Part shown: in pieces, positions 1 to 44,513 of the stretch
Position numbering within the stretch: the stretch's first letter is position 1
Layout of the letters: each line of letters begins with the position of its first letter
NCBI GenBank assembly: GCA_017984215.1
Contig: JAGOAA010000017.1
Location: 1 to 44,513, forward strand
Length of the DNA: 44,513 nt
Direction: 5' to 3'
From: Cytophagaceae bacterium
Lineage (GTDB): Bacteria; Bacteroidota; Bacteroidia; Cytophagales; Spirosomataceae
Notes under the pieces: model-generated
The model's input: the letters and a program-made list of their open reading frames with translations, nothing else
Database searches by the model: none
What the model was told of the DNA's origin: nothing
Position numbers and translations under genes: made by a program

Positions 1-86
1 GGAAATTCTCCAACATAAACCAACAAATCGGTATAAAAACTTCTCTTACGTCTTTTTAACTTGCAAGTCTATTTAAACCTATTCTT

Positions 87-2498
87 TTGAAACATCTATA
101 CCTCATTCTATTCTTGGCAATTTCATTTATTGGCCAAAGTCAAAGCCCATCAAAAGGTAAACTAAGTGGTCAAGTTATTGAAGCCAACTCGACAAGCCCA
201 ATTCCTTTTTCAAGCATTCGTATACAAACAGCCAATCCCGTAAAATTGATTACAGGGGCTATTGCGAATGACAAAGGAGAATTCAGTATCGAAGTAGCGC
301 AAGGTATTTACGATATCATCATCGAAAGTGTCGGATTTGAAGCTCAAACGCTTAAACAAGTCCAAATCAGTAAATCCACAGCACTCGGGCAAATACAAGT
401 GAAAGCCAGTACAAAAACCTTAGCGGAGGTAACCGTCAAAGGGCAAAAAGCGAGTATGGAGCTCGCTTTAGATAAACGGGTATTTAATGTGGGGACTGAT
501 GCGGCCAATAAAGGCGCTACGGCTGCGGAAATATTAGGAAATTTACCATCCGTGCAAGTGAGTGGCGAAGGAGGTATTAGTTTACGCGGAAGTGAAAATG
601 TCCGCATTTTGATTGATGGAAAACCATCCACGCTTGTGGGCATCAACGGATCATCTGGCTTACAATCTTTACAAGGTAATCTCATTGATAAAGTGGAAAT
701 CATTACAAACCCCTCCGCGCGTTACGAGGCAGAAGGGATGGCTGGGATTATCAACATCGTTTTGAAGAAAAATCAAAACCAGGGCTTCAATGGAGCCATC
801 GAAACGACCCTGGGATATCCGGAAAATTTTGGGGGGACCGCCATTATCAATTACCGCAAGAATAAATTGAATTTCTTTTTAAACTATGGGCTATTCTACC
901 GCAGAACACCAGGAAGAGGGAATTTATATCAGGAGGTTTATACAGGAGAACAAACCAATTACCTCCAACAAACCAGCCAAAACAATGTAACCGGTTTAGT
1001 TAATAACATTCGTGGAGGTGCTGATTACTTTTTTAATGATAAAACCATTTTAACAGGGTCTTATATCTTCCGAAGTACCCATGTTCGACGCATTACTGAT
1101 TTTAATTACGTAGACTATCGTAAATCGCTTAGCAGTATCTATTCTAATACCTATCGTCAACAAGATGAAAAGGAGACGGAACCCAATGCTGAATATGCGT
1201 TGACATTTAAGAAATCCTTTGCTAAAAAAGGGAAGGAGTTCTCCGCCGATTTACGGTATTTGGATTATTGGGAGCAGTCGGATCAAGTATACACCCAGAA
1301 AAGTCAATATGCAGATGGAACGGCATTTCCAGAAAATACCTTGGTTCAAAAGGCATTAAATGACGAATATGAGCGTCAATGGATTCTGCAAGCAGATTAT
1401 ACAAATCCATTGGGTAAAGATGGGAAAATCGAAACGGGCTTGCGGACTAGTTTTCGGGACATGACAAATGATTACACCGTTACGCAGCAACAAGCGGATG
1501 GAGGCTTTTCGGTAATACCGGGTTTGCAAAATATATTCGTATATAATGAGAATATATCTGCGGCCTATTTGATCTTGGGAAACAAAAAGAACAAATTTTC
1601 ATACCAATTCGGGCTTCGTGGGGAATTAACCGATATACAGACAGAATTAAAACAGACACAAGAAAAGAACCCGCGCAATTATTCGAATCTATTCCCGAGT
1701 GCTCACTTTACGTATGCTTTCAATCCGAATAGTTCCTTCCAACTAGGGTATTCTCGTCGGGTCCGTAGACCTACTTACAATGAATTAAGTCCCTTTGTCA
1801 CCTTCTCGGACAATCGTAACTTTTTCTCCGGTAATCCCAATTTGAACCCTGAGTTTACGAATTCATTTGATTTGGGTCATTTGAAATATTTCGATGCGGG
1901 AAGTTTAAGTTCCTCTGTTTACTATCGTTATACGACCGGCAAAATCGATCAAATTAGAACGGTGGATTCACAAGGCTTCTCGAAAAGTTTGCCACAAAAC
2001 TTTGCGGACCAACAATCCATGGGGATTGAATTAACGAGTTCATTTAATGTGTCAAAAAATTACAAGGCAGATTTAAGCTTTAATGGATTTCGGGCCGTAA
2101 TCGATGCGAGTAACATTAATGCAAACTATTTAGTCGATACTTATTCGTGGTTTGTTCGGCATACATCACGGATCAAACTAGGTGCGGGAATCGATGCACA
2201 AGTACGGGCAAATTATGAGGCAGCTCAAAAAACGGCACAAGGTAAGCGTGGACAAATTGCCTGGATGGACCTATCCGCAACCAAAGATGTGATGCAGGGC
2301 AAGGGAACGTTGAGTTTAAATGTATTGGATGTTTTCAACTCGCGTATTATGCGTATGGAGACAAATGGCACGACCTTTTTCACAAACCGGGAAATGCAGG
2401 GTAGATTAAGACAAATAAATATTACTTTTAACTACCGATTTAATACCACCAAGCAAGCCGCGAAACAGCGTCGCAGCATGATGGACGAAGAGAATTAA
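87..2498 (+). CDS. TonB-dependent outer-membrane receptor
   Basis: An 803-residue outer-membrane protein. Residues 1-18 form a signal peptide, about 27-110 a carboxypeptidase-regulatory-like beta domain, about 125-230 a plug with the typical ENVRILIDGKPS and GMAGIINIVLKK stretches, and the rest a beta-barrel rich in alternating aromatic residues, ending in a region of the OMP_b-brl_3 type. The family imports a ligand through the outer membrane using TonB energy; the substrate cannot be read from the sequence. The start is TTG, preceded by an AAACCTAT leader motif at 75-82; no in-frame ATG lies near the signal peptide, so TTG is the best start. Only 11 bases separate it from the next gene, which suggests co-transcription with the heme-binding lipoprotein. 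A true SusC is unlikely because the protein is short and no SusD follows. Confidence 0.9.
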   Translation: MKHLYLILFLAISFIGQSQSPSKGKLSGQVIEANSTSPIPFSSIRIQTANPVKLITGAIANDKGEFSIEVAQGIYDIIIESVGFEAQTLKQVQISKSTALGQIQVKASTKTLAEVTVKGQKASMELALDKRVFNVGTDAANKGATAAEILGNLPSVQVSGEGGISLRGSENVRILIDGKPSTLVGINGSSGLQSLQGNLIDKVEIITNPSARYEAEGMAGIINIVLKKNQNQGFNGAIETTLGYPENFGGTAIINYRKNKLNFFLNYGLFYRRTPGRGNLYQEVYTGEQTNYLQQTSQNNVTGLVNNIRGGADYFFNDKTILTGSYIFRSTHVRRITDFNYVDYRKSLSSIYSNTYRQQDEKETEPNAEYALTFKKSFAKKGKEFSADLRYLDYWEQSDQVYTQKSQYADGTAFPENTLVQKALNDEYERQWILQADYTNPLGKDGKIETGLRTSFRDMTNDYTVTQQQADGGFSVIPGLQNIFVYNENISAAYLILGNKKNKFSYQFGLRGELTDIQTELKQTQEKNPRNYSNLFPSAHFTYAFNPNSSFQLGYSRRVRRPTYNELSPFVTFSDNRNFFSGNPNLNPEFTNSFDLGHLKYFDAGSLSSSVYYRYTTGKIDQIRTVDSQGFSKSLPQNFADQQSMGIELTSSFNVSKNYKADLSFNGFRAVIDASNINANYLVDTYSWFVRHTSRIKLGAGIDAQVRANYEAAQKTAQGKRGQIAWMDLSATKDVMQGKGTLSLNVLDVFNSRIMRMETNGTTFFTNREMQGRLRQINITFNYRFNTTKQAAKQRRSMMDEEN

Positions 2499-2509
2499 GT
2501 TATAAACCT

Positions 2510-5500
2510 ATGAAACAAAAGATTTTACTAGCTGCAGGCTTACTGCAATTATTGGCGATAGGCTGTACAAGCTCCCAAGAAAAAACCACGTATCAAGTCA
2601 TTTTTGAGGATCAAGATCAAATCGCGGAACGTGCGCAAGCAGCCAAAGAGAAATTGCCGATTAAAATTACCCCAGGCATGGCCATCACGCGCTGGGCATC
2701 TGACAGTTTAGCTCCAGATCCTGTTGCCATTGATATTGATGATCAGGGCGCTGTTTATTTGAATAGCACGAACCGTGGAAAAGTTTCAGAATTTGATATT
2801 CGGGGTCATCGCGATTGGATGACCGAATCCATTGGTTTTAAAACCGTCGAGGACCGTAAAGCATTTTTACATAAAACGTTCGCACCTGAGAACTCGGAAA
2901 AGAATGCGTGGCTTCCCGACTTAAATGGGGATGGCGTTCACGATTGGCATGATTTAACGATTGAGAAAGAGGAAATATGGAAGTTGGAAGATAAGAATGG
3001 CGATGGATATGCCGATCAAGGAACACGCATCTTAAATCAATTTAACCAAGAAGTTACTGACGTTGCTGGAGGTTTATTGGTTCGTAAAAAAGATGCATTT
3101 GTTGCGATAGGGCCTGATTTGTGGCGATTAGATAATACCAACAAGAAAGGTTTGTGGACAAATGCCAAATCGATTGCTACCGGTTTTGCCGTGCATATTG
3201 GTTTCGGGGGACATGGTATGTCCAGTGTCATCGAAGGACCTGATGGTAAAATCTATTGGCAAATTGGGGACATTGGAGCCAACATCACAACGGTCGATGG
3301 TCGGAACTTACCCAATCCCAATTCGGGCGTATTAGTTCGTTCCAATCCGGATGGTACTGATTTCGAAATTGTTGCCTATGGAATTCGTAATACGCATGAA
3401 TTTGCCTTTGATCACTATGGTAATATCATCAGCTCAGATAATGATGGAGATCATCAAGGAGAAAGTGAGCGATTAGTACATATCGTTGAAGGAGCGGATA
3501 TTGGTTGGCGTTCCAACTGGCAATATGGAAAATACACGGATCCGAAGAACAATTTATACAAAGTTTGGATGGATGAAAAGTTGTATTTACCTCGTTGGGA
3601 AGGCCAAGCAGCCTACATCATTCCACCGATCCGTAATTACCACAATGGCCCTACCGGCATGGTATTTAATCCAGGAACGGCATTAGGTAAGAAATGGCAA
3701 AACAAGTTTTTCTTGGTTGAATTCGTGGGTAATGCGAACAATTCGCACATTTGGGCATTTGATTTAAAGCCAAAAGGAGCATCCTTCGATTTTAATTCGG
3801 AAGTAGATGTGGTGAGTGGAATTTTACCTACGGGCATTCGATTTGGTCCAGAAGGGGCACTTTATGCGGCAGATTGGGTAAATGGATGGGATGCCAAAAA
3901 CTTTGGACGCGTTTGGAAATTAGATGTAACAGCCGAAACAAATGATTTAGCCGTTGAACGTAAAAAAACGAAGGAATTAATTCAAATGGATTATTCGAAA
4001 GCACCCGTAAATCAACTCGGTGAATTGTTGTATTACGGTGATATGCGTGTAAGACAAAAGGCACAGTTTGAATTAGTGGCCCGAGGAGAATCAACTATTT
4101 TGAATCAAGCGATCAGTCAAAAAGATAATCAATTAGCACGTGTGCATGGAATTTGGGGAATTGGCCAACTGGCAAGAACTAAACCCGCATTGCATGAGAG
4201 CTTAATGCCTTTGATTCAAGATGCAGATCTTGAAATTCAGGCACAGGCGATTAAGGTATTGGGGGATAATAAATATTCAAGTGCAGCAGGTGCGATTATT
4301 CCTCGCTTAACTTCAACTTCCGCGCGAGTACAATTCTTTGCTGCGCAGGCACTGGGTAGAATGGGAGCGGAACAAGCAGTCAATCCTTTATTGGATTTAA
4401 TCAACCAAAATCAGGATCAAGATGTGTATTTACGTCATGCTGCTGTTTTGGCTTTAAGTCGGATTGGAAGAGTTGAGCCAATTTCCGCATTAGCTTCGTC
4501 TTCCAATCGTTCCTTGCGTATAGCTGCCGTATTGGTGTTACGTCGATTGAAAAATCCAGCTGTTGCGCAATTCTTGCAAGACTCGGATGAATATATTGTC
4601 ACGGAAGCTGCCAGAGCCATCCACGATGATGAATCCATTCCCGAAGCCTTGCCTGCCTTAGCGCAAACTTTAGCTGTTTCAAAATGGACAAATGAGGCTT
4701 TGATTCGTCGGGCAATCAATGCCTGTTTGCGAGTAGGCACGGCGAAAGAAATCGATTTATTAGTAGCTTATATTCAACGTCAAGATATTCCAGATGCCTT
4801 GCGTGCTGAAGGCATTGCTACGTTGGGAACTTGGGGAAATCCATCCGTATTAGATCGGGTTGATGGTCGCCATCGTGGGCCATTGGATCGTAAATCATCT
4901 GACGTTGTGGCCAAAGTTGCCGGTATTATTCCCATTTTCCTGAAGAGCAAAAATCCAGAAGTTTTGATTGCAACGGGTACACTGATTTCGGAGTTAGGTA
5001 TTCAAGATGTTAAATCGGAGCAGACTCAGTTGTTCCTAAATCATCCGAGTCAGAAGGTTCGTGCAAGCCAATTAAGTTCGCTTATCGCATTGAAAGATCA
5101 AAATCTACCTTTATTACTTACTAAAGGAATTGAAGATATTGACCGAAATGTACGTGCTATGGCATTAGGATCTTTGGACAAAATTGTCCTATCAAAAAAT
5201 CAACTTCCGGGCATCATTAATCCTATTTTTGAGAAAGGTAGCGTACCTGAGCAACAACAATTATTACAAAGTATTGCCAAAATGCCTGCAGAAAATACGC
5301 AAGATGTATTGGCTGATTTAATTGCACGCATGGTTGATAACAAATTACCAGCCGGCATTAAATTGGATTTAATGGAGGCTGTGGAAGCAACTAAATCGGA
5401 TATGTTGGTAGCCAAATTAGATGCCTTGAAAACCAAAGGGACGTTAACGGATGAATACAAGGATGCCTTATATGGGGGTAATATTCAAAATGGCAATCTC

Positions 5501-5893
5501 ATTTTTACTCGAAATCAATCCGTTGAGTGTATTCGATGCCACAATGTAGGAGGAGATGGAGGTGTTGTAGGTCCATCTTTAAAGGGCATTGGCAGTCGCT
5601 TGACACGTGAGCAAATCTTACAAGCCTTAATTGAGCCCAGTGCTCGAATAGCACCCGGTTACGGCATGATTTCTTTGGTGTTAACCGATGGTCAGGAAGT
5701 GACGGGGACCGTTATTCAGGAAACAGAAAATGAAATTCAATTGAAGACGAGTGAGGCAGAACCCTTACGTATCGCGACCGCACGGATCAAATCACGTGAA
5801 AACTATCCATCGAGCATGCCACCGATGGGTTCAATGATGAGTAAACGAGAGATTCGGGATGTGGTGGAATATTTAACTTCGCTGAAAAAGTAA
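2510..5893 (+). CDS. Heme-binding lipoprotein: beta-propeller, HEAT repeats, c-type cytochrome
   Basis: A 1127-residue exported lipoprotein with the lipobox LAIGC (Cys19). Residues about 50-480 resemble the sorbosone-dehydrogenase/PVC beta-propeller, with two calcium-loop-like stretches (DLNGDGVHDWHD and DKNGDGYADQG). Residues about 500-960 are alpha-helical HEAT-like repeats, and about 985-1127 a c-type cytochrome with a CIRCH heme site at 1007-1011 and a possible axial Met in PPMGSMM near the end. This layout matches the PVC-type heme-binding proteins known from planctomycetes and from Bacteroidota; they are thought to be periplasmic or surface dehydrogenases acting on sugars or polysaccharides, but the substrate is unknown. 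It lies 11 bases behind the TonB receptor. The leader motif AAACCTAT (2504-2511) overlaps the ATG. Family call strong, reaction inferred. Confidence 0.88.
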   Translation: MKQKILLAAGLLQLLAIGCTSSQEKTTYQVIFEDQDQIAERAQAAKEKLPIKITPGMAITRWASDSLAPDPVAIDIDDQGAVYLNSTNRGKVSEFDIRGHRDWMTESIGFKTVEDRKAFLHKTFAPENSEKNAWLPDLNGDGVHDWHDLTIEKEEIWKLEDKNGDGYADQGTRILNQFNQEVTDVAGGLLVRKKDAFVAIGPDLWRLDNTNKKGLWTNAKSIATGFAVHIGFGGHGMSSVIEGPDGKIYWQIGDIGANITTVDGRNLPNPNSGVLVRSNPDGTDFEIVAYGIRNTHEFAFDHYGNIISSDNDGDHQGESERLVHIVEGADIGWRSNWQYGKYTDPKNNLYKVWMDEKLYLPRWEGQAAYIIPPIRNYHNGPTGMVFNPGTALGKKWQNKFFLVEFVGNANNSHIWAFDLKPKGASFDFNSEVDVVSGILPTGIRFGPEGALYAADWVNGWDAKNFGRVWKLDVTAETNDLAVERKKTKELIQMDYSKAPVNQLGELLYYGDMRVRQKAQFELVARGESTILNQAISQKDNQLARVHGIWGIGQLARTKPALHESLMPLIQDADLEIQAQAIKVLGDNKYSSAAGAIIPRLTSTSARVQFFAAQALGRMGAEQAVNPLLDLINQNQDQDVYLRHAAVLALSRIGRVEPISALASSSNRSLRIAAVLVLRRLKNPAVAQFLQDSDEYIVTEAARAIHDDESIPEALPALAQTLAVSKWTNEALIRRAINACLRVGTAKEIDLLVAYIQRQDIPDALRAEGIATLGTWGNPSVLDRVDGRHRGPLDRKSSDVVAKVAGIIPIFLKSKNPEVLIATGTLISELGIQDVKSEQTQLFLNHPSQKVRASQLSSLIALKDQNLPLLLTKGIEDIDRNVRAMALGSLDKIVLSKNQLPGIINPIFEKGSVPEQQQLLQSIAKMPAENTQDVLADLIARMVDNKLPAGIKLDLMEAVEATKSDMLVAKLDALKTKGTLTDEYKDALYGGNIQNGNLIFTRNQSVECIRCHNVGGDGGVVGPSLKGIGSRLTREQILQALIEPSARIAPGYGMISLVLTDGQEVTGTVIQETENEIQLKTSEAEPLRIATARIKSRENYPSSMPPMGSMMSKREIRDVVEYLTSLKK

Positions 5894-5895
5894 GT

Positions 5896-5976
5896 GAGAA
5901 TGAGTGATGAGTGAAGAGTGAAGAGTTGTTTTAATTGACATTTTCACTCTAAACTCTTCACTCTTAACTCTTACTT
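5896..5976. repeat. Heptamer array A in inverted arrangement
   Basis: The forward copy GAGTGAA/GAGTTAA lies at about 5896-5927 and the reverse copy at about 5945-5974. The two arms include a perfect 13-base pair (5915-5927 with 5952-5964), so the transcript could fold into a large hairpin between the heme-lipoprotein gene and the DAB operon. It may act as a terminator, but no uridine run follows it. Confidence 0.75.
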
Positions 5977-5984
5977 ATTTTAGC

Positions 5985-5992
5985 TATATTTG
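5985..5992 (+). promoter_or_regulatory. Bacteroidota -7 element (TATATTTG) of the DAB operon
   Basis: TATATTTG matches the Bacteroidota -7 consensus TAnnTTTG. Only four bases separate it from the ATG at 5997, so transcription would begin at or next to the start codon and the message would be nearly leaderless. I see no clear TTTG at the -33 distance; that stretch is occupied by the heptamer array. Confidence 0.55.
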
Positions 5993-5996
5993 TATC

Positions 5997-6350
5997 ATGC
6001 GTTTGTTAAAACACTTTCTTTTATTTGTGTCCATATGCTTCTTTACGACAATTGCGTCGGCAAAGCAGGTATTTGGTATACAAGAAGAAGTATTAATAAC
6101 AAATCAAAAACAAATTAAAAAAACAGAGCCCAAAACTCTCTCGTTTGTCAATTTGTTAATGGAGGAAACCGACAATAGCGAGGATGAAGATGAATCGCAT
6201 GAGCTTAGTTTTTTTCATTTAACCCTTTCAAGTAGATTTACTTGCCCACATGTGGGGGCAAAAGCTTTAGCAAATGCCCACCTTATTCGTGATAAGGTTA
6301 ACCACAATTCTACCCCCATATTTATTCAATTCAGGAATATCAGGCTATAG
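5997..6350 (+). CDS. Small exported protein heading the DAB operon, function unknown
   Basis: A 117-residue protein with a signal peptide (hydrophobic residues about 5-21, AXA-type end at TIASA). The mature part has an acidic patch EETDNSEDEDESHE near residue 60 followed by a His-containing stretch (HLTLSSRF, CPHVGAKALANAH). I do not recognise a family. It starts directly behind a TATATTTG promoter element and ends about 66 bases before dabA on the same strand, so it is probably the first gene of the inorganic-carbon operon. The acidic and histidine-rich parts could bind a metal, but that is only a guess. The possibility that it is spurious is small because it has a signal peptide and a well-placed promoter. 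Confidence 0.65.
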   Translation: MRLLKHFLLFVSICFFTTIASAKQVFGIQEEVLITNQKQIKKTEPKTLSFVNLLMEETDNSEDEDESHELSFFHLTLSSRFTCPHVGAKALANAHLIRDKVNHNSTPIFIQFRNIRL

Positions 6351-6416
6351 GATAACTCCAACGAGTAATCCTTTATTCATTCGCCTAAACAAGTGGTTTA
6401 CTACCACGATATTCTT

Positions 6417-8906
6417 ATGCAACACAAATTTGATTTGCATCAAGTGATTCATGAACTGAAGCACTTTTTGCCAGCACAAGCTCCACTCATGGACTTTGTG
6501 CACCATAATACGTTACATGCTTTCCAAAACCTACCTTTCCATGAGGCGCTTGAAATGGCACATGTTAAGTTAGGCTATCAAGTCTATTTCCCTTTAGCAA
6601 CTTTTCGAAGTCTATACAAAACGGGACGAATCTCCGATGAAATTATCGACAGAACGTTAACGCAAAAAAAAGGAGCAAAAAAGGAAATTTGGAAAGGCAA
6701 ACTTTTACATAGTCATTACGAAGCCCTAGAACATGCACGCGTAGGTGCACTCCGTGGCCAATGGAAAAAACAATACAACATTGATTTAGATTCTTTGGTG
6801 CATCCAACCTTGTTTCGTTTACTTGGAAACTACCTTGATCAAGGGATTTCGATTTGGAATTTTCCCATAGATGATCTCTCTTTTTTGTCGGCAGTCAGAA
6901 AATTAGAAACAAGCAGTTGGTTCAGTATTTTCAAGCAAAAATCAACAAAAGCGCTTTTGTTAAATGAAAATACGCGCATTGAAGATCTCTTAGCTTTGCT
7001 CGTGGGTAATAACGAATCCCTTTATGAGCAATATCTATACGACCAACAATTCGCTCATCAAGGATGGTCAGGGATGGTATCTACGGTTGAAGACCTACCG
7101 CAAACCTTACTAGACTCGCGTCTCATTAAACTTGAGGAATTAATTCAATTGGAATTATTGCTCGAAATAGATGCGTTAGATCACAAATTGGGACAATGGA
7201 AACCTTTGGATGAGCATCTCAGCGAAACAATTCCAAGTTTACATGACCCAATCGTTAAATCAGAACAGCTAGAAGTCCTATCACTTTGGCAAGAAGCCTT
7301 TGAGTGGACCTATTACGATCAAGTATTAAAAGGGCTACAAACCGAGGAAGTCGCATATATTGCACCTCACCAAAAAACCTTTCAAGGATTATTCTGCATA
7401 GATGATCGTGAATGTTCCTTCCGACGGTATTTAGAAAATTTAGATCCCGCCTGTGCGACATTTGGAACACCGGGATTCTTTAGTGTCGAGTTTTTCTATC
7501 AACCTACAGGGGGCAAGTTTTACACCAAACTTTGTCCTGCACCTGTAACACCGAAATACCTGATCAAAGAAATCGGTGAGGATAAAAAACGTGAAAAGGA
7601 TTTACATTTCTCGAAGCATAATCACAGCTTTTACAGCGGCTGGTTATTTTCGCAAACCCTTGGATTCTGGTCGGCAGCCAAATTATTCATTAATCTCTTT
7701 AAACCGAGCATGAGTCCTACGACGGCATCGTCGTTACGCCACATGGACAAATTCTCAGGATTACAGGTTGATTTCGATGCTATGCATGGAGAGGAAAATG
7801 GACTCCAACTAGGATTCAAAATTGATGAGATGGCGAATCGGGTAGAGGCCCAATTGCGGAGCATTGGTTTGGTTGAAAATTTTGCACCCATTTTATATGT
7901 TGTAGGACATGGTGCGAGTTCGGTCAACAATCCGCATTATGCAGCCTATGACTGTGGAGCATGTTCGGGTCGGGCAGGTTCTGTGAATGCGCGGGTTATC
8001 AGTCTGATGGCGAATAAGCCGGAGGTTAGAGCGATTTTGGCAGACCGCGGTATACATATTCCAGCTTCAAGCATTTTTGTAGGTGCCCTGCATGATACCA
8101 CACGCGATGAGATCGTATTTTACGATGATCAGATTACGTCGGAAGCGTATAGGCTAATGCATGCACAGCATGAAATTGTATTTAGGAAAGCGCTCGATTT
8201 AAATGCCAAAGAACGCTCTAGACGCTTTGAATCAATTAATTCAAAGGAATCAGCCGAATCAATTCATGAGAAAATACGTTCGCGGTCTGTATCTATTTTC
8301 GAACCTCGTCCAGAACTTAACCATGCGACAAATGCATTAGCAATCGTTGGGAGAAGGGAATTATCCAAAGGATTGTTTTTGGATCGTCGGTCCTTCTTGA
8401 ATTCATTCGATTATCGTGTGGATCCAGCAGGAGATTATTTATTCAATATTCTGAAAGCGGCTGCGCCCGTTTGTGGCGGGATAAACCTTGAATATTATTT
8501 CTCACGCGTAGATGGGGAAAAATTAGGTGCGGGTACAAAGTTGCCACACAATGTCATGGGGCTCTTTGGAGTTGCCAATGGTATTGATGGCGATTTGCGT
8601 CCTGGTTTACCCGCTCAAATGACGGAGGTTCATGATCCGGTTCGCTTGCTTTTAATTGTCGAGCACTTCCCAGAAGTTGTGTTAAAAACAATACAAAAAG
8701 CAGCTGAAACCTACGAATGGTTCATCAATGATTGGGTGAAATTGGTTGCGATACACCCTGAAACGCGTGCATTGCTCGTTTTTGACAATGGAGCGTTTAC
8801 GCCATATGAACCCTTGGTGAAATCCTTAGAGGTCATTAATAATGTCGAATCGGTCATTGAGAGCCACCAAGAAAATTTCCCAGTTTACTTATTAAATCAA
8901 GACTAA
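6417..8906 (+). CDS. dabA: DabA, carbonic-anhydrase-like subunit of the DAB inorganic carbon pump (DUF2309)
   Basis: An 829-residue cytoplasmic, membrane-associated protein of the DUF2309/DabA family. DabA with DabB forms a complex that uses the ion gradient to drive one-way hydration of CO2 to bicarbonate. The family signature FVHHNTLHAFQ is near the N-terminus. The beta-carbonic-anhydrase-like zinc site is visible: CIDD (Cys327, Asp329), GHGASS (His498) and YDCGACSG (Cys513), with spacings close to those of the characterised Halothiobacillus protein. I chose ATG at 6417; the reading frame is open back to a GTG at 6393, but the extra eight residues do not look conserved. DabB follows after one base. 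The pairing and the intact metal site make the call strong. Confidence 0.93.
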   Translation: MQHKFDLHQVIHELKHFLPAQAPLMDFVHHNTLHAFQNLPFHEALEMAHVKLGYQVYFPLATFRSLYKTGRISDEIIDRTLTQKKGAKKEIWKGKLLHSHYEALEHARVGALRGQWKKQYNIDLDSLVHPTLFRLLGNYLDQGISIWNFPIDDLSFLSAVRKLETSSWFSIFKQKSTKALLLNENTRIEDLLALLVGNNESLYEQYLYDQQFAHQGWSGMVSTVEDLPQTLLDSRLIKLEELIQLELLLEIDALDHKLGQWKPLDEHLSETIPSLHDPIVKSEQLEVLSLWQEAFEWTYYDQVLKGLQTEEVAYIAPHQKTFQGLFCIDDRECSFRRYLENLDPACATFGTPGFFSVEFFYQPTGGKFYTKLCPAPVTPKYLIKEIGEDKKREKDLHFSKHNHSFYSGWLFSQTLGFWSAAKLFINLFKPSMSPTTASSLRHMDKFSGLQVDFDAMHGEENGLQLGFKIDEMANRVEAQLRSIGLVENFAPILYVVGHGASSVNNPHYAAYDCGACSGRAGSVNARVISLMANKPEVRAILADRGIHIPASSIFVGALHDTTRDEIVFYDDQITSEAYRLMHAQHEIVFRKALDLNAKERSRRFESINSKESAESIHEKIRSRSVSIFEPRPELNHATNALAIVGRRELSKGLFLDRRSFLNSFDYRVDPAGDYLFNILKAAAPVCGGINLEYYFSRVDGEKLGAGTKLPHNVMGLFGVANGIDGDLRPGLPAQMTEVHDPVRLLLIVEHFPEVVLKTIQKAAETYEWFINDWVKLVAIHPETRALLVFDNGAFTPYEPLVKSLEVINNVESVIESHQENFPVYLLNQD

Positions 8907-8907
8907 T

Positions 8908-10782
8908 ATGACCATAAACACCCTATTACCATTATTTATTTGGGTACCGATTATCGGTTTTTTGGTGAGTCTGATCTTACCTAAAAACAATGAAAAGTTA
9001 ATCGCCGGCGCCGCATTCACTACCATGAGCATACAGCTTTTCGCTGCCATGATTTACGTTGTAGATTGGATACTGACTGGCGCCAATACCTTTCAAGTGA
9101 AAGAAATCATTTTATTCCAAAACGAGGATTACGTTTTCCAAATCGATTTCTTGTTTGACAAAATCACAGCCGTGTATTTGTTGGTAGGCGCCTTGCTTAC
9201 CTTCATGGTAACCCTATATTCACGCACCTATTTACATCGGGAAGCAGGATATAAGCGTTTTTTCAACACGACCTTGTTCTTTTATTTGGGTTATAGCATC
9301 ACGACCTTATCCGGAAACCTTGAAACGCTGTTTGTTGGTTGGGAGATACTAGGAATCTCATCCTTTCTCCTTATTTCCTTTTACCGCGAACGCTATTTGC
9401 CAGTCAAAAATGCGGTTAAAGTCTTCTCTATTTATCGCATTGGTGATGTTGGATTGATTTTAGCCATGTGGGCAAGTCACCATTTATGGGGACAGAATAT
9501 TACCTTTTTCCAACTGAATAATGCGGAATTGGTCCATGAGCATTTGCTCCAACATAGTTTCATTGGAGTATTTATATCTTCGATGATCTTGTTATCGGCG
9601 GCAGCGAAATCGGCTCAATTACCCTTTTCATCATGGTTACCACGTGCCATGGAAGGTCCTACACCATCCAGTGCTATTTTTTATGGATCCTTGTCGGTGC
9701 ATATCGGTGCCTTTTTGCTGCTGAGAACCTTTCCGTTTTGGGAATACCAAAGTTCGGTTCGGATCTTAATCATTGCCTTAGGTCTCCTGACGGCGATTAT
9801 AACAACGGGGATTGCCCGCGTTCAATCGTCTGTGAAAAGTCAGATTGCCTATGCATCCATTGCTCAGATAGGACTGATTTTCATTGAGATTGCTTTGGGA
9901 TTTGAATCATTGGCTTTATTCCATTTTGCAGGAAATGCATTTCTTCGGACTTATCAATTATTGGTTTCGCCTTCGGTTGTAAGTTATTTGATTCGGGAAC
10001 AATTTTATTCAATTGAACCGAGAGCAAAAACAATCGAAGATTCTTTTCCAAAGCGTTTGCAGCATAGCATCTATGTCCTTTGTTTAAAAGAATGGAATTT
10101 AGATACGATGTTGTACGAATACTTCTGGAATCCATTGAAATGGGCTGGGAATAAATTAAACTTCATCAACGGCCGTCGATTAATGTTGTTTTTCATTCCT
10201 GTATTTGCGCTTGGAATTTATGCCATGAAGCAAACGCACTTGTTACCCGAAAATTTACAAGAGGCTACGCCAGTGGTATTTGCTAGTTTTGGCTTAATAC
10301 TCGTATTTAAGTCCTTCACACAACGTCATTCGGTGCGATTAGCTTGGATTTTGGTAATCATGAATCACTGCTGGATTGCCTTGGCCATTTCATTCAATGA
10401 GAAATTTGACCAAATGGAGAATGTTCTTTATCTCAGCGGGATTTTTGTTGCAGGGATTGTAGGTTATCTAACACTCCAGCGCTTATTTCGTATGGAGGGT
10501 AAAATCACCTTGAGTCGTTTTCAAGGACTATCTGAAACACATCCGAAAATTGCTTTGGTCTTTTTATTAGCATGTTTAGGATTGACAGGCTTTCCCATCA
10601 CCCCAGCATTTATTGGAGAAGATTTGATTTTCTCGCACATTCATGAAGATCAATTTGCACTAGCAGCTATCGTTTCGTTGAGTTTTATCTTGGATGGCTT
10701 AGCCGTTATCCGCATTTATGCGCGTGTATTTATGGGACCTAATTCCAAAACGCATGCTGAATTTTCAAATCGCTATTTTTAA
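8908..10782 (+). CDS. dabB: DabB, NuoL-like proton-translocating membrane subunit of the DAB pump
   Basis: A 624-residue polytopic membrane protein of the complex I antiporter-like family (NuoL/Mrp). Recognisable stretches are GWEILGISSFLLISFYRER and KSAQLPFSSWLPRAMEGPTPSSA, which in NuoL-type proteins carry the conserved charged residues of the proton path. It is expected to feed ion-gradient energy to DabA. It starts one base after dabA, and SulP follows after 12 bases. A stand-alone NADH dehydrogenase subunit is unlikely: no other complex I genes are nearby and the position next to DabA is diagnostic. Confidence 0.92.
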   Translation: MTINTLLPLFIWVPIIGFLVSLILPKNNEKLIAGAAFTTMSIQLFAAMIYVVDWILTGANTFQVKEIILFQNEDYVFQIDFLFDKITAVYLLVGALLTFMVTLYSRTYLHREAGYKRFFNTTLFFYLGYSITTLSGNLETLFVGWEILGISSFLLISFYRERYLPVKNAVKVFSIYRIGDVGLILAMWASHHLWGQNITFFQLNNAELVHEHLLQHSFIGVFISSMILLSAAAKSAQLPFSSWLPRAMEGPTPSSAIFYGSLSVHIGAFLLLRTFPFWEYQSSVRILIIALGLLTAIITTGIARVQSSVKSQIAYASIAQIGLIFIEIALGFESLALFHFAGNAFLRTYQLLVSPSVVSYLIREQFYSIEPRAKTIEDSFPKRLQHSIYVLCLKEWNLDTMLYEYFWNPLKWAGNKLNFINGRRLMLFFIPVFALGIYAMKQTHLLPENLQEATPVVFASFGLILVFKSFTQRHSVRLAWILVIMNHCWIALAISFNEKFDQMENVLYLSGIFVAGIVGYLTLQRLFRMEGKITLSRFQGLSETHPKIALVFLLACLGLTGFPITPAFIGEDLIFSHIHEDQFALAAIVSLSFILDGLAVIRIYARVFMGPNSKTHAEFSNRYF

Positions 10783-10794
10783 AAGAATTTACCC

Positions 10795-12381
10795 ATGAAA
10801 AATAAAAATAAAGTACCTCAAGATGGCTTCGCGGGCCTAAAAGAAAATTTCGCGAGTGATGCAATCTCTGGATTCATCGTATTTTTATTGGCACTACCCT
10901 TAAGTTTAGGTATCGCCAAAGCCTCGGATTTTCCACCCATTATGGGATTAATTACAGCCATTATTGGCGGTATGATTGTCAGTTTTTTTGCCGGATCTCG
11001 ATTAACTATCAAAGGCCCAGCGGCGGGTTTAATTGTTATTGTAGCCGGAGCCGTTACCGAATTTGGTGGTGGAGAAACCGGTTGGCATTTAGCCCTTGGT
11101 GCGATGGTCGTTGCCGGAATTGTACAAGTCCTTTTCGGTGTGTTCAAACTTGGAAAGTTGATGGATTTCTTTCCATTGTCTGCCGTACATGGCATGTTGG
11201 CTGCCATCGGATTAATCATTATCGGTAAGCAAATTCCCGTATTATTGGATGTAAATCCTGCCTTATCCAAAGGAAAAGAACCCTTGGAATTATTTGCTTC
11301 GATTCCTGAATTTATTGCGAATTGGGACCCAAAAGCTACATTAATTGGTGTGATTAGTTTAGCGATTATGATGGGTTGGCCCTACATTAAGAATAATTTC
11401 ATCAAAAAAATTCCGGCACCTTTGGTGGTTTTAGCCATAGCTATTCCGGCAGAATTGTTCATGGATTTCCAAACGACAGAGCCGAAATATGCCTTGGTGC
11501 ACATTGGAAACCTTATGGATAACATTAACATCAATGCAAGTTTTGCAGGTTTTGCTCAAACAGGGACTTTCATCAAGTTTGTCATCATGTTTGCCTTAGT
11601 GGGATCATTAGAATCACTCTTAACAGTCAAGGCAATGGATATGTTGGATCCTTTTAAGCGTAAATCGAATGCCAACAAAGATTTAATCGCCACGGGAATT
11701 GGGAATACTTTTGTAGCATTTTTAGGCGGATTACCGATGATTTCAGAAGTAGCACGTTCATCAGCTAATATCGCGAATGGCGGAAAAACCCGATGGGCTA
11801 ATTTCTTTCACGGATTTTTCATCTTGATTTTTGTATTGTTGGCCTCACATTTAATTGAGCTAATTCCTAATACAGCATTAGCAGCCATGTTAATTACGGT
11901 TGGAATCAAATTAACTCATCCCAAAGAATTCATACATACCTTGGAAATCGGGAAAGAGCAATTATTGATTTTCATCGTAACAATATTATTTACGCTAGGA
12001 GTTGATTTATTGGTGGGTATTGGAGCTGGTATTTTAACGGAAATATTGGTCAATCTATTTAATGGCAAACCCATCAGCGCCATTTTCAAAGCGCCTACGG
12101 AGGTTTCATTCACAGATGATGCTTATTTGGTCGAAATTTCGGATGCAGCCGTATTCACGAACTACTTGGGAATCAAACGTAAATTAGAAGCAATCCCCGC
12201 GAGTTTCCTGGTAACGATTGATCTTTCGAAAACGCATTTGGTTGATCATTCTGTCATGGAAAACTTGGAACATTTTAAACACGATTATGAACGAGAGGGT
12301 GGAACCGTGAATATAATCGGCTTAGACGCCCATAGACCCGTTTCAAGCCATAGGGCATCGGCACAAAAGAAAGTAAAATAG
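10795..12381 (+). CDS. SulP family anion transporter, probable bicarbonate transporter, with short STAS domain
   Basis: A 528-residue polytopic membrane protein. The SulP core covers residues about 15-410, starting with GFIVFLLALPLSLGIAKAS and containing GSRLTIKGPAAGL, and a short C-terminal STAS-like domain (about 440-515, with FLVTIDLSKTHLVDHSVME). SulP proteins move sulfate, bicarbonate or other anions; cyanobacterial BicA is a sodium-dependent bicarbonate member. Its place as third gene behind dabA and dabB argues for bicarbonate here, but the substrate is an inference from context. A terminator follows at 12413-12444, closing the operon. Confidence 0.88.
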   Translation: MKNKNKVPQDGFAGLKENFASDAISGFIVFLLALPLSLGIAKASDFPPIMGLITAIIGGMIVSFFAGSRLTIKGPAAGLIVIVAGAVTEFGGGETGWHLALGAMVVAGIVQVLFGVFKLGKLMDFFPLSAVHGMLAAIGLIIIGKQIPVLLDVNPALSKGKEPLELFASIPEFIANWDPKATLIGVISLAIMMGWPYIKNNFIKKIPAPLVVLAIAIPAELFMDFQTTEPKYALVHIGNLMDNININASFAGFAQTGTFIKFVIMFALVGSLESLLTVKAMDMLDPFKRKSNANKDLIATGIGNTFVAFLGGLPMISEVARSSANIANGGKTRWANFFHGFFILIFVLLASHLIELIPNTALAAMLITVGIKLTHPKEFIHTLEIGKEQLLIFIVTILFTLGVDLLVGIGAGILTEILVNLFNGKPISAIFKAPTEVSFTDDAYLVEISDAAVFTNYLGIKRKLEAIPASFLVTIDLSKTHLVDHSVMENLEHFKHDYEREGGTVNIIGLDAHRPVSSHRASAQKKVK

Positions 12382-12412
12382 TGTTTTTAAAAATTGAGTT
12401 TAATGAATGATA

Positions 12413-12444
12413 AAAAGTACGTCTAGTTTAGGCGTATTTTTTTT
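12413..12444 (+). terminator. Rho-independent terminator of the DAB-SulP operon
   Basis: A stem of seven pairs (TACGTCT with AGGCGTA, one G-T pair) around a five-base loop, followed by eight T. It sits 32 bases after the SulP stop codon, before the repeat arrays begin. Confidence 0.8.
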
Positions 12445-12446
12445 GG

Positions 12447-12523
12447 GACGGTAGACATTGGGCGTTGGACATTGGACGATGGACATTGGACGTTGGACAA
12501 TGGACAATGGAGGATGGACATTG
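12447..12523. repeat. Heptamer array C (GGACATT/GGACGTT type)
   Basis: About eleven imperfect copies of a 7-bp unit close to GGACATT, with variants GGACGTT, GGACGAT and GGACAAT. It is the first part of a 425-base stretch without a gene between the SulP and GH30 genes, which also holds a hairpin and arrays A and B. Confidence 0.85.
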
Positions 12524-12533
12524 TACTAAGTAG

Positions 12534-12553
12534 AGACGCGATACTTCGCGTCT
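12534..12553. repeat. REP-like hairpin AGACGCGA-TCGCGTCT
   Basis: Perfect 8-bp arms AGACGCGA and TCGCGTCT around a four-base loop. The same arms recur at 21732-21751 and a degenerate relative lies at about 21578-21596, so it is a dispersed palindromic element, not a unique terminator. Confidence 0.8.
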
Positions 12554-12574
12554 TACTAGGAAATAGCTAATAGT

Positions 12575-12619
12575 GCGGAGTGAAGAGTGAAGAGTTAAGA
12601 GTGAAGAGTGAAAAAGTAA
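12575..12619. repeat. Heptamer array A (GAGTGAA/GAGTTAA type)
   Basis: Five or six head-to-tail copies of a 7-bp unit alternating AGAGTGA and AGAGTTA. The same unit occurs at about 5896, 14182, 18790, 21510 and 33430. Confidence 0.85.
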
Positions 12620-12642
12620 GAAAACCTCAAGACTTCACAACA

Positions 12643-12726
12643 GAGACTAGTGACTAGAGACTAGTGACTAAAGACTAGTGACTAAAGACTAGTGACTAGA
12701 GACTAGAGACTAGAGACTAGCGACTA
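12643..12726. repeat. Heptamer array B (GACTAGN type)
   Basis: About twelve copies of GACTAG followed by A, T or C, with a few A-for-G changes (GACTAAA). It ends about 80 bases before the GH30 start and lies just upstream of that gene's likely promoter. Confidence 0.87.
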
Positions 12727-12806
12727 TATTATCGACTTAATTTTGAATGCCCTAAGCGACATTTTGATTTTTTTTGAATATATTGAAGACAATTTAAACC
12801 TATTCC

Positions 12807-14183
12807 ATGAAACGATTTACTTGGCTCTTCACCCTTGCCATCGTTCTTAGTTATTCCTCAGGTTTCGGACAGATTTGGATGTCCCGAGCTGCGAGCCAAC
12901 AAATGTTGCAGGAACAAGCATTACCAGCCGTTTCAAGTGGAAATTTGGGGATTCAAATTAACCCCAAAATACAATTTCAAACAATTGATGGCTTTGGTTA
13001 CACGCTGACGGGTGGTAGTTCTCAACTCATTTTGGCATTAGCTCCAGACCAACAAAAAGCCTTATTATCTGAACTGTTTGGTACTTCGAAAAATAGCATT
13101 GGTATATCCGTTTTACGTATTGCCGTTGGCGCCAGTGATTTAGATGCGAACACATTCTCCTACGACGATATCCCAGCAGGTCAAAAAGACGAAAAGCTCG
13201 AACATTTTTCCCTCAAAGCATCTGAAAAAGATTTGATTCCTATGATGCAGGCGATTAAATTAATTAATCCAAGCATTAAATTCATGGCGACTCCATGGTC
13301 TCCACCCGCATGGATGAAGGACAACCAAGCCTCCAAGGGCGGTTCGCTTTTACCTCAATATTATGGCGTCTATGCACAATATTTGGTAAAATACTTGAAA
13401 TCCATGGAAGCGTTAGGTCTGCCTTTTGAATATTTGACACCCCAAAATGAGCCCTTGCATCCAGGTAATAATCCGAGTTTATTGATGTTGGCCTCCCAAC
13501 AAAATGAATTCATTAAAAATTACTTGGGACCGGCATTCAAGAATGCAGGATTAACAACTAAAATCCTGGCTTATGATCATAATTGTGACAAACCGGAATA
13601 TCCGATTGAAATCTTAAATGATCCCATTACACGAAAATATGTGGCGGGGTCTGCCTTCCATTTGTACAATGGAGATATTTCGGCATTGAGCGTTGTACGG
13701 AAGGCACATCCCGACAAAGATGTATATTTCACGGAACAATGGACAGGAGCAAAGGGTGAGTTTGCCGGAGATTTCAATTGGCATATCAAAAACGTCATCA
13801 TCGGATCGTTGGTAAACGATGCCAAAACAGCATTAGAATGGAATTTGGCGAACGACCCGCAATGGGGGCCACATACGCCGGGAGGTTGCACGGAATGCAA
13901 AGGAGCCATTACGATTCAAGCGGATGGTGCACTTATACGTAACCAAGCCTATTACATTGTAGCACAAGCCTCCAAGTTTATTCCGACGGGATCGATTCGG
14001 ATTGCTTTAACCAATCTACCCAAAGGAATGATAGGCGTTGCAGTTCTTCGTCCCGACAAACAAATCGCCGTTCTTTTACAAAACGAAACGCAAGAAACCA
14101 TTAAAACCGCTATTTCATTATCGGGTAAACAATGGGAGCTTGAAATTCCGAAGGAAGGAGTGGTAAGCATACTTTTGAATTAA
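12807..14183 (+). CDS. Exported glycoside hydrolase family 30 (glucosylceramidase-like)
   Basis: A 458-residue secreted or periplasmic glycosidase. After a signal peptide (residues 1-21, ending SSGFG), the GH30 TIM barrel shows IDGFGYTLTGGSS, the ATPWSPPAWMKDN stretch, TPQNEP with the proposed acid/base Glu215, and VYFTEQWTG with the proposed nucleophile Glu310. A short beta domain closes the protein, as in other GH30 members. Family activities include beta-glucosidase, glucosylceramidase and beta-1,6-glucanase; the exact substrate is not readable. The leader motif AAACCTAT (12796-12803) stands four bases before the ATG. Repeat arrays lie on both sides, so it appears to be a single-gene unit. 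Confidence 0.9.
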   Translation: MKRFTWLFTLAIVLSYSSGFGQIWMSRAASQQMLQEQALPAVSSGNLGIQINPKIQFQTIDGFGYTLTGGSSQLILALAPDQQKALLSELFGTSKNSIGISVLRIAVGASDLDANTFSYDDIPAGQKDEKLEHFSLKASEKDLIPMMQAIKLINPSIKFMATPWSPPAWMKDNQASKGGSLLPQYYGVYAQYLVKYLKSMEALGLPFEYLTPQNEPLHPGNNPSLLMLASQQNEFIKNYLGPAFKNAGLTTKILAYDHNCDKPEYPIEILNDPITRKYVAGSAFHLYNGDISALSVVRKAHPDKDVYFTEQWTGAKGEFAGDFNWHIKNVIIGSLVNDAKTALEWNLANDPQWGPHTPGGCTECKGAITIQADGALIRNQAYYIVAQASKFIPTGSIRIALTNLPKGMIGVAVLRPDKQIAVLLQNETQETIKTAISLSGKQWELEIPKEGVVSILLN

Positions 14184-14257
14184 GAGTTAAGAGTTAAGAG
14201 TGAAAAAGACGTTTGACATTAGACGTTGGACATTAGACGTTGGACATTAGATGTTGA
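14182..14257. repeat. Heptamer arrays A and C behind the GH30 gene
   Basis: A short A array (AGAGTTA, AGAGTGA; 14182-14207) begins immediately after the GH30 stop codon and is followed by a C array (GACATTA, GACGTTG; 14208-14257) with the variant ATTAGAC in place of ATTGGAC. Confidence 0.82.
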
Positions 14258-14340
14258 ATTTAACAATGATATAAAAAAGCGAAACTTCGATTCTGCCCTA
14301 AGGCGAAAGCAATGAGTAATAAAAAAAACGATTTAACTTA

Positions 14341-14456
14341 GACTAGAGACTAGCGACTAGCTACTAGCTACTAGTGACTAGAGACTAGTGACTTGAGACT
14401 AGCGACTAGTGACTAGAGACTAGCGACTAGCGACTGGTGACTAGTGACTAGCGACT
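14341..14456. repeat. Heptamer array B upstream of the Gfo/Idh gene
   Basis: About sixteen copies of GACTAG plus one variable base, with an irregular CTACTAG part in the first third. It ends 24 bases before the ATG of the next gene, so any promoter must lie inside or overlap the array. Confidence 0.87.
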
Positions 14457-14480
14457 GAAACCTGACAACTGTATTAACCT

Positions 14481-15848
14481 ATGAAAACATTCAACATCAA
14501 CCGCCGGCATTTCTTGAAAGGAGCGTCAGCAAGTTTGGCATTATCATCATTTGGGGCCTATGGACTTGACTTAGTTAATCCAGCGAAACCTTTACGCGTC
14601 GGATTAATCGGTGCGGGATGGTATGGAAAAAGTGATTTATTCCGACTCATGCAAGTGGCACCCGTCGACGTGGTAGCCCTTTGTGATCCGGATCGGAACA
14701 TGTTGACAGAAGCGGGTAAGTTGGTTGCTGCCCGACAAATATCCCGTAAAACACCTCGATTATATGGGGATTACCAAAAGCTTTTGGCAGAAAACGCTTT
14801 GGATATCGTCTTAATCGGCAGTCCTGATCATTGGCATCCTTTGCAAATGATCGATGCGGTGAAAGCAGGTGCTCATGTTTATGTACAAAAACCGATTTCG
14901 GTTGATGTATTAGAAGGTGAAGCGATGGTTGCGGCCGCTCGAAAATATGGAAAAACGGTACAAGTGGGTACCCAACGGAAATCAACGCCACACATCATTG
15001 ATGCCAAAAACAAGATCGTAGATTCGGGTTTATTAGGTAAAATCGCACACGTGGAAATGTATTGTTATTACCACATGCGCAATAATGGAAATCCTCCGGT
15101 TCAAGCCGTTCCTGAATTCTTTGATTATGAAACCTGGACAGGTCCTGCACCTTTGCGTCCCTATGACGGATTACCCCATACGCGCTGGTGGAGAACGTTT
15201 AATGAATACGGAAATGGCATCATGGGCGATATGTGTGTGCACATGTTCGATACAGCTCGTTGGTTACTTGGTTTAGGTTGGCCTAAACGCATTTCTTCAG
15301 AAGGAGGCATCTACGTACAAAAGGAAGGAAAATCGAATATCGCTGATACCCAAACGGCCGTATTTGAATATGATGGCTTGAATTGTGTTTGGCAACATCG
15401 TACCTGGGGAACGCCACCAGATCCGGAATATCCTTGGGGATTGACGATTTATGGCGAAAAAGGTACCTTACGCTTAAGTACCATGCAATATGATTTTACG
15501 CCTGTTGACCCAAAAGGCCAAAAAATCCATGGATCATGTCTATTTGAAAGAGAAAAATACCCGGAAGATCTAACGGAAGATCGCATCGAATTGAATGCTG
15601 CTCCGGCAACCCGTTTGCATATGTTGGATTTCTTAGCGGCGATCGATAAAGGAACGAAACCAGTTGCCGACATTCAGGAAGGACATATTTCGACAGCATC
15701 TTGTATTTTAGCCAATGTTTCGATGAAATTAGGCAGACCGCTTTCGTATGATCCCAATACAAAAACAGTTTTAAATGATCCCGAGGCAACTACCTTATTA
15801 GCAAGAACATACCGCCAACCCTGGTCAAGAAACGGATTAAACGCATGA
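14481..15848 (+). CDS. Exported Gfo/Idh/MocA family oxidoreductase
   Basis: A 455-residue NAD(P)-dependent oxidoreductase with a Tat-type signal (NRRHFLKGASASLAL, residues 7-21). The Rossmann fold starts with RVGLIGAGWYGK (GxGxxG), and VYVQKPISV corresponds to the family's conserved EKP segment with Gln for Glu. A C-terminal alpha/beta domain contains the GDMCVHMFDTARW substrate-site segment. Exported members of this family occur in Bacteroidota carbohydrate clusters and oxidise or reduce sugar derivatives; the substrate is unknown. The leader motif TAACCTAT (14475-14482) overlaps the ATG. The stop overlaps the next start by four bases (ATGA), so the two genes are translationally coupled. Confidence 0.9.
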   Translation: MKTFNINRRHFLKGASASLALSSFGAYGLDLVNPAKPLRVGLIGAGWYGKSDLFRLMQVAPVDVVALCDPDRNMLTEAGKLVAARQISRKTPRLYGDYQKLLAENALDIVLIGSPDHWHPLQMIDAVKAGAHVYVQKPISVDVLEGEAMVAAARKYGKTVQVGTQRKSTPHIIDAKNKIVDSGLLGKIAHVEMYCYYHMRNNGNPPVQAVPEFFDYETWTGPAPLRPYDGLPHTRWWRTFNEYGNGIMGDMCVHMFDTARWLLGLGWPKRISSEGGIYVQKEGKSNIADTQTAVFEYDGLNCVWQHRTWGTPPDPEYPWGLTIYGEKGTLRLSTMQYDFTPVDPKGQKIHGSCLFEREKYPEDLTEDRIELNAAPATRLHMLDFLAAIDKGTKPVADIQEGHISTASCILANVSMKLGRPLSYDPNTKTVLNDPEATTLLARTYRQPWSRNGLNA

Positions 15849-18298
15849 AAAAACTAATTCTCGCTTGTTTATTAACCCCATGCTTTGCATTTGCGCAAAA
15901 TGGGCTTCAGTTACTGGAGAACCTAAAACGCATTGAATCTACAGGAACTGTATTGCATGTCGCAGCACATCCGGATGATGAAAGCACGCATATGTTGGCC
16001 TGGTTCGCCCAAGAACAACATTGGGAAACCAATTACTTTGCATTCACACGCGGAGATGGGGGACAAAACCTCATCGGCGATGAACAAGGAATTCCCCTAG
16101 GACTTATTCGTACCCAGGAATTATTGGCTGCGCGTAGAATTGATGGTGCAAATCAATACTTTTCACAGGCATTTGATTTTGGATTTTCAAAGTCGACCGA
16201 CGAGGCTTTAAGCTTTTGGAACAAAGAATTAGTCCTATCAAATTTGGTTTATGTCATTCGTAAACTACGCCCTGATATCATATTTACCCGTTTTCCACCG
16301 GATGCACGCGCTGGACATGGGCATCATTCAGCTTCCGCTGCCTTAGCGATTGAGGCATATCAAGCTGCGGCAGATCCCAAGCGCTTCCCTGAGCAGTTGA
16401 AAGGGGATATCAAACCTTGGAAAGCGACGCGTTTATTGTGGAATACGTTTCGCTTTGCTGGGACATCAACCGTTTCGGAAGATCAATTCAAAGTACAAAT
16501 TGGGAATTTCTTGCCAAGCATCGGGCAGAGTACGGCTGAATTAGCGGCATTGAGCAGGAGCCAACATAAATCACAGGGTTTTGGTTTTGCAGTGGATCAT
16601 GGTAAATCGACGGAATATTTCCAGACTTTGGCAGGAATTGCACCTAAAAAATCCATTGATGAAGGGGTGTCAAATCATTGGCAAAACAGTCGAGCAGGTG
16701 CAGAAATAGAACGCATGATTTCATTGGTCATCCGAAATTACCAAGCTGAAAAGCCCTATTTGAGTATCCCTGACATGATTCAGGTTCGTCGGGCAATCAA
16801 CAAATTAGACGACACCTATTTGCAATCGAAGAAAATCAAGCAAATTGATGCTTGGATTACGCAAGCCGCTGGGATTCATTTTGCTGGTAATACGAATCGA
16901 GGAACCGTAGCTCAAGGCGATCCATTGAACATTAAAACAGAATTCATCGTACGCAGTCCGATTCACGTAGGTTCACTGCGTATTACAGTTGGCGAGAAAG
17001 ACACCATATTCAAAAATCAAGTCATTCCCTACGAACGCATGAATTGGACGTCAAATCAGATTGTTCGTCAAACGATTACCCAGCCATATTGGTTGGCAAA
17101 TACCAAAGAAACCGGCCATTTCGTCGTGAAAGATCAGACAAAAATCGGTCAAGCGGCACCCGATCCGGCTATTTTGGTATACGCCCAATTTACGATTGAA
17201 GGTGAACAAATTCAGGTAAGCAGACCCGTGCAAGAACTTGTCGTTGATCCGGTGAAGGGGGAATATTTCCAACCGATGACAGTTACCCCTCGAAGCACCT
17301 TCCAGATCAATCATCCGAATATTTTATTGCCTAAAGGCTCCGGAGCTACCAAATCCGTAGACGTGAGCATTAAAGCGATGGGAAGAATTGGTGCTGGAAT
17401 CGTTAAACTCTTGAATCAGGCTGATCAAACGTTGGCAACGCTCGAAATTCCCAACGGAATAGATGCGGGAGCATCGAAAACAATGGTATTCAATGTGCGT
17501 GAAAAAGACCAAAATTTTGAAGGAAAAGAGCCTTGGTATTTGCGTTTGGCTTATGAAACTACCCAAGGAAACTGGGTAGATTCCTTGCAAATGGAAAGCA
17601 TCAATTACAGTCATATTCCTGTTCAACGTTATTTTTCACCTGTTTCAGTCAATCTGATGCATGTTGATTTTAAGAAAACGGGTAAACGCATTGGCTACAT
17701 AAAAGGAGCGGGGGATAAGGTACCTGAGAGTTTGGAACAAATGGGTTATCAGGTAGATTTCTTACATGAGGCCGACTTGAAAGCGAGTTATTTGGCACAA
17801 TATGATGTGGTACTAACGGGCGTTCGTGCGCACAATACTTTGGACTATTTAGGACAAGCACATTCGGAATTGATGAAATACGTTGAGCAAGGCGGCAATT
17901 ATGTGGTTCAATACAATACGGCTAGTTTTGTGGGACCCTTAAAAGTAGCTGTGGGGCCTTATCCGTTAACGATTTCGCGTAATCGGATTACGAAAGAAGA
18001 AGCTGCGCCAAAATTCTTATTGGATCATGCCTTATTTCATTCCCCGAATGAAATAACAGAACGTGATTTTGATGACTGGATTCAAGAGCGCAGCATCTAT
18101 TTAGGAGAGTCATCGGATCCGCATTATCAATTTCCACTAGCATTTACGGATCCCGGAGAAGCGGAACAAAAAGGAAACATTGCGGTATGTAGATATGGCA
18201 AAGGCCAATTCATCTACACGGGATTAGTTTTCTTCCGCGAATTGCCCGCGGGGGTACCGGGAGCGTGGCGATTGATGGCTAATCTTATCAGTCGCTAG
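15845..18298 (+). CDS. Exported PIG-L family deacetylase with C-terminal amidotransferase-like domain
   Basis: An 817-residue secreted protein. Residues 1-18 are a signal peptide; residues about 36-300 are a PIG-L (LmbE) N-deacetylase with the zinc motif AHPDDE at 41-46 and GHGHH near 157-161. The middle (about 350-590) is beta-rich and the last part (about 600-815) resembles a ThuA/glutamine-amidotransferase-like fold (RIGYIKGAGDKVPESLEQMG, YDVVLTGVRAHNT). PIG-L enzymes remove N-acetyl groups from sugars. It overlaps the oxidoreductase gene by four bases, so both likely act on the same amino-sugar-type compound; this is inference. The final Ser-Arg and stop codon are read from the first units of a CTAGTCG repeat. 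Confidence 0.88.
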   Translation: MKKLILACLLTPCFAFAQNGLQLLENLKRIESTGTVLHVAAHPDDESTHMLAWFAQEQHWETNYFAFTRGDGGQNLIGDEQGIPLGLIRTQELLAARRIDGANQYFSQAFDFGFSKSTDEALSFWNKELVLSNLVYVIRKLRPDIIFTRFPPDARAGHGHHSASAALAIEAYQAAADPKRFPEQLKGDIKPWKATRLLWNTFRFAGTSTVSEDQFKVQIGNFLPSIGQSTAELAALSRSQHKSQGFGFAVDHGKSTEYFQTLAGIAPKKSIDEGVSNHWQNSRAGAEIERMISLVIRNYQAEKPYLSIPDMIQVRRAINKLDDTYLQSKKIKQIDAWITQAAGIHFAGNTNRGTVAQGDPLNIKTEFIVRSPIHVGSLRITVGEKDTIFKNQVIPYERMNWTSNQIVRQTITQPYWLANTKETGHFVVKDQTKIGQAAPDPAILVYAQFTIEGEQIQVSRPVQELVVDPVKGEYFQPMTVTPRSTFQINHPNILLPKGSGATKSVDVSIKAMGRIGAGIVKLLNQADQTLATLEIPNGIDAGASKTMVFNVREKDQNFEGKEPWYLRLAYETTQGNWVDSLQMESINYSHIPVQRYFSPVSVNLMHVDFKKTGKRIGYIKGAGDKVPESLEQMGYQVDFLHEADLKASYLAQYDVVLTGVRAHNTLDYLGQAHSELMKYVEQGGNYVVQYNTASFVGPLKVAVGPYPLTISRNRITKEEAAPKFLLDHALFHSPNEITERDFDDWIQERSIYLGESSDPHYQFPLAFTDPGEAEQKGNIAVCRYGKGQFIYTGLVFFRELPAGVPGAWRLMANLISR

Positions 18299-18338
18299 TC
18301 GCTAGTCACTAGTCTTTAGAGGCGCGAGACTTCGCTTT
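18289..18338. repeat. Heptamer array B (reverse) plus degenerate REP-like hairpin
   Basis: CTAGTCG, CTAGTCG, CTAGTCA, CTAGTCT run from inside the end of the PIG-L gene to about 18317; this is array B read on the other strand. A degenerate relative of the AGACGCGA hairpin follows (GGCGCGAGACTTCGC, about 18320-18335). Confidence 0.75.
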
Positions 18339-18342
18339 TATT

Positions 18343-18399
18343 CCCAGGGCTGAGGCCTGGGGTTATAAATATTTCAAAACCCCAGACTTTAGTCTGGGG
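18343..18399. repeat. Two adjacent CCCCAGG/CCCCAGA hairpins
   Basis: CCCAGG...CCTGGG at 18343-18361 and the perfect palindrome-like CCCCAGACT-TT-AGTCTGGGG at 18380-18399. They share the CCCAG end sequence and look like two variants of one dispersed palindromic element. They may also terminate the preceding operon, although only short A/T stretches follow. They lie 16 bases before the A/B-barrel gene. Confidence 0.7.
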
Positions 18400-18414
18400 A
18401 TAAACAAAAAAGAT

Positions 18415-18705
18415 ATGTTACATCACAGTGTATTTTTAAAATTCAAGTCGGAAACTTCGAGTGAAGAGCAGGCTTATTTCATCGCTGAATCTAGAAAACT
18501 AGCTCAAATTCCAGGCGTTATGAATCTACAGGTATTGGAGGAATTCAATGCGACTAATCCTTACACGCATGGCTTAGGCATGGATTTTGAAGATCAGGCT
18601 GCTTATGATGTATACTCGAATCATCCTATTCATAATCGCTTCGTTCAGGAGGTTTGGTTGCCACGGGTGGAAAAATGGCAGGAGATAGACTTTAGAGAGA
18701 TTTGA
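18415..18705 (+). CDS. Stress-responsive A/B-barrel (Dabb) domain protein
   Basis: A 96-residue cytoplasmic protein with the Dabb fold: LHHSVFLKFK at the N-terminus, a central helix, and YDVYSNHPIHNRFVQEVWLP near the C-terminus, all typical of this dimeric ferredoxin-like family. The biochemical role of most members is unknown. The name is unrelated to the DAB carbon pump. It appears to be a single-gene unit, with hairpins upstream and heptamer arrays directly after its TGA stop. The start at ATG 18415 gives the usual family length. Confidence 0.82.
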   Translation: MLHHSVFLKFKSETSSEEQAYFIAESRKLAQIPGVMNLQVLEEFNATNPYTHGLGMDFEDQAAYDVYSNHPIHNRFVQEVWLPRVEKWQEIDFREI

Positions 18706-18906
18706 GGTAAGAGGTAGGAGGTAAGAGGTAAGAGGTGAGGTGAGGTGAGGAGTGGCATTAATACTAATTTAAACAAAGACTAGCGACTAAAGAGTTAAGA
18801 GTGAAAAGTTAAGAATGAAGAGTGAAGAGTTAAGAGTGAAGAGTGATAAGGTTAAAAATAATTACAATTTAAACTAAGACTAGCGACTAGTGACTAGCGA
18901 CTATAT
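18704..18906. repeat. Mixed heptamer arrays D, B, A, B
   Basis: GGTAAGA units (D, about 18704-18735) decay into a GGTGA run, followed by a short B array (18778-18790), a long A array (AGAGTTA/AGAGTGA, 18790-18847) and another B array (18879-18906). The last B unit ends two bases before the matB ATG. This fills the whole gap between the Dabb and matB genes, so the malonate operon's promoter must lie within it. Confidence 0.87.
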
Positions 18907-18908
18907 AC

Positions 18909-20363
18909 ATGATTCAAATTTTTCAAAAATCCCTTCCATACGCGGACAAAACAGCCATTATTTCGGAAGGACAAGCATATTCATTCGCGGAATTACATCA
19001 AGCTTCGGCCAATTTTGCTCAACTACTATTGGATGAATCGGCCGATTTAGCTGAAGGGCGAGTAGCCTTTATGGTCAATCCAGGATTCGATTATGTACGT
19101 GTGCAGTGGGGTATTTGGCAAGCGGGCGGAATTGTGGTTCCACTCTGTTTAAGTTATCCATTGCCATCGCTACGCTATACAATTGAGAATTCCGGTGCAT
19201 CTGTTATTGTTGTTTCGCCAGAATTTGAAGGGATGCTTTCGGATTTAGCAAACGAGTTGAATTGTCGGTTCATCGTTTTGGGAAAAAACGAAATAGCGAA
19301 GCATTCGAAAAAGCTACCCGAAGTGAACGATGCGCGCGGAGCCATGATTTTGTATACAAGCGGCACAACAAATTTGCCCAAAGGCGTTGTAAGTACGCAT
19401 GCCAATTTGAATGCACAAATTTCTTCCCTCATCGAAGCCTGGAATTGGACATCAAGCGACGCTACGGTTTGTGTGTTACCCTTACATCATGTTCACGGAG
19501 TTGTTAATGTCGTTTCCTGCGCATTATGGGCAGGAGCTAGCTGTGCATTTATGCCTAATTTCAGTGAAAATGAAATTTTTGGCTTAATCGAAAATCAAAA
19601 GATTAACGTCTTCATGGCGGTGCCAACGATCTATTTCAAGTTGATTACTTATTGGGAGGGACTAGCTAAAGATCAACAGCAGGAGCTTACGGATGCTTTG
19701 GCAAAACTCCGCCTAATGATATCGGGATCTGCGGCATTGCCCGTTTCAGTCATGGAACGCTGGAAGACCATATCAACCCATTTACTTCTGGAGCGTTATG
19801 GCATGACGGAAATCGGGATGGCTTTGAGTAATCCCTACGATGGTCCGCGGGTTGCGGGTCATGTGGGATATCCCTTGCCAGGCGTTTCGGCAAGGTTATC
19901 CGAAGAAGGTGAAATACAAATCAAGGGTAAAACGGTCTTTAAGGAATATTGGAACAAACCCGAATCAACGGCAGAATCATTCACAGAAGATGGATGGTTT
20001 AAGACAGGTGATATCGCGGCGATTGACGAAATAGGCGGCTATCGTATTCTGGGACGTAATTCGGTTGATATCATTAAATCAGGCGGTTACAAAATTTCCG
20101 CTTTGGAAATCGAAGAAGTATTACGCCAATATCCGGGAATCGCAGATTGTTCAGTGGTAGGTTTACCTAATGACGAATGGGGTGAACTCGTGGCAGCAGC
20201 CATTGTAATCAAAGCTGAAGTGGATCAAAAAGCCTTAAATACATGGATGCGCGAGCAAATGCCGGCATACAAAACACCACGAAAATATACGGTATTACCT
20301 GAATTACCCCGTAATGCGATGGGGAAAGTCACCAAAAAAGATGTCGTTAATTTAATTCAATAA
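18909..20363 (+). CDS. matB: Malonyl-CoA synthetase (acyl-CoA synthetase, AMP-forming)
   Basis: A 484-residue cytoplasmic enzyme of the ANL superfamily that joins malonate and CoA using ATP. Motifs in order: the phosphate-binding loop YTSGTTNLPKGV near 147-159, LPLHHVHGVVNV, ERYGMTEIGMALSNPYDGPR near 294-311 (the SNPYDG part is characteristic of MatB and ACSF3), WFKTGDIA, GYKIS, and the adenylation lysine in NAMGKVTKK near the C-terminus. The next two genes encode the malonate transporter MadLM, which supports malonate rather than another short acid. A spacing of one base to madL indicates one operon. It was chosen over a generic fatty-acid ligase on motif and context. Confidence 0.9.
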   Translation: MIQIFQKSLPYADKTAIISEGQAYSFAELHQASANFAQLLLDESADLAEGRVAFMVNPGFDYVRVQWGIWQAGGIVVPLCLSYPLPSLRYTIENSGASVIVVSPEFEGMLSDLANELNCRFIVLGKNEIAKHSKKLPEVNDARGAMILYTSGTTNLPKGVVSTHANLNAQISSLIEAWNWTSSDATVCVLPLHHVHGVVNVVSCALWAGASCAFMPNFSENEIFGLIENQKINVFMAVPTIYFKLITYWEGLAKDQQQELTDALAKLRLMISGSAALPVSVMERWKTISTHLLLERYGMTEIGMALSNPYDGPRVAGHVGYPLPGVSARLSEEGEIQIKGKTVFKEYWNKPESTAESFTEDGWFKTGDIAAIDEIGGYRILGRNSVDIIKSGGYKISALEIEEVLRQYPGIADCSVVGLPNDEWGELVAAAIVIKAEVDQKALNTWMREQMPAYKTPRKYTVLPELPRNAMGKVTKKDVVNLIQ

Positions 20364-20364
20364 T

Positions 20365-20721
20365 ATGTTATTACGCGGAGTAGCCTTGTTGGCCGGCTGT
20401 TACATCATTGGCCAAATCATCGGAGAAAGTCTTGGACATTACCTCGGAATCAACAACAATGTAGGAGGCGTAGGATTTGCCATGCTCTTATTAATTATTT
20501 CACAAAACGAATTGGAAAAACGCGACCTTTTTCATGTCGAAATGGGTGAGGGTGTCATGTTTTGGAGCAAAATGTACATACCAGTGATTGTCGCGATGTC
20601 ATCCATTCAAAACGTGCGTGTAGCTTTCAATAATGGCATATTGGCATTATTAGCGGGCATTTTACCCGTTGCTATCTGTTTACTATTCATGCCCATTTTA
20701 TCCAAATCAACAAACGACTAA
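20365..20721 (+). CDS. madL: Malonate transporter subunit MadL
   Basis: A 118-residue membrane protein with about four hydrophobic segments. The N-terminus RGVALLAGCYIIGQIIGE and the stretch NNVGGVGFAMLLLI are family hallmarks. MadL with MadM forms a sodium-coupled malonate symporter, first described in Malonomonas rubra. It starts one base after matB, and madM starts one base after it. Confidence 0.9.
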   Translation: MLLRGVALLAGCYIIGQIIGESLGHYLGINNNVGGVGFAMLLLIISQNELEKRDLFHVEMGEGVMFWSKMYIPVIVAMSSIQNVRVAFNNGILALLAGILPVAICLLFMPILSKSTND

Positions 20722-20722
20722 C

Positions 20723-21481
20723 ATGGAATACATTATCGAATTATTGGATAAGAATGGGTTGATCATGGCGTTTTTGGTTACAGGAATCCTCGTGTATTTT
20801 TCAGAAGGGATATCGGTGCGCTTGACCAATAAAAAACTACCCGGTTCCGCCATTGCCATCTTTTTGGGATTGGTCATTGCCTACATTGGAGGTGTTTTAA
20901 CGGATGGGAAAAGCGGTATTGCTGATATTCCGGGCTTAAGCGGTTTCAAAGTCATGGGCGGACCGATGTTTCGCGATTTCGCGATCGTTTCCACGGCGAT
21001 GGGAGCGAGCTTTGCCGTCATTAAGAAGACAGGCTCGGTAGGTATATTATCCTTGTTTCTAGGCGTTATCTTCTCATTTGTGGCAGGCGTAGGTATCGCA
21101 TATGCGATGGGAATTCACGATGCAGCAAGTTTGGCTACGATCGGAGCAGGTGCTTGTACCTTTGTTGTGGGCCCTGTAACTGGAACAGCTGTGGGTGCGA
21201 GTTCGGATATAATCGCCATCAGCATTGCAGCTGGAGTCGTGAAATCCATCTTAGTAACCATCGGTACACCGTTCATCGCGCCTTACATTGGTTTGAATAA
21301 CCCCAAATCTGCCATGATTTTTGGGGGTTTGATGGGAACCACGAGTGGAACGGCGGCGGGTTTAGCAGCAACTGACCCTAAATTAGTGCCTTACGGTGCT
21401 ATGACAGCTACATTCTACACAGGATTGGGGTGTCTGATGTGTCCTTCGGTGTTGTATTTTGCACTGAAAGCAATATTGTAG
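20723..21481 (+). CDS. madM: Malonate transporter subunit MadM
   Basis: A 252-residue membrane protein with about eight hydrophobic segments and glycine-rich loops (VGPVTGTAVGASSDI, GGLMGTTSGTAAGLAATDP) typical of MadM. I chose ATG 20723 (MEYIIELLDKNGL) over an upstream ATG at 20669, because the longer form would run back into madL by 53 bases and add residues not seen in the family. It completes a malonate uptake and activation operon. No malonyl-CoA decarboxylase is visible in the window. A C-type heptamer array starts at its stop codon. Confidence 0.9.
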   Translation: MEYIIELLDKNGLIMAFLVTGILVYFSEGISVRLTNKKLPGSAIAIFLGLVIAYIGGVLTDGKSGIADIPGLSGFKVMGGPMFRDFAIVSTAMGASFAVIKKTGSVGILSLFLGVIFSFVAGVGIAYAMGIHDAASLATIGAGACTFVVGPVTGTAVGASSDIIAISIAAGVVKSILVTIGTPFIAPYIGLNNPKSAMIFGGLMGTTSGTAAGLAATDPKLVPYGAMTATFYTGLGCLMCPSVLYFALKAIL

Positions 21482-21620
21482 ACATTAGACGTTGGACGTT
21501 GGAGGTAAGAACTAAGAGTGAAGAGTGAAGAGTGAAGAGTTAAGAGTGAAGAGTGAAGAGGTAAGAAAAAGTTACTGGAGAGACGCGAAACGTCACGACA
21601 AGTAGACATTAGACGTTAAA
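21481..21620. repeat. Heptamer arrays C, D/A, degenerate hairpin, C
   Basis: GACATTA/GACGTTG units (21481-21506), then a long A array with D-type edges (about 21506-21566), then a degenerate AGACGCGA hairpin (about 21578-21596), then two more C units (21601-21616). It begins at the madM stop codon. Confidence 0.83.
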
Positions 21621-21731
21621 CTTTATGCTGGGGAATCGGCGTGAAAAAGGCCTCAAACTTTGGCAAACCTATAAGGATTGCCAAAGAGTTCAATGGCGCT
21701 TCACTCTTAGCCCTTAACTCAAATGGAAGCT

Positions 21732-21751
21732 AGACGCGAAGTATCGCGTCT
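21732..21751. repeat. REP-like hairpin, second perfect copy
   Basis: AGACGCGA and TCGCGTCT arms (8 bp, perfect) around the loop AGTA, the same element as at 12534-12553. It ends five bases before the stop codon of the small membrane protein on the other strand, so it lies between two converging genes. Confidence 0.82.
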
Positions 21752-21756
21752 CTACT

Positions 21757-22044
21757 TTAGTTCGCCAACGCTCGCAAACCACCCCCAATCACCATAACTG
21801 ACGCATAGAACGTAAAGGCCAAAGTGAACAAACCGTCCGCTGCCGTTTGACCAAACACATGGTAAGGTGCCCATAGGAGAACAAGCGTACTGATGAACAA
21901 TAAACCAATCAAAGCTATTTTAATCCAATTGTTCCGACGTGTTTTTTTCAATTCAAATGCCAATAAAATTCCTTCACTCACATAACTGAAAAGGAAAATA
22001 ATCAATAGGCTGTAGGCAAGGGTTTTGATGCTGTTCATGTTCAT
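21757..22044 (-). CDS. Small integral membrane protein, function unknown
   Basis: A 95-residue protein with three hydrophobic segments (LAYSLLIIFLFSYVSEGILLAF, IKIALIGLLFISTLVLLWA and LAFTFYASVMVIGGG). I do not recognise a family. The frame is open to an ATG at 22080, but a TAATTTTG -7 element at 22065-22072 would then lie inside the coding region, so MNMNSIKTL at 22044 (or the next Met at 22038) is the better start. It is divergent from a WYL regulator with a perfect palindrome in between, which suggests the regulator controls it. Confidence 0.68.
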   Translation of the reverse strand: MNMNSIKTLAYSLLIIFLFSYVSEGILLAFELKKTRRNNWIKIALIGLLFISTLVLLWAPYHVFGQTAADGLFTLAFTFYASVMVIGGGLRALAN

Positions 22045-22064
22045 ATCTGTTTGTTTTTCTTGAA

Positions 22065-22072
22065 CCAAAATT
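22065..22072 (-). promoter_or_regulatory. -7 element TAATTTTG of the small membrane protein gene
   Basis: An exact match to TAnnTTTG on the minus strand, 20 bases before the ATG at 22044. No TTTG occurs at the usual 19-20 base distance; the palindrome at 22085-22099 occupies that space. Confidence 0.5.
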
Positions 22073-22084
22073 AGATTCATTGTC

Positions 22085-22099
22085 CGCCAAAATTTGGCG
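22085..22099. promoter_or_regulatory. Perfect 15-bp palindrome, candidate operator
   Basis: CGCCAAAATTTGGCG has 7-bp arms around one base. It lies between the divergent membrane-protein and WYL genes, 12 bases upstream of the -7 element at 22065 and 35 bases before the WYL start codon, a position expected for an autoregulated repressor site. Confidence 0.5.
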
Positions 22100-22134
22100 A
22101 CTTACAAAGAATTTACGATATTGGTCAAAAAAAG

Positions 22135-23220
22135 ATGCATACTTCCGAACGCCTCCGCGAAATCAATGGCCTCCTCCTGCAAAAATCCTTTCAGGTGAAT
22201 CATATTAGCGTTTCCGCTTATTTGAACGAGCATTTTGATGTCATAAACTATGCGGAAAGGTCATTCAGCAGAGATCTCAAGGACCTCAAAGAACTACTTC
22301 AAATCCGCTATCCCGCTTTACACGACACCGAAGGCGAACTAATTAAATTTTCGCGTGCCCAAAATCGATTTTACCTCATCCGAGATGATATTTCGGCATT
22401 TCCGAGTATATCCGATAAAGAATTAAGCCAAATCGCCTCCACAATCGAACAAAACAAACACTTATTTAGCGGTGGAGCAGGCGAGGGGCTTGTCAATAAA
22501 CTCCGAGCCATTGCCATGGAAAACAGCATGGCTCGCCACCATGACATGCTTACCTGGTCGGCGATCGAACTCGTAAAGGACGGGGAACGATCAGGGGCCA
22601 ACTTCATGTCAATCATTTTGGAAAACATCTATGCCAAAAAAGTCATCGCATTTACCCACCGGGGATTAGCTTCCCATTCCAAACAAAAGCAAGCCCTGGG
22701 CTTGCCCGTCTTACTCAAAGAATATAACAACGGCTGGTATACGGGTTGGTATGTGCTATTCCAACCCATGGAACCCGGTGATATGCAACTTAAACTGGAT
22801 ATCAATAAACTCCAATTGTTTGCACTCGACCGAATTGTTCAAATCACACCCGTGCAAGATCAACCGCGCGTGCGGATACATCCGGAATTCAAGCCGGCCG
22901 ACTATTTTAAAAATTGCCTAGGTTTATTTCGAAGCAAAAGTCTACAAGCGCAAAGCATTGTGTGTCAAATCGATAAGGATAATTGGATGTTGAACTACAT
23001 CGAGAAATACCCCATACACGCAAGCCAAGAAATTATTTCAGAAAATGAGTCGAGCGTACGAATCCAACTGAAATTGGAAATCGACCAAGAAGTGGAAAAT
23101 TTCTTTATTCGTTTCGCGCAGGAAATCAGAGTATTGGAACCAGAAATTTTAGTGGAACAAATTAAATCAGGATTGGAAAAGGGGATAGGGAACTACAAAA
23201 ATACCTCGGCAGGTAATTGA
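22135..23220 (+). CDS. WYL-domain transcriptional regulator
   Basis: A 361-residue cytoplasmic regulator. The N-terminal part (RLREINGLLLQKSF, NYAERSFSRDLKDLKELL) is a helix-turn-helix of the DeoR/YafY type, and residues about 160-245 form the ligand-sensing WYL domain (AKKVIAFTHRG, LKEYNNGWYTGWYVLF, ALDRIVQITPV). A C-terminal extension follows, as in other Bacteroidota WYL proteins. Such regulators often answer to nucleic-acid or nucleotide ligands. The palindrome at 22085-22099 is a possible target. Its 3' end overlaps that of the antitoxin gene on the other strand by 28 bases. Confidence 0.88.
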   Translation: MHTSERLREINGLLLQKSFQVNHISVSAYLNEHFDVINYAERSFSRDLKDLKELLQIRYPALHDTEGELIKFSRAQNRFYLIRDDISAFPSISDKELSQIASTIEQNKHLFSGGAGEGLVNKLRAIAMENSMARHHDMLTWSAIELVKDGERSGANFMSIILENIYAKKVIAFTHRGLASHSKQKQALGLPVLLKEYNNGWYTGWYVLFQPMEPGDMQLKLDINKLQLFALDRIVQITPVQDQPRVRIHPEFKPADYFKNCLGLFRSKSLQAQSIVCQIDKDNWMLNYIEKYPIHASQEIISENESSVRIQLKLEIDQEVENFFIRFAQEIRVLEPEILVEQIKSGLEKGIGNYKNTSAGN

Positions 23221-23540
23221 AAAAAATCTCTTAATTTTTGAGCCATCTTTAACGTTATCTCACGCTTACCTGAAAGAACGGCTGATACATGCCCTTTAGA
23301 ACCTATCAAAGGAACTAAATCCTTGGCTTTGATTCCTAATTCATTCATTTTATGAATAATCACTTGAAGTGGATCCATGTTTAGCAAAGGATAATTCCGA
23401 TCGTCATAATCCTTAATCAGTACGATCAACAACTCGAGCTCATCGAGCAATGGGCCCTCTTCCTCCGTATGAAAAATCTTCATCATGCGTTTAGCCGCTT
23501 TTTCATAGTCTTTTTCGGTTTTTAAAACTTTCCATTTCAT
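23193..23540 (-). CDS. higA: HigA antitoxin, XRE-type helix-turn-helix
   Basis: A 115-residue protein: an N-terminal helical part (MKWKVLKTEKDYEKAAKRMM) typical of Bacteroidota HigA, and a C-terminal XRE helix-turn-helix at about 60-112 with AKDLVPLIGSKGHVSAVLSG. HigA binds the HigB toxin and represses the operon. It follows higB after four bases. In this family the toxin gene precedes the antitoxin gene, as here. Its 3' end overlaps the WYL gene by 28 bases tail to tail. Confidence 0.9.
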   Translation of the reverse strand: MKWKVLKTEKDYEKAAKRMMKIFHTEEEGPLLDELELLIVLIKDYDDRNYPLLNMDPLQVIIHKMNELGIKAKDLVPLIGSKGHVSAVLSGKREITLKMAQKLRDFFQLPAEVFL

Positions 23541-23544
23541 AACA

Positions 23545-23865
23545 TTACTTTATATTAATTGGGTTGTCAAAAGGGATTCGTTGTGCATTAATTAAATCAT
23601 AGGATTTATGGTTTCCAAACCAAATGATGTAACAAACTCCCTGGCTAAAATTCATTGAAACAATCAAACGGTAATCATTACCTTTAATATTAAATACGAC
23701 GCGATTATTACCAATGATACTTGCGGATCGATAAACAGCCTTGATTTCATTAAAGTTTGAAAACTTATGTAATGCAAATTCATAATTCCAATTAAATAAC
23801 GCTTTAGATGCATCAGGGTATGATTGCATGTAAAAATTAATCGTTCTTTTAACTAGTATCTTCAT
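23545..23865 (-). CDS. higB: HigB toxin, mRNA interferase
   Basis: A 106-residue RelE-superfamily toxin that cleaves mRNA on the ribosome. Visible features are YPDASKALFNWNYEFALHKF, NNRVVFNIKGNDYRLIV and CYIIWFGNHKSYDLINA, which match HigB-2/MqsR-like type II toxins of Bacteroidota. The open frame reaches 23901, but the promoter element TAGTTTTG lies two bases before the ATG at 23865, so that ATG is the start and the message is nearly leaderless. It forms an operon with higA. Confidence 0.88.
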   Translation of the reverse strand: MKILVKRTINFYMQSYPDASKALFNWNYEFALHKFSNFNEIKAVYRSASIIGNNRVVFNIKGNDYRLIVSMNFSQGVCYIIWFGNHKSYDLINAQRIPFDNPINIK

Positions 23866-23867
23866 AT

Positions 23868-23898
23868 CAAAACTACAATAAAGTTTGCAAAATGCAAA
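23868..23898 (-). promoter_or_regulatory. higBA promoter, TTTG-N19-TAGTTTTG
   Basis: On the minus strand TTTG (23895-23898) is followed by exactly 19 bases and TAGTTTTG (23868-23875), an almost perfect Bacteroidota promoter. The start codon follows after two bases. Confidence 0.8.
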
Positions 23899-23899
23899 C
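23883..23899. promoter_or_regulatory. 17-bp inverted repeat, probable HigA operator
   Basis: GTTTGCA-AAA-TGCAAAC, perfect 7-bp arms. It covers the -33 element of the higBA promoter, where a bound HigA dimer would block polymerase. Autorepression of this kind is established for HigBA operons; the site itself is inferred. Confidence 0.7.
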
Positions 23900-23907
23900 A
23901 AATATTA

Positions 23908-23922
23908 ATCTTGAATCAAGAT
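23908..23922. repeat. 15-bp palindrome ATCTTGAATCAAGAT
   Basis: Perfect 7-bp arms around one base, nine bases upstream of the higBA operator and downstream of the ThuA-like gene. It may be a second operator or a weak terminator of that gene; no uridine run follows it. Confidence 0.4.
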
Positions 23923-23978
23923 AATTGGTACTAACAATAAATGATTAGCTAATACTGATAATCGAAATATTTATCAAT

Positions 23979-24782
23979 TTATTGAACCCGAATCCCCTCA
24001 TCGAACCTGATCGAATGCGCCTTGGAATAATCAATTCCATTACTCAAATCGAGGATATATTTCAAGCCCTGCCACACGTGGTTTTGGTAGATTGGATCCT
24101 GATAATTCGATTTATCATGCCCGAGCGTTGTCACCCAGACATGGCCCCCTTGAAAATTTTGCGTCCAAACCGCTGGAAAATAGCCTTTAAATGAGCCGCT
24201 ATGTTGGTTGACCAAATCCTGTTGTTTTCCATCCAAACTGCTCAAATCATGCATCATCAACACCTGAATGCCCGGATATAACTCCTTCCCAAAATAACAT
24301 TCATCTTCCTTTGTCCATGATATAGGCACGTTATTCATCGAAGGATGCGATGATGCAATGTTTAATACCCGAAAGGGTTGAAATTTGGCATGCCAGGTGA
24401 AGGTTTCCCCAACCATCATTTTAAACCATGGCCAATGACGCTCGGTTCCTGTTACGGAATGCACCCCCACAAACCCGCCTCCGCCTTCAATGTAGCGACG
24501 GAAAGCTAATCGCTGTGCATCCGTAGCAAACACATCATTATTCGTACTCGTAAAGATTAGCGCTGCGTATTTTACCAAATTCGCCTCCGCAAACACCGCA
24601 GGATCATCCGAAACATCAACCTGAATCTGATGCGTCTTGCCTAACCCCTGGAAACAAGCCACGGCGGCAGGAATATTATCATGGACATAACCGGGGCCAT
24701 TTTTGGTATACACCAAGACACGCGGTAAAGGCTTCGTAAAGCCACATAAAAAAACGAATAAACCTATAACGAGTAAACGCAT
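23979..24782 (-). CDS. Exported ThuA-like domain protein
   Basis: A 267-residue secreted protein of the ThuA (trehalose-utilisation) glutamine-amidotransferase-like fold. The signal peptide is MRLLVIGLFVFLCGFTKP. Family stretches are VLVYTKNGPGYVHDNIPAA, FTSTNNDVF, YIEGGGGFVGVHS and GHDKSNYQDPIYQNHVWQGLKYIL. The role is probably carbohydrate related and is not biochemically defined for this type. The open frame reaches 24812, but MRLL at 24782 begins a proper signal peptide and avoids running into the peptidase gene. It follows that gene after four bases, so the two are co-transcribed. Confidence 0.85.
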   Translation of the reverse strand: MRLLVIGLFVFLCGFTKPLPRVLVYTKNGPGYVHDNIPAAVACFQGLGKTHQIQVDVSDDPAVFAEANLVKYAALIFTSTNNDVFATDAQRLAFRRYIEGGGGFVGVHSVTGTERHWPWFKMMVGETFTWHAKFQPFRVLNIASSHPSMNNVPISWTKEDECYFGKELYPGIQVLMMHDLSSLDGKQQDLVNQHSGSFKGYFPAVWTQNFQGGHVWVTTLGHDKSNYQDPIYQNHVWQGLKYILDLSNGIDYSKAHSIRFDEGIRVQ

Positions 24783-24786
24783 CGGA

Positions 24787-26160
24787 TTAAGGATTAACGC
24801 CATATTGGTCAACTAAATAGATAATCGCGGCGATATTAACGGCTCCCAAAAGCAATTCCCGCTTATTCACGTTTTCAAATACATCCGTCTTCGCATGGTG
24901 TAAATCAAAATAGCGCTGGCTATCCGGCACTAAACCTGCAATAACAGTCGCAGGATTTATGCGCGCCAATGGTCCAATATCCGTACCACTTCCACCAAAG
25001 GTCACCTCACACCCATAAGGTTTTAATAGCGAAGACCATGATTGAAATTTCTTAAATGCTTCCTTCGATGCGGTCATACCAATCGAACGCGGGGTAAATC
25101 CGCCCTCATCACTCTCCAGCGCCATGATGTGATTTTCATTATTCAATTTTGCTTGATTCGCATATTCATTGCCTCCGCGAACCCCATTCTCTTCATTGGC
25201 AAATAACACAAAGCGAATCGTGCGCTTGGGCTTATAATTCAAAGCCTTCATAACACGCAATACTTCCATCGTATGTACGACTCCCGCTCCGTCGTCATGA
25301 GCGCCTTCGTTGACATCCCAACTATCTAAATGACCACCTAACGTGATATACTCATTCGGAAACTCTGAACCCTTGATTTCAGCCACGACATTACGATCTT
25401 CAAATTCCGGCAAGAAATAGCCATAAGTTTGCATCTGCATTTGAACCTTTCCTTTTTTCGCTAACGCATACAGCATTTTGGCATCATCTGGTCCTACTGC
25501 CACAGCTGGAATCTTCGGGTATGCAGGGTCATAAACCATGGAACCCGTATGCGGTGCATTATCTGGCGCCGTACTCAACGAGTGAATCATAATTCCCACA
25601 GCACCGTATTTGGCGGCACGAGATGCCCCAGAGCGACGATAAACACCACTTTCGCCATAAGCGCGAAAAGTCTGAATCTTCGTTGGGTCAAATACACTGT
25701 GGAAATAGACAATCTTTCCCTTTACCTCATCCTTCCGTTTTTCCAATTCATCAAAGTTGGCAACCGCCAACACCTCCGCCTCAATCATACCATTCGAACC
25801 CATCGAATTCCCTAACGCTAATACAGCTAAAGGTTGGATGCGAGATTCCCCATTAACTCCCACAATGGAAGCAAAATCAGTGCCTCCACGCTTCCAATTC
25901 ATCATTTTATGAGATTGAAAAAATACCCGATCCGGACCAAGAGCCTCCATATTTCTTTTACCCCATTCAGCAGCTTGTTGGCCCTGAGGCGATCCCGCCA
26001 AGCGGCCGCCAATCTTTTTCGTCAAATCATATAATAGATCATAGGCCTTGCCGTTGGTCATGATTTCGTCCGACATGCGTTTGATGAACAAACTATCTTT
26101 TTGTGCAATGGATGAAAAGCCTACCAAAACAGTTAGGCAAAGGGTTGATATAACTCTCAT
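24787..26160 (-). CDS. Exported M28 family zinc aminopeptidase
   Basis: A 457-residue secreted peptidase. After the signal peptide (1-19, ending SSIAQ) a PA-like insert spans about 100-235, and the catalytic domain shows the zinc site: GGHLD (His277), HDDGAG (Asp289), ANEENG (Glu323/Glu324), ESDEGG (Asp351) and DLHHAKTD (His422). This matches the carboxypeptidase Q/plasma glutamate carboxypeptidase-like M28 group. It probably trims dipeptides or N-terminal residues in the periplasm. The gene has a promoter at 26186-26215 and the AAACCTCT leader motif just before the ATG. Confidence 0.93.
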   Translation of the reverse strand: MRVISTLCLTVLVGFSSIAQKDSLFIKRMSDEIMTNGKAYDLLYDLTKKIGGRLAGSPQGQQAAEWGKRNMEALGPDRVFFQSHKMMNWKRGGTDFASIVGVNGESRIQPLAVLALGNSMGSNGMIEAEVLAVANFDELEKRKDEVKGKIVYFHSVFDPTKIQTFRAYGESGVYRRSGASRAAKYGAVGIMIHSLSTAPDNAPHTGSMVYDPAYPKIPAVAVGPDDAKMLYALAKKGKVQMQMQTYGYFLPEFEDRNVVAEIKGSEFPNEYITLGGHLDSWDVNEGAHDDGAGVVHTMEVLRVMKALNYKPKRTIRFVLFANEENGVRGGNEYANQAKLNNENHIMALESDEGGFTPRSIGMTASKEAFKKFQSWSSLLKPYGCEVTFGGSGTDIGPLARINPATVIAGLVPDSQRYFDLHHAKTDVFENVNKRELLLGAVNIAAIIYLVDQYGVNP

Positions 26161-26185
26161 AGAGGTTTCGTGTTTGAATGAATTT

Positions 26186-26215
26186 TAAATATAGGCATGC
26201 TGAATCCATTTTCAA
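26186..26215 (-). promoter_or_regulatory. Promoter of the M28 peptidase gene
   Basis: On the minus strand TTG (26213-26215) is followed by 19 bases and TATATTTA (26186-26193), one base from the TAnnTTTG consensus. The leader would be about 20 bases long and contain AAACCTCT (26161-26168). Confidence 0.6.
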
Positions 26216-26268
26216 AATTGGGAAATGCCTGATAATTCCTTAATTTTTGGATAAATCGAATCGCATCC

Positions 26269-26709
26269 ATGCATAAAGTACTCTTCATTACCTTGTTATT
26301 CTTTGGTAGCACGGCCATAGCCCAAAAAACTCACGAAAAACAGGCGGTCCAACAAGTCATTCGAAATATGTTCATCGCGATGCAAACGGGCGATACGGCT
26401 TTATTCAGATCATGTTTCGCTCCCAAGGTTATTTTCCAAACCATTGTGACCAAAGAAAACCAAACACAAGTCAAGTCGGAGGATTTTGAAGCATTTCTAA
26501 AAAGCCTGACTAAATATCCCAAAGGCGCCCTAGACGAACGCATCAAATTCAAAGGAGTTCATCAAGATGGAACCTTGGCGAGCGTTTGGACTCCTTATCA
26601 GTTTTACTACCAAGGCAAGTTTTCCCACGGTGGCGTGAATTCATTCCAATTGGTCAAAATAGGAGATGACTGGAAGATTCAATACTTGATCGATACGCGA
26701 AGAAAATAA
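26269..26709 (+). CDS. Exported NTF2/SnoaL-like (DUF4440-type) protein
   Basis: A 146-residue exported protein: signal peptide 1-19 (MHKVLFITLLFFGSTAIAQ), then an NTF2-like cone fold with QAVQQVIRNMFIAMQTGDTALFRSCFAP, LASVWTPYQFYYQGKFSHGGVNSFQLVKI and a final DWKIQYLIDTRR strand. Many such proteins have no known activity. It is divergent from the M28 gene and lies 45 bases before the acylase gene. Confidence 0.82.
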   Translation: MHKVLFITLLFFGSTAIAQKTHEKQAVQQVIRNMFIAMQTGDTALFRSCFAPKVIFQTIVTKENQTQVKSEDFEAFLKSLTKYPKGALDERIKFKGVHQDGTLASVWTPYQFYYQGKFSHGGVNSFQLVKIGDDWKIQYLIDTRRK

Positions 26710-26754
26710 CAAACAAATTGTGCCCAACTGCGTTAAGCTATAAAACCTATAAAC

Positions 26755-28818
26755 ATGAAATACCTTATTGCCATTCTTATTCTGTGCAGCTTCCAAATCC
26801 TCGCGCAGCAACCCAATATACGTACGAATCAAATCAACATCGCCCGCGATACCTACGGCGTTCCCCATATTTTTGCTCCTACGGATCCCGAAGTAGCATA
26901 TGGATTAGCCTGGGCACATTCCGAGGATGATTTCAAAACGATTCAAACTTTGATCTTGACAGGTAAAGGGAAATTAGGAACCTATTTAGGGAAGAAAGGC
27001 GCACCCGTGGATTATGTGTTTGGCCTATTGAATACGCGGAAGGTGGTAGACCAACAAATCAAAGCGATGGATCCGGCATTTATCCAGTTGGTCCAAGGGT
27101 ATCTCATGGGCCTAGAAGCTTATGCCAAAGCGCATCCGCAAGAGGTGTTAAATAAACACGTCTTTCCAATCCAATTAGAAGATTACATCGCGACGACCAT
27201 GTTCTCGGTGGCTATCTTCTGTGGCGTGGACAAAACCTTACCTAAAATCCTCGATGGTACCATCCCACATTTAACGGGCTTTACCGGAGAAGGCAGTAAT
27301 GCCTTTGCGATTAAGAGTACTAAATCCACAACGGGAGAACCGATGTTGGTGATTAATGCCCACCAACCGATTGAAGGAGCGACAGCATTCTACGAAGCCC
27401 ATGTACAGAGCGAGGAAGGGTGGAACATACTCGGCGGTCTATTCCCAGGGGGACCTTTAATCTTTCATGGCGTTACGCCAAATTTGGCTTGGGCACATAC
27501 GGTGAATTTTCAGGATAAGATTGATGTATACCAATTGCATACCGACAAAGCCCATCCGGGACAATACGAGGTGGATGGAGCTTGGATGAACTTTGAGAAG
27601 CGCAAAATCAAGTTGAACATCAAGGGAATTCCATTTACAGTCAGCAAAATGGCTTATAATTCCATCTATGGCCCTACGGTCAAAACGCCGAAAGGGGCGT
27701 ATTTCTCCCTTCGATTGCCAGCTTTGATGGATGCGGGGGCACTCCAACAATGGTATGCGATGAATCGCTCGAACAATTTCCAGGAGTTCAAGGCGGCTTT
27801 GACACAGAATCATTTGCCGATGTTCAACATCATGTATGCGGATAAGCAGGATAACATCTTTTACATCTCCAATGGAAAGATGCCATATCGCAATGCGGAT
27901 CCAAAATACAATTGGTCCTCGACCTTACCAGGCAATACCCGCGCGACGCTTTGGAATACCTTTAAGCCTTTGGATGCCCTGCCACAGTATACGAATCCCG
28001 CGAGCGGTTATTTATTCAATACGAATCATTCGCCATTCTTAGCTACCACGACGGCAGAAAACTTAAATCCGGCGAAATTCGATAAATACGATGGCTATGA
28101 GACCTATCATAACAATCGGAGCCAACGGGCCAAAGACCTAATTGATGGCTATGACAAGATATCTTGGGAGGATTTGAAGCGGATTAAGTTTGACCGCCAA
28201 TTACCGGCGAAGATCTTATATCCTTATGGTTTGGATGCCAGTTTACTTTTCAGCTTAAAAGAGTCGGATTATCCTGCTTTAGCGACAATCATTCAAGGCA
28301 TCAAGCAATGGAATCACGTGACAGATATCGAGAGCGTGGGCGCACTGTATTACAACATCGCCTATTACCAGGCATCTAAACTACGTACCTCCGGTTCTAA
28401 AGATCCATTGACTGAGGCAGAAGCTGTTCAATTATGCCAATATGTGCATGATTTCTTACTGAAGCATTATGGCCGATTGGATGTGAAGCTGGGTGAATTC
28501 CAACGCTTACAACGCGGAACGGAGGATTGGCCACAAGCGGGCATGCCGGATGTTTTGGCCGCGGTGATGTCGGAGCCCTTCGGAGAATCTAAACGCAAGA
28601 TGAACAGCGGGGACGCTTACATCGGTTTTGTGAAATTCCCAAAAGATGGCGGCTTACCTTTGATTGAGACGGTTAATACCTTTGGGGCAAGTTCCCATCC
28701 GGAATCCAAGCATTTCGCGGATCAGCGGGCAATGTACCAAGCGCAGAAAACCAAAGTCATGACCTTGGATAAGGTTGAGGTACTGAAGACGGCGGAACGG
28801 GTGTATCATCCCGGTTAA
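26755..28818 (+). CDS. Exported penicillin acylase family (Ntn) hydrolase
   Basis: A 687-residue periplasmic amidase of the S45 N-terminal-nucleophile family. The signal peptide ends near residue 18 (FQILAQQ). The alpha part begins with INIARDTYGVPHIFAPTD, and the beta part is expected to start at Ser181 in GEGSNAFAI after self-cleavage; His and Asn motifs (VINAHQPIEG, GYLFNTNHSPF) follow. Members cleave the side chain of beta-lactams, acyl-homoserine lactones or peptides; this one resembles the aculeacin acylase/PvdQ-like group, so quorum-signal hydrolysis is possible but not shown. The leader motif AAACCTAT is at 26743-26750. It ends two bases before the stop of the next, opposite gene. Confidence 0.9.
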   Translation: MKYLIAILILCSFQILAQQPNIRTNQINIARDTYGVPHIFAPTDPEVAYGLAWAHSEDDFKTIQTLILTGKGKLGTYLGKKGAPVDYVFGLLNTRKVVDQQIKAMDPAFIQLVQGYLMGLEAYAKAHPQEVLNKHVFPIQLEDYIATTMFSVAIFCGVDKTLPKILDGTIPHLTGFTGEGSNAFAIKSTKSTTGEPMLVINAHQPIEGATAFYEAHVQSEEGWNILGGLFPGGPLIFHGVTPNLAWAHTVNFQDKIDVYQLHTDKAHPGQYEVDGAWMNFEKRKIKLNIKGIPFTVSKMAYNSIYGPTVKTPKGAYFSLRLPALMDAGALQQWYAMNRSNNFQEFKAALTQNHLPMFNIMYADKQDNIFYISNGKMPYRNADPKYNWSSTLPGNTRATLWNTFKPLDALPQYTNPASGYLFNTNHSPFLATTTAENLNPAKFDKYDGYETYHNNRSQRAKDLIDGYDKISWEDLKRIKFDRQLPAKILYPYGLDASLLFSLKESDYPALATIIQGIKQWNHVTDIESVGALYYNIAYYQASKLRTSGSKDPLTEAEAVQLCQYVHDFLLKHYGRLDVKLGEFQRLQRGTEDWPQAGMPDVLAAVMSEPFGESKRKMNSGDAYIGFVKFPKDGGLPLIETVNTFGASSHPESKHFADQRAMYQAQKTKVMTLDKVEVLKTAERVYHPG

Positions 28819-28820
28819 AC

Positions 28821-30185
28821 TTAAACGTTCAGTAATTTCTTAAGCGAATCATAATGCGACTCGGCGATGAGGTAAACAGAGAATCGTTTATCATCATTCG
28901 CTGTTTGTCGGATTATAACATCATCCAAGCGATAATGCGCCCAGAAATAGCTGTTGATCCCTTTAATCAACTTCGCGCGCACTTGCCTTTGGGTTTCATA
29001 GGCATATGACCCATAGCCCATCATATCGGTAAAATGCTGTGAACTGAAGGCATGTCCTTGTGGATGTTTCAAACAGGCATGAAGGAATTCGAAGGCACCG
29101 GCCGGCAAACCATCCAAGGGCTCAATGCTACTTTCATGGACTTTTTGAGGCTTACTTTTTCGATAGGCGTAAATACCTCCAGCCGTCAGGATTAGCAAAG
29201 CGGCAGCACCATAGCCAATAAGATCAGTAGGGTAGGGCTTGATGTAAAATGGACCTTTGTAGGTACTCAAGGATTTGAGTTTATCGATGGAAATGGAATC
29301 GATTGTAATGGACGCCTGATCATTCGTAATCGCATTCATCCGTTTATATGAATAGATAAACCCATTGTGAAACTCGTATTCAAAATTAATATTGAACATC
29401 GGAATCACGGTATTTAATTGATAAATACGATTGTTTAGAGGATCTGCCCATACAGAAATTGAACCGTCAAGAAAGAAATATTTCCCATCCAAAAACTCGG
29501 ATTCTAGTCTTTTGATTCCAAGGTCTTTAATTAAACCAACTTGAACGTCACCTAACGAAGTCCATTGATTAGCTCTTAGATCTTTTTCAAAATACCGATA
29601 GGTCTTAGCTTGATCTTTGGTTACATAGAGGCTCGGAAATTCGATAACACTGATAACTCCTCGAGCCTTATCGTATCCACCAAAATCACTTTTCATCCAA
29701 CGAGGACCTGTTTCTTCAGGTGGCGAAGTCATTTCCCATTCTTTGGACTTAAATGAAAAATAAGTAGGGACATTATTCGCATGCCAAAAGCCCATCCCAC
29801 CGTAGCTAAATAAAGTGTCATTCATGACAAATTGAATTGCATGATAATTATAACCCCGATGATAGGTTCTATCAATTCTTTCAAAAATAAAATTCTTAAT
29901 ATCTAACTGATAGACCTGACCCGTACCTTCAATAAGTAATTGATAATTATTATTTAAATGAAATGCATTTACTCGATAATTAAGCGGTATGTCTCTTTTT
30001 TCAACTTTTAAAAAATTCAATTTTCCTAAATTCTCCCATTGGCCAATCGACTTTTCCTTAAATATCAACTCACTACTTAAATCAATTCGATAATGAAGAA
30101 TTTCATTTGGCAATTTGAATTGAATCTGACTATAGCAATGATTTTGAATAAAAACGAATATGAGAAGGGGAAACAAATTGCGCAT
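28821..30185 (-). CDS. Membrane-spanning protein with periplasmic beta domain and cytoplasmic tail, possible sensor
   Basis: A 454-residue protein not matched to a named family. Residues 1-19 are a signal peptide (HCYSQ), about 20-315 a beta-rich region with Trp- and Tyr-containing repeats that suggests a propeller, 322-341 a single hydrophobic membrane span (IGYGAAALLILTAGGIYAY), and 345-454 a basic and mixed cytoplasmic tail (GAFEFLHACLKH, YETQRQVRAKLIKGINSYF, RFSVYLIAESH) that could be a winged-helix DNA-binding domain. This layout would fit a one-component transmembrane regulator, but no motif proves DNA binding. It is divergent from a LamG lipoprotein gene, with an inverted repeat in between. 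The leader has TTTACCT directly before the ATG. Confidence 0.75.
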   Translation of the reverse strand: MRNLFPLLIFVFIQNHCYSQIQFKLPNEILHYRIDLSSELIFKEKSIGQWENLGKLNFLKVEKRDIPLNYRVNAFHLNNNYQLLIEGTGQVYQLDIKNFIFERIDRTYHRGYNYHAIQFVMNDTLFSYGGMGFWHANNVPTYFSFKSKEWEMTSPPEETGPRWMKSDFGGYDKARGVISVIEFPSLYVTKDQAKTYRYFEKDLRANQWTSLGDVQVGLIKDLGIKRLESEFLDGKYFFLDGSISVWADPLNNRIYQLNTVIPMFNINFEYEFHNGFIYSYKRMNAITNDQASITIDSISIDKLKSLSTYKGPFYIKPYPTDLIGYGAAALLILTAGGIYAYRKSKPQKVHESSIEPLDGLPAGAFEFLHACLKHPQGHAFSSQHFTDMMGYGSYAYETQRQVRAKLIKGINSYFWAHYRLDDVIIRQTANDDKRFSVYLIAESHYDSLKKLLNV

Positions 30186-30280
30186 AGGTAAACATAAACT
30201 TGTAGGAAAGTAAATTAATCGATTTGCTTCTGAAAATTATTTGAATACTTATTAAAAGGTAAATAATTTATGTGTAATGC

Positions 30281-30298
30281 GCGAATTACTTAATTCGC
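30281..30298. promoter_or_regulatory. Inverted repeat between divergent sensor and LamG lipoprotein genes
   Basis: GCGAATTA-CT-TAATTCGC, perfect 8-bp arms. It lies about 95 bases before the minus-strand start and 100 bases before the plus-strand start, the only strong palindrome in this 212-base gap, and may be a regulator binding site. Confidence 0.45.
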
Positions 30299-30397
30299 AA
30301 TCGATTTTCGGGGTGTAGTTTCTTATTTGGATATTAATTATTTCACCAAAAGACACTTCATAAAAAATCTGTAAGCGTCTTGCTATTTTTTAAAAAT

Positions 30398-32347
30398 ATG
30401 TTTCAATTAAAAACGGATAGAGCAAAATTACTAAAATCGGTTTTCATCGGATTTTTTATCCTCTTAATTTCTTGCAGTAAACAAGATGACCCTCAATCGC
30501 CTCCGACAGTACTTACCCTTGAGGCTAGCGAAGTTAAACTAACATCTTTCACAATGTCCGGCGAAGTAAGTAACGAGGGATTTAATGCTGCCAAAGAGCG
30601 GGGGTTTGTTTGGAGTTCAACAAATCCAAACCCGTCTGTTAGCGATAATAAGGTAGTCGTAGGTTATGGTAAGGGACAATATTCTTACTTATTTGAGAAA
30701 TTGACTGCAAATACAAATTATTATATAAAGGCTTTTGCGACCAATGACAAGGGTACTTCTTATGGTGAAACGAAAACAATAAAAACAGCTGATTATGACT
30801 TGGCAACGTTGAGTACCGAAATACCAAAAAACATAACTTATACGAGTGCTGAACTTGGTGGTAATGTGTTAAAAGATGGAGGAATCGAAGTGACAGAGAA
30901 AGGTTTGTGTTTGGCTATTAATAAAACCCCAACGATAGAAGATATAAAAATAGCAAATGGGAAAGGAATTGGCTCATTTGCTAATGTTGTTATAAAACTT
31001 CAGGAGGGATCAAATTATATTGTTCGTGCCTACGCTATTAATGGAAAAGGTATTAGTTATGGAAACGAACAAAAGTTTACAACAATATCCTATAAAGCGC
31101 CTACGCTTACAACTAGAAGTGCACAAAACATATTTGCTACTTATGCCACATTGTCTGGAAATATTAGCGATAATGGTGGAGCAGAATTAATAGAAAAAGG
31201 ATTTTGTTTATCTAAAAATCCAAATCCTAACATTTCGGATATCAAAGTGAAGTCTTCTAATTCAGAAGTGGGTGATTTTGCAATCGTAATTACTGAACTT
31301 GAACCGTCTAGTAAATATTATGTAAGAGCATATGCACAAAATTTCAAAGGGATATCGTACGGCGATGAAATATCTTTTACGACTACTCAAGGAACAATTC
31401 CATCGGTTGGAACAAATGATTTTCAAGAAATAACGCAAACTTCCGTAAGAGCAGGCGTTGAAATTTCATCAAATGGAGGACTTGATATAACAGAGTTTGG
31501 TGTTTGTCTTTCCACAAACCGAAATCCATCAATAAATGACCGAAAAGTAATTTTGGGAACATCAAATTCTCCTGGTAAAATGGATAATATTTTTGGCTTG
31601 TCAAGTAATACAACTTATTATTTACGTGGATATGCGATAAATAGAATAGGTATAGCATATGGACCAGAAAAATCTTTTACCACGAACAATCAAATACAAA
31701 ATTCTATAAATTCTGGTCTAGTCGCATTTTTTCCATTTAATGGGAATACAAATGAGGTAATAGGGAATGGGAGTAATGGAACAAATGTAGGTGCGGCTTT
31801 AACCACTGATCGATTCAATTCAATAAATAAAGCATATTACTTTTCGGCTTCTAATTGTAGTCCAAGAATTGAGTATATATTGAATACGTCATCTATTACC
31901 ACAAGTTTGACTATATCTATATGGGTGCTAAAAGTTGGCAACGGCTGTTATGCTCCTCGTATTTTAGATTTCGCATCAAATCCAATAGATGGTCCAGGTC
32001 AATTACAAATGGGTTATGGGTATGAAAATTCTTGGGGAATTGGCCATCAAAAATCAAACAGAACAGATTTAAATTCACCAATATTCCCAATTGGACAAAT
32101 TAAATGGACACACTTGGTGTATACCAATGATGGAGTATCAGCTAAATATTATCAAGATGGAACCTTACTGCAAACGGTCTCTAATGGTACCGGTAGCCCT
32201 ATTTTAGCAAAATTTCTAACCATAGGAAGAATGAACCATCCGGCCTATGATGCATTTAATGGCAAATTAGATGATATTGGAATATGGAATAGAGCATTAA
32301 CATCCGAAGAAGTTAACTTTTTATTTCAAAATAATTATCAACCATAA
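30398..32347 (+). CDS. Lipoprotein with fibronectin-like repeats and C-terminal LamG domain
   Basis: A 649-residue probable surface lipoprotein with lipobox LISC. Four similar repeats of about 90-95 residues follow, each with an EKGFCLS or ERGFVWS strand, a GxGxF step and YYVRAYAxNxxGxSYG ending in FTT; this is the fibronectin-like repeat common in Bacteroidota surface proteins. Residues about 440-649 are a LamG/concanavalin-like domain (VAFFPFNGNTNEV, YYFSASNC, KLDDIGIWNRAL) that may bind glycans. ATG 30398 was preferred to an in-frame TTG at 30380. The region is clearly more AT-rich than its neighbours, which may mean recent transfer. It is followed by a bidirectional terminator. Confidence 0.85.
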   Translation: MFQLKTDRAKLLKSVFIGFFILLISCSKQDDPQSPPTVLTLEASEVKLTSFTMSGEVSNEGFNAAKERGFVWSSTNPNPSVSDNKVVVGYGKGQYSYLFEKLTANTNYYIKAFATNDKGTSYGETKTIKTADYDLATLSTEIPKNITYTSAELGGNVLKDGGIEVTEKGLCLAINKTPTIEDIKIANGKGIGSFANVVIKLQEGSNYIVRAYAINGKGISYGNEQKFTTISYKAPTLTTRSAQNIFATYATLSGNISDNGGAELIEKGFCLSKNPNPNISDIKVKSSNSEVGDFAIVITELEPSSKYYVRAYAQNFKGISYGDEISFTTTQGTIPSVGTNDFQEITQTSVRAGVEISSNGGLDITEFGVCLSTNRNPSINDRKVILGTSNSPGKMDNIFGLSSNTTYYLRGYAINRIGIAYGPEKSFTTNNQIQNSINSGLVAFFPFNGNTNEVIGNGSNGTNVGAALTTDRFNSINKAYYFSASNCSPRIEYILNTSSITTSLTISIWVLKVGNGCYAPRILDFASNPIDGPGQLQMGYGYENSWGIGHQKSNRTDLNSPIFPIGQIKWTHLVYTNDGVSAKYYQDGTLLQTVSNGTGSPILAKFLTIGRMNHPAYDAFNGKLDDIGIWNRALTSEEVNFLFQNNYQP

Positions 32348-32360
32348 TCTGTTTAAAACA

Positions 32361-32390
32361 AAAATCCCCACAAATTCTCGTGGGGATTTT
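32361..32390. terminator. Bidirectional terminator between converging genes
   Basis: AAAATCCCCAC and GTGGGGATTTT arms (11 bp) around an eight-base loop, with A on one side and T on the other, so it can stop transcription of both the LamG gene and the minus-strand TIM-barrel gene. Confidence 0.9.
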
Positions 32391-32411
32391 CTTTTCAATT
32401 AAAATGAATTC

Positions 32412-33287
32412 CTATTTGAAGCCAATCTCACTCAAACCTTTGTGCGAAATTACGATTGCTTCCAAAGGCGTTTCGTTCACACAAGCATCTTGCTCTACGT
32501 AATAGTATTTCATACCTGCTAATTCCGCATTGGCTAATACACGTTTGAAATCGATATGTCCTTTGCCTACTGGCGCGAAACGACCTTGATCATCCATGTC
32601 TTTCACATGCCATAATTTAAAACGGCCTGGGTAGCGTTTGAAATAATCAACCGGATCAGCACCGGCTTTGGTTACCCAGTAAATATCCATTTGGAAGTTG
32701 ACAAATTTAGGATTGCAGTTTTCCAATAAATAATCAATCGTCACAATACCATCCGCATCTTTCACATATTCGAAATCATGGTTGTGGTACAATAACTCCA
32801 AACCAGCCGCGTGGCATTTCTCGCCTAATTTGTTCAAGATATCAGCCAAATTCTTTGCTCCACCTTTCATCGCCATTTTCTTGTTCACCGAATCAAAGTA
32901 AAACAAGCCCATTGGCGGAACAGGAATCACAAAATATTTAAAGCCTGCCGCTTTTAAATCCGCAATTTGTTGGTCGATATTGTCCAAGGTAGCCGATCCC
33001 TGATGCGCCGAAATGGGTTTCAAATGCATTTCATCCAATAAAGCCTTGAAATCAGCAGGAGCGAGGTTGTAAAACTTTCCGTTGTTATATCCTGCAGATT
33101 CGATATTCACATAGCCAGCATCCGCTACAGCCTTCAATGTTGCACGCGCATCTTTGCTCATGTCCGTACGAACGGTATAAAGGGCTAACCCTCCAAAAGG
33201 TTTGTCTGCAAATTTAAAAGAGACCAGCGCAATCGATACGACCGCACAAAGACCTAGCACGAAGCCGAGCGATTTGTTCATTTTCAT
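32412..33287 (-). CDS. Exported sugar phosphate isomerase/epimerase-like TIM-barrel protein
   Basis: A 291-residue protein of the xylose-isomerase-like/AP-endonuclease-2 TIM-barrel family with a signal peptide (LGFVLGLCAVVSIALVS). Family features are LALYTVRTDM, AGYVNIESAGY, ISAHQGS, ELLYHNHDFEY, FQMDIYWVTKAG and LWHVKDMD, which supply Glu, His and Asp metal ligands. Exported members accompany sugar-acid or inositol breakdown genes; the substrate is unknown. A TATTTTTG element lies at 33319-33326 and an AACCTA-type leader motif at 33302-33309. The second Met (MNKSLGF) is an equally possible start. Confidence 0.87.
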   Translation of the reverse strand: MKMNKSLGFVLGLCAVVSIALVSFKFADKPFGGLALYTVRTDMSKDARATLKAVADAGYVNIESAGYNNGKFYNLAPADFKALLDEMHLKPISAHQGSATLDNIDQQIADLKAAGFKYFVIPVPPMGLFYFDSVNKKMAMKGGAKNLADILNKLGEKCHAAGLELLYHNHDFEYVKDADGIVTIDYLLENCNPKFVNFQMDIYWVTKAGADPVDYFKRYPGRFKLWHVKDMDDQGRFAPVGKGHIDFKRVLANAELAGMKYYYVEQDACVNETPLEAIVISHKGLSEIGFK

Positions 33288-33318
33288 CGTTAATAAGTTT
33301 TTAGGTTAAAATGAGTTA

Positions 33319-33326
33319 CAAAAATA
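33319..33326 (-). promoter_or_regulatory. -7 element TATTTTTG of the TIM-barrel gene
   Basis: Exact TAnnTTTG match on the minus strand, 31 bases before the ATG. The -33 region is T-rich but lacks a clear TTG. Confidence 0.5.
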
Positions 33327-33394
33327 AGAGAATGTTTGAAGGGAAAAAATGAATTTCTGAATTGTAGACACTTTTTATCAAAAAGATACATTCA

Positions 33395-33467
33395 AAGAGG
33401 TAAGAGGTAAGAGATAAGAGGTAAGAGGGAAGAGTGAAGAGTGAAGAGTGAAGAGGTAAGAAGTAAT
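33395..33467. repeat. Heptamer arrays D and A
   Basis: Four GGTAAGA-type units followed by three AGAGTGA units and a final GGTAAGA. It occupies the middle of the 288-base gap between the TIM-barrel gene and the HTH-like gene, the only copy east of 22 kb in the window. Confidence 0.83.
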
Positions 33468-33575
33468 GTTCCAATTAATAGATTAAATAAGTAGAAGTAA
33501 TTACCTTCTTCCTGTAGGCATTACTAAAGCCAAAGAAAAACGAAATAAAAAGACCGAGAATATCCCTAATATGCT

Positions 33576-34787
33576 TTAAAGCTTATCCGATAAATACTTC
33601 CATTGTTCATCCACCCAAGCATATAAACAGGAATATTTATACACGGGATTAAATTTAGCCAACGACTGCGCCATTTGGGTCTTATCATTTTTCAAAAGCC
33701 AATACCGCGCCTTCAACAAATAAAACACGTTCAAATTCTGCTTTTCCGGGAAAGTAAACGTGGTACGCAATTCGTCAAACTGATAATTTTCCATCAAATC
33801 AATCAACGTGATGTCCCGACCAAAAAGCTCTTGTAAGCGGTAAAAAAACACAATAAAAAACAATTGATCCTTGACGGTAAGCATGCCCTCAAACAATTGA
33901 TTACAGATTTTGCTATCATCCTTCAGCATCAAATTCCATGCAGCTAATCGCCCTTTCAATATCGGATGATAAGAAATTCTTTTCGATGCAAAAAGCGCAT
34001 TGCAATGATCCAACAATTCGTTGGCCAGCGGAATTTGTTGTTGTAAAACGGCCAGTTGAACTTGCATTAATAGCTTGAATAGCTCCATATCTTCCACTTG
34101 GTCGACAGAAACGGCCTGAAGCCAACGGCCATAATAGTCTGTTAAGGCATCCTCATCCACAAATAATTGCAATAAAATGCGCTGTGCCATTTCATTGGTG
34201 GGCATTAATTGAGCCACAAAATCAATGACAGCTTGATTCCCTTGTTTACTTTGAACAAAGATGGATTGAAAAGCAACATACAATTTCCAGCCAATTTCCT
34301 CTTTGTCAAGATCAAATCTCGTTTCAAAAATGGCTTTCAATAAATCAAAATTCTCAACCTCAATGCATAAATCCACAATGGATTTTAACTGATAGACCTC
34401 TTCCCAGGTCGCCAACTGAAAATCACCAATGATGCGTAGAATTAGCTCATCATCATGTTGAATTTGTAATCGGTTTAAGATCAACACATCGTTTAAAAAA
34501 TCAACTTCAAATTGGTTGACGGCCAACTGGAAATTCGCAAAATCCGGATAGCCTAAACTTTTGCTGATGGAATCTAAGGTAAATCGAGAGGCCTGATTGG
34601 AGCCCTTAATGATACCAAAAAGTCTACGTAAGGTATTGTATGAAATTGAGATTCGAGATTGGTTCAAAAGCGCCTCACTAAACTGTTGGCAAGCATAAGA
34701 ATCTACCAAATGGAAACCGTATACTTCATGAATTAATTTCATAAACCACTTTTTCTCATGAAACGAGATAGGTATAGATGCAGGCAT
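33576..34787 (-). CDS. Orphan HTH-like N-terminal protein, function unknown
   Basis: A 403-residue cytoplasmic protein. The first 90 residues contain a pattern found at the N-terminus of many Bacteroidota orphan proteins (ISISYNTLRRLFGIIKG, RFTLDSISKSLGYPDFANF), which looks like a helix-turn-helix. The rest is helical, like a TPR or ankyrin-like solenoid, without a recognisable motif. No signal peptide. The start may be the ATG at 34787 or the Met at 34742 (MKLIHEVYGF). A tandem 12-base repeat stands about 113-144 bases upstream. Confidence 0.7.
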   Translation of the reverse strand: MPASIPISFHEKKWFMKLIHEVYGFHLVDSYACQQFSEALLNQSRISISYNTLRRLFGIIKGSNQASRFTLDSISKSLGYPDFANFQLAVNQFEVDFLNDVLILNRLQIQHDDELILRIIGDFQLATWEEVYQLKSIVDLCIEVENFDLLKAIFETRFDLDKEEIGWKLYVAFQSIFVQSKQGNQAVIDFVAQLMPTNEMAQRILLQLFVDEDALTDYYGRWLQAVSVDQVEDMELFKLLMQVQLAVLQQQIPLANELLDHCNALFASKRISYHPILKGRLAAWNLMLKDDSKICNQLFEGMLTVKDQLFFIVFFYRLQELFGRDITLIDLMENYQFDELRTTFTFPEKQNLNVFYLLKARYWLLKNDKTQMAQSLAKFNPVYKYSCLYAWVDEQWKYLSDKL

Positions 34788-34899
34788 AAAATAGATTTAG
34801 AACTTGGAATCAATTTAGTATTTAATTGATGATTTAACCAAATCCCCGAACTGCCAAAACGCTTTTCGGCATCAAACTTATTCGAAATCCCTTACTTGA

Positions 34900-34931
34900 A
34901 CTCATTTGGACAAGCATGTACTCATTTGGAC
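34900..34931. promoter_or_regulatory. Tandem 12-bp direct repeat with 20-bp period
   Basis: ACTCATTTGGAC occurs at 34900-34911 and again at 34920-34931, exact copies two helical turns apart. It lies upstream of the HTH-like gene and downstream of the Rieske gene, and could be a paired binding site. Confidence 0.45.
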
Positions 34932-34957
34932 CACCGGGATTCACGACGAACCGCTAA

Positions 34958-35452
34958 CTAAACTTTCGTGATTTTTAGAAATTGTTTGTAGGCAACAACG
35001 TTAAACCGAAGCAATCCGCCCGAAATACTGTTTGAGCCACAAGAAACCGTATTTACCTCCGTAATGTTGTACGAATTCCCATGGTTTTCACACTTAAAAC
35101 GTCCATTCACAAAGACCCAAGCACCCCGGATTCCTTGATGTGGACAGCAATTACTAAAGGCTTTTAGTGTCTTTTCATCGGTACGTACAAGCAGTACCCC
35201 CGCGTCCAGGATATTGACGTAAGCTAGATTGTTTCCTAGCTTTGAAAAATCAGGATTTGACAGGTTCACAAAAACCAAGTTGCCTTCTTGAAAATACCCT
35301 TCCCCGTTGTATTTCGTGGATACCCTTTCGAATTCCTGAATTTCTTTGGCGGACAAATCCGTCACAGGTTCATTCGCTTGTACACAGGCATTCGCTAGGG
35401 CGAAAATAGCCATCGAGGGGCAGAGATGTTGAACAAAATCGCGTCGCTTCAT
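34958..35452 (-). CDS. Exported Rieske 2Fe-2S protein
   Basis: A 164-residue protein with a Tat-type start (MKRRDFVQHLCPSMAIFAL). The Rieske cluster ligands are present: Cys-Pro-His in NCCPHQGIRGAW and Cys-x2-His in FKCENHGNSYN. Such proteins carry electrons in periplasmic oxidoreductases. The start was set at MKRRDF (35452) because the preceding five codons add nothing and the -7 element TAATTTTG lies at 35465-35472. Divergent from the DUF1800 gene with 29 bases between starts. Confidence 0.87.
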   Translation of the reverse strand: MKRRDFVQHLCPSMAIFALANACVQANEPVTDLSAKEIQEFERVSTKYNGEGYFQEGNLVFVNLSNPDFSKLGNNLAYVNILDAGVLLVRTDEKTLKAFSNCCPHQGIRGAWVFVNGRFKCENHGNSYNITEVNTVSCGSNSISGGLLRFNVVAYKQFLKITKV

Positions 35453-35464
35453 GGCGGCAAGAAA

Positions 35465-35472
35465 CAAAATTA
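35465..35472 (-). promoter_or_regulatory. -7 element TAATTTTG of the Rieske gene
   Basis: Exact TAnnTTTG match on the minus strand, 12 bases before the ATG at 35452. No TTTG at 19-20 bases, so the -33 part is weak. The sequence lies between the two divergent start codons, so both genes must share regulatory sequence. Confidence 0.45.
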
Positions 35473-35481
35473 TTTGATAAA

Positions 35482-37251
35482 ATGAACAAACAGGTTCCCA
35501 CGAACAAAACCAAACAACCGGACTTGGTGGCCCTTTTTCAAAAAGAGCATATTCAATTCGAAGCCATTGGAATCAAAAAGGATCGATCGATTAATTCCAC
35601 GAAAGGCCTAACGCCTTATGCTGGCGATTTCGGTGTTGCCGAACGGAAACATCTCCTGAATCGAACGTTGATTGGCTATAGTCACACCAGTTACACGAAA
35701 ATTCAAAACCTGAACCTCACGGCTTGCATGGATATGCTATTAAGTCCTGAGAAGGCCTTTGATTTACCCATCAACGACTATTATCTGGATATCATCGATA
35801 ATCCAGACGAGGTAAAAGGGGACGTCCCACGTGGAGCCGTTTGGGTAAATGCCACCGAAGTCAATCAGGGTGGGGCGCGATGGGTTTCCTTGAAAGCATG
35901 GATGCTCAAGCAATTTAATCAGCAGTCAACCTCCATTCACTGGCGTATGGTGCTGTTCTACAACAATTTGTTGGTCAGCTCCATTCAGAATGCGGGTATC
36001 TCAAAAAATGCCTTTTATTACGTAGATACCCTGTTTAAACTATCGCTTGGCAATTTCAAGGAATTGATTTACCAAGTAACCATTGATCCTTCCATGCTCA
36101 TTTACTTGAATGGAAATCAAAATAACAAATACGCGCCGGATGAAAACTACGCTCGGGAATTACAAGAATTATTCACGGTAGGCAAGGGGCCAAATTCCAA
36201 ATACACGGAAAAAGATGTGGCTGAAATGGCCAGACTTCTCACGGGCTGGCAATTTGATTGGGAAAAGACCAAAACAACCGAAGGACGCGCCATTGTCAAA
36301 AACAACTTTGGCATACACGACACAGGGGATAAACAGTTTTCAGAATTTTACGGCAATAAAAAAATCACCGGTTCCTCAAACCCTGACCGAGCCGAAGGAG
36401 AACTTAGAGAAGCCATCGATATGATTTGTGCCACCGACGAAATGTCGAAATACATTTGTCGGCGAGTATACAGTTTTTTCGTGAATCCAAGCATCGATGC
36501 AGCAACAGAGGATTTGATTATCACACCTTTGGCAAAAATATTCAAAGATGCCAAATTTGAAATTCTACCTGTATTACGAACGCTACTGAGCAGTGAGCAC
36601 TTCTTTGATAAGATCCATCAAAAAACCATGGTCAAATCGCCCATGGATTTTGTCGTAGGCCTCCTCAAGGAATTTGAGTTGCCATTACTCGACAACCTAT
36701 ACCGACCCTTTCCCAAGGGCAGCGATGGAATCTATTACGAGTTTAAACGACTCAATGGAATTCAGAATGCCATGATCAGTTTAGGTATGAACATCGGCGA
36801 TCCACCGAGTGTATCCGGTTGGCCTGCGTATTACCAAGCTCCCGCCTACGATCTATTTTGGATAAATTCAGAAACGATCATCAAACGGGCACAGTTTACG
36901 GATGCACTTTTCAATTGGGGACAAGGCGTTTACTACAACGGTACCACGAAAACCTATGCGCAAGTACGCGCGAATTTGGCAAGCTATTTACGCCAATTCA
37001 ATAATCCGGCGGATTTGGAAGGTTTAGTCGACCAACTTGTCGACAGGCATATTGGCATGAGCATTAGCTCGGATAATCGCCAACTCATCCTGAGCCAAAT
37101 CATGCAAGGGAATTCGAACTTGAGCTATTGGTCGGAACTTTGGAATGCCTATGCGGCAAATCCATCCGCTGAAAATAGCTCACTGATTCAGAATCGCATT
37201 GCGAAGGGCTTGAGCTTAATTTATCAATTAGGAGAATCACAATTATTTTAA
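35482..37251 (+). CDS. DUF1800 domain protein
   Basis: A 589-residue protein of the DUF1800 family, recognisable by AERKHLLNRTLIGY, WVSLKAWMLKQF, MVLFYNNLLVS, YLNGNQNNKYAPDENYARELQELFTVGKG, YTEKDVAEMARLLTGW and the final SGWPAYYQAP and LLSP-type parts. The biochemical role is unknown. It is nearly always paired with a DUF1501 gene, as here: TAATG joins the stop to the next start. No obvious signal peptide; the N-terminus MNKQVPTNKTKQPDL is hydrophilic, so it may reach the outside by another route or stay inside. Confidence 0.88.
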   Translation: MNKQVPTNKTKQPDLVALFQKEHIQFEAIGIKKDRSINSTKGLTPYAGDFGVAERKHLLNRTLIGYSHTSYTKIQNLNLTACMDMLLSPEKAFDLPINDYYLDIIDNPDEVKGDVPRGAVWVNATEVNQGGARWVSLKAWMLKQFNQQSTSIHWRMVLFYNNLLVSSIQNAGISKNAFYYVDTLFKLSLGNFKELIYQVTIDPSMLIYLNGNQNNKYAPDENYARELQELFTVGKGPNSKYTEKDVAEMARLLTGWQFDWEKTKTTEGRAIVKNNFGIHDTGDKQFSEFYGNKKITGSSNPDRAEGELREAIDMICATDEMSKYICRRVYSFFVNPSIDAATEDLIITPLAKIFKDAKFEILPVLRTLLSSEHFFDKIHQKTMVKSPMDFVVGLLKEFELPLLDNLYRPFPKGSDGIYYEFKRLNGIQNAMISLGMNIGDPPSVSGWPAYYQAPAYDLFWINSETIIKRAQFTDALFNWGQGVYYNGTTKTYAQVRANLASYLRQFNNPADLEGLVDQLVDRHIGMSISSDNRQLILSQIMQGNSNLSYWSELWNAYAANPSAENSSLIQNRIAKGLSLIYQLGESQLF

Positions 37252-39344
37252 TGAAGGGAATGAACAGACGGAATTTTTTACACAACATGGCACATCTAGC
37301 CGCCATGCCCTCTTTTTTACCCGGTTTGGGACAATTGGAGCTTTCAAACCTGCTAAGCAGTACCGCCGAAGCAGGTAAAATCTTGGTTATCGTCCGACTC
37401 AACGGCGGAAATGATGGCTTGAATACCTTAATGCCCATGGAACAATATGGTCAATTAAAGACCATTCGGCCTAGCGTCATTCTCCCTGAAAACAAATACC
37501 TCCCGGTCGCGGGAACCAGTTTAGGATTCCATCCTGCCATGGCGGGCATGAATACCTTGTTGAGCGAAAAGAGACTTGCGGTCGTGCAATCCGTGGGATA
37601 TACCAAACCCAATTTTTCACACTTTCGGTCGACGGATATTTGGATGTCGGGCACGGATACTGACCAATATGAGAGTTCGGGCTGGATGGCACGTTATTTG
37701 GAAAGCCAACATCCATCGTATCCAAATACTTATCCAAATCCGAACTTCCCTCATCCACTTTCCATTGAGTTAGGCGGCGAATCGAGTTTACTTTTTCAAG
37801 GGCAAAATTCGTTTACCAGCTTAATCTATTCGAATCCGGATCAGTTTTATAATTTGATCAATCCCTTCGTTAATACCTATCCAAGCACGATTCAGGGTTC
37901 TCGTTTAGCCTATTTGCAGTTAATCGGGAAACAATCGCAGGTGTATGGCTCTGTCGTACAGTCCGCTTTTCGTTCCGGTACGACACCTTTCGCCTTTGCG
38001 GAAAATGACTTAGGCAATCAATTTAAAATTGTTCAAAAGCTGATTTCAGGGGGATTGCAGACGCGGGTTTACATGGTCCAACTGACCGGATTTGATACGC
38101 ACAGCAAGCAGGTGGATACACAAGATGCAACCAAAGGCCAGCATACTTATTTGTTGAAACAAGTGAATGATGCCATCGTGACCTTCATGAAAAACTTGGA
38201 CGCTCAAAATTTAGGGGATCGCGTTGTAGGGGTTACGCTCTCTGAATTTGGGCGGACAGTTCATTCCAATGGGAGTACCGGAACCGATCACGGGACCGTA
38301 GCACCGATGTTCGTTTTTGGAAATTCGGTCAAAGGCGGCGTGATAGGGGCTAATCCGAAAATTCCATTGGATTATCGGACGAGTGATGAGTTGACGGCCA
38401 ACTACGATTTCCGACAAGTCTATGGATCTTTATTGAATCAATGGATGGGCAATGACCCTAAAGCGACGAATGAAGTCTTATTTAAGGAATTCCCAAAGGT
38501 TCAATTGATCAAATTATTCAATGATTCCGATGGGGATGGGGTCGCAGATGCGAATGATTTATGCCCGGCCACGCCGATAGGCGCTGTGGTGGATATCAAT
38601 GGCTGTGAGGTGTTTAGTATGCCCGTAAATAATTATGCGCTCCAAATGTTAGCGACAACGTGTCCCGGCATGAGCAATGGAGCCATGAAAATCGATTTCA
38701 CAGATAAGAAATACAATTATGTATTGGATGTGAAGGGTCCAGCGAATTTTGCACAAACACTGAAATCAAGTGCGGGTGCGAGTCAATTGTTGGAAAAACT
38801 AGCGATTGGTAATTACCAACTGAGCATCAGCATCGAGGGACAGAAAACCTACTTACAACGTTTCGATTTTCAAATCACAGAACCGGCAAGTTTGATTGTT
38901 CAATCAATTGTACGTGCAGAAAGCAATCGGGTGGAACTTGAATTATCAGGTGCGAAGCAATATTATATTCAGTTAAACCAAAAGATCTACGAGATTAATG
39001 AATCAAATTGGTCAGGGGAGTTGGCGAAAGGTACTAACCTGATCAAAGTCTGGACCGATCAAGCCTGTCAGGGAAATTTCTACAAGGAAATATACCAGTC
39101 GGAGCAAATCCGTTGCTTCCCTAATCCCTGCGAAAATGACCTAAACATCTATGTCAGTGGTCAAGATCGCGAAGTTCAGATCGCTTTATTTCAACTGAAT
39201 GGTTCGAAAGTCATTTCGATGTATCAACAACCCGACGCGAATCGAGTGGTCAAATTAGACCTGAGTGGTCAATCTGCGGGAATTTACCTGGTACAAGTCA
39301 CAGGAAACACAGTAAATCAACAAGCCAAAATTGTCAAAAAATGA
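37251..39344 (+). CDS. DUF1501 protein with type IX secretion sorting domain
   Basis: A 697-residue exported protein. The N-terminus (NRRNFLHNMAHLAAMPSFLPG) is a Tat-like signal. Residues about 40-420 are the DUF1501 domain, related to sulfatases/alkaline phosphatases (IVRLNGGNDGLNTLMPM, SEFGRTVHSNGSTGTDHG). Near 424-438 is a calcium-binding thrombospondin-3-like segment DSDGDGVADANDLCP, then a beta region, and the last 75 residues (CFPNPCENDLNIYVSGQ, GIYLVQVTGN) are a type IX sorting domain, which predicts export through the PorSS and attachment to the surface. Start overlaps the DUF1800 stop; MNRRNF at 37260 is an alternative. The fibronectin-like lipoprotein gene overlaps its end by four bases. 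Confidence 0.9.
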   Translation: MKGMNRRNFLHNMAHLAAMPSFLPGLGQLELSNLLSSTAEAGKILVIVRLNGGNDGLNTLMPMEQYGQLKTIRPSVILPENKYLPVAGTSLGFHPAMAGMNTLLSEKRLAVVQSVGYTKPNFSHFRSTDIWMSGTDTDQYESSGWMARYLESQHPSYPNTYPNPNFPHPLSIELGGESSLLFQGQNSFTSLIYSNPDQFYNLINPFVNTYPSTIQGSRLAYLQLIGKQSQVYGSVVQSAFRSGTTPFAFAENDLGNQFKIVQKLISGGLQTRVYMVQLTGFDTHSKQVDTQDATKGQHTYLLKQVNDAIVTFMKNLDAQNLGDRVVGVTLSEFGRTVHSNGSTGTDHGTVAPMFVFGNSVKGGVIGANPKIPLDYRTSDELTANYDFRQVYGSLLNQWMGNDPKATNEVLFKEFPKVQLIKLFNDSDGDGVADANDLCPATPIGAVVDINGCEVFSMPVNNYALQMLATTCPGMSNGAMKIDFTDKKYNYVLDVKGPANFAQTLKSSAGASQLLEKLAIGNYQLSISIEGQKTYLQRFDFQITEPASLIVQSIVRAESNRVELELSGAKQYYIQLNQKIYEINESNWSGELAKGTNLIKVWTDQACQGNFYKEIYQSEQIRCFPNPCENDLNIYVSGQDREVQIALFQLNGSKVISMYQQPDANRVVKLDLSGQSAGIYLVQVTGNTVNQQAKIVKK

Positions 39345-40054
39345 TACGATATAGCCTCATTCTAGTGCTAAGTTTATGTTTAATATCCTGCGGGTCGGCG
39401 CCGTCAGAAGCGCCAACCCCAGTAACACCTGCGCCCCCAGAAAAGGCACCTGATGCGGTGGAACTGAGTAAACCCTTGAATAATACGACCTGTTTGGAGG
39501 CTGTGAATACGAATCAGATCCAGTTTACCTGGACGACGGTTCCTAGCGCTAGCAGTTATGAGATCAAGATTACGAATCTAAAGACCAATGTGACTGAGAC
39601 GAAGGCGGCAGCGACAAGTCCAGCCTTAATCAGTTTGACGGCAGGGGAGACCTATGCGTGGTCGGTTGTTTCAAAATCGAGCAAAACGACTTTAACGGCT
39701 ACATCGCCCAGCTGGAAATTTTTCTTTGCAGGAACAGGGGAGAGCTCATCCGCGCCTAATCCCGCCCAGTTGCTATCACCGCTCTCCGGAGAATCTGTTG
39801 ATGCCTTAAATGGACAAATAAAGCTTAGTTGGAAAGCCACCGACGCCGACACGCCGCAAGAATCCTTAAGCTATGAGATTTACATCGGCGAAGATTTTGC
39901 CAAAGTAGCCTTGAATGATGTGCCTAAAGTAAAATCTGCGACAAATAGCGTTTCGGTGCCCGTCCAATCGGGTAAAATCTATTATTGGATGGTGAAAACG
40001 ATGGATAGTAAATCGGCGAGCTATTCGTCGGTGAATGGCTTTCGGGTGAATTAA
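39341..40054 (+). CDS. Lipoprotein with fibronectin type III-like domains
   Basis: A 237-residue lipoprotein with lipobox LISC (Cys17), a proline- and alanine-rich linker (about 20-40), and two FN3-like domains (PLNNTTCLEAVNTNQIQFTW...; LLSPLSGESVDALNGQIKLSW...). It overlaps the DUF1501 gene by four bases, forming the last gene of the DUF1800-DUF1501 operon. It may hold partner proteins at the outer membrane. Its stop codon shares four bases with that of the converging HNH gene. Confidence 0.82.
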   Translation: MIRYSLILVLSLCLISCGSAPSEAPTPVTPAPPEKAPDAVELSKPLNNTTCLEAVNTNQIQFTWTTVPSASSYEIKITNLKTNVTETKAAATSPALISLTAGETYAWSVVSKSSKTTLTATSPSWKFFFAGTGESSSAPNPAQLLSPLSGESVDALNGQIKLSWKATDADTPQESLSYEIYIGEDFAKVALNDVPKVKSATNSVSVPVQSGKIYYWMVKTMDSKSASYSSVNGFRVN

Positions 40055-41097
40055 ACAGCTTGATAGAATTGAAACCCATTATTATTCGCAATCGTAATTA
40101 ATGGCTGTAACGTATTCAGTAATGCATCCTTTGATAAAGAATTAAGACTTGGCGAAATAGGCAAATAATCTTCCAAAAATCGATTTTGTGGACTTTGTAC
40201 TTTGACAATTTCAAACGCTTGATTTTGAAGTTGGTAAAACGCATCAAAATGCGTTTTAATGTTTGGTAGGTAATTGGATTTTCTTGAATTCTCCGACTTA
40301 TCGATTGGATACAGATTCCAAATCAAATCATGCGAAACAAATGAATAGGGGACAAAGTGATCGATAGAATAGTTCCTGTTCTCGAGGCTTAATCGCTTTC
40401 CTGTATAAATGCAATCAATGGAACCTAACTCCTGAAAAACCAATTTCCAATAAAGATTGGTCTGCTGGCTTAACCCATTCCGAGCGGCATCCTTGATTAA
40501 TTTATTGGGAATATCGGGAACATTGGGGTTTCTGGCTTGCAGGTAAAGTGATAAATTCCAGTAACAAAAGTCTTTAATCAATTTGGCGTTCTGCTTTAGA
40601 AAGTCAAGCCATGTGGGATTTATGGAAATTCTATCTTGATACAGTGCATATAAACAGTCCTGTTCAAAGCTTTGGGATCTTACAATAATTTCCTTTTGCG
40701 TTTGTTTGGGGAACCAACTCGACAAAAACCAATGTGGTACATTCCTACCTAAATGCTTCAACAAGGAATGTGTGCTTTTATTCGGAGAGGATTCTAAAGC
40801 CTGAGTAATTTCCTCTTTAGATGAATGCATCGATAAATGCGGCTCTAGCTGAAGAATCTGTTTGACTAATTCTTGTAATTGATCCGCCTTTCCAAAAGAA
40901 ACATGAAAATAATTGATTGTAAACCATGAATTACTAATCATCCGAGCATATAAATGCGTCATAGGGATTTCCATTTGTCCTTTTTCAACCAATTCAACTA
41001 TTGAAATCAACCAATAAAACTTATACGTTGCTGTTGTACTATTGAATACTGCAACGAGCTTTTCGATACCTAAGGACCTGAAATATTGGGACATCAA
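40051..41097 (-). CDS. HNH endonuclease domain protein
   Basis: A 348-residue cytoplasmic protein with an HNH nuclease domain in its C-terminal third: CIYTGKRL (229-236), IDHFVPYSF with Asp246 and His247, HDLIWNLYPIDKSENSRKSNYLP with Asn261 and Asn270. The expected metal-coordinating and catalytic His and Asn are present; a second Cys of the usual CxxC is replaced by Thr. The N-terminal 220 residues are helical and unidentified; a recognition domain is plausible. Such stand-alone proteins occur in defence islands, but nothing else here proves defence. It runs opposite to the lipoprotein gene and its stop overlaps by four bases. Confidence 0.8.
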   Translation of the reverse strand: MMSQYFRSLGIEKLVAVFNSTTATYKFYWLISIVELVEKGQMEIPMTHLYARMISNSWFTINYFHVSFGKADQLQELVKQILQLEPHLSMHSSKEEITQALESSPNKSTHSLLKHLGRNVPHWFLSSWFPKQTQKEIIVRSQSFEQDCLYALYQDRISINPTWLDFLKQNAKLIKDFCYWNLSLYLQARNPNVPDIPNKLIKDAARNGLSQQTNLYWKLVFQELGSIDCIYTGKRLSLENRNYSIDHFVPYSFVSHDLIWNLYPIDKSENSRKSNYLPNIKTHFDAFYQLQNQAFEIVKVQSPQNRFLEDYLPISPSLNSLSKDALLNTLQPLITIANNNGFQFYQAV

Positions 41098-41149
41098 AAA
41101 TAGGGGTTTAACGGATAAACAATAACATGATAAAATTCATTTTAACAAC

Positions 41150-41544
41150 CTAGGATAACAATGAAATATCCGCTAATTCCTTACCTATACTTTGGACCCC
41201 ACGGATAATTTTCTCGGATTGTTTGGCAGAAGGTTGCTTTTTCCCTCGGACATATTGAGATAAAAGTGATGGATTCATCCCAATTCGTTTGGCCAGAAAA
41301 TTGGCATTTATGACTTTGTAAAATTGAAAAAACTGCTTAAAATCTAAATTTAGAGCTTGATTTGATCCATCGTAACTTGTTTTCCCTCGTCTTCTAAGGC
41401 TAAATTCAACGCCTCAAGCAAATTCATATACAGTTCGGGTATCTGTTGAGCAGTTGTGTACACATGCATAGATTCCACAAATGCAGCATACCCTGTACTT
41501 GTTTTTTCGACACAGACATCTATCTTTTTTGCTACGATTTTCAT
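41150..41544 (-). pseudogene. hicB: hicB antitoxin, split by a frameshift
   Basis: The first part (41350-41544, 64 residues) is the HicB-like fold (MKIVAKKIDVCVEKTSTGYAAFVE...). After MDQIKL a stop codon appears, but in another frame the family's C-terminal helix-turn-helix continues at once: NLDFKQFFQFYKVINANFL, then AKRIGMNPSLLSQYVRGKKQPS, ending at a TAG at 41150-41152. The two parts join correctly if one CT of a CTCT run (minus strand, near 41360) is removed, so a 2-bp duplication is the likely cause. The N-terminal part alone may still bind HicA, while DNA binding is lost unless the frame is restored. An assembly error is possible. Confidence 0.75.
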
Positions 41545-41551
41545 GTTTTGC

Positions 41552-41737
41552 TTATTTTATCCCTGCTTGCTTAAATAATACTTTGGCTAAACCTTTACTT
41601 AATTCTTGACTCCCGTGATTCGGAAAAATGATGAATCCAGGTTTTGATAAATGCCGCAACTTTACATGTGAACCTTTTTGTGAGACAGGATACCAGCCAT
41701 CCCAAATTAGTATTCGATAAGCCTCCGAACATTTCAT
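41552..41737 (-). CDS. hicA: HicA toxin, mRNA interferase
   Basis: A 61-residue protein with the double-stranded-RNA-binding-like HicA fold: GWYPVSQKGSHVKLRH, with the catalytic His in GSHVKL, and the final IIFPNHGSQELSKGLAKVLFKQAG. It cleaves mRNA when free of HicB. It precedes hicB by seven bases, the typical order and spacing. The gene is intact, while its partner antitoxin is frameshifted. Confidence 0.9.
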   Translation of the reverse strand: MKCSEAYRILIWDGWYPVSQKGSHVKLRHLSKPGFIIFPNHGSQELSKGLAKVLFKQAGIK

Positions 41738-41897
41738 AGCAAGGTAAATTAAAATATACTTTAAGGCAATTTAATTCAGCATAAATTTTGGCTCAGAAAT
41801 CTTCAAGTCGAGTCATAAATCGAGGAAAGCCAATATTAATGGAATAAAGTAATACTGCGTTCGGGAAAACTGATAATATTCAAACAATATAAGTTTG

Positions 41898-41913
41898 TGA
41901 GTTAGCTAACTCA
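41898..41913. promoter_or_regulatory. Perfect 16-bp palindrome in a 326-base gap
   Basis: TGAGTTAGCTAACTCA is self-complementary over all 16 bases. It lies in the gap between the divergent hicA and PNPOx-like genes, about 160 bases from hicA and 150 bases from the other start, and may be an operator. I see no gene in the rest of this stretch, which is AT-rich. Confidence 0.35.
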
Positions 41914-42063
41914 AATAGGGATAGGCTAGAACCTCAATTCAATTATACGACATATCGAACGAACGGATAAAATACTTCAATTTAAATGCTTGAAAAAAAT
42001 CGTTCAACATTATTCTATATTGATATTAAAATAACATTTAGCGTATCTATTCGTTAAACTTAG

Positions 42064-42687
42064 ATGACGAAAATAGCGGAACAGATTAACATCAATTACA
42101 TCGATTCAAATTTAGAAGAACTTGAACAAGATGCGTGGGACCGACTATTCAGAGGAGCTACCAAAAGTAGAGACCCCTTTCATACGCCATGTGTCGCGAC
42201 CATCAATCAGGGAGATGTTAGTATCCGCACGGTTGTGCTACGTAAAGCAATACCCTCAGCAAAAGAACTACGCTTTCATACAGACATTCGAAGTAGAAAA
42301 TGGGCGGAATTAGAACAAAATAATTCGATCAGTGCGTTATTTTATGATGCATCCGCACGCATTCAATTACGCGTGAAAGGAAAAGCCATCCTTCATGTGA
42401 ATAATGAAATTACTTCCGAAGCATGGCAAAAAACCACGTTATCCAGTAGGAAATGTTACCTAACAGAATTTAGTCCTTCAAGCTTTACGGAATCATCCAC
42501 CAGTGGATTATCGGAAGATATTGAGCAAGAGAATTTTACCCTTTTGGAAAGTGAAGTGGGCCAAAAGAATTTTGGCATCGTTTCAATCAAGGTTGAATCC
42601 ATCGATTGGTTGTGGCTAAACCACGCGGGCCATCGAAGAGCATTCTTTGACTATAAAAATGATTCGTATCAATGGATGATACCTTAA
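42064..42687 (+). CDS. Pyridoxamine 5'-phosphate oxidase family protein (FMN split barrel)
   Basis: A 207-residue cytoplasmic protein with the flavin split-barrel of the PNPOx family: FHTPCVATINQGDVSIRTVVLRK, LRFHTDIRSRKWAELEQN and the final IVSIKVESIDWLWLNHAGHRRAFFDY. The true PdxH C-terminal signature is not convincing, so it may be a relative acting on other flavin substrates. Single gene, divergent from hicAB. Confidence 0.82.
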   Translation: MTKIAEQININYIDSNLEELEQDAWDRLFRGATKSRDPFHTPCVATINQGDVSIRTVVLRKAIPSAKELRFHTDIRSRKWAELEQNNSISALFYDASARIQLRVKGKAILHVNNEITSEAWQKTTLSSRKCYLTEFSPSSFTESSTSGLSEDIEQENFTLLESEVGQKNFGIVSIKVESIDWLWLNHAGHRRAFFDYKNDSYQWMIP

Positions 42688-42811
42688 CTCATTTTAATTG
42701 ATTACTATTCAAAAATAACCGTTTAATAAAAATATCAATAGAGGTTCATAATAATATTATAATTTGAGTGAGAAAAATTAAAGTCATCTTATTCGAATCA
42801 ATATTTATCCT

Positions 42812-43336
42812 ATGAAAATTTCTGGCTATTTATCAGTACTTATTTTTTTACTCACACTAAGCGGCTGCACAACGAAATACTACGAAGGAAACCACATTAA
42901 AATAAAAGATGATCTCATCTATTATGATTCTCAGATAATTGAAAATGGAATCGTTACGGGAATATACAAAAGATACTTGTTTGGAGATCGTTTTGGTGTT
43001 CCCAAAGATGCATTCAATACACCGCTTAACATGGAACTTGACATTGAAGATGGCAAGATCATTTCTGCCAGAATGTTTGGCAAAGAAGAAACGGAAAAAG
43101 TAAAAATCGAAACGATGGATGGGGAGAAATATTGGCGCTATTCGACATTAGAAGGTGAATTCAAAGATGGTTTCTTTTACCATTACTTTCCAGATGGAAG
43201 CATCGAAGAGAAATTTGAAAGCTATTGTAAAGGAGGTACTTTTTACATCAACGGGAAATATATCAAGTACGATAAAAACGGGCAAGTAATTAAGGAAGAG
43301 TCTCTTAAAGACAAACGTTTTATGAGTATTGTTTAA
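42812..43336 (+). CDS. Lipoprotein with MORN-like repeats
   Basis: A 174-residue lipoprotein with lipobox LSGC (Cys19). The rest contains short repeated beta units of the type GExxDGxFYHYFPDGSIEEKFES and YDKNGQVIKEES, resembling MORN or YwqK-type repeats. Function unknown. A CCTAT step stands directly before the ATG. Confidence 0.75.
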   Translation: MKISGYLSVLIFLLTLSGCTTKYYEGNHIKIKDDLIYYDSQIIENGIVTGIYKRYLFGDRFGVPKDAFNTPLNMELDIEDGKIISARMFGKEETEKVKIETMDGEKYWRYSTLEGEFKDGFFYHYFPDGSIEEKFESYCKGGTFYINGKYIKYDKNGQVIKEESLKDKRFMSIV

Positions 43337-43411
43337 TCTTTAAACATCTTTATTCTTTTTACCAAAATTCAGGATTTTAGTAGACACTTGAGGTTTCATA
43401 AAGATGTGGGT

Positions 43412-43452
43412 AAAAAAAAATACTGTCAATGTTGAGTTTGACAGTATTTTTT
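43412..43452. terminator. Terminator behind tRNA-Lys, bidirectional
   Basis: AATACTGTCAA and TTGACAGTATT arms (11 bp) around an eight-base loop, flanked by nine A on the left and six T on the right. On the minus strand it gives a strong uridine-tailed terminator 11 bases behind the tRNA; on the plus strand it can end the lipoprotein message. Confidence 0.9.
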
Positions 43453-43462
43453 AATTTAGAAG

Positions 43463-43535
43463 TGATCCCGCTGGGATTCGAACCCAGGACCCATACATTA
43501 AAAGTGTATTGCTCTACCAACTGAGCTACGGAATC
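43463..43535 (-). tRNA. tRNA-Lys (anticodon UUU)
   Basis: 73 bases on the minus strand that fold into a cloverleaf: acceptor GATTCCG/CGGGATC (one G-T pair), D arm with AGCTCAGTTGGTAGAGC, anticodon loop CTTTTAA with TTT at 43500-43502, T arm with GGTTCGAATCC and discriminator A. CCA is not encoded. A stable hairpin CAAGC-TTCG-GCTTG (43538-43551) stands two bases before its 5' end. Confidence 0.96.
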
Positions 43536-43644
43536 ATCAAGCCGAAGCTTGTATATCAATTGACCCACTCGGGAGTCGAAGGGAAGTTCGATCACTGACC
43601 GACCTTCATTTGCTTTTAAAGCATTTTATTGCCTTATTGCGATG

Positions 43645-43675
43645 CAAAAGTAGTAGTGTTTTTCGAATTATGCAA
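43645..43675 (-). promoter_or_regulatory. Promoter for tRNA-Lys, TTG-N20-TACTTTTG
   Basis: On the minus strand TTG (43673-43675), 20 bases, then TACTTTTG (43645-43652), a good Bacteroidota promoter. Transcription would start near 43638, about 100 bases before the mature tRNA. It overlaps the start region of the TPR/SH3 gene on the other strand. Confidence 0.65.
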
Positions 43676-44407
43676 GCAAGGCTTCTAAATAAAGTTATAT
43701 TTTTTTGTTTTTTTTATCTGGGCTTTACACAAATTGTTCATAGCCAAATAGATAGAAAGCAAATTCATTTGGCAGATTCTTTATTTAAATCCAACCGACT
43801 GCTCGAAGCCGAACGCATTTACCTGAAGAACTTGAATCCAAATTCGAGCGAATTCGAAAGTATTCAGTTCAAATTGGCCTACATCGCCAAAGTGAAAAAT
43901 GACTGGGTTTCCGAATTATATCGCCTTTCCAGCATTCACGCCAAACAAAATACACCAGCCATCGCAAATCGCCTGGCCGAAATAGGAGAGAAGCAACAAC
44001 TCGACGGATACGCCGTTTCCCTCATCGATCAAATCGAATGGATCTATTTCTCCATTTTCCCTTATCTCTTAGGTGTCCTATTACTACTTGGACTATACGC
44101 AATCATCATTTTATTCCGCAAATACCTACGCAATAGCCGCATTCCTCGGACACAATTGGTCTTTCTCAGTGCATACTTACTTTTCCTGGGTTTATTCACG
44201 AACCTACCTGGCTTATTACGATTTGGAATAATTACCAAAGATAAAGCCTACTTACGCGCACATGCATCCTCTGCAGCGCCGGTCATGCAGATACTCAAGA
44301 AAGGAAATCGGGTGAATTACTGGAATACCCAAGATATTTGGGTGACCTGCATCGTGAATGGACAAGTGGGTTACATCAAAGCCAGTGATTATTCGGCAAT
44401 CAACTAA
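43670..44407 (+). CDS. TPR and SH3 domain membrane protein (BatE-like layout)
   Basis: A 245-residue envelope protein: signal peptide (FFCFFYLGFTQIVHSQ), a short TPR-like helical region (about 27-115, LLEAERIYLKNL, FKLAYIAKVKNDW), two hydrophobic spans (about 125-150 and 160-180), and a C-terminal SH3-like domain (AYLRAHASSAAPVMQILKKGNRVNYW, VNGQVGYIKASDY). The order resembles BatE of Bacteroidota Bat operons, but no other Bat genes are visible. The open frame reaches 43610; MQARLLNKV at 43670 gives a better signal peptide. Confidence 0.78.
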   Translation: MQARLLNKVIFFCFFYLGFTQIVHSQIDRKQIHLADSLFKSNRLLEAERIYLKNLNPNSSEFESIQFKLAYIAKVKNDWVSELYRLSSIHAKQNTPAIANRLAEIGEKQQLDGYAVSLIDQIEWIYFSIFPYLLGVLLLLGLYAIIILFRKYLRNSRIPRTQLVFLSAYLLFLGLFTNLPGLLRFGIITKDKAYLRAHASSAAPVMQILKKGNRVNYWNTQDIWVTCIVNGQVGYIKASDYSAIN

Positions 44408-44513
44408 AGATGCAAGAGCTCAAAGCTCAAATCCATCAATATATCACGGTCAGATTCCGCCGCACCGATGATGCCCTTGAATTTTAAGTCGGCATTTTTA
44501 ATCGCCTCCAGCA
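44404..44513 (-). CDS. 3' end of an unidentified gene running off the window
   Basis: An open frame enters from the right edge and ends with TAG at 44404-44406. The visible 35 residues (LEAIKNADLKFKGIIGAAE, ending FELLHL) look like a real C-terminus. It overlaps the stop codon of the SH3 gene by four bases (CTAA shared), as other converging pairs here do. Family unknown. Confidence 0.6.
   Translation of the reverse strand, partial: LEAIKNADLKFKGIIGAAESDRDILMDLSFELLHL

Follow-up and report, generated by a model that had tools for sequence, protein, structure and literature searches.

In the gene spacers of a contig from a Cytophagaceae bacterium, several short words are repeated head to tail, nearly all at a step of seven bases. 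How words that differ in sequence come to share one period, and what determines where they lie, is the question raised by this locus, which was analysed over a stretch of 44,513 nucleotides referred to here as the window. With more than one word per genome and stop codons as a precise anchor point, the step of the repeat, the spread of the word and the choice of place become separable. Additionally, the genus offers a natural experiment, having many species with conserved gene order and both array-rich and array-poor sisters.

A constant period and variable words

Tandem Repeats Finder reported 35 rows in the window at a score of at least 30, and all 15 rows scoring at least 60 had a period of 7, 14, 21 or 28. 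A separate scan of periods 2-40, in which a score of at least 14 defined a strong array, recovered 12 such arrays, of which 11 have period 7 and the remaining one period 14, with no other period represented; the same scan of ten Markov shuffles of the window returned none. The head-to-tail arrays of 7-bp period described by an earlier sequence-only reading are thus borne out, as are their sites at 5.90-5.97, 12.45-12.73, 14.18-14.46, 18.29-18.31, 18.70-18.90, 21.48-21.56 and 33.40-33.47 kb. One exception within the region then noted is a period-5 run of GAGGT (3.8 copies) at 18732-18750.

Three families are found in this genome (G000): A/D (GAGKNAA), B (GACTAGN) and C (RGACNTT). With assignment based on a pattern match of 80% or better, all 49 arrays with a score of at least 12 in a 641,815-bp sample, a quarter of the genome, fitted one of the three (20 A/D, 17 B and 12 C). 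The sequence-only reading had counted at least four units and called them unrelated. Several words per genome do occur, but A and D form a single variable family, GAG[GT][GTA]AA, and at two loci the 7-bp phase is kept throughout a change of word, from C to D to A at 21479-21560 and from D to A and back to D at 33395-33466. Since A, C and D are joined in one phase, the families are not wholly unrelated. Unit identity is 0.78-0.85 between loci against 0.81-0.89 within them. In G000, ACT is present in 107/107 B units, A at position 2 in 102/102 A units, and G at position 2 together with T at position 7 in 85/85 C units, counts that rest on units phased and sorted into classes by their pattern, a procedure that favours apparent conservation; most unit positions show rare variants.

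In the same quarter of the genome, all 38 non-coding arrays with a period below 24 were 7-based, so that other periods are not equally common, and 38 of 39 arrays were non-coding and hence mostly intergenic. Nor are the arrays unique to the window: overlapping pattern matches across G000 number 36 for B, 45 for A/D and 124 for C, with the window as a hot spot. The constant feature is therefore the 7-bp period and not the word, and the arrays are heptanucleotide simple-sequence repeats, with a tandem period above chance and a location mostly in gene spacers. Chance or an assembly artefact, for which the draft state of G000 (70 contigs) might speak, is already refuted in practice and carries practically no weight: the shuffles held no arrays, the family patterns read backwards gave 0 matches in G000, and independent genomes carry arrays in the same spacers. 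The A pattern was also considered as a privileged word of the class and rejected; it was found in 9 of 395 genomes, G000 among them, against 20 of 395 for the reversed pattern, and thus the word is not special.

Placement at stop and start codons

In the window, an A array (GAGTGAA) at 5900-5926 on the plus strand runs in the sense direction 6 nt past the stop of a gene ending at 5893, and is followed on the minus strand by an A array in reverse complement at 5943-5973. In the next spacer, a plus-strand C array (GGACATT/GGACGTT; 12454-12520) precedes a dispersed palindrome, GTAGAGACGCGATACTTCGCGTCTTAC, at 12530-12556, of which 29 paired copies occur in the 641,815-bp sample. Plus-strand A (GAGTGAA/GAGTTAA; 12578-12612) and B (12642-12726) arrays then follow, with the start of a GH30 gene 80 nt downstream. 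This C array begins 72 nt past a stop and not within a few bases of it. A hairpin with a T tract upstream of it, read by eye, is absent from the terminator scan list.

At the other end of the GH30 gene, the first TAA of a plus-strand A array (14180-14201) is itself the stop codon, and it is succeeded by a C array in which AGACGTT and GGACATT alternate at a period of 14 (14207-14256, plus strand) and by a B array (14340-14456, plus strand) ending 24 nt upstream of the ATG of a GFO/IDH/MocA gene. A reversed B array (TAGTCGC; 18290-18314, minus strand) contains the TAG stop of a PIG-L gene. Between a 96-aa Dabb gene and an AMP-binding gene, three plus-strand arrays are lined up: D (GAGGTAA; 18704-18736), beginning inside the TGA stop of the former, A (GAGTTAA/GAGTGAA; 18790-18846), and B (18878-18903), ending 5 nt upstream of the ATG of the latter. 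The composite plus-strand array at 21479 likewise begins inside a TAG stop codon. That at 33395, also on the plus strand, lies more than 100 nt from both flanking genes and is an exception to gene-end anchoring.

Across G000, 20 of 31 A and C arrays start in the sense direction at a stop, where the null mean was 2.5 and the maximum 8 in 2000 draws; none lies antisense at a stop, and 11 lie away from stops. In convergent spacers, 10 of 11 arrays start no more than 12 nt from a stop. Accordingly, A/D and C arrays start at stops, pointing away from the gene, above chance. B arrays instead end right upstream of the next gene: 7 of 16 end within 25 nt of a start codon (null 1.8, a count reached in 0.0002 of 5000 draws), whereas the four found within 25 nt of a stop are within chance (null 2.1). 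The earlier claim that arrays begin at or near stops therefore holds for A/D and C and fails for B. In the relative G012, the bias towards stops is less strong (12 sense and 4 antisense arrays, null 5.5 for each), and three of its four B arrays stand in forward orientation just upstream of a start. In G393, of a distant genus, an A-type repeat lies at a stop in 16 of 24 cases, counted without a null.

The A chains of G000 comprise eight of 5 units, five of 4 and one of 2, and the C chains of G012 eleven of 4 and four of 2, bearing in mind that imperfect units can split a chain; A and C thus peak at 4-5 units with few dimers, while B peaks at 3, with five dimers.

A rival view takes the arrays as selected elements of untranslated regions: a site of ~28-35 nt, stepped by 7 nt, directly after the stop (A, C) or before the start (B). 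An RNA- or DNA-binding protein would recognise the site in a single orientation, or the site would serve as an unstructured stretch that separates the terminating ribosome from a hairpin. Orientation and exact position, the preference of A and C for 4-5 units, the position-specific conservation within pattern-classed A, B and C units, and the same word at the same place in distant G393 all argue for such a site. On the other side, the spacer between the GH30 and GFO genes is too short for an array in 15 relatives, one locus carries different words in different species, rare variants occur at most unit positions and the B peak lies at only 3 units, and the explanation is considered possible but rather unlikely. 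Should stop anchoring prove functional, bacteria would have in it a gene-end signal of which no description was found in the literature searched.

RNA hairpins were rejected as a general purpose of the arrays. Of five window spacers, two show no folding advantage over shuffles (z -0.3 and +0.6), and the others fold better, with palindromes in two of these. At 5890-5996 the predicted fold is a hairpin pairing the two opposed A arrays (-39.1 kcal/mol, z -6.2). Counts of consensus promoters and terminators were not above those in shuffles.

Turnover in relatives and the origin of the arrays

Among 38 genomes of the genus, C is present in 8, A/D in 11 and B in 14, and B was absent from 61 genomes sampled outside it. 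The period is shared more widely than the words: in G020, another species of the genus, 15 of 16 arrays are 7-based but consist mostly of other heptamers, and 7-based arrays make up 3 of 3 in G024 and 23 of 24 in G012. A G005 sample of 12,928 bp was wholly ORF-covered and hence uninformative on period. In 322,515 bp taken from four other genera there were no period-7 arrays, but Sandaracinomonas carries them.

Orthologous spacers differ in both the presence and the wording of their arrays. The GH30-GFO spacer measures 0-10 bp in the 15 relatives in which it leaves no room; in G000, G035, G031, G006, G003 and G012 it reaches 86-321 bp and carries arrays. After the Dabb stop, arrays read GAGGTAA in G000, GAGTTAA/GAATTAA in G011 and G031, GAGGTGA in G006 and GAGAGTA in G003, and G037 has related sequence in which no array was called. 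At the PIG-L stop, the sequence that comes next is a C array in G006, G037, G031 and G003, a short C-like stretch in G011 and reversed B in G000. Unit count at one locus also varies between relatives, as compared across species. The array changes at the Dabb/AMP-binding and PIG-L spacers were counted as in-place turnover.

An explanation with about an even chance of being right combines slippage in 7n steps in place, spread of words through short homology, and persistence at gene ends. Strand misalignment by multiples of seven would lengthen or shorten arrays and swap their words in place, and would yield one period, several words, higher-order units of 14, 21 or 28 bp and in-phase passage from word to word. 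Outside arrays, doublets spaced by 7, 14 and 21 bp number 11, 11 and 4 in G000 against 2.0, 1.6 and 1.6 expected, and 7, 4 and 5 against ~1 each in the array-poor G018, G010 and G024 together; this excess agrees with a 7n slippage step. G020 has no excess at 7 bp (1 against 0.6) but does at 14 and 21 bp, and doublets at 15 bp are also raised in G000 (9 against 1.6). Simple growth from monomers predicts abundant dimers, and the scarcity of A and C dimers counts against growth by slippage.

Slippage accounts for the period, not for the sharing of words by unlinked loci or for polar anchoring at stops. Because unlinked arrays share words and lone heptamers of A and B show no clear enrichment, copying between loci is invoked: a short stretch such as the stop triplet may prime template switching or conversion, by which a word already present reaches further loci. 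Words of 2-4 units shared between loci showed no clear excess over permuted arrays, and thus recent block copying between loci is not visible. A functional single heptamer as the seed of arrays was rejected, with A and B monomers outside arrays near background (13 against 13.4 expected, and 10 against 6.2 ± 2.5) and C slightly raised (47 against 34.2 ± 6.4, 14 of the 47 lying within 25 nt past a sense stop). At gene ends the arrays may persist as the first unit would supply the stop and leave the protein nearly unchanged. Elsewhere, TAACTGA arrays adjoin convergent stops although their reverse complement has no stop triplet, so that supplying the stop explains the placement only in part.

The earlier suggestion of a shared way of making the arrays survives in so far as different units have a common period; its premises of unrelated families and of a Bacteroidota peculiarity do not. 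A dedicated maker, either telomerase-like templated synthesis in 7-nt steps or a mobile element that targets gene ends, would agree with the occurrence of A and C mostly in blocks of at least 4 units over little monomer background, and with the restriction of the families to part of the genus. Such a maker nevertheless appears improbable: of the 38 genus genomes, 12 have a match to a Y1 transposase (PF01797), 10 of them above cut-off, and none of these is among the eight C-bearing ones, G000 included, a reverse transcriptase (PF00078) occurs in 5 of 38 and one of those eight, and array junctions inspected by eye had no conserved flanks. These eight drafts are 71-89% complete, and gene absence from them is therefore no proof.

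MutS is said to ignore loops larger than about 4 nt. Loss of mismatch repair in the clade, through which slippage products would pile up as mere debris, would suit the restriction of abundance to the clade, and this blindness of MutS would favour units longer than 4. Debris, however, would not select stop codons or orientation, and MutS domain II is encoded in 33 of the 38 genus genomes, among them five of the eight that bear C; G000 is one of the five, with a frame of 899 aa, which leaves this origin highly improbable. Y1/RAYT transposase, reverse transcriptase and MutS loss were all rejected as makers, in that none tracks the arrays in these incomplete drafts. A further reading, regarded as unlikely, is that a strand-aware process across distant Bacteroidota places or preserves heptamers at gene boundaries, about four to five to a block, with one word class precisely at stops and another at starts; step, polarity and place would then be fixed and the word free.

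Relation to known heptamer repeats

The arrays have 7-bp units without spacers and so differ in layout from CRISPR, with its repeats of ~20-40 bp and unique spacers, and the absence of a Y1 transposase from G000 and the other C-bearing, incomplete drafts sets them apart from REP/RAYT elements. Heptanucleotide repeats in Calothrix PCC 7601 go by the name STRR. As cited in PMC4692102, this cyanobacterium has three tandem heptanucleotides, and three different heptamers in one genome are likewise found here. More broadly, heptanucleotide repeats are known from cyanobacteria, Xanthomonas, Beggiatoaceae and some Bacteroidetes (PMC4679880, PMC4692102). Over-represented 7-nt units with many words, as in the present arrays, were reported by Mrazek 2007 (as cited in PMC4679880 and PMC4692102), who proposed slippage by a 7-nt polymerase footprint (as cited in PMC4679880) and left the preference of bacterial tandem repeats for seven bases as an open remark; the citing passages mention neither stop anchoring nor polarity, and the genomes named there are of other phyla. 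A tree-of-life survey found a subset of short tandem repeats with 6-9 bp units enriched in prokaryotic phyla and a high repeat density in Bacteroidota, its passages giving no heptamer-specific placement (PMC12699852).

The GGGNATC repeats of Xanthomonas and GGGGA(C/T)T repeats of Nostoc (Rehm 2015; PMC4692102) lie, like A and C, downstream of an ORF on the coding strand. There, one G4-forming word was studied per genome (PMC4692102), whereas G000 has three non-G4 words, and its A and C arrays begin no more than a few bases from the stop codon. The four G-runs of a quadruplex are lacking here; the consensus words have no GGG run, and rare variants such as GAGGGAA (3/102 A units) have one.

Similar to B in placement are the TAACTGA direct repeats described from Beggiatoaceae, Cyanobacteria and five Bacteroidetes, often forward-oriented right upstream of start codons (MacGregor 2015; PMC4679880). 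Three exact copies of TAACTGA had 0 matches in G000. The same paper finds more than one heptamer placed next to each other in Gramella, Aequorivita and Elizabethkingia, much as several share a spacer here, and this removes the earlier claim that such families are peculiar for a Bacteroidota chromosome (PMC4679880). TAACTGA is one word, mainly at starts in Beggiatoaceae (PMC4679880), whereas here A and C words stand at stops too. Stop-codon anchoring with polarity, combined with several words per genome, looks like a novelty among known heptamer repeats. Upstream of the GFO gene in G006, G003 and G012, arrays of ACTGACA/ACTGATT are one to two bases off TAACTGA.

The seven-base period and its words

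TRF assigned a score of at least 60 to 15 of its 35 rows for the window, and in all 15 the period is 7, 14, 21 or 28. A separate scan of periods 2-40 called 12 arrays, 11 with a period of 7 and one of 14, and called none in ten Markov shuffles of the window. The draft genome to which this contig belongs (G000; 70 contigs totalling 2,432,368 bases, 86.6% complete) was sampled over 641,815 bp, comprising the window, nine stretches with B hits and 31 unselected stretches. In this sample, 39 arrays have a period that is a multiple of 7 bp, 38 of them non-coding by our own ORF calls, and 11 have other periods. Six of these 11 lie in coding frames (periods 9, 18, 24, 24, 33 and 39) and five are non-coding (31-39 bp), at least four of the latter being adjacent copies of a GAGACGCGA palindrome. 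Arrays are unevenly spread, the window being a hot spot with 12 in 44.5 kb vs 7 in 465 kb of unselected sequence; stretches with hits hold 20 in 132 kb, and 27 of the 31 unselected stretches lack any array.

At a score of at least 12, all 49 arrays of the sample fit some family pattern at 80% or more: A/D (GAGKNAA; 20 arrays, 102 units), B (GACTAGN; 17 arrays, 107 units) or C (RGACNTT; 12 arrays, 85 units). Variation falls mainly on fixed positions of the unit, namely 4-5 in A, 1 and 5 in C, and 7 in B, and ACT is constant in 107 of 107 B units, a conservation that phasing and classing by pattern favour. The word switches in phase within one array at 21479-21560 and at 33395-33466. Unit identity between loci (0.78-0.85) is nearly that within a locus (0.81-0.89), and multi-unit words common to different loci are no more frequent among the G000 arrays than in permuted arrays. 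C units alternate: identity is 0.810 between neighbouring units vs 0.864 between units of one array at large.

The 21 A chains of at least two units peak at 4-5 units (five chains of 4, eight of 5) and include one dimer; C chains peak at 4 units, with nine in G000 and 11 in G012, another genome of the genus; and B chains peak at 3 units (eight chains), with five dimers. Lone A and B heptamers outside arrays occur close to the background count. A preference for four units is described for Xanthomonas heptamer repeats in passages of Rehm 2015 (PMC4692102).

Placement at stop and start codons

Among the 31 A and C arrays of G000 with both flanking genes known, 20 lie in sense at a stop codon, none in antisense at a stop and one at a start. 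Random placement in the same spacers gave a mean of 2.5 sense-at-stop arrays and a maximum of 8 (2000 draws) vs the 20 observed, and a second null gave 2.8 and a maximum of 10 (5000 draws). Where the spacer is convergent and 104-488 bp long, 10 of 11 such arrays begin within 12 nt of a stop despite the free room. The stop codon itself often opens the first unit, as TAG-ACGTT in C and as TAA-GAG, TGA-GGTAAGAG or TAG-AGGTAAG in A/D. Selection could filter this sense polarity, because an antisense A/D array mostly offers no stop triplet, so that the protein would run on. Filtering alone, though, does not place arrays at the stop codon where a long spacer is free.

The stop bias is weaker in G012 (12 sense and 4 antisense; null 5.5 and 5.5, a count of at least 12 arising in 0.0004 of draws), where 10 of 13 arrays in convergent spacers, some of just 46-66 bp, lie at the sense stop. 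Of 16 B arrays, one starts at a stop in sense and 11 end no more than 25 nt from the gene that follows (null 3.9; 0.0006 of draws reached 11), seven at starts (null 1.8) and four at stops (null 2.1, within chance).

In G393, from a distant genus, 16 of 24 classified A arrays lie in sense within 20 nt of a stop, one in antisense and seven elsewhere, a raw count over loci chosen by the A pattern, with 16 more repeat rows unclassed. At seven loci of other distant genomes, four of eight A arrays lie at a stop in sense; two of the four share their flanks and may represent a single duplicated locus. TAACTGA arrays at eight distant loci are in antisense at a stop (three), in sense at a start (two), in antisense at a start (one) or elsewhere (two). 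Heptamer arrays as such are already known; those starting at stop codons in Bacteroidota are apparently new, no description having been found in the titles, abstracts and passages searched, a coverage outside which most subscription papers fall.

Distribution and turnover across genomes

B is found in 14 of 38 genomes of the genus and in 0 of 61 sampled outside it; A/D is found in 11 and C in 8 of the 38. Within the genus, period-7k arrays number 24 in 394,502 bp of G012, three in 100 kb of G024 and 17 in 400 kb of G020, where TTTGAAC/TTTGCTC, ATTCACC, TATGCTT-like and AGTCGGG words accompany GACTAGN. None occurs in the G018 and G010 stretches, nor in 322,515 bp scanned from four other genera. 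Short doublets outside arrays, part of which may be decayed arrays, are over-represented at 7, 14 and 21 bp in G000 and in G018, G010 and G024 pooled; in G020 the excess is confined to 14 and 21 bp, and G000 shows a further rise at 15 bp (9 vs 1.6 expected). The seven-base step is common and the GAGTKAA word is not special, since three-copy GAGTKAA occurs in 9 of 395 genomes class-wide vs 20 of 395 for the pattern read backwards. Outside the genus the seven-base rule has an exception: a period-8 array (AGTTAGAA) adjoins a TAACTGA array at about 1365-1430 of L284, a locus of a distant genome.

Spacers can be compared between genomes because gene order is mostly conserved across the genus. Pfam places in the window a sulfate permease (10795-12381), GH30 (12807-14183), GFO/IDH/MocA (14481-15848), PIG-L (15845-18298), Dabb (18415-18705) and an AMP-binding enzyme (18909-20363). 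In a contig search, the nearest species-named relative of the GH30 gene is that of Sandaracinomonas limnophila (Bacteroidota, Cytophagales; 56% identity), three Cytophagaceae MAGs being closer (80-83%). The GH30-GFO spacer measures 0-10 bp in the 15 genomes where the two genes were found adjoining with no array between them (G005, G015, G002, G018, G021, G016, G024, G007, G023, G008, G030, G013, G033, G020 and Sandaracinomonas), several of which have arrays at other sites. It measures 86-321 bp in G000, G035, G031, G006, G003 and G012 (the last approximate, as the GH30 alignment stops early), and called arrays fill about 36-87% of it; in G003, whose spacer is 86 bp long, two arrays make up some four fifths. 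In the Dabb-AMP spacer, five of six compared genomes have a stop-codon array, in differing words, and G037 has related sequence under the array threshold.

Before the GFO gene in G006, G003 and G012 (loci L161, L163 and L178), arrays of ACT plus four variable bases (ACTGATT, ACTGACA, ACTAGCG and others) extend to near the start codon, and connect B with the TAACTGA word of Beggiatoaceae. Directly after the sulfate-permease stop codon, Sandaracinomonas limnophila carries a (GTTAATG)n array (L034, 3888-3973), vs C, A and B in the window's genome.

Candidate processes, palindromes and inverted pairs

For the shared period, misalignment in 7n steps is the best explanation; the sequence-only reading had named slippage with a 7-base step as one option, and such a step was put forward earlier for other bacteria in work quoted in passages of PMC4679880 and PMC4692102. 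A second process would be needed for the sharing of words between loci, and a third for anchoring at stop codons. Among the eight C-bearing genomes, all incomplete drafts, a Y1 transposase was matched in none, a reverse transcriptase in just one and a MutS domain in five, including G000.

Scattered through spacers is the palindrome GTAGAGACGCGATA..TCGCGTCTCTAC, of which the 641,815 bp of G000 hold 29 paired copies, among them window 12530-12556 and sites in L070, L076, L091 and L102. It occurs once in 394,502 bp of G012 and was absent from the G020, G018 and G010 stretches; no Y1 transposase able to move it was found in the G000 draft. A REP-like inverted repeat, CCCCAG..CTGGGG, lies at 18343-18400 of the window, and similar repeats occupy the equivalent spacer of G011, G006 and G003. 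Arrays of one family also form inverted pairs within single spacers, where long hairpins are possible, at window 5900-5973, L064 7121-7342 and L076 4523-4663, in L232 and L236 of G012 and in L123 of G020; passages of Rehm 2015 (PMC4692102) give 70-75 inverted heptamer-array pairs for Xanthomonas.
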